Origin: Gilliamella sp. App4-10
Lineage (GTDB): Bacteria > Pseudomonadota > Gammaproteobacteria > Enterobacterales > Orbaceae
Direction of reading: 5' to 3'
DNA length: 48,435 bases
NCBI RefSeq assembly: GCF_001690495.1
Contig: NZ_LZGS01000008.1
Location: forward strand, 1 to 48,435
This document shows, one piece after another, positions 1-48,435 of the stretch. Both the position numbers and the translations under genes were made by a program. Under the pieces are notes generated by a model. The model saw only the letters and a program-made list of their open reading frames with translations, did no database searches and was not told the DNA's origin. Position 1 is the stretch's first letter. Every line of letters begins with the position of its first letter.

Positions 1-563
1 CTTTATTTATATAGAATTGCTGCTATAAAGCTTTATTGTTGATATTTATATAATGACAATGAATATAGAAAACAATATATAGTAAAGTTTGTTTCTAAAT
101 AATCAATTAATGACTAGCATAATGTAAATCATTTATATGGTATTGTAAAATCAGTAATACTATTTTGACTAGTTTTAGGTTGAAAATGTCTTACTTTTCC
201 ATTATTTTTTTAGCCAACTTAAAACTCCCCTCTATTTATTTAATCGTCCATTTCATTGGCGACATCAAAATTCATCGTATTTTTTGTTCAATTTCTATTT
301 TTTACATGTAACTTATTTTGAATAAATAGCCCTATGCTGTTTATTTATACATTAAGTATGTTTTTGACTACATTCCTATAATAATATGGTAAGGATTTCA
401 AAGTTAATTTTAGAGTGAATTTGTTGAATGAAGTTCGTTTTATATTTGGTTGAGTTGTGCTAAAGTTGTTGATATTGTATTGATAATATGCTAGAAAAAT
501 TCTAGTTGTGTTTGCAGTAGTAAATAAAATTGCAATTACTCCATCGTTAGCGCTAGTACAAAA
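1..563. other. Long AT-rich non-coding stretch
   Basis: No open reading frame with a convincing start, codon pattern or recognisable protein is visible on either strand, and I see no RNA gene. A short palindrome (CTAGAA, 3 nt, TTCTAG) lies near 491-505. The stretch ends at a promoter-like element for the outer-membrane protein gene. It may carry regulatory sequence or fully decayed genes that I cannot recognise. Confidence 0.4.
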
Positions 564-592
564 TTGACGCGGAAAATTACGCCTCGCATTAT
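564..592 (+). promoter_or_regulatory. Candidate sigma70 promoter for the outer-membrane protein gene
   Basis: TTGACG at 564-569 is followed 17 nt later by CATTAT at 587-592, about 34 nt before the start codon. The -35 box matches 5 of 6 consensus bases and the -10 box 4 of 6. The AT-rich background makes weak -10 matches common, so this is a candidate only. Confidence 0.4.
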
Positions 593-625
593 AAATTATA
601 ACTAAAAATAATTAAGGAAATGAAA

Positions 626-1348
626 ATGAAAAAAACATTAATCGCACTAACAACTTTTGCGTGTTTCTCAAGTTTTGCTTATGCTGAAACAAGTGGATTT
701 TATCTAGGTGGACAATTAGGTGCTGCGATGCTGAAGGCAAGCAGTCTTAAGGACAATATGTATCATAAACGGGGTATTGTCTTGAACGATGATATCTTTG
801 ATTCGATGCATAAAACTAAATTAGCAAGTGCTTTAAATTTAGGTTATAGCTTCCATGACGATGATATTCCAGTAAGAGTGGAGCTATCTTTTACACTACG
901 AGGTAATACAGAGAAAAAAGAAAATAGATACAGTACATATGAGGATTATCATCTTCGTACTACTCAAAAAGTTAAATCACGTATGAATACACTCATGTTA
1001 AATGGTTATTCAGATATTGATATAGACTCATCAATTACTCCATTTGTTGGTGTTGGAATAGGTATGGCATTCACTAAATTAGAAAATAGTTATAGAGAGC
1101 AATATAATGTTTCTGTTGATGGTGTTGACTACGAACGTTCTTTATCAAAAACTAAAACTAAATTTGCATGGAATGTTGCAGCCGGTGTAGCTTATAAAGT
1201 CAATAATAATCTAGATTTTGATTTTATGGCTCGCTATGTAGATGCAGGTAAAATAACTATTAAAAAACATAATGAATATTACCGAACTAATACCAGTGCC
1301 AAGTTAAGCTCAATTGATTTATTAGCTGGTATTCGTTATAACTTCTAA
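626..1348 (+). CDS. Outer-membrane beta-barrel protein, Opa/OmpA-barrel type
   Basis: A 240-residue exported protein. It has a lysine-rich N-terminus, a hydrophobic segment and a signal peptidase site after AYA (about residue 20 from this start), then the GFYLGGQLG opening typical of small porin-like barrels of the opacity-protein group. Alternating polar and aromatic strands follow, with glycine-rich GVGIGMAF and AAGVAYK turns, and the chain ends in RYNF, a terminal aromatic residue as expected for BAM-dependent outer-membrane proteins. I chose ATG 626 because AAGGA at 614-618 sits 7 nt upstream of it, whereas the in-frame ATG at 620 would overlap that ribosome-binding site. It is a single-gene unit with its own promoter-like element and terminator. 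The ligand and role (adhesion, stress resistance or structure) cannot be read from the sequence. Confidence 0.8.
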   Translation: MKKTLIALTTFACFSSFAYAETSGFYLGGQLGAAMLKASSLKDNMYHKRGIVLNDDIFDSMHKTKLASALNLGYSFHDDDIPVRVELSFTLRGNTEKKENRYSTYEDYHLRTTQKVKSRMNTLMLNGYSDIDIDSSITPFVGVGIGMAFTKLENSYREQYNVSVDGVDYERSLSKTKTKFAWNVAAGVAYKVNNNLDFDFMARYVDAGKITIKKHNEYYRTNTSAKLSSIDLLAGIRYNF

Positions 1349-1360
1349 TCAATTGATTAA

Positions 1361-1404
1361 ATTAAAAAGGGCTATACTATAAAAGTACTCTAGTCCTTTT
1401 TAAT
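1361..1404 (+). terminator. Rho-independent terminator after the beta-barrel gene
   Basis: Arms 1361-1374 and 1391-1404 pair over 14 bp with one G-U, and the 3' arm contains CCTTTTT. It lies 12 nt after the stop codon. Confidence 0.75.
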
Positions 1405-1643
1405 TGATTTATTAATACTACAACAATACAGATCTCGTTTTGATATACATTTTTATGACTATTTAAAAATACTGTACGTACAGATCAGAATATTTTCTTG
1501 TTTAGTTTGTTACTATTAGATTTTTAATTAATCATGAATTTTTTGGAAAAAATTAACTAATTCGTGCTTTTTTATCTATAAAAATGAAAAGTCGAGGTGT
1601 ATAATCTACCTCCCCATAACCAACATTGTAGTGTAAAATTAAT

Positions 1644-2393
1644 ATGAAATTTAATATGAAACTTAATGTAATAATTGCGGTACTAATGGTAACTAGCTTA
1701 TCTTGCGTTGCAGCAGAGCCTGTTCCGCATTGGGATTATGAAGGCGAAGCTAAACCCGAAAATTGGGGAAAGCTTTCACCAGAATTTTCAACATGTGAAA
1801 ATGGAAAAAATCAATCACCTATCAATATTGAACATGCATTAAAAACACATCATGATAAACTTAAACTGGTTTTCAAACCAGGTAAACAAGAAATCATTAA
1901 TAATGGTCATACAGTCCAAGTGAATGTTGATGAAGGTAATACGCTAGAAATTGATAACGAAGTTTTTACCCTACAACAATTCCATTTTCACACCCCAAGT
2001 GAGAATGAAATCAATGGCAAACACTTTCCTATGGCAGCTCATTTTGTTTATAAAAGCAAAAATGGTGATTTAGCGGTTGTTGGGCTTATGTTTAAAAAAG
2101 GGAAACCTAACCTCGAACTAGCTAAAGCTTGGCAGCAAATTCCGACAGAAGCAGGAAGCACAGCAGTATTAAACCAGTCAGTTGATATTAAGGCATTATT
2201 GCCAAACAGGTTAAATTTTTATCGCTTTAGCGGCTCACTGACTACTCCGCCTTGTACTGAAGGTGTTATATGGATTGTACTAGAGCAAGAAAGTAATGTG
2301 TCTACTGAACAAATCGAAAAATTCCACTCAATCATGCATCACAATAACAATCGTCCAATTCAACCATTGCATGGTCGTGTAATTATTGATTAA
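1644..2393 (+). CDS. Periplasmic alpha-class carbonic anhydrase
   Basis: Interconverts CO2 and bicarbonate. The protein has 249 residues and a signal peptide with probable cleavage after VAA (residue 24), so it acts in the periplasm. The alpha-CA signature is complete: the NGKNQSPINI segment (about 53-62), the zinc ligands H114 and H116 in QFHFHTPSE and H133 in AAHFVY, and the SLTTPPCTEGV substrate-pocket loop (about 198-208). C51 and C204 are placed to form the disulfide usual in bacterial secreted members. The start codon has no strong Shine-Dalgarno; the in-frame ATG at 1656 is an alternative and still leaves a signal peptide. It stands alone between two terminators, so it is probably monocistronic. 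Confidence 0.93.
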   Translation: MKFNMKLNVIIAVLMVTSLSCVAAEPVPHWDYEGEAKPENWGKLSPEFSTCENGKNQSPINIEHALKTHHDKLKLVFKPGKQEIINNGHTVQVNVDEGNTLEIDNEVFTLQQFHFHTPSENEINGKHFPMAAHFVYKSKNGDLAVVGLMFKKGKPNLELAKAWQQIPTEAGSTAVLNQSVDIKALLPNRLNFYRFSGSLTTPPCTEGVIWIVLEQESNVSTEQIEKFHSIMHHNNNRPIQPLHGRVIID

Positions 2394-2403
2394 TGCTGCT
2401 TGT

Positions 2404-2442
2404 CTGGCTCAGTTAAATGATTTTTAAATGAGTCAGTTTTTT
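2404..2442 (+). terminator. Rho-independent terminator after carbonic anhydrase
   Basis: CTGGCTCA at 2404-2411 pairs with TGAGTCAG at 2429-2436 (one G-U), followed directly by six T. It lies 10 nt past the stop codon. Confidence 0.85.
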
Positions 2443-2912
2443 CATTTTAGGAGAAGTTTATTGCAGTGTAATCAACCCCAAAATGGTACAGTGGAAATTT
2501 GCGAATGCTAAGTATTGCTTTACAATATAGTTAAGGCTAGCTATTAATAAAAATTGTCGCAATGAACAGGTTATTGAAACTTCTAAAGTTAAATCGCATA
2601 AACTAATCCAAAAACGATTTATTAGGTAGATAAAAAATACGAGTGCAATCATAAATAATAATAAATATTATTTTTTCAGCTGTATACTTTTAATATAATT
2701 CCTCATATTTTAAGAAAAAATCATTTTTAGAAAAATAAAAATATCACTGATTTATTCATACAAACTTATAAAAGTTTATAAAAATACATGTATATAATAT
2801 CCAATAAAGACGTGTTGAGGAAAATGAGTTGTTAAATAATCAGACAAATATTACTGAATTGCTTTATAATGCGTTTGGATAATTTATTTTTCGTTTATTT
2901 AGGAAACATTTC
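2443..2912. other. Non-coding stretch upstream of rhlE, possible gene remnant
   Basis: About 470 bp with no credible complete gene. Around 2460-2650 both strands show open stretches of up to about 60 codons, but the plus-strand ones are broken by stops, the minus-strand one has no ribosome-binding site, and neither resembles a family I know. The final 100 bp presumably contains the rhlE promoter. Confidence 0.35.
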
Positions 2913-4220
2913 ATGTCATTTGACTCTCTTGGTTTAGATACCGAGATTTTAAAAGCAATTCAAGAACAAAACTATACCGAACCAACTCCCATTCAGCAAA
3001 AAGCTATTCCCGTAATTTTATCTGGCAAAGATCTAATGGCGAGTGCGCAGACAGGAACAGGTAAAACCGCTGGCTTTAGCTTGCCAATTTTACAAAAGTT
3101 AATTGAGCAGAAAACCAAAGAATCTGATAATTCAAATAGTAAAAAAGGTAAACGCCCACTATACGCCTTGATTTTAGCGCCAACACGTGAACTTGCTGCA
3201 CAAATTGGCCAAAATATTTGTGACTATAGCTGCTATTTGCCCATTCGATCATTAGTAGTATTTGGTGGAGTAAGTATTAATCCGCAGATGATGAAACTAC
3301 GTGGCGGTGTGGATATCTTAATTGCAACTCCTGGGCGATTACTGGATTTAGTGCAACAAAATGCTGTGGATCTTTCAACGGTTAAAATATTAGTGTTGGA
3401 TGAAGCGGATCGTATGTTAGATATGGGCTTTATTCACGATATTCGTCGTGTGATTGCTAAATTACCGAAAAAACGTCAAAATTTGATGTTTTCGGCGACT
3501 TTTTCGGATGAAATAAAAGTTTTGGCTCAATCTATTTTGAGTTCACCTGAATCTGTTTCGATCGCAAAAAATAATAGTGCTTCAGAACAAATTACTCAAT
3601 ATGTCCATCGAGTTGATAAACGGCGTAAGCGTGAATTACTTTCTTATTTAATTGGTAAAAATCAGTGGCGACAGGTGTTGATCTTTACTCGTACTAAATA
3701 TGGTGCTAACCACTTGGCCGAGCAGTTGACTAAAGATGGCATAAAGGCAGCAGCTATTCATGGCAATAAAAGCCAAGGCGCACGCACTAAAGCCTTGGCA
3801 GATTTTAAAATTGGACAAATACGTGCTTTAGTTGCAACTGACATTGCAGCAAGAGGCATTGATATTGAGTTACTTCCTTATGTTGTTAATTATGAGCTAC
3901 CGCAAGTGGCAGAAGATTATGTACACCGCATTGGGCGAACAGGACGGGCACAAAATGAAGGGCAGGCTATTTCGTTGGTGTGCATTGATGAGCTTCCTCA
4001 ATTAAGATCGATTGAAAAGTTAATTAAACAACCGATCCCAGAAATAACAACTAAAGGTTTTGAAGTTGATCCTAAGATTAAAGCCGAACCGGTAAAAAAA
4101 TTATCACAAAGGCGAGCACCACCAAAAAGAGGAAGTTCAAGCTCGAACCAATCGTCGCCATCCAATCAAAATGGCGGGAAATCATCAAGCCGGCATAATC
4201 ACACTAAAAATAAACACTAA
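2913..4220 (+). CDS. rhlE: DEAD-box RNA helicase RhlE
   Basis: ATP-dependent RNA helicase acting on structured RNA, linked to ribosome assembly and RNA turnover in relatives. The helicase core is complete: Q-motif region [10 protein letters not shown] (25-34), Walker A AQTGTGKT (45-52), PTRELA (90-95), TPGR (139-142), DEAD (163-166), SAT (194-196) and HRIGRTGR near residue 340. After about residue 385 comes a basic tail rich in Ser, Asn, Gln and Gly, the low-complexity RNA-binding extension typical of RhlE and longer than in SrmB or DbpA. The [14 protein letters not shown]-terminus is RhlE-like. The start is supported by AGGAAAC upstream. yggL follows on the same strand after 27 nt and may be co-transcribed. 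Confidence 0.9.
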
Positions 4221-4247
4221 TATTTAATAATGTAGAAGGAAACGATT

Positions 4248-4583
4248 ATGGTAAATCGCAGCAGACGTTTACGAAAAAAATTACACATTGAAGAGTTTAA
4301 AGAATTAGGCTTTACTGTTAGTTGGTCTTTTGACGAAGGCACAAGCGAAGAGGCTTTAGACAGTATCGTTGATCAGTTTATTATTGAAGCTATTCAACCC
4401 AATGGTTTAGCTTATGAGGGAAGCGGTTATTTAAATTGGAAAGGGATCATTTGCACCCAAAAATTAGGGAACTGTACTGAAGAACATCGTGGCACTGTCA
4501 CAAAATGGCTAGAAACTCATGGCCTGAAAAATGTAAAAACCAGCCAACTTATTGATATTTGGTGGGATGAGTTAGAATTTTAA
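4248..4583 (+). CDS. yggL: YggL family (DUF469) 50S-associated protein
   Basis: A 111-residue protein that follows E. coli YggL (108 residues) along its whole length: basic start NRSRRLRKKLHIEEF, then ELGFTVSW, GSGYLNW, CTEEH and a C-terminal WWDELEF. E. coli YggL is reported to bind the 50S ribosomal subunit; its precise function is unsettled. AGAAGGAAA precedes the ATG at normal spacing. The gene follows rhlE, another ribosome-related gene, by 27 nt and ends at a bidirectional terminator. No domain other than DUF469 is present. Confidence 0.92.
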   Translation: MVNRSRRLRKKLHIEEFKELGFTVSWSFDEGTSEEALDSIVDQFIIEAIQPNGLAYEGSGYLNWKGIICTQKLGNCTEEHRGTVTKWLETHGLKNVKTSQLIDIWWDELEF

Positions 4584-4605
4584 TTTAATTATTTGAATTT
4601 TTTAT

Positions 4606-4634
4606 AAAAAAGCCACATTAGTCAGTGGCTTTTT
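4606..4634. terminator. Bidirectional terminator between yggL and ybiT
   Basis: AAAAAAGCCAC (4606-4616) and GTGGCTTTTT (4625-4634) form a stem with an A-tract on one side and a T-tract on the other, so it can end both convergent transcripts. Confidence 0.85.
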
Positions 4635-4645
4635 GGCTATTTATA

Positions 4646-6238
4646 TCATGCAATTCCTTGGCTACACAAGTAATCTTCATAATTACCCGTATAATCAATT
4701 ACTTTTTCTGGAGTGATTTCAACAATTCGTGTTGCTAATGAGCTAACAAATTCACGGTCGTGCGAAACAAAGAATAGCGTACCTTGATAAAGCTCTAATG
4801 CCATATTGAGTGATTCGATAGATTCCATATCTAAATGGTTAGTTGGCTCGTCCATAACAATAATGTTAGGGCGTTGCATCATCAATTTACCAAATAACAT
4901 ACGTCCTTTTTCACCACCAGATAAGACTTTAACTTGCTTTTTAATATCGTCTTGTGAAAATAATAATCGACCTAGAATACTACGCACGGCTTGTTCATCG
5001 TCGTTTGGTTGTTTCCATTGGCTCATCCAGTCAAATACCGTTAAATCGCCTTCAAATTCGTATTCATGATCTTGCGCATAATAACCAATATTTGCGTTTT
5101 CAGACCATTTTATATCGCCTTGTTCAGGAGCCAGTTCGCCCATTAGCGTTTTTAATAATGTGGTTTTACCAATACCGTTGGTTCCTAAAATAGCAACTTT
5201 TTCGCCTACTTCAACCATGAGCTTAAGATTTTTAAAAAGAGGGCCATTGTCAAATCCTTTGGTAAGATCTTCAACAACAAGCGCATTACGGAATAGTTTT
5301 TTATCTTGTTCAAAACGAATAAATGGATTTTGCCGACTAGAAGCTTTGATTTCTTCAAGTTTGATTTTTTCAATTTGCCTTGCACGTGAAGTTGCTTGTT
5401 TTGATTTTGATGCATTGGCACTAAAGCGACTAACAAACGATTGCAGTTCACTGATTTGTGCTTTCTTTTTGGCATTGTCTGCTAACAAACGCTCTCTCGC
5501 TTGCGTTGATGCGGTCATGTAATCGTCGTAGTTACCCGGATAGATGCGCAATTCACCATAATCTAAATCTGCCATATGAGTACAGACCATATTCAAAAAA
5601 TGGCGGTCATGCGAAATAATGATCATAGTGCTTTCGCGTTGATTTAAGGTATCTTCAAGCCAGCGAATCGTATCAATATCTAAGTTATTGGTTGGCTCAT
5701 CGAGTAATAAGATATCTGGATTTGAAAATAAGGCTTGGGCTAATAATACCCGCAACTTCCAACCTGGTGCGATTTCGCTCATTAATCCGTAATGTTGCTC
5801 AATTGGAATACCAACACCTAATAATAATTCGCCAGCCCGAGATTCGGCACTGTAACCATCCATTTCAGCATATTGAGTTTCTAAATCAGCAACTTTAAAG
5901 CCATTTTCTTCACTCATTTCAGGAAGTGAATAAATGCGATCGCGTTCTTGTTTGATTTGCCATAATTCGGTATGTCCCATAATGACGGTATCAAGGACGG
6001 TAAATTCTTCAAAAGCAAACTGATCTTGGCGTAATTTACCGAGTCTTTCATGTGGATCTAAAGCCACATTACCTGAGGTCGGCACTAGATCGCCACCAAT
6101 AATTTTCATAAAGGTGGATTTACCACTGCCATTAGCACCGATTAGACCATAACGATTACCGTTGCCAAATTTAACCGAGATGTTTTCAAATAATGGCTTA
6201 CTGCCAAATTGCATTGTGATGTTATTTGTACTTAACAC
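4646..6238 (-). CDS. ybiT: ABC-F ATPase YbiT
   Basis: Cytosolic ABC-F protein with two ATPase domains and no membrane segment, a family that acts on ribosomes. At 530 residues it has exactly the E. coli YbiT length, with near-identical long blocks. Domain 1 has Walker [10 protein letters not shown] (about 34-42) and DEPTNNLD; the linker contains [18 protein letters not shown] and [10 protein letters not shown]; domain 2 has GTNGIGKTT (about 354-362), the LSGGEKGRM signature and DEPTNHLD. The start codon is GTG at 6238, preceded by GAGAG. It is transcribed alone and converges on yggL at a shared terminator. Family members differ in ribosome-state specificity, which the sequence alone does not settle. 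Confidence 0.95.
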
Positions 6239-6403
6239 GAAAATTGACTCTCTTTAAAATGCGTTTTACTTAAAAATAGTCATTAGTTTTTGAGTAAATT
6301 CGCTAAAATGTGATTTGGCGCACATTATGCCATAATTAATCATTTTTGAGGAACTCCTTTATATACTGATGTCTATAATGAGTTGTTTAATTTTTTGTTA
6401 AGC

Positions 6404-7203
6404 AATTAAAGTTGCTTTTACAAAACATTAAAAAAGATAAATTATGGATAAAACTCGAAGCAACTCGAATAATCTATAATGATCAGATAAATGTAGAAAA
6501 ATTATTTAAAATGGGCATTGATTATATTCGTAAAAAAGATATCTATACAGTGCCTTTTCAAAGTCTCTGCGCCGTTATAAGCTAAATTGATATTTGAGGA
6601 TCTAAAAATAACAGGGTATTACAATTTACATCATTTTTAAAGCCGTAAAAAATCTGATTTGGGCTGTTATGAGTATATATGTGAATTGGAATCTAAGTTG
6701 CGTTGTCTAATACCAGTGGTAGTGATTGAAGATAATTTTTGGGATTGTTGAAGAATTTAATTATCAACTTGAAGTCAACAATAATTTTATGGGAGGACGA
6801 ATTTTAATTCATAAAAAGACGAAATATAGTAATTCTCCATGTATATAGCATAATTCATAGCAATGAGTTTACATTATTTGACGCTCAATTGTAGCCGACC
6901 AGTCATGAGTTAGGTGAATATATTTATTTTGGTAAAACCAACCGTTTATTTACTTATGCTTGGGATTGGATCAGCTACTTTATGGAGTATGGAACGGACA
7001 AACCACTAAATAAAGTAGGCTTAAAGTATATTGATTACAGCCTAGATGATGCAAAAAGCTTTGTTTATATTGAACCGAGCTTTAAGATCACATCTAGACA
7101 AATTGAGGAGTTAGACAAAGCTTCAAAAGCTGGTTCAAAAGAAGAGCTAGCCCAAATTGAACAAGAATACCAACTTAACGAGATTGTCTATCCTGTTTAT
7201 TAA
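6404..7203 (+). pseudogene. Decayed coding region, unrecognised family
   Basis: Open protein-like segments on the plus strand, in different frames, are separated by stops. They are 6404-6583 (about 60 codons, including KLFKMGIDYIRKKDIYTVPF), about 6749-6850 (including FNYQLEVNNNFMGGRILIH) and 6897-7203 (about 100 codons from a TAG-bounded opening, including TYAWDWISYFMEYG, ending at TAA). Only the last contains an internal ATG (6982), with no ribosome-binding site. The simplest reading is one ancestral gene of roughly 250 codons broken by several frameshifts and stops. Small charged proteins of this look are often accessory (for example immunity-type), but I do not recognise the family and claim no function. 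Confidence 0.5.
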
Positions 7204-7373
7204 AATGAAGTTGGCAATTAATAATAAGATATATTCGCTTCCTCGCATCAAACGACAAAAAGATTAGACTATCAATTATTTTAATATAGTAATCAATTTT
7301 TATGATATAAAGTTTACAAGTATTAAACCAATTGATACGATGCGAGTCTAGTTATTTTTTATATGTATCAATT

Positions 7374-8234
7374 ATGTTTTATCTTATTTTTGTAACGATT
7401 ATTTGGTCATTCTCATTTAGTTTTATTGCGGTTTATTTAAGTGGGCAGGTAGATTCTTGGTTTGCTGTTGTGATGCGAGTGCTATTTGCCTTTATTACTT
7501 TTATTCCATTTCTACGCTTTAAAAATATTCGTTTTAAGCAGATGTTGCTTTTAATGGGAGTTGGGGCATGTCAATTAGGGATTATGTACTTTTTTTATTA
7601 TAATTCCTTTCAATATATTTCGGTACCTGAGGTGCTGTTGTTTACTATCTTTACACCGATTTATGTCACAGTGATTTATGATTTATTGCAACACCATCCA
7701 TTAAGACTTAGCTATCTTTTAATGGCAATTATAGCGGTAGTCGGTGCGGCCATTATTCGTTATGATCGTATTAGTGCTAATTTTATTATTGGTTTTTTAT
7801 TAATTCAGGGCGCTAATATCGTTTTTGCGTTAGGGCAAGTAGGGTATAAAAGGATTATGGAAGTTTATCCAATGTCTCAACATCAAGCTTTTGCTTGGGT
7901 TTATTTGGGGGCGCTTATTGTTGCAACGCTAGGTTGGTTACTTTTTGGTAATGCATCAAAATTACCGACAACCAGCTTGCAATGGGGAATTATTATTTGG
8001 CTTGGCGTAGTTGCTTCTGGTGTGTGTTATTTTTTATGGAATTATGGTGCAACCAAAGTGGATTCGGGCACTTTAGCGATTATGAATAATATGGTTATCC
8101 CAACAGGGATTTTGGTGAATGTAGTGGTTTGGCATCAATCTATTGATTGGGGACGCTTTTTATTAGGCAGTGCCGTTATTGTTTTGGCATTAGTGCTACA
8201 TTACAAAGTTAAAAACGTGCAACACATTAATTAA
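7374..8234 (+). CDS. EamA/DMT-superfamily inner-membrane transporter
   Basis: A 286-residue membrane protein with about ten hydrophobic helices in two EamA repeats, most like the carboxylate/amino acid/amine transporter subgroup (compare Haemophilus HI_0976 and E. coli YtfF). The first helix starts immediately (MFYLIFVTIIWSFSFSFIAV), loop motifs such as VMRVLFAF and EVLLFTIFTPIYV are typical, and the tail is basic. I chose ATG 7374: the upstream in-frame TTG at 7332 would add a polar 14-residue leader and has no ribosome-binding site, though 7374 also lacks a strong one. Substrate is unknown. It converges on the AEC transporter with a 3-bp gap and no terminator between. Confidence 0.8.
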   Translation: MFYLIFVTIIWSFSFSFIAVYLSGQVDSWFAVVMRVLFAFITFIPFLRFKNIRFKQMLLLMGVGACQLGIMYFFYYNSFQYISVPEVLLFTIFTPIYVTVIYDLLQHHPLRLSYLLMAIIAVVGAAIIRYDRISANFIIGFLLIQGANIVFALGQVGYKRIMEVYPMSQHQAFAWVYLGALIVATLGWLLFGNASKLPTTSLQWGIIIWLGVVASGVCYFLWNYGATKVDSGTLAIMNNMVIPTGILVNVVVWHQSIDWGRFLLGSAVIVLALVLHYKVKNVQHIN

Positions 8235-8237
8235 CAT

Positions 8238-9191
8238 TTAAGGTAGATGTGTCATAATCGATAAAATCAACGGCGTTGTGACAGAAGACAGTGTCGTTGA
8301 TATTAGCAAGCTAGAAGCAATAGGACCTTGTAACACTTCAAACTGCCTTGCCATCATATAACAGTTTATCGCAATTGAAACCGAACTGAGTAATACTACC
8401 ACTTGTAATTCTAAAGTAGGTAGTCCTAAGAGCTTACCCACAATATAGGTAACAATCGGTAACATGGTCAATTTTAAAATACAGATAGAGGTAGTAATAA
8501 GTAATTTGTCGCGAATTTTATATTCAGCTAATCCCATACCTAGCACAATCAGTGAAAGTGGTGCCGTCATATCGCTGACCATTTTTGTTGATTGATTGAT
8601 AAATTTAGGCAAAGGTAAACTAATATAGTTCACCACAACTCCAGTAAAAATACCAATAATAATAGGATTTTTTGATACGTTTTTTAAAACTTTGAAAAAG
8701 CTTCGACCTGAAAGCTTGCCCATTTGAACAAATTCAATTGATACGGTGGCAAGCGTCCATAAAATCAGTGCGTTAAATATAACAATAATGGCGACAATGG
8801 GGATCGCTTTATCGCCAAGTAACATTTTGATGATGGGAATACCAACAAACACGGTATTTGTATAGATACCTCCCATGGCAAAAAGCGTACTTTCTGAACC
8901 AGTTAATTTAAATATTTTAGATGCAATTAAGCAGCCAAATGCAAAAACGATAAATGATCCACCAAAAAAGACAAATAATAATTTTATATTGATTTGTGAA
9001 TGTTCAGAAAAATGGCTCATGATCTGAAACAACATAATTGGAAATGCAATATAAAAAGTAAATTTGGTTAAGCTATCGGTTATCGTTTTTTGCCAGCGTC
9101 CTAGTTTAACCGCTAAATATCCTAATAAAATTAAGATAAATAAAGGCAAGGTAGATAAAAACTGTGCCCATAATGTAGTAAGAAATTCCAT
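8238..9191 (-). CDS. AEC-family (auxin efflux carrier type) permease
   Basis: A 317-residue inner-membrane protein with about ten hydrophobic segments split by a short polar middle, the Mem_trans/AEC pattern. Family features include the N-terminal LPLFILILLGYLAVKLG, the FPIMLF segment of helix 2 and PLSLIVLGMGLA after the centre. Bacterial AEC proteins export or exchange small organic acids such as malate or malonate; the substrate here cannot be told. It starts 10 nt after yaaA ends on the same strand, so the two are probably co-transcribed, with this gene second. Confidence 0.82.
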   Translation of the reverse strand: MEFLTTLWAQFLSTLPLFILILLGYLAVKLGRWQKTITDSLTKFTFYIAFPIMLFQIMSHFSEHSQINIKLLFVFFGGSFIVFAFGCLIASKIFKLTGSESTLFAMGGIYTNTVFVGIPIIKMLLGDKAIPIVAIIVIFNALILWTLATVSIEFVQMGKLSGRSFFKVLKNVSKNPIIIGIFTGVVVNYISLPLPKFINQSTKMVSDMTAPLSLIVLGMGLAEYKIRDKLLITTSICILKLTMLPIVTYIVGKLLGLPTLELQVVVLLSSVSIAINCYMMARQFEVLQGPIASSLLISTTLSSVTTPLILSIMTHLP

Positions 9192-9201
9192 CGTTATTAT
9201 T

Positions 9202-9975
9202 TTATTGATGATTACGTATAAAGTACCATTCTAAGTCAGTTGATCGTTTTGAATCAAATTGATAACCCTCTAGATTAAAACTTTTAATATCTTCATCCTT
9301 TTCAATGCTATTTTTTATAATATATCGGGTCATAAGTCCGCGTGCTTTTTTTGCATAAAAACTAATAACTTTATAGGTATCTTTGCTTTGATCTAAAAAG
9401 ATGGGCTGAATGATAGTTGCATTTAATTGTTTTGGTTTAATGGCTTTAAAATATTCGTTTGAGGCTAAATTGATTAATGTGCGATGTGATGATTTGGTTA
9501 GTTCGCTATTAAGGTGTTCAGTTAACTTGTCGCCCCAATATTGATAAAGATTTGTATTATTACCATTTTTTAAACGGATCCCCATCTCTAACCGATAAGG
9601 TTGAATTAGGTCAAGTGGTTTTAAAATGCCATAAAGACCGGATAATATTCTTAAATGGGATTGCGCGAACTTTAGATCTTTATCAGTAAAATCTTCCACA
9701 TGTAATCCTTCGTACACATCACCTTTAAATGCGAGTATCGCTTGCCTTGCATTTTCAAGGTTGAAGTCACTATGCCAATTTTGAAAGCGATCATAATTGA
9801 GCTCTGCTAATTTTGTGCTAATAGACATTAGTTTCGTTAAATTTTCAACACTTAATTTTTGACAATTTTGAATAAGTACTTTAGTCGAATCAATAAATTG
9901 AGGAAGTGTATAATTTAGGGTTAATAATGGTGATTGATAATCTAAGGTTTTAGCCGGAGAAATAATTATTATCAT
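9202..9975 (-). CDS. yaaA: Peroxide stress protein YaaA (UPF0246/DUF328)
   Basis: A 257-residue cytosolic protein, the standard family length. Diagnostic blocks are the N-terminal MIIIISPAKTLDY, FKGDVYEGL (about 83-91), LRILSGLYGILKPLDLIQPYRLEMG (the family's hallmark core, about 108-132) and FYAKKARGLMTRYII near the C-terminus. In E. coli YaaA limits free iron and DNA damage during hydrogen peroxide stress. No OxyR site was identified upstream. It lies first in a probable two-gene unit with the AEC permease. Confidence 0.95.
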   Translation of the reverse strand: MIIIISPAKTLDYQSPLLTLNYTLPQFIDSTKVLIQNCQKLSVENLTKLMSISTKLAELNYDRFQNWHSDFNLENARQAILAFKGDVYEGLHVEDFTDKDLKFAQSHLRILSGLYGILKPLDLIQPYRLEMGIRLKNGNNTNLYQYWGDKLTEHLNSELTKSSHRTLINLASNEYFKAIKPKQLNATIIQPIFLDQSKDTYKVISFYAKKARGLMTRYIIKNSIEKDEDIKSFNLEGYQFDSKRSTDLEWYFIRNHQ

Positions 9976-10049
9976 AACGAATATAGCCTATTGTATTTTT
10001 CAATAAATAGGGTTATTTTACATTTAATTCAACTCAAAGGAGTAGCAAA

Positions 10050-10277
10050 ATGAACATTTCTAAAAAAGAAATACATGATATTAAATCTTGGGCTACTGTT
10101 CGTGAAACCTCGATTGAAATCGCAGAGGCGATTTTTGAGTTAGCTAACCACGATGAAAAGCTTGCCGAACAAATTTGGTCGGAAGGTAATGATGAAGTGT
10201 TGAAACTTGCTTTTTCTAAAACCAAAGCCGATAAGTTGTTTTGGGGTGAACAAACGATTGAACGTAAAAATGTTTAA
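10050..10277 (+). CDS. yccJ: YccJ-like small protein
   Basis: A 75-residue soluble protein matching E. coli YccJ over its whole length: [34 protein letters not shown] and an identical C-terminus [13 protein letters not shown]. The function of YccJ is unknown; it is acidic and probably helical. AAAGGAG lies at normal distance before the ATG. rnz begins 6 nt after its stop, so the two are almost certainly co-transcribed and perhaps translationally coupled. I do not remember this pairing from E. coli. Confidence 0.88.
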
Positions 10278-10283
10278 ATATTT

Positions 10284-11201
10284 ATGGAATTAACTTTTTT
10301 AGGGACAAGTGGGGGTTCCCCAACATTACAACGTAATGTGAGCAGTATTTTACTGGATCTTAGACAAGAACGGGGACGGTTATGGCTTTTTGATTGTGGA
10401 GAGGCAACTCAAATGCAAATGCAAAAAGCCAAATTTAGTCTAGCTAAACTTGAGGTGATTTTTTTAACGCACTTACATGGCGATCATTTGTTTGGATTAC
10501 CGGGTGTTTTAGCATCTAGGTCTTCAATGCAAAATCAATCCCCTTTGACGTTGATTGCGCCAAAAGGAATTAAGCAGTTTATCGAGACTGTGATTGAAAT
10601 TAGCTATTCTTGGTTAACCTTTCCTCTTAATATTATTGAGCTTGAAGGAGACGGTATTGTTTTTGATGATAATCTGTTTCAGGTTGAAGCAAAATTATTA
10701 CAGCATCGTGTGCCATGTTTTGGTTATCGTGTTATCGAAAAAGATTTGCCAGTTCAACTCGATATCAATAAGTTAAAGCAAGATAATATTCAAATTGGTT
10801 CTTTTTATAATGATCTAAAAAATGGCAAAACAGTGTCTTTAACCGATGGTCGGATTATTCACGGCATTGACTATCAAACTAAAATAAAAAAAGGCAAAAA
10901 GCTGGCTATTTTAGGTGATACCATACCTTGCCAAGCTTCGATTGAGCTTGCTAATGATGTGGATTTGCTTGTTCATGAAGCAACACAAAAACATGCGTTA
11001 GTTGATAAAGCTATTGAACGTGGTCATTCCACCACTGTACATGCTGCAACCATTGCCAAACAAGCTAGTGCAAAAAGGCTTATTATGACTCATATAAGCC
11101 CTAGATACAGTTTGAATGATAATAAAAAGTTAGTTAATGAAGCAAAAAATATCTTTGTTAACACTGAAATTGCTACCGATTTTGCAACTTTTCACATTTA
11201 A
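10284..11201 (+). CDS. rnz: Ribonuclease Z (RNase BN/ElaC)
   Basis: Zinc-dependent endonuclease of the metallo-beta-lactamase fold that matures tRNA 3' ends. At 305 residues it is a short-form RNase Z. The order is N-terminal FLGTSGGSPT, the metal motif THLHGDH (62-68: H63, H65, D67, H68), LLQHRVPCFGYR, AILGDT with the bridging Asp, HEAT and a C-terminal MTHISPRY histidine motif. The region after residue 160 is long enough to hold the flexible exosite arm used for tRNA binding. The start lacks its own ribosome-binding site and follows yccJ by 6 nt, suggesting translational coupling. Confidence 0.94.
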   Translation: MELTFLGTSGGSPTLQRNVSSILLDLRQERGRLWLFDCGEATQMQMQKAKFSLAKLEVIFLTHLHGDHLFGLPGVLASRSSMQNQSPLTLIAPKGIKQFIETVIEISYSWLTFPLNIIELEGDGIVFDDNLFQVEAKLLQHRVPCFGYRVIEKDLPVQLDINKLKQDNIQIGSFYNDLKNGKTVSLTDGRIIHGIDYQTKIKKGKKLAILGDTIPCQASIELANDVDLLVHEATQKHALVDKAIERGHSTTVHAATIAKQASAKRLIMTHISPRYSLNDNKKLVNEAKNIFVNTEIATDFATFHI

Positions 11202-11218
11202 TTAAATTTCTTTTATTA

Positions 11219-11241
11219 AACCTCGCCGAGGTTATTGTTAT
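11219..11241. terminator. Possible terminator between rnz and argE
   Basis: AACCTC (11219-11224) and GAGGTT (11228-11233) form a short hairpin with a 3-nt loop between the convergent stops. The following ATTGTTATT is only partly T-rich. Confidence 0.45.
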
Positions 11242-11257
11242 TGGCGTATTGAAGGAA

Positions 11258-12415
11258 TTAAAGACAAAAATCCTTAATTAGTCTTTTTATCGTTAATTTT
11301 GTCGGTTTTAAAAAGTCCATTGAAATAAATTCATCGGGTTGATGTGCTTGTTCGATCGATCCCGGTCCTAATACAATCGTTGGCGAGATTTGATTTAAGT
11401 ATGGTGCTTCGGTGCTATAGTTAACCGTTTCGGCATTATGACCGACTAATTTTTCGATATGCTGTAATGCCGGATGATCTTTTTTACATTCATATCCCGG
11501 AATTGGAGTAACTTCGTACTGTATCTCGATTCGATTTGGATATTTGTCCATAACAGGTTGGAGTATATCACAAAGTGAGTTATATAACGAATCAATGTCA
11601 TTGTCTGGCAATACACGGATATCAATGACCAGTTCACAACAGCCACAAATACGGTTGGCTGCATCACCACCGTGAATAACGCCTAAATTTAGAGTAGGGT
11701 AAGGTACACTAAAACCATTATTATGATATTGTTCTTTAAATTTTTGTTTTAGGATTAATAAGCGTTCTACCACTAAATGCATGACTTCAATAGCGTTTAT
11801 GCCTTTATCAGGATCGCTCGAATGTCCCGATTTACCAATTACTTTAATAGAGTTAGCTATAAATCCTTTATGCGCGCGAATTGGTATTAACGATGTTGGC
11901 TCACCAATAATAGTACAGTCAGGCTGTAATATGGCGTTTTTAGCAAAAAATGCCGCACCAGCCATTGATGTTTCTTCATCGGCGGTAGCAAGAACATAAA
12001 TGGGTTTGGTTAGTTTTTTAAGATCGATATCACGCAGTGCATCTAAAATAAAGGCAAAAAAGCCCTTCATATCGGCGGTACCAAGTCCATATAGTTTGTT
12101 ATTTTCTTCAGTTAATTTAAAGGGATCTTTAGTCCATTGCCCATCGTCAAATGGAACGGTATCACTGTGCCCGCTTAACAATAAACCACCTTGTGTTTTA
12201 TTTTTGCTATTTGAATAGGTAGCAAGCATATTAAATTTATGACGTGTATTAGGAACGGGCTGGATATCAATAACAAAACCTAATTCTTCAAACCAAGTAG
12301 CTAACTTGTCGATAAGTGGTTTGTTAGAATAATCTAATTCCTGGTTAGTGACGTTACTAATTGTAGGTGTTGAAATTAGTTCGTTATACAATGTTAAAAA
12401 AGATGGAAGCGTCAT
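11258..12415 (-). CDS. argE: Acetylornithine deacetylase ArgE
   Basis: Hydrolyses N-acetylornithine to ornithine and acetate in arginine synthesis. A 385-residue M20-family metallopeptidase with metal and catalytic residues in place: SGHSDTVP (H83, D85), [11 protein letters not shown] (bridging D115), [11 protein letters not shown] (catalytic E147, metal E148), [14 protein letters not shown], and a late AHQPDEF with the last metal histidine. The central dimerisation/lid domain begins near [24 protein letters not shown] supports the ATG. No other arg gene is in the window, unlike E. coli where argE is divergent from argCBH. A very weak ArgR-like site near 12490 was not accepted. Confidence 0.92.
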
Positions 12416-12906
12416 AAAATCACCTTTAAATGATAAATTGTAGGTTGACCTCTTTATAAGTCTATAAGCATAGCATTTACATTATAATTTGCATATAAAT
12501 AACGATGTCGTTTCAATTAGCTATTTTATATTTTTAATATATGTGGCTATAAATTACTAGCAAGGTTTTTGAGATGAAGTAGTAGTGCAAAATTGTTAAA
12601 ATTGGACCAAATAGCATAAGGAGCCTTTTTACTAAAATTAATAAAAAGACAAAGAAATAACTTATTATTATTCATTCCTACTATCTCAATTATTAAAATA
12701 AATTGTTTATAGTTATATTTAAACAGATACTTTTTACAAGCGCTTAACAAGTTTTTTACTATCATATTGTTTATAACACGGTTTAATTTTCAGAAAAATA
12801 TTTAAAGAATATCAATTAGTTTGCTATTCTTTTTAAGTTAATTTTGTAACCACTTGTCCATGATATTATTGCTTTCAATAAAGGGTATTTTATAGATTGC
12901 TTTATT
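12416..12906. other. Non-coding stretch between argE and cmoB
   Basis: About 490 bp, strongly AT-rich. The first 100 bp on the right of argE presumably carries the argE promoter. A 72-codon minus-strand opening (12547-12765) has no ribosome-binding site and an A/T-driven composition, so I do not call it. No RNA gene or clear terminator is visible. Confidence 0.35.
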
Positions 12907-13875
12907 TCATTTTTTAGCAATAAAAACAGCCCGCATTGGAGCAGGGTAGCCTTCAATTGTTTTAGTTGAGTCAGCGGGATCTAAAAAATCTGCTAGTGAA
13001 TCCGATGTCATCCACTCTGTTTTACGCTGTTCATCTAAACTGGTTAGTGATATATCAACCAATTTTATATCCGAAAAACCACATTTATTTAGCCAGTTAA
13101 TCATGGTTGGAACAGATGGAATAAAGTAGACATTACGCATTTGTGCATAACGCTCACCTGGCATTAAGGCATGATGTAATTCTCCATCAATAACCAGTGT
13201 TTCGAGTACTAATTGCCCCCCTTCAACTAATTGATCTTTTAATTGGCATAAATGATCAAGTGGTGACCTACGATGATATAAAACCCCCATTGAAAAGACG
13301 GTATCAAAAGCACTAAGTTTGGGTAGCTGCTCAATGCCAAGTGGTAATAAATGCGCTCTTTGATCGTTACCAAGTAGTTTGCGAATAGCCTCAAATTGGC
13401 ATAGATAAAGTGCCATAGGATCAATTCCAACAGCGAGTTTTGCTCCAGCGCCAATCATACGCCATAAATGGTAACCACTATTACAACCCACATCTAAAAC
13501 AGTTTTACCTTCTAAATTGTCAATATGATCAATTAAGCGCCTCCACTTCCAATCTGAACGCCATTCTGTATCAACATCAATACCATATAAGTGAAAAGGG
13601 CCTTTTCGCCATGGCATCATGTTTTTTAGTAATTGAGTAATTCGTTGTTGTTCACCTGTCGAAATAGGATGTTCACTATTGACGGTTACACTGTGAAGTA
13701 AATCAATTTGATAAGGAGTGATTGACGGTAAATGTTTAATACTGTTGAGCCATTGATTAAAACGGTTATCAATATTTTGTTTTTGCCAATTTGCGAGCTG
13801 CGCTGGTAACACTTCTAGCCAGCGACTTAGTTTATTTTTTGCGATAATCTGGTAAAAATCACCAAAGTCAATCAT
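12907..13875 (-). CDS. cmoB: tRNA U34 carboxymethyltransferase CmoB
   Basis: Transfers a carboxymethyl group from carboxy-SAM to 5-hydroxyuridine-34 of tRNA, giving cmo5U. At 322 residues it has the E. coli length (323). The N-terminal helical domain contains LPAQLANWQ. The Rossmann methyltransferase part has [18 protein letters not shown] (about 123-140), [35 protein letters not shown] and the C-terminal [13 protein letters not shown], all hallmark CmoB blocks. AAGGATAAT precedes the ATG. It lies 36 nt downstream of cmoA, the enzyme that makes its cofactor, in the same order as E. coli. Confidence 0.96.
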
Positions 13876-13911
13876 TCTATTATCCTTATCAATTACGCTT
13901 GAATTAATTTG

Positions 13912-14697
<786 letters not shown>

Positions 14698-14715
14698 TCA
14701 ATTGCTCGGATAATT

Positions 14716-15870
14716 ATGGGATTTGTCGATTTTATTATTATTTTTATCGCGATTATCGTTAATATATTAATAACCATTTATTTAGGAAAACAATGGCAGT
14801 TTTGGTTTCAATTTCATATAACTGGTTGTTATCAATTTGTTTATTGGCTAGTTGTTGTTATAGCCGGATTATCGCTCATCTTTTCTATATTATTACATAA
14901 TATTTCAAGTTATTGGTTACCGTTATTTTGTAATAGCATTACTGGTTTAATGATTTGCTGTTTTTTCACATTGTTTATTTTTGACACTGTACGTTGGCTT
15001 AGTCAAAAAAAGGTTAAACCCAATTTATGGCTTAAAATTGTTTATATTGTTGCCGTTGTATCACTGTTTTGTTTTGGTCATGACATGGCAATTAATGCCA
15101 AGATTGTTCATTACCAAGTCAAAATTCATAAATCTGCTAATGTTGATCATTTACGTATTGTTCAACTTTCCGATATTCATCTTAATGAATTAACCACACA
15201 TCGATTTATTCAACAAATGGTTGATGAAGTGAATAAGCTTAATGCTGATTTTGTTGTGATTACGGGTGATACATTAGATAAACATTTAAAACCTTTTACA
15301 CAAAAAGGCTTTGATAAGCAATTTCAGCAATTAAGATCAAAATATGGTGCTTATATTATTTTCGGTAATCATGAATACTTAGCCACTAACCTAGAAAATA
15401 ATCGAGAAGAAGATATCACTAACGCCTTTATGCAAATAGGTTTAAAGGTATTAAAAGATGATATCATTTATTTCGATGAGGTAGGCATTACCTTAGTAGG
15501 TCGAGATGATTTTTCTTCATGTTATTATAATGTAAAACGAGCATCACTGTCTGATTTGATGATATTCACTGATACTAATACACCGATTATTTTATTAGAT
15601 CATCAACCAAAAGACCTTGATGAACCAGAAAAGTTAGGTGTCGATTTGATGATTTCCGGGCATACACTCGCTGGGCAAATATTCCCTATCAATCTTATTG
15701 AGAAATTAATGTATAAAAATAGTTATGGTTTGTATCAAAATAAAGATCATCATTTTACCAGCATTGTAAGTAGTGGATATGGATTTTGGGGATCACCAAT
15801 TCGCTTAATGACTCGTTCCGAAATCGTGGTGATTGATATCGTTTTTGACAAAAATACGCACAATGAATAA
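14716..15870 (+). CDS. Membrane-anchored calcineurin-like metallophosphoesterase with altered last metal motif
   Basis: A 384-residue protein with about four N-terminal membrane helices (roughly 1-20, 40-62, 70-92, 107-123), then a phosphoesterase domain from residue 146. The motifs are in order: LSDIHLN (D153, H155), VITGDTLD (D185), FGNHE (N218, H219), LLDHQP (H296) and ISGHTLAGQIFP (H316). The family usually has GHxH at the last site; here L318 replaces the second histidine while everything else is kept. Relatives include YkuE/YaeI-type enzymes acting on lipid-linked phosphodiesters such as UDP-diacylglucosamine, but the real substrate is unknown. The ATG at 14716 follows a CGGA ribosome-binding site and is divergent from cmoA. 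Confidence 0.85.
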   Translation: MGFVDFIIIFIAIIVNILITIYLGKQWQFWFQFHITGCYQFVYWLVVVIAGLSLIFSILLHNISSYWLPLFCNSITGLMICCFFTLFIFDTVRWLSQKKVKPNLWLKIVYIVAVVSLFCFGHDMAINAKIVHYQVKIHKSANVDHLRIVQLSDIHLNELTTHRFIQQMVDEVNKLNADFVVITGDTLDKHLKPFTQKGFDKQFQQLRSKYGAYIIFGNHEYLATNLENNREEDITNAFMQIGLKVLKDDIIYFDEVGITLVGRDDFSSCYYNVKRASLSDLMIFTDTNTPIILLDHQPKDLDEPEKLGVDLMISGHTLAGQIFPINLIEKLMYKNSYGLYQNKDHHFTSIVSSGYGFWGSPIRLMTRSEIVVIDIVFDKNTHNE

Positions 15871-15894
15871 ATATATTTGAACAGGAATTTGATT

Positions 15895-16989
15895 TTGTCT
15901 TATCAATTTATTATTAGTAATGATCAGTTAGCTGATTATTGTTCAAAAATCGAAAATAGCTCGGCTTTGGCTTTAGATACTGAATTTGTTCGAACGCGAA
16001 CTTTTTACCCTCATTTGGGTTTATTGCAGGTATTTAATGGTGAACATGCAGCGTTAATTGATCCAATTAATATTACTGATTGGCAGGCTTTTTTGGCGAT
16101 ATTAAATAATCCAACTATTGAAAAATATTTTCATTCATGTAGTGAAGATATTGAAGTCTTTTCTTATCATTTTGGCTGTGTTCCAACCCAGATTGTTGAT
16201 AGCCAAATATTGGCTTCTTTTTTAGATAATCCATTGAGTAGCGGTTATGCTAGTTTGGTAAAAAAATATTTAGAGGTAGAGCTTGATAAAAGCGAAACCC
16301 GAACAGATTGGTTAAAACGTCCATTAACTGAAAAACAGTGTGAATATGCCATTAATGATGTGTTATATCTTTTTCCATTAACTAATATTTTAAAGTTACA
16401 GTTAAGTACTAATCATTATTTACAAGCTGCTTATCAAGAGTGCCGAATGGCGGTTACCCGTAAATCGGAATTAATGGATCCAAATGATGCTTATCTAAAT
16501 ATTAAAAATAGTTGGCAATTGAAAGGGAAAAGTTTAGGACAATTGTATAAATTAGCGAGCTGGCGATATAGATTAGCGAAAGAACAAGATATTGCTATAA
16601 ATTTTGTAGTACATGAAGAAGTATTATTGAAAATTGCACGCTATTCACCGACATCATTGGGTGAACTTGATAAGTTAGGTATGAAAGGAAAGGAAATTCG
16701 CTTGTATGGTCAAATAATTTTGGATCTATTATCTAATCCTATTCCTGAAATCCCACCAATTCGTCGAATTAATAGCTATCCAGATTATAAAAAAATTACT
16801 GGTGAGTTAAAACAAGCAGCACTAACGATTTCTTCACAAACAGGGCTTAGTGAGGATTTATTGCTTTCACGTCGATTAATTAATCAATATGTAAAATGGA
16901 AAGTTGATAAAAAGGGTAACGAACCCGAAATATTAACAGGTTGGCGTAAACCCTTATTTGAAAAGTATTGTTTGGACTTTCGTTATTGA
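15895..16989 (+). CDS. rnd: Ribonuclease D, TTG start
   Basis: 3'-5' exoribonuclease of the DEDD family that trims tRNA and small-RNA precursors. The exonuclease domain has ALDTEFVRTRTFYP (catalytic Asp and Glu), a middle HSCSEDIEVF block and YAINDVLYLFPL (third and fourth acidic sites), followed by two HRDC-like helical domains, for 364 residues in all (E. coli 375). The open frame begins at TTG 15877, but AGGAA at 15883-15887 is 7 nt before TTG 15895, which gives MSYQFIIS, aligning with MNYQ of E. coli. E. coli rnd is itself known to use a UUG start. The gene's 3' end overlaps convergent mtnN by 7 bp. Confidence 0.92.
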   Translation: MSYQFIISNDQLADYCSKIENSSALALDTEFVRTRTFYPHLGLLQVFNGEHAALIDPINITDWQAFLAILNNPTIEKYFHSCSEDIEVFSYHFGCVPTQIVDSQILASFLDNPLSSGYASLVKKYLEVELDKSETRTDWLKRPLTEKQCEYAINDVLYLFPLTNILKLQLSTNHYLQAAYQECRMAVTRKSELMDPNDAYLNIKNSWQLKGKSLGQLYKLASWRYRLAKEQDIAINFVVHEEVLLKIARYSPTSLGELDKLGMKGKEIRLYGQIILDLLSNPIPEIPPIRRINSYPDYKKITGELKQAALTISSQTGLSEDLLLSRRLINQYVKWKVDKKGNEPEILTGWRKPLFEKYCLDFRY

Positions 16990-17693
16990 TGAAAACTATT
17001 TGATGCAATCTTGCTCAACATTGACTCTACAATGAGTGATGATTGAGCTGCAGCAAGTTTCAAAAATGATTGGAAATCCATCGTTGATTCGTTATCGCCA
17101 TTATCTGAAATTGCTCTTACAACCACAAATGGGACTTTAAATAACCAGCAAACATGACCAATAGCAGCGGCTTCCATTTCTACAGCAATAGCATTAGGAA
17201 AAGTTTGTTTTATTCTTGCTAAATTACTTTTACCATTGATGAAAGCATCTCCACTAGCAATTGAACCTTCAATCGCATTAACCTCGTGCTTTTTGATACA
17301 AATTTTAGCTAATGATTGGTATTTTTGATCAGCATCAAATGCTACAGGACAACCTGACATTTGACCTGGTTTGTAACCAAAAGCAGTTAAATCAACATCA
17401 TGGTAAAAAACATTCTTTGAAACAACAATATCACCAATATTAAGGTCGGAAGATAACCCACCAGCCGAACCAGTATTGATCACCGCATCGACTTTATAAT
17501 TATTCAATAATAATGTTGTTCCCGATGCCGCAGCAACTTTTCCTATACCCGATTGGAGTAAGACAATCTCGCATCCTGAAATTTGACCAAGATGAAAATC
17601 ACAATCTAAATGGCGCTCAACGTGATAATGGGTGATTTTACTTTTTAATATAGCTACTTCTTCTTCCATTGCGGCAATAATAGCAATTCTCAT
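16983..17693 (-). CDS. mtnN: 5'-methylthioadenosine/S-adenosylhomocysteine nucleosidase
   Basis: Cleaves adenine from methylthioadenosine, S-adenosylhomocysteine and 5'-deoxyadenosine, recycling SAM by-products and feeding AI-2 precursor formation. The 236 residues have the classic blocks: MRIAIIAAMEEEVAIL with the catalytic Glu at 12, LLQSGIGKVAAA, INTGSAGGL, SGDAFI, AVEMEAAAIGHVC (substrate ribose and catalytic Glu) and RAISDNGD with the catalytic Asp. The open frame runs 36 codons further upstream, but ATG 17693 with AGAGGATC in front gives the family N-terminus. It is divergent from the ybbO-like gene (98 bp between starts) and overlaps rnd at the 3' end. Confidence 0.95.
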   Translation of the reverse strand: MRIAIIAAMEEEVAILKSKITHYHVERHLDCDFHLGQISGCEIVLLQSGIGKVAAASGTTLLLNNYKVDAVINTGSAGGLSSDLNIGDIVVSKNVFYHDVDLTAFGYKPGQMSGCPVAFDADQKYQSLAKICIKKHEVNAIEGSIASGDAFINGKSNLARIKQTFPNAIAVEMEAAAIGHVCWLFKVPFVVVRAISDNGDNESTMDFQSFLKLAAAQSSLIVESMLSKIASNSFHQ

Positions 17694-17791
17694 ACGATCC
17701 TCTTGGTTTAGTTTGAGTAACTTCAATTTAGATGTGTTATCATAGTTTGTGAAGATAAATTTGACAATATATGAATAAGTCGGAGCTAAAA

Positions 17792-18562
17792 TTGCGAACA
17801 ATTTTTATTACAGGCTGTTCAAGTGGAATAGGGCATATTTCGGCCATTGCATTAAAAAAGCGAGGTTATCGTGTTATTGCTTCGTGTCGAAAATTATCAG
17901 ATCAACAAAAGCTCATTGAACAAGGATTCGAAACAGTGCTTCTTGATCTTGATAATCCAAAATCTGTCAAGCGGGTTGCTCAAGAAGTATTGGATTTAGC
18001 AGAAGGTAAATTATATGCGTTATTTAACAATGCTGGCTTTGGGGTATATGGGCATTTATCAACCGTCAGCCGTGAACAGTTAGAATCTCAATTTTCCACC
18101 AATTTTTTTGGAGTGCATCAGTTGACGCAATTATTGCTTCCTGCCATGTTTGAACAAAATGAAGGACGTATTATTCAAACAAGCTCAATTGTTGGTATTG
18201 TTGCAACGCCGGGACGAGGTGCTTACTCAGCCAGTAAATATGCTTTAGAAGCCTGGTCTGATGTGCTGAGATTAGAATTAGCAAAAACCAATATAAAAGT
18301 GTGTTTAATTGAGCCTGGACCGTTAAAAACATCTTTTTCAAATAATGTTAATCAAACGGTGCAAAAGGATATTGTAAAAAATCCACCTATTGCAAAACGA
18401 TTTACTTTACCAGCAGAGGCAGTTTTGCCATATTTATATCATGCACTTGAACACCCAACACCCAAAATACGTTACAGGGTCACAAATATTACCAAGATAG
18501 CAGCAATTGCCAAACGTTTGCTTCCTGATAGATTAATGGATAAAATTCTACGAAATAAATAA
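17792..18562 (+). CDS. ybbO: Short-chain dehydrogenase/reductase YbbO, probable TTG start
   Basis: NADP-type SDR oxidoreductase, 256 residues. It has the glycine-rich cofactor motif TGCSSGIG, NNAGFG, the catalytic Ser in TSS, and YSASK (Tyr and Lys of the active site). Blocks such as GRGAYSASKYALEAWSD, IEPGPLKTSFSNNVNQT and RLLPDRLMDKIL match E. coli YbbO, reported to reduce aldehydes. I prefer TTG 17792 because GGAG (17782-17785) sits 6 nt upstream and the protein then begins MRTIFITG like its relatives. The in-frame ATG at 17771 has no ribosome-binding site. cnoX (ybbN) follows 22 nt later, the same neighbour as in E. coli. Confidence 0.88.
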   Translation: MRTIFITGCSSGIGHISAIALKKRGYRVIASCRKLSDQQKLIEQGFETVLLDLDNPKSVKRVAQEVLDLAEGKLYALFNNAGFGVYGHLSTVSREQLESQFSTNFFGVHQLTQLLLPAMFEQNEGRIIQTSSIVGIVATPGRGAYSASKYALEAWSDVLRLELAKTNIKVCLIEPGPLKTSFSNNVNQTVQKDIVKNPPIAKRFTLPAEAVLPYLYHALEHPTPKIRYRVTNITKIAAIAKRLLPDRLMDKILRNK

Positions 18563-18584
18563 ACCAATATTGTTAGGACACTAT

Positions 18585-19454
18585 ATGCAAAACCAATTTA
18601 TTTTTGATGTTAATGAACAAAATATTCAAAAGATCATTGAAGAATCATCTAAATATTCCGTATTGTTTTATTTTTGGTCTGCTAGAAGTCCAAATTATGA
18701 AGCGATGACTCAAACATTAACTAAATTAGCTAATGAACATCATGGGCAATTTATTTTAGCCAGTATTAATTGCGATGAACAACAAATGTTAGCAGCTCAA
18801 TTTGGTTTACGGGCGCTCCCGACAGTTTATTTATTTCAAAATGGCCAACCAGTTGATGGTTTTCAAGGCCCACAACCAGAAGAAACAATTAAAGAGTTTT
18901 TAGTCAAGTTTTTACCCAATGAAGAAGAATTAAAACTTATTGAAGCGCAAAACCTGTTTAATGAAGCAAAATATGAACAAGCTTTACCTTTATTAAAACA
19001 AACTTGGAAAGCACTCAACGATCACCTTGGAAAACCAAGAACTGATATTGCATTAATGCTCATAAAATCTTACATAGAATTAAAACAACTGAGCGAAGCA
19101 AAAGAAGTACTTGCAACTATCCCTTTACAAGATCATGATTCTGTTTATCATGGCCTGCAAGCTGAGATAGAATTACTTGAGCAAGCAGCTAATTCGCCAG
19201 AAATTCAACAATTGCAAGATCAATTAACTAAGCAACCAGATAATACTGCTCTCATGATTCAACTAGCCTCGCAATTAATGTCTGTCGGACGTCATGAGGA
19301 AGCGCTTGAATTACTTTTTAACCCATTAACGAAAGATCTCAACGCTGGAAAAGGTCAATTGAAACAAGCATTACTTGATTTACTTGCTGCGTTGGGAACC
19401 AATAATCCATTAGCTAGTGCATATCGTCGTAAGCTTTATACATTATTGTATTAA
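18585..19454 (+). CDS. cnoX: Chaperedoxin CnoX (YbbN) with first cysteine lost
   Basis: A thioredoxin fold (about 1-110) followed by TPR-like helices, 289 residues (E. coli 284). In E. coli CnoX holds oxidation-prone proteins under hypochlorous stress and hands them to GroEL or DnaK. The family blocks are clear: VLFYFWS, AAQFGLRALPTVYLFQNGQPVDGFQGPQPEE and the C-terminal ASAYRRKLYTLLY. The E. coli SxxC motif ending at Cys38 is here SPNY with Tyr38, while the second cysteine, C63 in INCDEQQM, is kept at exactly the same position. ATG 18585 is set by TTAGGA 6-7 nt upstream; an in-frame TTG at 18570 is unlikely. It pairs with ybbO. Confidence 0.93.
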   Translation: MQNQFIFDVNEQNIQKIIEESSKYSVLFYFWSARSPNYEAMTQTLTKLANEHHGQFILASINCDEQQMLAAQFGLRALPTVYLFQNGQPVDGFQGPQPEETIKEFLVKFLPNEEELKLIEAQNLFNEAKYEQALPLLKQTWKALNDHLGKPRTDIALMLIKSYIELKQLSEAKEVLATIPLQDHDSVYHGLQAEIELLEQAANSPEIQQLQDQLTKQPDNTALMIQLASQLMSVGRHEEALELLFNPLTKDLNAGKGQLKQALLDLLAALGTNNPLASAYRRKLYTLLY

Positions 19455-19468
19455 GATTTATAAAGATA

Positions 19469-19501
19469 AAAGATTCAGCAATATTTTATTGTTGAATCTT
19501 T
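19469..19501. terminator. Bidirectional terminator between cnoX and map
   Basis: 15-bp stem with one G-U: left arm 19469-19483, right arm 19487-19501, loop of 3 nt. It has an A-tract before and T-rich sequence after, and lies between two convergent genes. Confidence 0.8.
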
Positions 19502-19507
19502 ATCATT

Positions 19508-20296
19508 CTAGTGTTCAATAATACGAGGAAAGTCTTCGTTACTACGCAATGTTAAGATTTCAACACCATTATCAGTTACTAAAATAGTATGTTCATACTG
19601 TGCAGAAAGACCATGATCTTTGGTTTTGACTGTCCAGCCATCTTTCATGGTACGGGTACGCCAATCGCCTGTATTTATCATAGGTTCAATAGTAAAAGTC
19701 ATTCCAGGTTTTAAAATTACACCACCATCATCAGCGTCATAATGTAAAACTTGAGGTTCATCATGATAGACTTCACCAATACCATGACCACAATATTCTC
19801 GAACTGAAGAAAAACCAAATTTATCGACATATTTTTGAATCGTTTTACCAATTTCTTTTAAACGAATGCCGGGTTTTATAATTTTAATCGCCTCATAAAG
19901 GCTTTCTTGTGTGACTTGGCATAATTTTTCACCTGCGATAGTTGGCTTACCAGCAATGTACATTCTAGAAGTATCACCATGATAACCATCTTTGATAACC
20001 GTTACATCAATATTTAAAATATCACCTTCTTTTAACTTTTTGTCAAAATTTGGAATACCATGGCAAACCACATCATTGATTGAAATACAAGTGGTGTGTT
20101 GATAGCCACTATAGCCAATATTAGCTGGAATAGCTTTTTGGACATTAACAATATATTCATAACAAATTTTGTCTAGTTCACCAGTACTAATGCCCGGTTT
20201 AACATAAGGTTCAATCATTTCTAATACTTCAGCTGCAAGTTTTCCAGCTATTCGCATTTTTTCAATTTCGACGGGGGTTTTTAACTTTATAGACAT
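19508..20296 (-). CDS. map: Methionine aminopeptidase type I
   Basis: Removes the initiator methionine from nascent proteins; a dinuclear metalloenzyme of the cytosol. It has 262 residues with all five metal ligands visible in their motifs: INDVVCHGIP region, ILNIDVTVIKDGYHGDTSRMY (two Asp), EYCGHGIGEVYHDEPQV (His), FTIEPMI (Glu) and AQYEHTILVT (Glu). AGGAAAAATTT precedes the ATG. It is a single gene, convergent with cnoX and divergent from rlmC over about 230 bp. Confidence 0.96.
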   Translation of the reverse strand: MSIKLKTPVEIEKMRIAGKLAAEVLEMIEPYVKPGISTGELDKICYEYIVNVQKAIPANIGYSGYQHTTCISINDVVCHGIPNFDKKLKEGDILNIDVTVIKDGYHGDTSRMYIAGKPTIAGEKLCQVTQESLYEAIKIIKPGIRLKEIGKTIQKYVDKFGFSSVREYCGHGIGEVYHDEPQVLHYDADDGGVILKPGMTFTIEPMINTGDWRTRTMKDGWTVKTKDHGLSAQYEHTILVTDNGVEILTLRSNEDFPRIIEH

Positions 20297-20466
20297 TAAA
20301 TTTTTCCTGTAATATTAATAACAATATCCTATCATACCCCGCTATTTCGTCAAATCATACCAGATGATTAATTATGCATTTTACTTATATTCTTATAAAA
20401 TTTTGTAAAAAATTTTCAGGAAAGTATGTGTTTTAGTATAAAATAAAATCTTATACTTATTTTAAT

Positions 20467-20496
20467 ACCGTTTTATATATAACCGTTTTATATATA
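20467..20496. repeat. Perfect tandem duplication of a 15-bp unit
   Basis: The unit ACCGTTTTATATATA occurs twice back to back (20467-20481, 20482-20496). The second copy runs into a perfect TATAAT at 20495-20500, so the duplication abuts a likely -10 element for rlmC. Confidence 0.7.
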
Positions 20497-20529
20497 TAAT
20501 TGCTCATTATAAAAAAGGGTTTTATCGCA

Positions 20530-21678
20530 ATGCAATGTCGTTTTTATCAGCAGAAAAAATGTTTATCTTGTCAGTGGATGGATAAACCCTATCATACACA
20601 ACTAGCAGAAAAACAAAATAATCTGTTACAACAATTAACCCAATTTAAACCTAATGATGTTGCAGCTCCGTTTGCTAGTAATGAATTTGCTTTCCGTAAT
20701 AAAGCAAAAATGGCGGTGTTAGGCACCGTTGAAAGACCTATTTTAGGGATACAAACAGATAAGCAGATAGTCGATTTATGTGATTGCCCTCTTTACTCAA
20801 ATAGTATGCAAAATATCCTAAAACTTGTTCGAACTTTCATCCGTAAACAGGAGCTTGTGCCTTATAATATTAATAAGCGGAAGGGAGAGTTGAAATTTGT
20901 TATAGTTACTGAAAGTAAAGAGAATAATACAAGCTGTTTTATGTTGCGATTTGTTTTAAAATCGCACAAATTTGTCGAGAAAATAAATAATTCTTTTAAA
21001 CAATTACAAGATAAAATACAAAACTTAAAGGTCATTTCAATAAATATCCAACCTAATCATGCAGCTATTTTAGAAGGGGAAAAAGAGTTAGTTTTAACCG
21101 ATACCTCATTTTTACCTATGACATTAAATGGCGTTCCGCTTTTCATTAAGCCTAAAAGTTTTTTTCAAACAAACAGTTATGTTGCCAGCAATCTTTATAA
21201 AACTGCAAGTGACTGGGTCACAAATTTATCTATTCACTCAATTTGGGATTTGTTTTGTGGTGTAGGTGGTTTTGGCTTAAGTTGTGTTAGTCTTAATACT
21301 AAAAGTGTTATCCAACTGACAGGTATTGAAATTAGTTCAGACGCAATTGAGTGCGCAACTCAATCAGCAGAACAGTTAGGCTTTAACCAATTATTTTTTA
21401 AATCCTTTGATGCCACACAATATGCGACAGCTCAACAAAATGTACCTGATTTAGTGCTACTTAATCCTCCAAGACGAGGAGCTGGCAAAACACTTATGCA
21501 GTATTTGGAGCAAATAGCACCTAATTATATTATGTATTCAAGTTGCAACTTATTTTCATTAATTGATGATTTAACATTATTATCAAATTATCAAATCCAA
21601 AAAGTGCAGTTATTTGACATGTTTCCACATACCTCGCATATGGAAGTGTTAGTTTTACTACAAAGGAAAGATAAATAA
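20530..21678 (+). CDS. rlmC: 23S rRNA (uracil-747-C5)-methyltransferase RlmC
   Basis: SAM-dependent methylation of U747 in 23S rRNA. The 382 residues have an N-terminal iron-sulfur cysteine set (C3, C11, C14 and a fourth in CDCPLY), a TRAM-less N-domain as in E. coli RlmC, and a C-terminal Rossmann domain with DLFCGVGGFGL (SAM), TGIEIS, NPPRRG, the catalytic YSSCN cysteine and DMFPHTSHMEVLVLL with the terminal catalytic Glu. ATG 20530 is chosen because MQCRFYQQKKCLSCQW aligns with the E. coli start; the open frame reaches 10 codons upstream. RumA/RlmD would carry a TRAM domain and be longer, so RlmC is the better call. Confidence 0.94.
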   Translation: MQCRFYQQKKCLSCQWMDKPYHTQLAEKQNNLLQQLTQFKPNDVAAPFASNEFAFRNKAKMAVLGTVERPILGIQTDKQIVDLCDCPLYSNSMQNILKLVRTFIRKQELVPYNINKRKGELKFVIVTESKENNTSCFMLRFVLKSHKFVEKINNSFKQLQDKIQNLKVISINIQPNHAAILEGEKELVLTDTSFLPMTLNGVPLFIKPKSFFQTNSYVASNLYKTASDWVTNLSIHSIWDLFCGVGGFGLSCVSLNTKSVIQLTGIEISSDAIECATQSAEQLGFNQLFFKSFDATQYATAQQNVPDLVLLNPPRRGAGKTLMQYLEQIAPNYIMYSSCNLFSLIDDLTLLSNYQIQKVQLFDMFPHTSHMEVLVLLQRKDK

Positions 21679-21834
21679 TCCAATAATAAACACTATAACG
21701 TAATATTCTATGCAATGGTTGGTCTTTTAAAACGAAGTCAAACATTTAAGTTTAATTTAACTGTAATAAAAATAGGAGATTACGGTTTTATTAATGTCTT
21801 TTCTCCAAGATAAATTTGTTTTTTATTTTAAGGG

Positions 21835-21862
21835 TTGTCATAAATTCACCCACCGTTAATAT
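21835..21862 (+). promoter_or_regulatory. Candidate sigma70 promoter for gshA
   Basis: TTGTCA (21835-21840), a 16-nt spacer and TAATAT (21857-21862) lie about 56 nt before the gshA start. A strong AAGGAAG ribosome-binding site follows. Confidence 0.45.
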
Positions 21863-21917
21863 TAAATTATGTTAATATAAAAGTATTAAATAATTTCATT
21901 TTAAGGAAGCGAAAAAT

Positions 21918-23489
21918 ATGATTCCTGACGTCTCAAAAGCACTTAATTGGTTAGAAAAACACTATACCATTTTACAAGGTATTCAACGTGGTATTGAACG
22001 TGAAACTTTACGCATTTTGCCTGATGGATCATTGTCGAAAACGCCATTTCCTTCGAAAATTGGTGCAGCATTAACGCATCCTTGGATAACAACTGATTTT
22101 GCTGAATCGATGTTAGAATTTATCACACCAGTTAATACCAATCTTGATTATATGTTAACGTTTTTACGGGATTTGCATCGTTATGCTAGCGTAAATATTG
22201 GTGATGAAATGATGTGGCCTTTAAGTATGCCTTGTTTTGTTGCAAACGAGGAAGATATTATCCTTGCACAATATGGTACTTCTAATGAAGGGCTCTTTAA
22301 GACGATTTATCGTCAAGGGTTAAAAAATCGTTATGGTGCAATGATGCAGACCATTTCGGGTGTTCATTATAATTTTTCGTTACCAACCGCATTTTGGCAG
22401 GCAAAAGAAGGTATAAAAAACACCGAAGAAGGTAAAGCAGTTATTTCTGAAGGTTATTTTACCTTAATACGTAATTATTATCGTTTTGGTTGGGTTATTC
22501 CTTATTTATTTGGTGCATCACCATCGATGTGTTCTTCATTTATCCAAGATCCACAAAAAGCCCAAGCCTTTATTAAACAAACAAATGGTAATTGTTATTT
22601 ACCTTATGCAACCTCTTTAAGATTAAGTGATATTGGATATACCAATAATGCCCAAAAACAGCTTGGTATTACTTTTAACCATTTAGATACATATGTTGCA
22701 GGACTAAAACGTGCAACGCAAACAAAATCAATAGAATTTGCCAAATTGGGCATTAAAATTGATGATCACTATCGTCAATTAAATGATAATGTATTGCAAA
22801 TTGAAAATGAATTTTACGGGCCAATTAGACCTAAAAGAGTCGCAATGATAGGGGAGTCGCCGTCGGATGCACTTTTACGTGGTGGTATTGAATATATTGA
22901 AGTACGCGCATTAGATGTTAATCCATTTTCACCGGTGGGGATTACTGAAGAACAGATACGATTTATCGATCTGTTTTTAATTTGGTGTGCACTAGCACCA
23001 GCGCCTGAAATGAGCAGTCAAGAACTTGAGTGTGCCAAATTAAATTGGAATAGGGTCATAATGGAAGGACGAAAACCAGGGCTTGAAATTGGTATTGGTT
23101 GCAATAGCTATCGCGAACCTTTGGCCAAAGTTGGACACCAATTATTCAAAGATTTATTACGTGTTGCTAATGTTTTAGATCATCAAGATGATAAGCAGAG
23201 TTACCGTAATGTTTGTGAGCGTTTAGATTTAATGTTTGAGCAACCTGAATTAACTTTATCAGCTAGAACACTACAAGCAATAAGTGACTTAGGGACAGCA
23301 AAATTTGGTTTAGCTTTAGCAAGTCAATATAAAAAACAACTTATGGCTGAACCTTTAGCATTATTAACTGAAAGTGATTTTGTACAACAACGCAATTTAT
23401 CTATTGAAAAACAGGTAAAGAAAGAAAAGGGTGATACTTTATCTTTTGATGAATACTTGAAGAAAAAATTGAATCAAAAAAATGTTTAA
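21918..23489 (+). CDS. gshA: Glutamate-cysteine ligase, gamma-proteobacterial type
   Basis: First and rate-limiting step of glutathione synthesis, joining glutamate and cysteine with ATP. Its 523 residues match the E. coli type (518): [88 protein letters not shown] and RKPGLEIG. The ATG has AAGGAAG 9 nt upstream. yafD overlaps its 3' end by 8 bp, so the two are co-transcribed. gshB is not in the window, but gloB nearby encodes a glutathione-dependent enzyme. Confidence 0.96.
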
Positions 23490-24270
23490 AAACCGATATT
23501 ATACTTTACGATATCAGGCAAGCAATGAAGTGGACTTGATCTTGCCTAATCAACAAATAATAGTTAATAAACCGTTAATCGATCACACACCATTTTCGAT
23601 TTTAGTTTGGAATATTTTTAAACAAAAAAGAGCTAATTGTATTAATATACTCAAACAATATGCTGATAAAACTAAACTAATTTTATTACAAGAAGCCCAA
23701 GCAACATCACCGTTGCTTAATTTTATTTCACAACATAATAAAATTGCAGATCATGTCCCAGCATATTGTTTTAACGATATTTATGTTGGAGTAATGACAA
23801 TTTCTAATTCATTACCAACCTCACTTTTTTCTTTTAGAGAAAGGGAGCCATTAATCCGTGTATCTAAATCTGCTTTGATTACTATTTATCCTATTAGTAA
23901 TTCCAAACAGCAATTATTAGTTGCTAATATGCATGCTGTTAATTTCAGTATTGGAGTAAAAGCCTACCGACAGCAAATGCATATGCTATTAAATCGAATA
24001 AAAGAGCATAATGGCCCTATTATTTTGGCGGGTGATTTTAATGCTTGGAGCAAGCAGCGATTGCATTTGTTGTATCAATTTGTACGTTCATTTGAACTTA
24101 AGTCAGTTAATTTTTCAGTTGATATGCGAAAGACATTTATGGGTAGACCGCTTGATTTTGTTTTTTATCGCGGATTACAACTTAACACAGCTGAAATTAT
24201 TAGCACAACCGCATCAGATCATAATCCATTATTAGCAAATTTTAGATTGGATTCGCATTGGCAAGATTAA
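23482..24270 (+). CDS. yafD: YafD-like endonuclease/exonuclease/phosphatase-fold protein
   Basis: A 262-residue EEP-superfamily protein closely following E. coli YafD. The motifs are [14 protein letters not shown] (metal Asn), LILLQEAQ (metal Glu), [22 protein letters not shown] (Asp and Asn), [12 protein letters not shown] and [11 protein letters not shown] (catalytic His). Metal and catalytic residues of the fold are all present, so an active phosphodiesterase is likely; the substrate is unknown. The start lies inside gshA (8-bp overlap) and the 3' end overlaps convergent mltD by 29 bp. Confidence 0.9.
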
Positions 24271-25483
24271 TTGTTAAGACATCACCTTCTTGGACTCTAG
24301 AATTTTTTAAATTATTCCATTCCAATATATCGGTAATTTTCACGCGGTAATTTTTAGCTATCGAATAAAGGCTATCTCCAGCTTTGACAAGATAAGCAAT
24401 TTTTCTTACATTTCTTGCGCGATCATCTTTATTAGTAATTCTGTTGTATTGAATTGAATCTGAGCTATTAAATTCAAATGGCATATTACCATGTGGAATA
24501 TCTTGTAAAAGTTCGGTAATTTCATTTGCAACAAGATTTTCTGCTTGTAACTTTTTAAATAAAGTTTCAGCATGAGCATAAGGAATAAGTAAATGGAAAG
24601 GCCCACTTACAGTTTGTTTCACATATCCTGCATTATATGACGTTAGCTCATTGAGTGATATTCCTGTGTAATTTGCAATTTTAGCTAATGAAATATTTTT
24701 TGACATATCAATTCTAACAAGTGAATTTTCATAATTACAATCAGGTAACTTTATACCATAGCGTTTATTATTTTTAACAATATCAATTATTGCTAAAATC
24801 TTAGGGACATAATGCATGGTTTCCGTTGGTAAATCTAGCGACCAATAATTAACAGGTAACCCTTTTGCTTGATTTTTTTCAATAGCTCTTCTTATACGAC
24901 CTTCCCCCGCATTATAAGCGGCAAGTGTTAATAGCCAATCGCCATTAAAACGATTATTTAAATTCTGTAACAATGAAATTGCAGAGTTAGTGGAAGCTAT
25001 TAGATCGCGACGTGCATCAAATGAACTATTGTGTAGTAATCCATACTCTCTCGCTGTAACTGGCACAAATTGCCATAATCCTGCAGCTTGTGCTGGTGAT
25101 GTTGCAAGTGGATCATAAGCACTTTCGATAAGAGGGATTAAGGCCAGTTCAACTGGTAAATTGTTTTTATAAAGTTGATTGATAATGTAATAAACGTAAG
25201 GCTCAGAACGTAAGGCAGTCGCTTCGAATCCTTGAGGATTACGTAATAAACGCTCCCTTTCAGCTATAACTCGGCTATTTTCAGGCACATTAACGTCAAT
25301 TTGATTAAGCATAAACTGCCAAGGGTTTTGAGTTATAGATACATAATTACTGGAACTATTTCTATTATTTTTCGCTGTATTTTTTGAATACTTTATTCTA
25401 ACAACAGCATTATGTCGTGGTCCATGATTTTGACATGCGACTAAAAATGAACATAATATTGTAAATATTAATAATTTCTTCAT
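24242..25483 (-). CDS. mltD: Membrane-bound lytic murein transglycosylase D, single LysM
   Basis: Cleaves peptidoglycan glycan strands to anhydro-muropeptides. The 413-residue lipoprotein has a signal ending in LVAC (acylated C17). The goose-lysozyme-like SLT domain has the catalytic Glu in LIESAYDPLATSPAQAAGLWQF (E120), NLNNRFNGDWLLTLAAYNAGEG and the YVPKILAI block. One LysM domain (about 365-408) ends the protein, where E. coli MltD (452 residues) has two. The stop is 29 bp inside convergent yafD, and gloB lies upstream on the same strand (42 bp), as in E. coli. Confidence 0.94.
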   Translation of the reverse strand: MKKLLIFTILCSFLVACQNHGPRHNAVVRIKYSKNTAKNNRNSSSNYVSITQNPWQFMLNQIDVNVPENSRVIAERERLLRNPQGFEATALRSEPYVYYIINQLYKNNLPVELALIPLIESAYDPLATSPAQAAGLWQFVPVTAREYGLLHNSSFDARRDLIASTNSAISLLQNLNNRFNGDWLLTLAAYNAGEGRIRRAIEKNQAKGLPVNYWSLDLPTETMHYVPKILAIIDIVKNNKRYGIKLPDCNYENSLVRIDMSKNISLAKIANYTGISLNELTSYNAGYVKQTVSGPFHLLIPYAHAETLFKKLQAENLVANEITELLQDIPHGNMPFEFNSSDSIQYNRITNKDDRARNVRKIAYLVKAGDSLYSIAKNYRVKITDILEWNNLKNSRVQEGDVLTINLANANPI

Positions 25484-25525
25484 TATATTGTTAATTTATT
25501 CGTTGTTTTAAGCTGCCTATTATAA

Positions 25526-26254
25526 CTAAAAAATATCCTTTTGGCTTCTAAAAAAAGCAAACAACTCTAACTCACTGTTAAAATTAAATTTATTTTGCAA
25601 TTTTTTTTCGTCACATCTTAAAAAGATATTGATTTGTTTTTCATTTAATAAAGTAGATGGTAAGGACATCGATTTTTTAGCAATAAATTTTAAATATTTA
25701 TTAATATATTCATCTTCTGGAATCATATTTTGCGCAAACTCTAAATTGGATAAAGTGTATTCGTGCCCAGCACAAATAAGTGTTTCATTGGGTAAATTTT
25801 TTAATTTATTTAATGAATCTAGCATTTGTTGATAAGTACCTTCAAAAACTCTTCCACAACCAGCTGAAAATAAAGTATCACCAGAAAACAAATAAGGGCA
25901 ACAATAATAAGCTAAATGCCCAAGAGTATGTCCTGGTACTGTTATAACATCAAAGTTAAAATTACCAACACATATATTAGTTTGATTAATAAGATGATTG
26001 ATTGGTAAATCGATTTCACGAGAACCATAAACCTCTATATCCGGATATCGAGTTTTTAATTCTTTCACACCGCCAGTGTGATCAATATGGTGATGGGTTA
26101 GTAAAATTCCAATAGGTGATAATTTATGTTTGTTAAGATAATTAATCACAGGCTCGGTTTCACCAGGATCAATAATCACGGCTTGATTATCTGTATTAGT
26201 TATAATCCAAATATAGTTATCTTTTAAAGATGCAATGCTATTAATTTGATACAT
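25526..26254 (-). CDS. gloB: Hydroxyacylglutathione hydrolase (glyoxalase II)
   Basis: Second step of methylglyoxal detoxification: hydrolyses S-lactoylglutathione to lactate and glutathione. The 242-residue metallo-beta-lactamase fold has the dinuclear site LLTHHHIDHTGG (H54, H56, D58, H59), VPGHTLGHLAYY, LFSGDTLFSAGCGRVFEG (bridging Asp) and CAGHEYTLSNLEF. The C-terminal glutathione-binding region is slightly shorter than in E. coli (251 residues). It sits between mltD and rnhA as in E. coli, but yafS, present between gloB and rnhA there, is absent. Confidence 0.94.
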   Translation of the reverse strand: MYQINSIASLKDNYIWIITNTDNQAVIIDPGETEPVINYLNKHKLSPIGILLTHHHIDHTGGVKELKTRYPDIEVYGSREIDLPINHLINQTNICVGNFNFDVITVPGHTLGHLAYYCCPYLFSGDTLFSAGCGRVFEGTYQQMLDSLNKLKNLPNETLICAGHEYTLSNLEFAQNMIPEDEYINKYLKFIAKKSMSLPSTLLNEKQINIFLRCDEKKLQNKFNFNSELELFAFFRSQKDIF

Positions 26255-26350
26255 ATTAGTTTTTTACCATCAGTTATGAGTTAATTCTTTAAATTAAAAG
26301 CAATTAACCTTATTTAGGTTGAATAAAAAATGTTTTATTTCATAAATTAA

Positions 26351-26821
26351 TTATGTATAGATATTTTCAAATATTGTGTCTTGCAAAGTAGGGGATTGAG
26401 CTTGGGTTTTAGCTATAATATCACAACGTTCGTTTTCAATATGTCCAGCATGACCTTTGACCCAAATCCACTCAATTTGATGTTTTTTAACAGCATCGTC
26501 AAGCCTTATCCATAAATCAATATTTTTTACTGGTTGTTTATTAGCTGTTTTCCAACCATTTTTTTTCCAACCGTGTATCCAATTGATAATTCCATTTCGT
26601 AAATACTGACTATCGGAATATAACTCAATTTGACAAGGCAGCTTTAATTGTTCTAAAGCAACAATTGCAGCTAATAATTCCATTCTATTATTCGTTGTTT
26701 TAAAAAAGCCTTCCGATAATATTTTTTCAGTTTGTTTATATTTTAAAATAGCGGCATAACCACCAGGACCGGGGTTACCAAGGCAAGAACCATCTGTATA
26801 GATTTCGATTTTTTTTAACAT
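26351..26821 (-). CDS. rnhA: Ribonuclease HI
   Basis: Degrades the RNA strand of RNA-DNA hybrids. It has 156 residues with the four catalytic carboxylates at exactly the E. coli positions: D10 ([12 protein letters not shown]), E48 (NNRMELLA), D70 (LYSDSQYL) and D134 (ERCDIIA), plus the basic protrusion [13 protein letters not shown] that binds substrate and H124 in VKGHAGH. It is divergent from dnaQ across 221 bp, the arrangement known from E. coli, where the two promoters face each other. Confidence 0.97.
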
Positions 26822-27042
26822 TTTCTGATTTCTTTTATAACTATTGGGGACCTATTTAAATTTGTTGTTTATTTCAATTCAAAATATAATTTAGCAGATC
26901 TTTAATTTATTTCCGTTGTTCTATAATTTGAGCAAATTATCAGTTATCTTCATTTATGAAGGTATCAACATTAAAGGGTTTAGATGCTAAACTATACCAC
27001 TAAAAATGTGTTTCCCCAAAAATTGATATAAAAGAGAAGAAA

Positions 27043-27780
27043 GTGATACATAATTCCACTCGACAAATCGTATTAGATACAGAAACAACTGGTATGAACC
27101 AAGAAGGTAATAATCACTATGAAGGACATAAGATTATTGAAATTGGTGCCGTTGAAATTATTAACCGTCGCTTAACAGGTAATCATTTTCATGTTTACAT
27201 TAACCCAGAACGTTTAATTGATGAAGATGCATTTAAAGTACATGGAATAAGTGACGAGTTTGTTAAAGATAAACCAAGTTTCAAAAATATAGCACATGAT
27301 TTTATTAAGTTTATTGATGGCGCTGAATTAATTATCCACAATGCTTCGTTTGATGTGGGCTTTATGGACTATGAATTTCGTCTTTGCGGACTGGATTTTA
27401 AAACCGCAGAGCATTGTATTGTGACTGATACCTTGGCTATGGCAAGACGCCTATATCCAGGGAAACGTAATAATCTAGATGTATTATGTGAACGCTATCA
27501 GATCGATAATTCTCACCGAACGCTGCATGGTGCATTATTAGATGCCGAGATTTTAGCTGAAGTTTATTTAGCAATGACAGGGGGACAAACGACTTTATCT
27601 TTCAGTTCAGAGGATGATAATGCATTTTCATCTGAATTTAATGCAATAAAAAGAGTAAAACGTAACGGTTTGCCTTTAAAGGTAATCAAAGCAACAAAAG
27701 ATGAGCTTTTTGAACATGAAACTGTTTTAAAAAAAATTGATAAAAAAAGTGGTGGGGCATTATGGAATTTGAACAGGTGA
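27043..27780 (+). CDS. dnaQ: DNA polymerase III epsilon (proofreading) subunit, GTG start
   Basis: 3'-5' proofreading exonuclease of the replicative polymerase core. Its 245 residues have the DEDDh active site: D12 and E14 in VLDTETTG, the Asp of HNASFDVGFM, and the His and Asp of RTLHGALLDAEILAEVYLAMTGGQT. The C-terminal tail after about residue 190 is the flexible segment that binds the alpha subunit and ends KKSGGALWNLNR. The start is GTG at 27043; no upstream ATG exists in frame and the N-terminus aligns with E. coli. tRNA-Asp follows, as aspV follows dnaQ in E. coli. Confidence 0.95.
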   Translation: MIHNSTRQIVLDTETTGMNQEGNNHYEGHKIIEIGAVEIINRRLTGNHFHVYINPERLIDEDAFKVHGISDEFVKDKPSFKNIAHDFIKFIDGAELIIHNASFDVGFMDYEFRLCGLDFKTAEHCIVTDTLAMARRLYPGKRNNLDVLCERYQIDNSHRTLHGALLDAEILAEVYLAMTGGQTTLSFSSEDDNAFSSEFNAIKRVKRNGLPLKVIKATKDELFEHETVLKKIDKKSGGALWNLNR

Positions 27781-27820
27781 TTGCTTTGTAGTCAATTAAA
27801 CGTTAATTTTAAAAATTTTA

Positions 27821-27849
27821 TTGACGATAATAAAAATAATCTTTAATAT
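27821..27849 (+). promoter_or_regulatory. Candidate promoter of tRNA-Asp
   Basis: TTGACG (27821-27826), a 17-nt spacer and TAATAT (27844-27849) are followed by a GC-rich CACGCC stretch resembling the discriminator of stable-RNA promoters. The element lies about 43 nt before the tRNA. Confidence 0.5.
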
Positions 27850-27892
27850 CACGCCTACTTTAATGTTCTACATTAAAACTATCAAATAAAGC

Positions 27893-27969
27893 GGAGCGGT
27901 AGTTCAGTTGGTTAGAATACCTGCCTGTCACGCAGGGGGTCGCGGGTTCGAGCCCCGTCCGTTCCGCCA
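27893..27969 (+). tRNA. tRNA-Asp, anticodon GTC
   Basis: A 77-nt cloverleaf with encoded CCA. The acceptor stem GGAGCGG pairs with CCGTTCC, the D arm contains AGTTGGTTA, the anticodon stem CCTGC/GCAGG flanks CTGTCAC with GTC at 27927-27929, and the T arm has GTTCGAG. It is nearly identical to E. coli tRNA-Asp and lies in the same place, downstream of dnaQ. Confidence 0.98.
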
Positions 27970-28100
27970 ATTCTTTATGAGTATCAATTGATTAAAGAAA
28001 TCGGTAAAAGTACTTCTCATTGCGGTACTCTTTGTGTCAAATTTGCGACGCTTTTCGATAAAGCATTGTCCGAAACTCCTAACAAATGCCTTGAAGACAA

Positions 28101-28370
28101 ATGAGCATATCTTCTAACAGGTATCAGCTTTATTCCACTCTTCTAAAACCTGTAGTGCGTGTGGATGAATGCCATTCATTGAATGTCTATTTGCCCAAGC
28201 ATGCAATCTAAGATGGAGTAGATAGTAATAATAATGTGATTGAATTGTCGGATAATCATTGGTTTTTTACATCTGAAATGCTGACAGGGAAACGATTACC
28301 AATTCATGATAATGATGAATTCATTTTAGTTGATAACGAATTAATAAATACTAAAACTAGACTAATCTAA
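28101..28370 (+). pseudogene. Small decayed ORF inside the tRNA-Asp island
   Basis: A 90-codon plus-strand frame from ATG 28101 to TAA 28370, interrupted by a single in-frame TAA at 28209-28211 (codon 37). Both halves look protein-like and stay in one frame: before the stop, YSTLLKPVVRVDECHSLNVY; after it, VIELSDNHWFFTSEMLTGKR and a C-terminus NTKTRLI. No family is recognised. No good ribosome-binding site precedes the ATG. It is the only coding-like content between the intact and decayed tRNA-Asp copies. Confidence 0.5.
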
Positions 28371-28565
28371 AACGCTATCAATTTTCTATATTCTACAGTA
28401 GAGTATAGCATCACAAAATCGGCAATGTCATCGTTGTTGACGTTGTGGTATATTTGTGTCAATTCCACGCTTTATATAAATTTAATTTACTTTATATTGT
28501 GTCACAATCAAATATTGCAATAGATGCAAATCTTTGTTTTTAATTTTTTTTAATTAAATTACCTT

Positions 28566-28627
28566 TTAGCGTTCTGCCTGTTACGCTGGGGGGCGGGTTC
28601 AAGCCCCCATCCGTTTAATCAATTCTT
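28566..28627 (+). pseudogene. Decayed copy of the 3' half of tRNA-Asp (attachment-site-like)
   Basis: From CTGCCTGTTACGC onward this stretch follows tRNA-Asp from the anticodon stem through the T arm (GGGTTCAAGCCCC) to TCCGTT and then CAATTCTT, which is also the sequence just past the CCA of the real gene. There are about ten differences and short gaps. Nothing 5' of the anticodon stem matches. The duplicated part, 3' half plus a few flanking bases, is what site-specific integration into a tRNA gene leaves behind; a decayed second tRNA gene is the alternative. Confidence 0.65.
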
Positions 28628-28734
28628 CTTCAATTTTATTGTTAGTAAAAGTAAATAAAGCAATATCATATAACTTTATTACTGGAAATGGGATTATAGG
28701 ATAAGTTACCCCGTAACGTTTTATGTTTTTTCAA

Positions 28735-29799
28735 CTAACCATTTCCATTCAAAAGGTCTTTCTTGATTTCTATCGCAAGGAGTGGATTCCACATTGCACC
28801 GGTTGCACTCATGACGGCATCAGCGCCACTGTTAATAAACTGCTGGTAATGTTCATTCGAGCTGACACCACCCACACCAACAATAGCAAATTTTAGCTCC
28901 ATTTGTTTACGATATTTAGCAAGTCGACTTACCATATCTAAGCCAGCCCAACGAATTGCATCACCACAAATTCCACCTTCTTTTCTATTTTCACCTAAGG
29001 CCGGATTGCCTTTAGCATCAACGGGTTTAGCCGATAATGTATTGATTGCGCTTAAACCATCAATAATCGATCCAACACGGGTTAGTAAAGAAATAATTTT
29101 TTCATCATCAGGGAAATAAGCCAGTTTTAAAATAAGAGGACGATCCGGTACAGCAGTTTTAATGGCATTGACAATTCGCTCAACTTTATCTATATCAAAG
29201 CAAAGTAGTTTGCTTGCCCCTTCGTTTGGGCAACTTAAATTTGCCTCAAGAATAGGTGCATTGGTTTCTCGAACTAATTTTGCAGCTAAAGCGTAATCTT
29301 TTTCTATATCGCCATTACCTTGTGTACCTTGAAAACTACCAATTACACATTGTCCATGACTTGCTGTTTTTACAGCGTCTGCCATATCGGGTTGCCAAAT
29401 ATCGGGTGAAAAAGAAGGCACACCAAATGAGTTGGTTATAGATAGTGGCTGTTCATAATTAGTATCAGCTAATACCGTATCTAAATTGCAAGATAATTCA
29501 CCTTTAGGATGGACTGCTAAAACATTAGGTAAAGGATGGCATTTATGAAGTTTAGTTCGTACTGTTTTATATACACATAAATCAAATCCATAAGCAAATG
29601 CTGCTTTGATGTAATTTGCATTTAATAAAGGCCCCGCTGGCATACCGAATGGTAAATTGACATCAACATTTAAAAATTTTGAGGATTTTGTTGAGATTTG
29701 TTGCACTTTATCTAATTGTGTAAAACTTCCAAATGGTCCTTGAGCATAATTATCTTCATAGCTTATACTAGGATTATAAAAAGGTGTCAAAGATTTCAT
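28735..29799 (-). CDS. Dihydroorotate dehydrogenase, class 1-like
   Basis: A 354-residue FMN TIM-barrel enzyme of the PyrD family. Family marks are FGMPAGPLLN, YKTV with the flavin-contacting Lys, HPLPNV, NSFGVPS, ANLSCPNEGAS with the cysteine used as catalytic base in class 1 enzymes (class 2 uses Ser), ILKLAYFPD, INTLSAKP and VGVGGVSSNEHYQQFI. There is no N-terminal membrane-binding segment as in class 2 PyrD, so it is soluble. Class 1A enzymes such as that of Lactococcus reduce fumarate, which fits the fumarate-reductase genes next door. Whether the substrate is truly dihydroorotate is inferred. It has a strong CAGGAGAT ribosome-binding site and a leader with a terminator (see neighbouring entries). 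Confidence 0.82.
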   Translation of the reverse strand: MKSLTPFYNPSISYEDNYAQGPFGSFTQLDKVQQISTKSSKFLNVDVNLPFGMPAGPLLNANYIKAAFAYGFDLCVYKTVRTKLHKCHPLPNVLAVHPKGELSCNLDTVLADTNYEQPLSITNSFGVPSFSPDIWQPDMADAVKTASHGQCVIGSFQGTQGNGDIEKDYALAAKLVRETNAPILEANLSCPNEGASKLLCFDIDKVERIVNAIKTAVPDRPLILKLAYFPDDEKIISLLTRVGSIIDGLSAINTLSAKPVDAKGNPALGENRKEGGICGDAIRWAGLDMVSRLAKYRKQMELKFAIVGVGGVSSNEHYQQFINSGADAVMSATGAMWNPLLAIEIKKDLLNGNG

Positions 29800-29849
29800 A
29801 ATATCTCCTGATTATATGTGTTCTTAAAGTAAAATCGATTATTAATTTG

Positions 29850-29969
29850 CTATAAAAGTAAAAGGTTTTTAAAACAAAAAATCCTCCATAAAGGAGGATT
29901 GAAAAGTAGGATGAATAGAGAAGAGAAAGTTGGTTTTGAATCTAATCTGTCAATTGGTATTAAAAACAT
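29850..29969 (-). CDS. Candidate 39-residue leader peptide before the pyrD-type gene
   Basis: ATG at 29969, TAG at 29850-29852, 39 residues. GAGAA lies 7 nt upstream of the ATG, and the predicted transcription start is about 27 nt upstream. The peptide is hydrophobic and rich in Phe, Leu and Ile, with no recognised family. The ORF runs through the pyrimidine-rich segment and across the terminator hairpin, ending 50 nt before the pyrD-type start codon. This is the layout of pyrL in the E. coli pyrBI leader (44 residues). A coding role is inferred from position, not from conservation. Confidence 0.45.
   Translation of the reverse strand: MFLIPIDRLDSKPTFSSLFILLFNPPLWRIFCFKNLLLL
29871..29900 (-). 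terminator. Leader terminator (candidate attenuator) upstream of the pyrD-type gene
   Basis: Read on the minus strand, AATCCTCC pairs with GGAGGATT over 8 bp with a 5-nt loop, followed by TTTTTGTTTT. It lies 71 nt upstream of the start codon at 29799, on the same strand and downstream of a good promoter-like element, with no other gene that it could end. Preceding it (29901-29939) the transcript is very rich in U and C. Confidence 0.75.
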
Positions 29970-30001
29970 TACGTTATTCTCTATAGTATTAATTTCTAGT
30001 C

Positions 30002-30029
30002 ATTTTATCCTAACAAAATTAAAGTTCAA
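30002..30029 (-). promoter_or_regulatory. Candidate promoter of the pyrD-type gene and its leader
   Basis: On the minus strand, TTGAAC (30029-30024), a 16-nt spacer and TAAAAT (30007-30002; 5 of 6 consensus). Initiation would fall near 29996, giving a leader of about 197 nt. Confidence 0.55.
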
Positions 30030-30148
30030 TATGAAAATATGAAAAATATGTAACTAAATGAAAAGGTTACAGTGTTTTTTTTGAGATTTTTAATTATAAC
30101 TTCTTCACCTTAAGATTTATAGAGTATAAAAAATAGGCAAAATATTAT

Positions 30149-30162
30149 TTTATTTATATCAA
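30149..30162 (+). promoter_or_regulatory. FNR-box-like site upstream of the fumarate reductase gene
   Basis: TTTATTTATATCAA matches the FNR consensus TTGAT-N4-ATCAA at 9 of 10 informative positions. A perfect TATAAT follows at 30169-30174. The spacing (box centre about 26 bp before the start implied by that -10) does not fit classic class II activation, and the AT-rich background raises the chance of random matches. Confidence 0.35.
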
Positions 30163-30318
30163 TAATTTTATAATTAATTAATAAATCTAAAAAAAATTCG
30201 TCGAAAAAATGATACACATTACGATTAATGTAGCTAATGAAACTAGAGAACGATTATTTGTAATGTCATCATTACTGATAACTATGAAAGTTAAATATTA
30301 ATGATTAGGTATATAAAA

Positions 30319-33090
30319 ATGAAAAATGAACATATTTTTAGGCCGATCACCCTACCTAATGGAGTCGAACTAAAAAATTGCATAGTGATGGCGCCAATGA
30401 CAACTTGCTCTGGTTTTCACGATGGTTCCGTTACACATGATCTGATTGAGTATTATCGCGTAAGAGCTGGCGAAATTGGAACAGTTATTGTCGAATGTGG
30501 ATTTGTTGATAATAAAGGATTAGCTTTTCCTGGCGCTATTGGTTTAGATTGTGATGATAAGATTGAAGGATTAGCAAAAATTGCTAAAGCTATCAAAGAA
30601 CAAGGTTCTAAAGCAATTATTCAAGTTTACCATGGTGGTCGAATGGTTGAACCAAAGTTAATTGGTGGTCAATCTCCTGTCGGACCTAGTGCTATTGCAG
30701 CTCCACGCCCTAATGCAGCTACTCCAATTGAATTGACTGCTGATGAAGTGGACGAACTGATTGACAAATTTGGTCAGGCAGTGCGTCGAGCTATTCAGGC
30801 TGGTTTTGATGGCGTAGAGATTCATGGTGCTAATACTTATTTAATTCAACAATTCTATTCACCTAATTCAAATCAACGAGATGATAAATGGGGGGGTAAT
30901 CGTGATAATCGCGCTCAATTCCCTCTTGCTGTATTAGATATTACCCATAATATGGTTAAGCAATATGCAACCCCTAGATTTATTGTTGGATATCGTTTTT
31001 CACCAGAAGAGATAGAAGTCCCAGGAATTCGTTTTGATGACACAATGTATTTACTTGAAAAATTGGCTAAAAAAGGGCTAGATTATGTTCATTTCTCAAT
31101 GGGAACAACGCTTAGATCGTCGATTGTTGATACTCAGGATCCAACTCCTTTAATCAAAAAATATGTTGCAATGCGTTCAGCAACATTAGCTAAAATTCCT
31201 GTTGTGGGTGTTGGGAATGTTATTAATCTAAGTGATGTTGATGATGCAATCAACAATGGTTATGACTTAGTTGCGGTTGGTCGAGCCTGCATTGCTTATC
31301 CTGACTGGGTAAATCGCATAAAGAAAGGTGAAAAACTAGAACTCTTCATCGATAGTGATAAGCGTGAGGCTCTTAATATTCCTGTACCTCTATGGCATTT
31401 TTCTCTTGTTGAAAGCTTGATTCGTGATGTTAATCTTAATGTGAAAAAATTCAAACCCGGTAATTACCAAGAGAAAGTTAATGACGAATCTTATGAATTC
31501 CTTATTAATGTTGAATTAGGTAAAGACTTTATTAAAAATATAAAATTAGTGAATGAGAAAGAGTTTGATAATGACGTTTTAGGTAATTTTTCGGTTATTA
31601 AAAATAGAATTATTGGTTCAAATAGTCCGCATGTTGATACGATTTCGGGAGCAACTACTCAGTGCGAGGCTTTTAAAAAAGCAGTCACTAAAGCAATGGC
31701 AAAATCTAACAAAGCAGCAATTATTGCTGAAGGTGGCAATCCTGATGACCAGTCTTTCGATGTTGTGATTGTTGGTAGTGGGGGGGCAGGTCTTGTTGCT
31801 GCTATTCAAGCTCGTGATCTTGGTGCAAGTGTAGTTATAGTTGAGCAAATGTCTGTCATTGGTGGTAATACCAATAAAGCCTCGGCTGGAATGAATGCCG
31901 CAGAAACCAAGTTCCAAAAACTCAAAGGTATTGTAGATACTAAAGAACTCTTTTATAAAGAAACCATGACAGGTGGAAAAAATAAAAATAATCCAGCATT
32001 ATTACGTTATTTTGTTGAAAACGCACCTGATGCCATTAATTGGTTAGATGAAAATGGTATTGAATTAAGCAATATTACAACAACGGGTGGGATGAGCATC
32101 GATCGCACTCACCGTCCAGAAAGTGGTGCCGCGGTAGGGGGATTTTTAATTAGTGGCCTAGTAAAAAATATTAACAAGCGCGCAATTGAAGTGATGCTTG
32201 ATACTAAGGTTACTGAAATTGCAACCGAAAACCATAAAGTTGTTGGCGTTAAAGTTTTAGAAGAAGATGGTTCAACTCATGTTATAAAAACTAAAGCAGT
32301 TGTTATTGCAACGGGAGGATTCAGTGCCAATACTGCCATGGTTGAAAAATATCGTCCAGATCTCAAAGGCTTTGTCACTACCAATCACAAAGGCGCGACT
32401 GGTTCAGGTATTATGATATTAGAAAAACTTGGTGCAGGAACTGTTGATATGGGGGAAATTCAAATTCATCCAACGGTTGAACAAACAAGTTCATATTTAA
32501 TTTCTGAGTCTATTCGAGGTGGTGGCGCAATACTTATATCACAAAAAGGTCAACGATTTGTTAATGAACTTGATACAAGGGATAAAGTATCAGCTGAAAT
32601 TATCAAATTACCGGAACATTATGCTTATATCTTGTTTGATCAACAAGTTCGTGATGAAAACAAAGCTGTTGAAGAATATATTTCAAATAAACTTGTAACC
32701 CAAGCAAGCACCATTAAAGAATTAGCACAACAATTATCGATTGACGGTAACACATTAGCTAAAACTGTAGAACGTTACAATCAGTTTGTCATCACTAAAC
32801 ACGATGAAGATTTTGGTCGAACAACAGGAATACGTTACCCAATTGAAAAAGGTCCTTTTTATGCAATAAAAATTGCGCCTGGAGTTCACCACACCATGGG
32901 CGGTGTAACTATCAATACGCAAACACAAGTCTTAGATGCAAATAAAAATATCATTCAAGGTGTTTTCGCAGCAGGCGAAGTTGTGGGGGGCGTACATGGC
33001 GCTAACCGTATTGGTGGTAATGCGGTTGCAGATATCATTATTTTTGGTATTCAAGCGGGTACCAAAGCTGCTGATTATATTAAAAGTTAA
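30319..33090 (+). CDS. Three-domain NAD(P)H-dependent fumarate reductase (OYE + FMN_bind + FAD_binding_2)
   Basis: A 923-residue soluble flavoprotein with no signal peptide, so cytosolic. Domain 1 (about 5-345) is an Old Yellow Enzyme barrel (VMAPMTT, IQVYHGGRM, EIHGANTYLIQQF). Domain 2 (about 380-465) is FMN_bind with DTISGATT, whose Thr446 is the predicted site of covalent FMN attachment by ApbE. Domain 3 (about 480-923) is a fumarate-reductase flavoprotein with GSGGAGLVAA, the proton-relay/substrate Arg in ESIRGGGA, HHTMGG and GANRIGG. This matches the cytoplasmic NADH:fumarate reductase described in Klebsiella. ATG 30319 is preferred over ATG 30301 because of AGG 9 nt upstream. apbE follows 30 nt downstream. 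Confidence 0.9.
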   Translation: MKNEHIFRPITLPNGVELKNCIVMAPMTTCSGFHDGSVTHDLIEYYRVRAGEIGTVIVECGFVDNKGLAFPGAIGLDCDDKIEGLAKIAKAIKEQGSKAIIQVYHGGRMVEPKLIGGQSPVGPSAIAAPRPNAATPIELTADEVDELIDKFGQAVRRAIQAGFDGVEIHGANTYLIQQFYSPNSNQRDDKWGGNRDNRAQFPLAVLDITHNMVKQYATPRFIVGYRFSPEEIEVPGIRFDDTMYLLEKLAKKGLDYVHFSMGTTLRSSIVDTQDPTPLIKKYVAMRSATLAKIPVVGVGNVINLSDVDDAINNGYDLVAVGRACIAYPDWVNRIKKGEKLELFIDSDKREALNIPVPLWHFSLVESLIRDVNLNVKKFKPGNYQEKVNDESYEFLINVELGKDFIKNIKLVNEKEFDNDVLGNFSVIKNRIIGSNSPHVDTISGATTQCEAFKKAVTKAMAKSNKAAIIAEGGNPDDQSFDVVIVGSGGAGLVAAIQARDLGASVVIVEQMSVIGGNTNKASAGMNAAETKFQKLKGIVDTKELFYKETMTGGKNKNNPALLRYFVENAPDAINWLDENGIELSNITTTGGMSIDRTHRPESGAAVGGFLISGLVKNINKRAIEVMLDTKVTEIATENHKVVGVKVLEEDGSTHVIKTKAVVIATGGFSANTAMVEKYRPDLKGFVTTNHKGATGSGIMILEKLGAGTVDMGEIQIHPTVEQTSSYLISESIRGGGAILISQKGQRFVNELDTRDKVSAEIIKLPEHYAYILFDQQVRDENKAVEEYISNKLVTQASTIKELAQQLSIDGNTLAKTVERYNQFVITKHDEDFGRTTGIRYPIEKGPFYAIKIAPGVHHTMGGVTINTQTQVLDANKNIIQGVFAAGEVVGGVHGANRIGGNAVADIIIFGIQAGTKAADYIKS

Positions 33091-33120
33091 TTTTTCTATG
33101 ATTATTTGTGCTTGTTTAAC

Positions 33121-34086
33121 ATGGTAAGTTCGAGCTACGAATATACTCAAACTTTAATGGGAACAACGGTTTCATTAACGCTCTTAGAGCCTAATGAAAC
33201 CGCTGCACATACGGTTTTTCAAACCATAAAAATGCTTGAGGATAAATTGACCGTTAATAGGTCTTTATCTGAAGTTATGTCAATTAATTTAGCTGCAGGA
33301 AAACACGCCGTTACTGTGAGCCAACCAGTTTTTTCTTTAATTGAACAAGCTCAAAAAGTCAGCCTACATTTTAATAGTTGCTTTAATCTTGCCATTGGTC
33401 CTTTAGTTAAGATTTGGAAAATTGGCTTTAAAGGTTATAAAGTTCCTTCTGCCAAGTTAATTAAACAACAACTATTATTAATTGATCCTAAAAATATCGA
33501 ACTTAATGCAAATAAACATTCCGTTTTTTTAAAAAAGCAAGGAATGGAAATTGATTTAGGTGCAATTGCGAAGGGGTATATTGCCGATGTCATCAAATTG
33601 GTTTTACATGAACAGCAAGTGTACCAAGGTATCATTAACTTAGGTGGAAATGTATTAACATTAGGGGGCTCCTTAACGGATAAAAACGGCTATTGGCATG
33701 TAGGACTCCGAAAACCGTTTTCAACTAATGATAAGCTGTCTGGAATTATCAAAGTTAAAAATAAATCGATTGTGACATCGGGAATTTATGAACGTTTTTT
33801 TATGCAAAACGATCATCTTTATCATCACATATTTAATCCCCAAACAGGCTATCCACTAGACAATGAATTAGAAAGCGTGACAATAATTTCAGATTCCTCA
33901 TTGGAAGGCGATATTTATTCAACTGTTTTTTATGGATGGGGGCTTGATAAAAGCAGTAAATATTTACAAAAACATCAAAACTTATCAGCGATATTTTTGT
34001 TAAAGAATAAAACAATAGCATTAATAAATCCTGATAACTTTATTTTTCAAAAGATTGATACTCAATACAAAATAAAAGCAGATTGA
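33121..34086 (+). CDS. apbE: FAD:protein FMN transferase ApbE, cytosolic form
   Basis: Attaches FMN from FAD to Thr in the SGAT-type motif of target proteins. The 321 residues have the opening YTQTLMGTTVSLTL, IDLGAIAKGYIADV (flavin and Mg site), INLGGNVLTLG, SIVTSGIYERFF, HHIFNPQTGYP and a late DIYSTVFYGWG. There is no signal peptide or lipobox, unlike periplasmic ApbE that serves Nqr/Rnf, so it should act in the cytosol on the FMN_bind domain of the fumarate reductase directly upstream. ATG 33121 is chosen; the frame is open to TTG 33106. The ribosome-binding site is weak, so coupling to the upstream gene is likely. Confidence 0.93.
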   Translation: MVSSSYEYTQTLMGTTVSLTLLEPNETAAHTVFQTIKMLEDKLTVNRSLSEVMSINLAAGKHAVTVSQPVFSLIEQAQKVSLHFNSCFNLAIGPLVKIWKIGFKGYKVPSAKLIKQQLLLIDPKNIELNANKHSVFLKKQGMEIDLGAIAKGYIADVIKLVLHEQQVYQGIINLGGNVLTLGGSLTDKNGYWHVGLRKPFSTNDKLSGIIKVKNKSIVTSGIYERFFMQNDHLYHHIFNPQTGYPLDNELESVTIISDSSLEGDIYSTVFYGWGLDKSSKYLQKHQNLSAIFLLKNKTIALINPDNFIFQKIDTQYKIKAD

Positions 34087-34117
34087 TTATTTGATTTGCT
34101 ATCAAAAAGGGTTTTAA

Positions 34118-34144
34118 AAAAATACTGATTTTATTAGTCTTTTT
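34118..34144 (+). terminator. Weak terminator-like hairpin after apbE
   Basis: Arms 34118-34129 and 34133-34144 pair at 10 of 12 positions, mostly A-T, and end in a T-tract. The low GC of the stem makes efficiency doubtful. The remaining 200 bp to the transporter gene hold no gene. Confidence 0.3.
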
Positions 34145-34350
34145 AAAAATTCAGTTTTGTAAGGTTAGTTAATATATAAACTTCCCCACAAAAGTTGTCA
34201 GGAAAGTAATTGATTTTATTGAAATTTTTAGAGTTGTTTAAAATAGAAATCATTTTAAATAAAAATAACAACAAAGCAAAGGGTGGCATAATTGTTACTG
34301 AATCAACTCTTATAAATTAAATAATATTTAAATTTAAAAAGGAAAACACT

Positions 34351-35811
34351 ATGAACGTAGTCAAGAAACCGCCGGTGAAATGGCTGCCACTTATAATTAT
34401 TGTGGCATTTTCAGCGATACTCTGGTTGTTTGTATCACCACCTGAAGGTATTAGCCAAGAAGGTTGGCAAACCAGCATTATTTTTGTGGCAACAATTGCC
34501 AGTATTGTAGCTGAAATAATGCCTATTGGCGCAATCGGCCTATTAGCGATTACAATTTTTGCTGTATTGAGACCTTCTGGTGCAATAACCGCTGCTGAAT
34601 CGATAAAAGTATCGCTAAGTGAACTAAATAGCAGCCTTATTTGGCTAATTGTTATTGCTTTTATGATTGCCCGTGGCTTTATCAAGACTGGTTTAAGTAA
34701 ACGCATTGCCTATTATCTTGTTAAGATTTTAGGTAAAAGTACATTGGGGCTTGCTTATGGTTTATCTGTCACTGATATTGCTTTGGCGCCAGCTATTCCA
34801 AGTACAACAGCACGTGCTGGTGGGGTTATTTACCCAATAGCAGAAGCTTTAGCAATCAATTTTAATTCTAACCCCAAAGATGAGTCAAGAAACCGCATTG
34901 GTACATTTTTAATGTTAACGATTAGCCATGTTAATGATATTACCTCGGCAATGTTTTTAACAGCGTTTACTGGCAACTTATTAGCCGCTAAATTAGTTAC
35001 AACATCGTTGGGTATTACATTAGGCTGGGGACAATGGTTTGTTGCAGCAATTGTGCCATGCTTAGTTTCATTTATTGTGATTCCTTTGGTTATTTACTTT
35101 TTAACTAATCCAGAATTAAAAAGAACACCAGAAGCCCCAAAATTAGCCACTGAAGAATTAAAAAAAATGGGGGCAATTAAAGCTAAAGAGATCATTATGG
35201 GTGTTACGGTTGTACTATTGTTAGCACTTTGGATTTTTGGCAAAAACTTTGGTATTGATTCAACAACCACTGCGTTTATTGGTTTAACGATTTTGATCTT
35301 AACTGGTGTATTAAACTGGGATGATATAAAAAGTGAAAAAGCCGCTTGGGATACATTAATTTGGTTTGCTGCATTACTCATGATGGCAGGTCAAGTTAAT
35401 AAACTTGGGGTAACAAAATGGTTAGGTGACACAATAGGTAGTGCAGTGCAAGGTCATTTAGGAGAAAGTAGTTGGGTATTTATATTAGTTATTTTATGTG
35501 TTGCTTATGTTTATTTACATTATTTCTTTGCAAGTGGAAATGCTCATATAGCTGCATTATTCCCTGTTTTCTTATCGATTGCTATTACGCTTGGCGTACC
35601 AACATTAATTGCAATTTTTGCTTTGGTTATTTGTACTAACTATTTTGGTTCAATTACACAGTTTGCCAATGCTCGTAATCCATTGTTATTTGCTGAAGGG
35701 TTTGTGCCAGTAAAAACCTGGTGGAAAGTAGGATTTATTTGTAGTGTTGTAAATTTGATTATCGTATTTACTGTCGGTATTTTATGGTGGAAAATTATTG
35801 GCCTCGGTTAA
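34351..35811 (+). CDS. DASS-family (SLC13) C4-dicarboxylate/anion transporter
   Basis: A 486-residue inner-membrane protein with 12 or so hydrophobic segments, of the CitT/TtdT branch that exchanges citrate, tartrate, succinate or fumarate. Features are SSLIWLIVIAFMIARGFIKTGL (the family SNSVIW-like region), ALAPAIPSTTARAGGVIYPI (substrate and Na motif SNT-like), HYFFASGNAHIAALFPVF in the second repeat and a C-terminal LWWKI. AAAAAGGAAAAC precedes the ATG at good spacing. It lies 264 bp after apbE on the same strand. Its position beside a fumarate reductase suggests uptake of fumarate or malate against succinate, but substrate and coupling are inferred. Confidence 0.85.
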   Translation: MNVVKKPPVKWLPLIIIVAFSAILWLFVSPPEGISQEGWQTSIIFVATIASIVAEIMPIGAIGLLAITIFAVLRPSGAITAAESIKVSLSELNSSLIWLIVIAFMIARGFIKTGLSKRIAYYLVKILGKSTLGLAYGLSVTDIALAPAIPSTTARAGGVIYPIAEALAINFNSNPKDESRNRIGTFLMLTISHVNDITSAMFLTAFTGNLLAAKLVTTSLGITLGWGQWFVAAIVPCLVSFIVIPLVIYFLTNPELKRTPEAPKLATEELKKMGAIKAKEIIMGVTVVLLLALWIFGKNFGIDSTTTAFIGLTILILTGVLNWDDIKSEKAAWDTLIWFAALLMMAGQVNKLGVTKWLGDTIGSAVQGHLGESSWVFILVILCVAYVYLHYFFASGNAHIAALFPVFLSIAITLGVPTLIAIFALVICTNYFGSITQFANARNPLLFAEGFVPVKTWWKVGFICSVVNLIIVFTVGILWWKIIGLG

Positions 35812-35846
35812 TAATTAGCTGATAGTTCTTTTACTAATTAATGTAT

Positions 35847-35875
35847 ATACCGCCATATTGATTGGCGGTATTTCT
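35847..35875. terminator. Terminator between the transporter and ppx
   Basis: ATACCGCCA (35847-35855) pairs with TGGCGGTAT (35863-35871) over 9 bp with a 7-nt loop, followed by TTCT. Only a short T-tract is present, but it sits between two convergent genes. Confidence 0.65.
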
Positions 35876-35899
35876 ATGTATAAATATAATTTTTATAGC

Positions 35900-37423
35900 C
35901 TAGCAAATTGCAATTGATAATTCCCAATCCTCAATCATTTTCCAATATTTTTGCTCTTGTTCTAAATCAAGTAATATCAATTTATTATTTTCAACAAATT
36001 CTTGGTTAACTTCTAAGGTCACTTTGGTTAGTTTACTTTTTGATAATTCCAATTGAAACGCCTGTAAATCGAGTTCAGCATTTCGTTGATTGTTTATCAA
36101 GATAGATAATCTAAGGATTTGCATTAACGATATTATATATTTATATTCAAACAAGCTAAAATAAGGTAATTCATCAATGTTGATCGACTTTCTATGATAA
36201 CGAACAAGAGTAGATAAAAGTAATTGTTGTTCTTCATTAAATCCTGGTAGGTTACTATTTTGTAAAATATAACTTGAATGTTTATGAATTGAAGAAAAGT
36301 TAATTTTTAAACCTACTTCATGTAACTGAGCGGCCCAATATAATATAGATTCAAGGCTGGATGGAATCGTGATTGTTGCTTGTTGTTGCCATTGTGCAAA
36401 TAAATATTTTGCAGTTTTAACAACTTGTTTTGCATGGCGTTGATCTATGTTGTAATGTTCTAAAAGCGATTGTGCGGTGTTTTGTCTAATATCGCGATAA
36501 TTAGGTCCATCAATCAACTCGTAAAGCACGCCTTCTCGTAAAGCACATGAACTAAACTGTAAGGCCTCTATCCCCAGCGCATTAAAAACACCGCTAAATA
36601 TAGCTAGCCCACTAACAAATACGTTTTTCCTTTCATTGGAAAGCGAAGGGTAATTAATATCGTGAAAAGATTTAAATTCCAAAACATAACTAATTAAATC
36701 ATCAAGCCTTTTAGGTGTGATAATACCATCACTGACACCAAGATCTAATAAGATATGATAAATAGATTTAATGGTTCCAGACGTTCCAAACGCTGCTGTG
36801 ATATTCAATTTTTTTATTCTATTGATCATGCTTTCTATTTGCTGTTCAGCAGCAAGTTTTGCTCGTTGAAATAACACCGCATCAATTTTTTGTTCATAAA
36901 AAAATTGTTTTGTATAAGTTACACATCCCATGGGACGACTAGCAACAATTAAAGGGGTTAAATCATTCCCTTTGCCTATCGCAATTTCAGTAGAACCGCC
37001 GCCGATATCTATCACAAGTTTTGTATCGGTTGGCGATGTTGATTCTGCTGTCATGGTGCCTAAATAAATAAGACGAGCTTCTTCTTGGCCTGAAATAATT
37101 TCAACAGGAAAAGGGAATACTTTAGCCGCTGCCATTAAAAATTTATGTCTATTTTTTGCCACCCTTAAAGTATGCGTTGCGACAACACGAACATGTTCGG
37201 AAGGAAATCCATTTAATCGTTCGGCAAATAGCGCAAGGCATTCTACGCCTTGCATAATGCTTGATTCACTAAGTTCTTTATTGGCATTAAGCCCAGTGGC
37301 AAGATGAATATTTTTTTTATTTTTATAAATAATTTGTATGGCACCATTAATGACACGGGCAATAACCATATGAAAACTATTTGAACCAAGATCCACTACC
37401 GCATATTCATTGAATTTATTCAC
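35900..37423 (-). CDS. ppx: Exopolyphosphatase, GTG start
   Basis: Releases phosphate processively from polyphosphate ends. The 507 residues form an ASKHA-fold N-terminal half (AVVDLGSNSFHMVIARV, SGQEEARLIYLG, LVIDIGGGSTEI, RPMGCVTYTKQFF, FGTSGT) and a helical HD-like C-terminal half (LHEVGLKINFSSIHKHSSYIL), the Ppx rather than the purely short form. The start codon is GTG 37423 with AAGGA 8-9 nt upstream. It begins 10 nt after the ppk stop, so ppk and ppx form one unit as in E. coli, with GppA-type (p)ppGpp hydrolysis a possible side activity. Confidence 0.93.
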   Translation of the reverse strand: MNKFNEYAVVDLGSNSFHMVIARVINGAIQIIYKNKKNIHLATGLNANKELSESSIMQGVECLALFAERLNGFPSEHVRVVATHTLRVAKNRHKFLMAAAKVFPFPVEIISGQEEARLIYLGTMTAESTSPTDTKLVIDIGGGSTEIAIGKGNDLTPLIVASRPMGCVTYTKQFFYEQKIDAVLFQRAKLAAEQQIESMINRIKKLNITAAFGTSGTIKSIYHILLDLGVSDGIITPKRLDDLISYVLEFKSFHDINYPSLSNERKNVFVSGLAIFSGVFNALGIEALQFSSCALREGVLYELIDGPNYRDIRQNTAQSLLEHYNIDQRHAKQVVKTAKYLFAQWQQQATITIPSSLESILYWAAQLHEVGLKINFSSIHKHSSYILQNSNLPGFNEEQQLLLSTLVRYHRKSINIDELPYFSLFEYKYIISLMQILRLSILINNQRNAELDLQAFQLELSKSKLTKVTLEVNQEFVENNKLILLDLEQEQKYWKMIEDWELSIAIC

Positions 37424-37433
37424 TTAAAAATCC

Positions 37434-39491
37434 TTATTCAATTAATTCTAACTGCCTCAAATAATCATAAATAGCATATTGGGCTCTGATTTTTTTCTTA
37501 TTACCTCTTTGCACATAATTGTTAACCGCATCTTTATCAATAATACGAGCTTTTACATTATCATTGCACTGTATGTCAAAGATACTATGGATAGTTGATT
37601 TTATTATTGGATCAAAAATTTTTACACCCACTTCAATACGGTTATCTATATTACGGGGCATCCAATCAGCAGAAGAGATATAAGTATCTTTTTTTCCATC
37701 ATTTTCAAAAATATAAACTCGTGCATGCTCTAAAAACTGATCAACAATACTTGTGACAGTAATATTTTCACTTAAATTAGGAATTTGCGGTACTAATACG
37801 CAGGTTCCTCTTACTACCATCCTAATTTTTACGCCAGCACAAGACGCTCGATATAATTGATCTATCATATCTTTATCGGTTATTGCATTGAGTTTTAAAT
37901 AGATACCTGCTTTTTTACCAGCTTTGGCATTATTTATTTCTTGTTCGATAAATTCATAGAATCGTAAACGTGTATTTTGTGGGGAAACAAGTAAATAATT
38001 GAATGACACAGGTTTAAATGGATTTTCGATAAAATTAAATACTTTTTTAACTTCATCTGTAATTGCGGGATCTGCCGTTAATAATGAAAAATCAGTATAA
38101 ACTCTTGCGGTTCTTTCATTGAAATTACCTGAACCAATATGAGCATAACGAACAATTTCACCATGTTCTTTACGATCAATTAAAAACAATTTGGCGTGGA
38201 TCTTTAGTTTTGGTTGTGAATAGATGACTTTAATTCCACTACTAATTAAGCGTTTAGCCCATTTTATATTGGCTTTTTCATCAAATCGGGCTTGTAATTC
38301 AACCACTACGGTAACTTTTTTACCATTATTGGCAGCATTAATGGCTGTGTGAATAAAACGTGAATCTTTCGCAACACGATAGATATTCATTCTAATATGT
38401 GTAACAGAAGGATCAAACGAGGCTTGTCGCATGATTTCTAGTACATGACCAAAAGAATAGTAGGGATAATAAAGCAACACATCTCGCTCTTTAATCGTAT
38501 CAAATGCATTACGAAATTGTTTAAAACGATTATAACTTAAGCTTGGAATTTTTTTATTTAATAGGTTCTTTTGCCCAAAATCAGGAAATTTAACAAGATC
38601 TTTAAAATTAGGATAGCGTCCACTAGGCATTGCGTCTTGTTCGGTTAATCGTAATTTATTAATCAATAATTCAAATAATGCTTTTGGCATATCTTTTTGA
38701 TAAGTAAAACGCACAGGCTGTGCAGTCAAACGTTGTTTTAAACCTTGAGACATAAGCTCAAGTAAACTGTCTAACTCAGTGTTTAACTCGTATTCTGCAT
38801 CTCTGTTAATATTAATTGAGTAAGCATTTAATTCTTTCGCATCAAAAAACACTTTAAAAATATCGGGTAAACAGTAACGTAATATGTTGTCTAAAAAGAT
38901 GATTGATTTATTTTTAGTTGAAACTTCTGAAGGTAATAATACAAAGCGTGGAATATTATCTGTCGGTAGCTCAAGTAGAGCATAACTAATGTTATCTTCA
39001 CAACTAATTTCTACAGCCAAATAGGCATGATCATCTTTTAAAAATTGTATAAGTTCAGTATGACTATCAAGTAAAATAGGTGTGATGTATTGTCTAAGAT
39101 TTTCTTTATAATAATTTTTTATCCAATTTTCTTGATAAGATGAAAGTTGCCTTTCGTTAATCAAAAAAATTTGGTTTCTGGCCATTTCTAATAGTAGTTC
39201 ATTATAGAGTTGATCAAACTGTAATTCTAATTGAATAACTTTTTGATTTACTTGGCGCAATAAGTTTTTAGAGTTAGATGAAGTATGCGTTTGTTCTTGT
39301 TCAATAAGTACATATTTTTTTAAGTTAGCAAACTGTACTTTATAAAATTCATCAAGATTACTGGAGTATATACCTAAAAAACGTACTCGCTCAATGAGCG
39401 GATTGCTTTTATCTGCAGCTTCTTGTAAAACTCTCTGATTAAAAGATAACCAACTAAGTTCTTTAGGTAAATATACTTTTTCTTTAATCAT
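37434..39491 (-). CDS. ppk: Polyphosphate kinase 1
   Basis: Makes inorganic polyphosphate from ATP, membrane-associated in relatives. The 685 residues (E. coli 688) have an N-terminal PPK_N domain ([18 protein letters not shown]), a middle domain and two phospholipase-D-like catalytic domains with [10 protein letters not shown], the autophosphorylated His in [31 protein letters not shown] and [17 protein letters not shown]. It is first in the ppk-ppx unit. The ribosome-binding site before the ATG is weak. It converges on nothing; pykF lies upstream on the same strand with a terminator between. Confidence 0.96.
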
Positions 39492-39546
39492 TTTAGTCTT
39501 TTAAACTCTATGGATAATAATTTTATACAGAATAGCTTATGTAAAT

Positions 39547-39575
39547 AAAAAAGCTAGCAGATCACTAGCTTTTTT
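39547..39575 (-). terminator. Terminator of pykF
   Basis: AAAAAAGCTAG (39547-39557) and CTAGCTTTTTT (39565-39575) form an 11-bp stem with T-rich tails on either strand. It lies 29 nt past the pykF stop, upstream of ppk. Confidence 0.85.
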
Positions 39576-39603
39576 ATTTTATTATAGATTAAAAAATATA
39601 TTT

Positions 39604-41016
39604 TTAAATACGGTGAACAGATGTTGTGTTAGTCGTTCCGCTTGGTACTAAAGCACCTGATACCATCACAATAATATCACCTTGTTGTAAACCGCATACT
39701 TTAACTGCCATCTCTTTACCTAAACGATAAAAATCATCAGTTGAGTTGATTGAATCAATTAAAATAGGTTCTACACCTTTTGTTACTGCTAATTGATTAA
39801 CTGTTTTTTGGCTTGATGAAAGCGCTAAAATACGTGCTTTAGGAAAATAATGACGAACTTCACGAGCAGATTTACCACTACGAGTTGCAACAACAATTAA
39901 TGGTGCATTCAGACGTTCAGCAATTTCTACCGCACCACAACAAACAGCTGCAGTTATGCGTAATTTTTCTTCTTTTGATGTTAATTCTAATGATGCAGGA
40001 ATTGTACCATCAGTACGTTTACAGATAGTCGCCATGACACTCACTGTCTCAAGTGGATATTTGCCTTTAGCACTTTCACCTGACAGCATAACAGCATCGG
40101 TACCATCAATAATTGCATTTGCCACATCTCCAGCTTCAGCTCGAGTAGGGCGTGGGTTTTTTATCATTGAATCAAGCATTTGTGTTGCTGTAATAACGGG
40201 CTTAGAAGCTTTATTACATTTTTTTATCATCATTTTTTGAGCAAAAATAACTTCTTCAACGGCAATTTCAACACCTAAGTCACCACGTGCAACCATAATA
40301 CCATCAGAAGCTTCAAGAATTTCATCGAAATTATCTAAACCTTCTTGGTTTTCGATTTTAGAGATGATTTTAATGTCTTCACCGCCATGAGTTTTTAAAT
40401 GTGCACGGATATCTTCAACATCAGAACGTTTACGTATAAATGATGCGGCAATAAAGTCAACACCTTGTTCACAACCAAAGATAAGATCGTTTTTGTCTTT
40501 TTCTGCAAGTGCTGGCAGCTTAATTGAAACACCTGGTAAATTGATACCTTTATTTTCACCAAGATCACCATTATTTAAAACGGTACAGATAACTTCGTTA
40601 CCTTTGATTTCTTTAACATCCATGGCAATTAAACCATCATCAACAAGTACTCTGTTACCTGGTTTAAGATCATGTGCAAAGCCATCATAAGTAACCGCTA
40701 CTCGTTCAGTATTTCCGATAACATTTTTATCTGTTGTAAAAGTAAACGTTTGACCAGCAACAAGCGATACATCATTACCACCTTCTAATTTAATAGTACG
40801 AATTTCTGGTCCTTTGGTATCTAGCATGATAGCTGCTTTTAAACCAGTTTCTTGCATGACTTCACGTAAGTTTTTAATACGATTGCCATGCTCTTCATAA
40901 TCACCATGAGAAAAGTTTAAACGCATAACGTTCATTCCTGCGTTTAATAGTTTTGCTAACATTTCTTTTGATTCAGATTTTGGTCCGATAGTACAAACAA
41001 TTTTTGTCTTTTTCAT
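39604..41016 (-). CDS. pykF: Pyruvate kinase I
   Basis: Final step of glycolysis: phosphoenolpyruvate plus ADP to pyruvate and ATP. It has 470 residues, identical in length to E. coli PykF. The motifs are [40 protein letters not shown], the B-domain (about 70-165), the catalytic Lys and Mg residues in [16 protein letters not shown] and [28 protein letters not shown], and a C-terminal allosteric domain with [10 protein letters not shown] and [21 protein letters not shown]. It matches the fructose-1,6-bisphosphate-activated PykF type rather than PykA. It is transcribed alone; 318 bp upstream hold a terminator and presumably its promoter. Confidence 0.96.
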
Positions 41017-41098
41017 AATAATATCTACTTAGTAATTTATTTAAAGTTAAAGTTAAAGTTTTAATTCAATTTAAAAATTCGATAAACCAACGTTATGC

Positions 41099-41125
41099 AA
41101 AAAAAAACCAATGACAAAGCATTGG
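41099..41125 (-). terminator. Minus-strand terminator between hslJ and pykF
   Basis: On the minus strand CCAATG pairs with CATTGG (41125-41120 and 41113-41108, 6-nt loop), followed by a run of nine T. It most simply ends the hslJ transcript 210 bp downstream of its stop. Because it also lies 83 nt upstream of pykF, a role in a pykF leader cannot be excluded. The rest of 41017-41334 shows nothing else. Confidence 0.65.
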
Positions 41126-41334
41126 CAATATTGATTAAAAGGATTTTTATAGCTTTAATTAAATAGCTACAAAATTCGTATAAAACTCTTGAAAAATATG
41201 ATAATTTCATCAATAAGTTAGATCCTTTAAAAATTATCCTTATTATATTCTTAACAGTATTTTAAATAAAGTTTTTTATCTCAAATTAATAGATATATTT
41301 ATATCAAAAAGTCTTAAAAAATAACATGTATGTG

Positions 41335-41754
41335 CTACATTAAATCTTTAAGTTGATAAATTAATTCATTTTCGTGGTCTTTTAAGGTTAATTGATCATT
41401 GGTTAAATTGATCTTAGCGCCTTCAGTAATTAATTGATCAATAATATAATCTAATTGATTTAATTGATCATCATTACAAAGCATTTTGGTCATCGCAAGG
41501 CTTGCACCTTTAATGTTATCATTATTTAAGGTAACTTGACCAGAAAACTGATTACACATTTTTCCTGTGATAATCATGTTTTCTCCAAATATAAGCTCAG
41601 CTTGTTCATATAAAGGAATATCTTGACCATTTACTTTAATTAGTGCAAAACGGTGATGCATAAGGTCGGTATCTTGTATTTTATTTGATTTATCACATCC
41701 TGACATACATAAAGAAGCCATAAATAGTGAAATTAGCAATAACGTTTTTTTCAT
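41335..41754 (-). CDS. hslJ: HslJ-like META-domain lipoprotein
   Basis: A 139-residue outer-membrane or periplasmic lipoprotein: hydrophobic signal, then MSGC with lipidated Cys20. A META domain follows with HHRFALIKVNGQDIP, LIFGENMIITGKMCNQFSGQV, GASLAMTKMLCNDDQLNQLD and NDQLTLKD, aligning with E. coli HslJ (140 residues). E. coli hslJ is heat-inducible and affects novobiocin resistance; its biochemical role is unclear. The two cysteines in KMCNQF and KMLCND may form a disulfide. TAGGAG precedes the ATG. It is divergent from hrpA with only 75 bp between the starts. Confidence 0.92.
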   Translation of the reverse strand: MKKTLLLISLFMASLCMSGCDKSNKIQDTDLMHHRFALIKVNGQDIPLYEQAELIFGENMIITGKMCNQFSGQVTLNNDNIKGASLAMTKMLCNDDQLNQLDYIIDQLITEGAKINLTNDQLTLKDHENELIYQLKDLM

Positions 41755-41829
41755 TTGAACTCCTAATAATAGGTTAAATTTGCTATAATTGAGTCTAATT
41801 ATGACTTTAATTAAAATATCTGACGAGCC

Positions 41830-44800
41830 ATGTTATCTCAACAACAATTAAAAAATCTTGATTCAATGACTTTCGTAAATAAACATAAAATAATAAAATT
41901 AGTCCAGAAAAGTCAAACTATAGCTGATATAGATTCCGCCATACATGAGGCTCATTTAGCTTTCCAAGCCAGAGTAGCATCGTTACCAAAGAAAATTGAT
42001 TTTCCCGATAATTTACCTGTCGCTGAAAAAAAACAAGAAATTTATGACACAATTAAGCATCATCAAGTAGTCATAATTGCTGGTGAAACGGGTTCAGGAA
42101 AAACGACACAAATTCCAAAAATCTGTTTAGAATTAGGCTTAGGCGTCAAAGGCTATATTGGTCACACCCAACCAAGGAGATTAGCTGCACGTTCAGTGGC
42201 TAATCGTATTGCAGATGAGTTGAAAACAGAAATAGGGCAATTAGTTGGTTTCAAAGTCAGATTCTCTGATCATGTTAGTGAAACAACACTGATTAAATTA
42301 ATGACTGACGGTATATTGCTTGCTGAAATTCAAAAAGATAAACTTTTATTACAATACGATACCATTATTATTGACGAAGCTCATGAACGTAGCTTAAACA
42401 TTGATTTTATTTTAGGCTACCTTAAGCAATTATTACCTAAACGTCCAGACTTGAAAGTCATAATAACATCGGCAACGATTGATGTGGAACGTTTTTCTAA
42501 ACATTTTAACCAAGCACCGATTATTGAAGTGTCGGGTCGTACCTATCCAGTTGAAGTTAGATATCGTCCCACAATATTAAATGAAGATGATAATTACAAT
42601 GATAAAAATAGTGATTTTCAACCGATCATAGAAGCAATTGATGAACTGTCTGCTGAAAGCCATGGTGATATACTTATTTTTCTAACTGGTGAAAGAGAAA
42701 TTCGAGATCTTGCAGATACACTTAATAAATTGGAACTTCGTCATACTGATATCTTACCATTATATGCAAGGTTATCAGTATCAGAACAAAATCGGATTTT
42801 TCAGTCACACACTAAAAGGCGAATAGTTCTAGCAACAAATGTGGCAGAAACATCGTTAACGGTGCCTGGAATTAAATATGTTATCGACACGGGTTTAGCT
42901 AGGATTAGTCGCTATAGTTATCGCACTAAAGTTCAACGTTTACCGATTGAACCGATATCTCAAGCTTCAGCCAACCAACGAAAAGGGCGCTGTGGGCGAA
43001 CCTCAGATGGTATCTGCATCCGGTTATATGATGAACAAGATTTTTTATCTCGCCCCGAATTTACCGATCCTGAAATTTTACGTACCAATTTAGCATCGGT
43101 GATATTACAGATGACCTCGTTAGGTTTAGGTGACATTGCAGCATTTCCTTTTGTTGAAGCGCCTGATGCAAAATATATTCGTGATGGCATTCGATTGTTA
43201 GAAGAACTCGGTGCAATATTTACTAAACATCATCGATATCATTTAACTGAAATAGGACGGATTTTAGCACAATTACCCATCGACCCAAGGTTGGCCAGAA
43301 TGCTGGTCGAAGCAAGGCGATTAGGTTGTACTAAAGAAATAATGATAATTACTGCAGCTTTGTCGATACAAGATCCTAGAGAAAGACCTTTTGATAAACA
43401 GCAAATTTCTGATGAAAAACATCGGCGTTTTGTAGATAAGGAGTCCGATTTTATTTCTCTGATTAATTTATGGAATTATATTAAAGAACAACAAAATATG
43501 CTATCCGGCAATCAATTTAGACGATTGTGTCAGAAGGAGTTCTTAAACTACCTTCGGATTCGAGAATGGCAAGATGTTTATACACAAATTAGACAAACAA
43601 TTAAACAATTAGCATTCCCTATAAATAGTAAAGCGGCAGATTATAATTCATTACATATTTCATTACTAAGTGGTTTATTATCCCATATCGGAATGAAGGA
43701 ACTTGAAAAGCATGAGTATATTGGGGCGCGAAATATTAAATTTGCAATTTTTCCTAATTCGGCACTTTTCAAAAATCAACCTAAATGGTGTATCGTTAGT
43801 GAACTGATTGAAACTAGCCGGCTATGGGGAAGAACAGCGGCTAAAATTGAAGCTGAATGGATTGAGCCCATAGCAAAACATTTGGTGAAATATAGTTATA
43901 ACGAACCGAGGTGGTCAAAAAAACAAGGTACAACAATTGCAAATGAAAAAGTGACATTATTTGGTTTACCTATTGTTGCTAGCCGAATAGTGAATTATAG
44001 TAAAATCGATCCTGGATTAAGTCGTTCCCTATTTATTCGTCATGCCTTGGTTGAAGGGGATTGGTTTACCAACCATCAGTTTTATAAAAAAAATAAAAAA
44101 TTGATTAATGAAGTTGAAGATCTTGAACATAAATCTCGTCGGCAAGATATTTTAATTGATGATGATGAACTTTTTGAATTTTATGATAAACGAATTGATA
44201 AATCTGTCGTGTCATCTAAACACTTTGATGCTTGGTGGAAACAAAAGCAGAAATCAGCCCCTGACTTTCTTAATGTTGAGAAAGCGATGTTGATCAAACA
44301 ATCAGCACAACTGATTAATTTAAATGACTTTCCTGATTTTTGGAATCAAGATAATTTGAAATTAGCACTGAGTTATCAATTTGATATAAGAGATAAACGT
44401 GACGGCGTCACAATAAGGATACCTCTTAATCTATTAAACCAAATCAAAAATAGGGGATTTGATTGGCAGGTACCAGGTTTTAGAAAAAATTTAATTATTG
44501 CACTAATCAAATCATTACCTAAATCACTGCGCCGAAATTTTGTTCCAGCACCAAACTATGCTGATGCATTTTTGAGTAGAGGTATTTCAACGGATCAACC
44601 TTTACTCGAAAGTTTAGAAACCGAATTTCACAAAATGACAGGTGTAAAAATTACCCCTGAAGATTGGCAATTGGATCAAATTCCTGATTATTTGAAAATG
44701 ACTTTTAGCATTGTTGATAATAACAATAAAGAAATTGCTACAAGTAAAGACCTCGTTTTACTAAAAGAACAACTCAAAAACGAACTTCAACAAGCATTAT

Positions 44801-45705
44801 CATCTTTAACAATTAAGAAAACGGTTCAAATTGAGCAAAGTAATTTAACTGGGTGGAGTTTCGGCTCTCTACCTAGTATCTATGAAGAAAAGCATAAAAA
44901 TTATACGATTAAAGCTTATCCGGCAATCATTGATAATCAACAATCTGTAAGCATTAAGCTAGTAGATAATCCAGATGAGCAACAAAGACTGACAAAATTA
45001 GGGTTAAGACGTTTACTTATACTCAATATACCATCGCCAATCAAGTATTTACATGAAAAGTTACCAAATAAATCTAAATTAAGTTTATATTTCAATGCTT
45101 TTGGTACAGTACTGAGTTTAATTGATGACTGCATTGCTTGTGGTGTTGATTATTTAATTGAACAAAATGGTCAAGTCATTCAAAGCCAAAATAACTACGA
45201 GAAATTATTGGATTATACCAAAGCGAATATCAATGAAATTGTGGTTGATATTGCAAAACAAGTTGAGTCCATTTTGACTTTATATTACAACATCAGTAAA
45301 AAATTAAAAGGTCGTATTGACTTAGCATTAGCTTTTGCTTTATCTGATATAAAAAAACAACTTGATCACCTTGTTTATAAAGGTTTTGTTACGCAATCAG
45401 GTTATAAGCGGCTGCCAGATATCAACCGTTATTTAACTGCAATTGAAAAAAGAATTGAAAAACTCATGTTAAATTACACTAAAGATAGGCTGTCGATGAA
45501 TATAGTTGAAGAGATTGAAAATGAATATGAAAAATGGCTTAATAGCTTACCAGAAAACTCAAAATTACAAGAAAAAGTAATAAATATACGTTGGATGATT
45601 GAAGAATTAAGAGTAAATCTATTTGCGCAACAGCTAGGCACATCATATCCCATTTCAGCAAAACGCATTAAGCAACAAATTGATACAGTTAAATCTGAAT
45701 TATAA
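41830..45705 (+). CDS. hrpA: ATP-dependent RNA helicase HrpA (DEAH family)
   Basis: A 1291-residue DEAH/RHA helicase (E. coli HrpA 1300), reported to rescue stalled or collided ribosomes. The order is a short N-terminal helical part, Walker A GETGSGKTTQIP (85-96), TQPRRLAARSVA, DEAHERSLNIDF, ITSATID, FLTGEREI, TNVAETSLTVPGI and QRKGRCGRTSDG, then the winged-helix/ratchet and OB parts (EYIGARNIKFAIFPNSAL) and the long HrpA-specific C-terminal region (DUF3418-like, ending in a helical SYPISAKRIKQQID). No frameshift or missing motif was seen. GACGAG precedes the ATG weakly. A terminator hairpin follows 40 bp after the stop. Confidence 0.95.
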   Translation: MLSQQQLKNLDSMTFVNKHKIIKLVQKSQTIADIDSAIHEAHLAFQARVASLPKKIDFPDNLPVAEKKQEIYDTIKHHQVVIIAGETGSGKTTQIPKICLELGLGVKGYIGHTQPRRLAARSVANRIADELKTEIGQLVGFKVRFSDHVSETTLIKLMTDGILLAEIQKDKLLLQYDTIIIDEAHERSLNIDFILGYLKQLLPKRPDLKVIITSATIDVERFSKHFNQAPIIEVSGRTYPVEVRYRPTILNEDDNYNDKNSDFQPIIEAIDELSAESHGDILIFLTGEREIRDLADTLNKLELRHTDILPLYARLSVSEQNRIFQSHTKRRIVLATNVAETSLTVPGIKYVIDTGLARISRYSYRTKVQRLPIEPISQASANQRKGRCGRTSDGICIRLYDEQDFLSRPEFTDPEILRTNLASVILQMTSLGLGDIAAFPFVEAPDAKYIRDGIRLLEELGAIFTKHHRYHLTEIGRILAQLPIDPRLARMLVEARRLGCTKEIMIITAALSIQDPRERPFDKQQISDEKHRRFVDKESDFISLINLWNYIKEQQNMLSGNQFRRLCQKEFLNYLRIREWQDVYTQIRQTIKQLAFPINSKAADYNSLHISLLSGLLSHIGMKELEKHEYIGARNIKFAIFPNSALFKNQPKWCIVSELIETSRLWGRTAAKIEAEWIEPIAKHLVKYSYNEPRWSKKQGTTIANEKVTLFGLPIVASRIVNYSKIDPGLSRSLFIRHALVEGDWFTNHQFYKKNKKLINEVEDLEHKSRRQDILIDDDELFEFYDKRIDKSVVSSKHFDAWWKQKQKSAPDFLNVEKAMLIKQSAQLINLNDFPDFWNQDNLKLALSYQFDIRDKRDGVTIRIPLNLLNQIKNRGFDWQVPGFRKNLIIALIKSLPKSLRRNFVPAPNYADAFLSRGISTDQPLLESLETEFHKMTGVKITPEDWQLDQIPDYLKMTFSIVDNNNKEIATSKDLVLLKEQLKNELQQALSSLTIKKTVQIEQSNLTGWSFGSLPSIYEEKHKNYTIKAYPAIIDNQQSVSIKLVDNPDEQQRLTKLGLRRLLILNIPSPIKYLHEKLPNKSKLSLYFNAFGTVLSLIDDCIACGVDYLIEQNGQVIQSQNNYEKLLDYTKANINEIVVDIAKQVESILTLYYNISKKLKGRIDLALAFALSDIKKQLDHLVYKGFVTQSGYKRLPDINRYLTAIEKRIEKLMLNYTKDRLSMNIVEEIENEYEKWLNSLPENSKLQEKVINIRWMIEELRVNLFAQQLGTSYPISAKRIKQQIDTVKSEL

Positions 45706-45732
45706 TGATGGAATGAATAAAGAATTCGTTTG

Positions 45733-45760
45733 AATAAAATAATAGGGCGCTTATGCGCCC
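45733..45760 (-). terminator. Terminator of ydgH, facing hrpA
   Basis: GGGCGC (45745-45750), loop TTAT, GCGCCC (45755-45760). On the minus strand the hairpin is followed by TATTATTTTATT, so it mainly serves ydgH; the plus-strand tail is only AATTATC. Confidence 0.65.
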
Positions 45761-45777
45761 AATTATCTATATACGTT

Positions 45778-46821
45778 TCATCGATAAAGGTCAACAAAAA
45801 CAGTTATATTTGGACCATTTGAATCATGAGCCACTCGGGCTATGTGATAATACTTAGCTCCAGCATCAATGGCTCGTTTACCAGCTTGATAAGAAATTTC
45901 CTGATCAGTCACATAGTAGCCTCTAAATTTAATTGTATCAAATGCGACCATTTTGGCTGCAGTTGCATCATTTAATTCTTGAATTTTTCTTCCATCGGGC
46001 AGAGTGACAGTGTAACGAGTTATGCGCTGCAGCTCATTTGCAACCGCAGTAACGCCCAATTTAGGTGTACTTGTTGCTGTAGGCGTTGTTGCATTATTGG
46101 TAGATTGATCAATGACTTTTACTTTATTATTAAATTTGTTAGCATAAAATTTTTCATTAAAAGCTGAAGAAGAATAATAACCAGGTTTTTCAACTTGCAT
46201 TGCCACATCACCACCTTGCGCAAGGGCTTGTTGCCCAGCTTCAGAATCATAAGGTATTGCATCTTCTGGTTGCAGATTACGTACTGGCGCATCTTTTTTA
46301 AACAAATAGGCTGTAACTTGTATATTACTACCTAATTGAGAATGTGAATCGATATAATAAGCATAAGCACCTTTTGCCGAAGCTTCTTTAGCAATTGCTT
46401 GGTTTATATCATATTCACTAGAAAAATACCCTCGAATACGAATAATATTGAATGGTTCTAAACGTATAGCTTTAGATTTGGAATATTCATACACACCTTC
46501 AAATTTGCGCAATTTTTCAGTTTGTTCTTCTGCTTTAGGCGCATCAGCTTTATATAATTTAGCGTAAACAATCCGTAAAGTATCATTAGATGGGCTGATA
46601 TTGGTTGTGGTTATATAAAAAGAAGCTGCACCTTCTTTATCTGCAGCTCTTGACATGGCCATAACATAATCATTATCAGTGTAAAATGCTCCACGGATGG
46701 TTATGTTTTTAAATGGCTGCAAATCTTTAGCTTGTTGCTCTGTTAGTTGTTGGGCTGCAAACGTAGAAAGAGAGACAAAGGTCATAGTTGTCACAATGAA
46801 TATTTTCTTTAAACTTGCCAT
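45778..46821 (-). CDS. ydgH: YdgH-like periplasmic protein with three DUF1471 (YdgH/BhsA/McbA) domains
   Basis: A 347-residue exported protein (E. coli YdgH 314). A signal peptide is probably cleaved after TFA (residue 22-23), then come three related repeats: FKNITIRGAFYTDNDYVMAMSRAADKEGA (about 37), FNIIRIRGYFSSEYDINQAIAKEASAKGA (about 123) and FDTIKFRGYYVTDQEISYQAGKRAIDAGA (about 294). Each is followed by a xFYIT/YYID/YYHIA strand, the DUF1471 pattern. A low-complexity Thr/Ala/Pro linker (about 240-256) separates the last two. Family members are envelope-stress and biofilm-linked; the molecular role is unknown. AAGG lies about 9 nt before the ATG. It lies downstream of fnr (49 bp), same strand. 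Confidence 0.9.
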   Translation of the reverse strand: MASLKKIFIVTTMTFVSLSTFAAQQLTEQQAKDLQPFKNITIRGAFYTDNDYVMAMSRAADKEGAASFYITTTNISPSNDTLRIVYAKLYKADAPKAEEQTEKLRKFEGVYEYSKSKAIRLEPFNIIRIRGYFSSEYDINQAIAKEASAKGAYAYYIDSHSQLGSNIQVTAYLFKKDAPVRNLQPEDAIPYDSEAGQQALAQGGDVAMQVEKPGYYSSSAFNEKFYANKFNNKVKVIDQSTNNATTPTATSTPKLGVTAVANELQRITRYTVTLPDGRKIQELNDATAAKMVAFDTIKFRGYYVTDQEISYQAGKRAIDAGAKYYHIARVAHDSNGPNITVFVDLYR

Positions 46822-46870
46822 ATATTAAGACCTTAAATAAATTATTTTGATTATTTTAACATAGATATAT

Positions 46871-47584
46871 CTAGTTACCTAAATCTATCAAAGCATTTAA
46901 ATTTTTAATAAATATATATTTTCCTTTAGCTGATATAATATTCTGTTCTTGCAATTTTGATAAATTTCTACTAACTGTCTCAATTGTTAAGCCTAAATAA
47001 TTAGCGATATCAGCCCGACTCATCATAAGTTTAATATTTAATGAAGAATGACCTCTTTTTTCATAACGTTGATAAAGCGAATATATGAAGGTTGCTAATC
47101 GTTCATCTGCTTTTTTTTGCGAGTAGCATAATACTAATTTTTGATAATTATAAATATCAGAACTTAGCAAATTAAAAACCATGTCTCTGATATTTTTTTG
47201 AGTATCGACTAAAGACATTAATTCATCATAATAAAGTTCACAAACAAGAGTATTACAAAGAGATTGAATATTATTGTTATATACTTTGGTTGAAAGTGAA
47301 TCTAAACCAACAATATCGCCAGGTAAATAAAAACCATTAATTTGTTGTTGATTATCCGGTGTAGTAACAAAAGTTTTTAATGCCCCCGAATGAATAATAT
47401 ATAATTTGGTAAATGGTGTATTTGCTTTAACTAGAATTTCATCTTTGGTATAAGACATTTTTTGCTCTAATATGCTATCTAACTTATTGTTAAGTAACAT
47501 TGGAATGCAAAGAGATCCCATACTACACAATTCACATGGAACAGAATAACTGTTGGAACGTAATCTCTTAAATATATTTTGCAT
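46871..47584 (-). CDS. fnr: FNR, oxygen-sensing transcription regulator
   Basis: Global regulator of anaerobic metabolism. The 237-residue CRP-family protein has the [4Fe-4S] cysteines in place: C17, C20 and C26 in PCELCSMGSLC, and the fourth in NTLVCELYY (equivalent to E. coli C122). The cNMP-like sensor domain has IIHSGALKTF and GFYLPGDIVGLDSL, then the dimer helix. The DNA-recognition helix TIETVSRNLSK keeps the Glu, Ser and Arg that in E. coli FNR read TTGAT. The family call is firm, and the DNA target should be the standard FNR box. ydgH follows on the same strand. A 28-bp palindrome lies just upstream of the start. Confidence 0.95.
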   Translation of the reverse strand: MQNIFKRLRSNSYSVPCELCSMGSLCIPMLLNNKLDSILEQKMSYTKDEILVKANTPFTKLYIIHSGALKTFVTTPDNQQQINGFYLPGDIVGLDSLSTKVYNNNIQSLCNTLVCELYYDELMSLVDTQKNIRDMVFNLLSSDIYNYQKLVLCYSQKKADERLATFIYSLYQRYEKRGHSSLNIKLMMSRADIANYLGLTIETVSRNLSKLQEQNIISAKGKYIFIKNLNALIDLGN

Positions 47585-47596
47585 ATTGACGAAAAG

Positions 47597-47624
47597 TAAT
47601 GATCATAGTTTATTATGATCATTA
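47597..47624. promoter_or_regulatory. Perfect 11-bp inverted repeat directly upstream of fnr
   Basis: TAATGATCATA (47597-47607) and TATGATCATTA (47614-47624) are exact reverse complements, separated by GTTTAT, 12 nt upstream of the fnr ATG. It could be an operator for a dimeric regulator or an RNA hairpin in the leader next to the ribosome-binding region. It is not followed by a T-tract, so it is not a terminator, and it is not an FNR box of the usual spacing. Confidence 0.6.
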
Positions 47625-47772
47625 GGGTATCATATTTTATAATAAAACCACAATTGCTCGCTAATTATTATTTTTATTCTATTGTGTAAAGAGGGGTAAA
47701 ATAAAAAAACCTATTTTAAAAATGCCAGTTCCTGGTAGTGAAGTTATTTTTATGACAAAAAATTAAAGTATC

Positions 47773-47848
47773 GAATGAAATTATAGCTATAAATGGAAGT
47801 AGTGAGGAATTCGCAATAATCAACTTAATTTAACATAATATACATTAT
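47773..47848. repeat. Left arm of a perfect 76-bp inverted repeat
   Basis: It begins GAATGAAATTATAGC and ends ATATACATTAT. Its reverse complement is found without a mismatch at 48360-48435. About 190 bp from fnr to this arm hold no recognisable gene. The arm encodes nothing recognisable itself. Confidence 0.95.
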
Positions 47849-48030
47849 GCGCACTAAAATAAATGTACATGAATTATTGAGATATAACTAATAAAATCAG
47901 CATGTAAATTCAAGTATAAACTGGCTGGAATATATTGAAATCTATTATAATCTCCAACACAGCCATACAATATGACCAAAATGACAAAATGATATAGGTG
48001 TGTATTGTCTAATATTTTGGCTAGGATCGA

Positions 48031-48158
48031 GATATTCGTAAAGCGATTTATACCATTAATGCAATGCGATAGAGTCTTTAAATACGGTATTCCATAGGTT
48101 TTGCCGACCAAAAGTCATTTATCTGTCAATACAACAAGTTTCTGAAAAATGGATATAA
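48031..48158 (+). mobile_element. Remnant of an IS256-family (mutator-type) transposase
   Basis: On the plus strand 48031-48062 reads DIRKAIYTINA. After a tandem duplication of AATGC (48058-48062, 48063-48067) that shifts the frame, the next frame reads AIESLNTVFHR, then PKVIYLSIQQVSEKWI up to TAA at 48156. The order IRKAIYTTNAIESLN ... VYLAIQ ... KKWT is the C-terminal signature of IS256-type transposases. The rest of the gene is missing or unrecognisable between 47849 and 48359, so this is a dead fragment. It lies between the two 76-bp inverted arms. Confidence 0.65.
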
Positions 48159-48359
48159 AATTTGCTGACAGAATCAACCTAAAAAATTCCAAGTTGAGCC
48201 TATATCCCACAGTTGTTGTTTTAGATAAATCAAGTATAAATTCAATGATGTTTATTGTTAATCATTAAGTTACAATTCACAAAACTAACCACTGGGAAAA
48301 TTTTCACCCTCTTTTTTTTAATTATAAAAAACTATAAATATCAAAATGTTAAAGTCGGA

Positions 48360-48435
48360 ATAATGTATATTATGTTAAATTAAGTTGATTATTGCGAATT
48401 CCTCACTACTTCCATTTATAGCTATAATTTCATTC
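48360..48435. repeat. Right arm of the 76-bp inverted repeat, at the window edge
   Basis: Exact reverse complement of 47773-47848. It reaches the last base of the window, so the repeat may continue beyond it; the inner boundary is exact, with a mismatch at 48359. Confidence 0.95.

Follow-up and report, generated by a model that had tools for sequence, protein, structure and literature searches.

The window analysed here is the whole stretch of 48,435 nt from Gilliamella sp. App4-10 (NZ_LZGS01000008.1, assembly GCF_001690495.1), and all coordinates refer to it. On the minus strand, a sequence-divergent, class-1-like dihydroorotate dehydrogenase (DHOD) gene of pyrD type is preceded by a compact leader. 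The features are listed below in the order in which they are read, each with its basis in brackets.

30051..30086, minus strand: conserved 36-nt DNA element TCTNAAAAANAANACTNTAACNNTTTCATTTANTTA, 5' of the promoter; candidate binding site or UP-type element (exact match)
30002..30029, minus strand: sigma-70-type promoter, TTGAAC (30029-30024)-N16-TAAAAT (30007-30002) (motif scan)
near 29996, minus strand: predicted transcription start (prediction only)
29977..29984, minus strand: 5' arm AUAGAGAA of a candidate helix, containing the Shine-Dalgarno-like AGAGAA of the leader ORF (folding, covariation)
29850..29969, minus strand: leader ORF of 39 codons, running through the terminator (ORF reading)
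29901..29928, minus strand: pyrimidine-rich stretch, directly 5' of the terminator (base composition)
29915..29922, minus strand: 3' arm UUCUCUAU of the candidate helix, within the pyrimidine-rich stretch (folding, covariation)
29880..29900, minus strand: intrinsic terminator hairpin AAUCCUCC-UUUAU-GGAGGAUU, 8 bp, with a T-run at 29881-29876 (motif scan, folding)
29804..29810, minus strand: strong Shine-Dalgarno sequence CAGGAGA of the pyrD-type gene (sequence)
28735..29799, minus strand: divergent class-1-like DHOD gene, pyrD-type (PF01180), ATG at 29799 (Pfam)

The initial annotation had described the promoter, the 39-codon ORF at 29969-29850, the pyrimidine stretch and the 8-bp hairpin with its T-tract, followed by a strong Shine-Dalgarno sequence and the pyrD-type ATG at 29799, and all of these are found where it had placed them. 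The leader ORF of the window species ends 50 nt short of pyrD. By itself, the terminator hairpin folds at -12 kcal/mol (z -3.7 against shuffles), and the fold of the whole leader is only marginally more stable than that of shuffles (z -1.4). Motif scans of a 3-kb region returned three terminator-like sites against 1.6 expected and eight promoter-like sites against 13.9 expected; these counts are indecisive alone, so that the case for the leader rests on comparison. We also note that the plus strand carries at 30301-34086, divergently oriented from pyrD, a 929-aa fusion of old-yellow-enzyme, FMN-binding and flavocytochrome-c/fumarate-reductase-like domains, with an ApbE-like gene (weak match) next in line; Schmidhempelia has a comparable pair adjacent to pyrD.

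A search for the pyrD-type protein in 99 genomes, 44 of them Orbaceae, found it in 43 of the 44 family genomes, the miss being a genome that is 74% complete (G015), while matches outside the family were all weak except that in G063. Upstream DNA was compared for 44 genes, namely the 43 of the family and that of G063. The CCTCC..GGAGG hairpin is present upstream of 33 of these: 32 of the 34 genes of genus g1 (Gilliamella-type), and one of the nine from other family genera, which belongs to Ca. Schmidhempelia bombi (G040). It was absent from the upstream DNA of eight other family genomes and G063, and two g1 genomes (G011 and G004) lack the leader and hairpin upstream of the pyrD-type gene. The promoter columns TTG and TA-AAT are invariant in the 33 aligned leaders. 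The distinct g1 leaders number 30, of which 29 begin with ATG and one with GTG; CCTCC follows the start at 72 nt in 20 leaders, at 66 nt in seven, and at 69, 75 and 65 nt once each; with the one exception of 65, these distances differ by multiples of three. A purine-rich, Shine-Dalgarno-like sequence precedes the leader starts. Six of the eight terminator stem pairs are the same in all 30 leaders, with little variation in the outer two, in contrast to the four-fold degenerate sites of the pyrD-type gene, which have a mean diversity of 0.562 and are invariant at one position of 89. The region 3' of the hairpin varies freely, and the Shine-Dalgarno position of the pyrD-type gene reads AGGAG or GGGAG in the g1 upstream regions that carry the leader. 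As judged from these alignments, the ORF start, the frame up to the hairpin, the terminator stem and the T-run are kept while the remainder drifts. The initial annotation had let its reading hinge on conservation of the hairpin and leader ORF in close relatives; both are conserved, and the position of the ORF, the hairpin and the pyrimidine tract persist genus-wide despite sequence drift.

Among the relatives L201-L256, the CCTCC..GGAGG hairpin was found within 300 nt of a pyrD-type gene only in L201, which is Schmidhempelia. Some terminator-like hairpin lies within the same distance in L210-L212, L215, L218, L231, L240, L251 and L253. Those of L231 (-76), L251 (-39) and L253 (-42), in one Acidobacteria and two Nomurabacteria genomes, stand close before the gene; these may represent the termini of upstream genes or attenuators that differ in sequence.

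The base composition of the leaders invites comparison with E. coli pyrL, the sequence of which was taken from NC_000913. In the 30 pyrD leaders, the interval -30..-11 relative to CCTCC has 61% U and 80% pyrimidine, and the interval -60..-31 has 22% U and is about half A. The corresponding values for pyrL are 10-15% U at -60..-31 and 45-50% U with 75-80% pyrimidine at -40..-11, and its last 20 nt up to the terminator are 25% U and 75% pyrimidine. As in pyrL, the leader ORF crosses an intrinsic terminator of 8 bp that has a T-run, and an A-rich part is followed by 75-80% pyrimidine and then by the terminator. The step from U-poor to U-rich is sharp in the pyrD leaders and falls at about the same place as in pyrL. 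The distance from ORF start to hairpin is likewise comparable, at 88 nt in pyrL and mostly 72 nt (before CCTCC) in the Gilliamella leaders. A difference is that the U-rich part of pyrL lies at -40..-11, with only 25% U in its last 20 nt. For pyrL, part of the text of PMC10135430 states that limiting UTP slows the polymerase and that the coupled ribosome then prevents the terminator, and a passage of PMC4824070 places the terminator within the leader gene.

The pyrimidine tract may have a second role, as the leader ribosome-binding site AAAGAGAAU could pair with the C/U tract. Over the 30 leaders, the covariation score of this helix is 0.181 against 0.133 (sd 0.013) in shuffles, with none of 500 shuffles reaching it, and 75.9% of its cells are paired against 49.5-62.9% in slid versions. 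In 17 of 30 species, the duplex of ribosome-binding site and tract surpasses its shuffles (p<0.05). The changed-pair and pair-type counts, which are the measures least inflated by relatedness, are not above shuffles (reached by 363 and 457 of 500, respectively), and the helix slid by -1 gives an equal number of changed cells. The fold of the window's own helix segment is no more stable than that of shuffles (z -0.9; 36 of 200 do as well), and RNAalifold applied to the leaders returned the terminator only, long-range helices not being predicted unaided. The comparison is no more than suggestive of an RBS/anti-RBS helix in the pyrD leaders. Part of the pyrimidine richness may serve this pairing, so that the tract need not sense UTP.

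A covariance model of the leader, searched in the 44 family genomes, gave weaker matches also before an amidohydrolase gene of the PRK06886 family. Sixteen of the secondary matches of this search were examined, and 14 of them lie before the amidohydrolase gene, one at a contig end (L162) and one elsewhere (L173). The gene occurs in 42 of the 44 family genomes. It sits directly 5' of pyrD in an operon-like arrangement in eight sister-genus genomes, is located away from pyrD in Gilliamella, and in the Schmidhempelia draft is found on another contig than pyrD with other neighbours. One genome, G004, has several copies (C1, C2, C3), some of which contain stops or are fragmented.

All 41 amidohydrolase leaders possess the terminator; the ORF runs past it in 30 and stops at or in it in 11. 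A fitting ATG ORF is present in 40 of the 41 against 5.1 expected, with the hairpin in frames 0, 1 and 2 of the ORF in 8, 18 and 15 leaders, respectively. Ahead of the hairpin, their U content is lower than in the pyrD leaders, at 38% for -30..-11 and 54% for -20..-1. The 29 distinct g1 amidohydrolase leaders further contain a candidate extra hairpin 5' of the terminator, in which 79.5% of cells are paired (0/500 shuffles) and 26 cells are changed on both sides (0/500 shuffles); part of the species are without it, its pair and type counts are not above shuffles, and sliding it gives far lower values at one to two columns and intermediate ones at three. It was considered as a possible pause hairpin, which pyrBI-type attenuators have between leader start and terminator; the pyrD leaders have the possible RBS/anti-RBS helix in its stead. 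The exact terminator pattern occurs at six sites in nine genomes searched, all at the pyrD-type or the amidohydrolase gene, and is absent from four of the nine, including G010, where the loop is one base shorter. A generic genome terminator was rejected, since all six exact sites fall at these two genes.

The attenuator of pyrBI kind that the initial annotation had proposed is borne out in its architecture, its conservation and its pyrL-like composition; the proposal was incomplete, in that such a leader also heads the amidohydrolase gene and the C/U tract may have a further role. Unlike pyrBI, the genes concerned are a class-1-like DHOD and an amidohydrolase, not aspartate carbamoyltransferase (ATCase), pairing of the C/U tract with the leader ribosome-binding site is possible, and both loci have in common a 36-nt upstream element and a single terminator sequence.

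The pyrD-type protein passes the Pfam model DHO_dh (PF01180) with 73.6 against a cut-off of 27 and is the only protein of the window genome over that cut-off; S, C, P and N of the motif NLSCPN are invariant in it. It reaches no NCBIfam pyrD cut-off for canonical PyrD of class 1A, 1B or 2, the best score being 84.7 bits against 269. The earlier designation of the gene as a dihydroorotate dehydrogenase of pyrD type holds in the sense of a divergent DHO_dh, marked elsewhere as a pyrimidine gene by its neighbours, and does not hold in the sense of a canonical pyrD. Downstream of the pyrD-type gene, Granulicella has pyrF and a dihydroorotase-like gene (263.5 bits, slightly under the cut-off of 279.05), and in one such genome (L241) an aspartate carbamoyltransferase over cut-off also comes after it. 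In a termite-gut member of the Burkholderiales (L247), the amidohydrolase gene adjoins pyrD, with pyrF about 1 kb further. The amidohydrolase is present in the flanks of 16 among the best 80 of 400 relatives. Its neighbours in other bacteria mark the pyrD-type gene as a probable pyrimidine gene. A similar amidohydrolase near a divergent pyrD was also seen in Patescibacteria (L221, L224, L228, L235 and L237), in L224 directly after argG.

The family genomes carry pyrE (over cut-off in 43 of 44) and pyrF (44 of 44), and the ATCase model reaches its cut-off in none of the 44. A single OTCase_N protein is present in 42 of the 44, at the same places as the ATCase-model matches. The family carbamoyltransferase was rejected as a pyrB product, as it is an ornithine carbamoyltransferase in the window genome. 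The dimeric pyrC model has matches in five of the 44 genomes, none of them in g1. As no ATCase was found, the pathway served would not be the textbook one. With pyrE and pyrF present and ATCase undetected, the co-regulated amidohydrolase is a candidate substitute for a missing pyrimidine step. In a PDB profile alignment, its invariant Gln aligns with the catalytic Glu of cytosine deaminase. Eight of the 44 genomes have a second, strong DHOD match, which where examined (L112 1871-6308, L110 2808-5803, L111 2992-4733) is class-1B-like with an electron-transfer-like subunit, and which lies partly beside allantoate-amidohydrolase-like and dihydroorotase/allantoinase-like genes, an arrangement suggestive of orotate or hydantoin degradation. 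In the window genome, a repeated SLPCRQFRN-type frame (L107 204-572), some 2 kb away from pyrE, resembles a translated CRISPR array.

The nature of the two genes bears on what the leader senses. A general state of translation or growth, such as ribosome supply, initiation rate, energy or the stringent response, would act through identical parts, as any change in coupling would do, and the possible helix over the leader ribosome-binding site would suit it. We nevertheless regard such sensing in place of pyrimidines as unlikely: as far as the covariance model and the two patterns show, the leader stands at only two genes, both of these lie near pyrimidine genes in other bacteria, and the U-poor to U-rich step occurs about where pyrL has one.

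The 36-nt element was found, with at most three mismatches, at 12 sites in nine whole genomes, all at pyrD-type or amidohydrolase promoters; G041 has none at that threshold. Its high conservation and its occurrence only at these promoters in the nine genomes would fit a dedicated regulator acting there as the real control point, with the terminator merely lowering the basal level. This arrangement, in which the conserved ORF and its frame are left unexplained, is quite improbable as the sole control, and both layers may act.

Selection also acts on the frame itself. The leaders were searched for an ATG 50-90 nt upstream of the hairpin with the frame open up to it, the expectation being taken from dinucleotide shuffles. 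Such an ORF is present in 32 of the 33 hairpin-bearing pyrD leaders against 3.9 expected, and the remaining one starts with GTG. From leader start to hairpin, 30 leaders contain no in-frame stop in 703 codons, against 102 and 44 stops in 674 codons each of the other two frames over the same interval. A chance ORF was rejected on these two counts. The initial annotation had also stated that the ORF reads through the hairpin, and all 32 hairpin-bearing g1 pyrD leaders do run past it. The frame in register with the hairpin, which is that of the leader ORF in all but L011, comes to within 10 nt of the pyrD start or passes it in 27 of 32 leaders; the other two frames reach the pyrD start region in 14 and one.

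The peptide encoded shows little of this conservation. Over 27 leaders, pairs of 60-98.5% identity give an in-frame pN/pS of 0.80 and off-frame values of 0.71 and 0.76; for the most divergent pairs, of 45-60% identity, the in-frame value is 0.76 and the shifted frames give 0.82 and 0.91. The lower in-frame value among the latter is a hint that leaves room for weak peptide constraint. Selection, as read from these substitution patterns, acts on the open frame and hardly or not on the leader peptide; translation as such, and not the peptide sequence, would be what matters, as judged by conservation only. A ribosome-arrest or amino-acid attenuator, in which the leader peptide stalls the ribosome, for example at Pro-Pro over the hairpin, is consequently very improbable. 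It would draw on the slightly lower in-frame pN/pS of the most divergent pairs and on a PPxWRIF-like stretch that crosses the hairpin in most pyrD leaders, but this motif is there because the hairpin sequence is nearly invariant, the hairpin is traversed in another frame in L011 and by most of the amidohydrolase leader ORFs, the overall in-frame pN/pS is no lower than off frame, and the peptides of neither set of leaders have a run of a single regulatory codon. Highly unlikely too is a stand-alone small RNA, with pyrD expressed from rare read-through or another start, which would fit the compact promoter-terminator unit, the strong terminator and the nearly invariant 3' end, but not the open frame by which 32 of 33 leaders reach the terminator, nor the continuation of that frame, in 27 of 32, as far as the pyrD start region. 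The motif scan placed a single promoter-like site (29827-29798) in the interval from hairpin to gene, and this site overlaps the start codon.

Other known systems share single features with these leaders. At E. coli rph-pyrE, transcription and translation are coupled at an intrinsic terminator, with rph as the upstream ORF. The coupling is alike; unlike E. coli, the gap between an rph-like ORF (named by eye) and pyrE in the window genome is 13 nt, which is too short for an attenuator. The PyrR-dependent pyr attenuators of Firmicutes place a premature terminator before a pyrimidine gene, as is seen here. An Rfam riboswitch or PyrR-binding leader was rejected, since an Rfam search of the whole window at gathering score returned no family besides tRNA. 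E. coli pyrD and pyrC are subject to start-site control, which is similar in that a pyrD gene is under pyrimidine control; we know of no terminator or leader ORF mechanism in that control. Among the matches listed, titles and abstract openings in the open PMC literature contained no pyrD attenuator of the present kind and no Gilliamella pyrimidine leaders. For pyrC and pyrD, a portion of PMC6245113 reports PurR repression.

At the level of sequence, there is good support for a translation-coupled attenuator of the pyrBI kind, and gene content and composition make a pyrimidine signal likely; UTP as the signal, the blocking by a ribosome and any timing role of the helix are what we infer beyond that. 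In the mechanism proposed, RNA polymerase would start near 29996 and transcribe the leader ORF, the pyrimidine-rich stretch and the intrinsic terminator inside the ORF. When UTP and CTP are plentiful, polymerase would outrun the ribosome, the hairpin would form and transcription would stop. Pairing between the tract and the ribosome-binding site would perhaps help polymerase in this, since the helix, if real, would with a fast polymerase cover the leader ribosome-binding site ahead of ribosome loading. Under pyrimidine shortage, polymerase would slow in the pyrimidine-rich stretch, and a ribosome already on the leader would close the gap; standing behind the slowed polymerase, it would keep the hairpin from forming, and pyrD would be transcribed. 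The second attenuator, of like kind, would act likewise on the amidohydrolase gene.

Translation-coupled attenuators of pyrBI type, before pyrD and the amidohydrolase gene, thus probably form a small pyrimidine regulon of the Orbaceae. What would be new are the genes placed under such an attenuator, the regulon of two genes and, possibly, the masking of a ribosome-binding site by the pausing tract. A wider reading is less likely and to be held as tentative: pyrimidines would be made by a non-standard route, with a cytosine-deaminase-like amidohydrolase taking the place of the missing front step and supplying a deep-branching PyrD, and the two genes, although apart in Gilliamella, would be governed by paired attenuators, by a tract that masks the ribosome-binding site as a kinetic double lock sharpening UTP sensing, and by an exclusive 36-nt promoter element.

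If the proposed regulon is real, the race between polymerase and ribosome, which is free of any regulator protein, would not be peculiar to E. coli pyrBI and could be attached to other pyrimidine genes, and such regulation would have persisted at two loci across a bacterial family. The leaders, which drift in sequence, peptide and frame yet stay open to the terminator, offer a natural series for the features that the mechanism needs. The amidohydrolase would be a concrete candidate for a missing pyrimidine step of bacteria in which pyrE and pyrF are present and an aspartate carbamoyltransferase is not detectable. The presence of short decoy coding regions running into terminators suggests that the Orbaceae, bacteria of insect guts, gauge their pyrimidine supply by a race between polymerase and ribosome.
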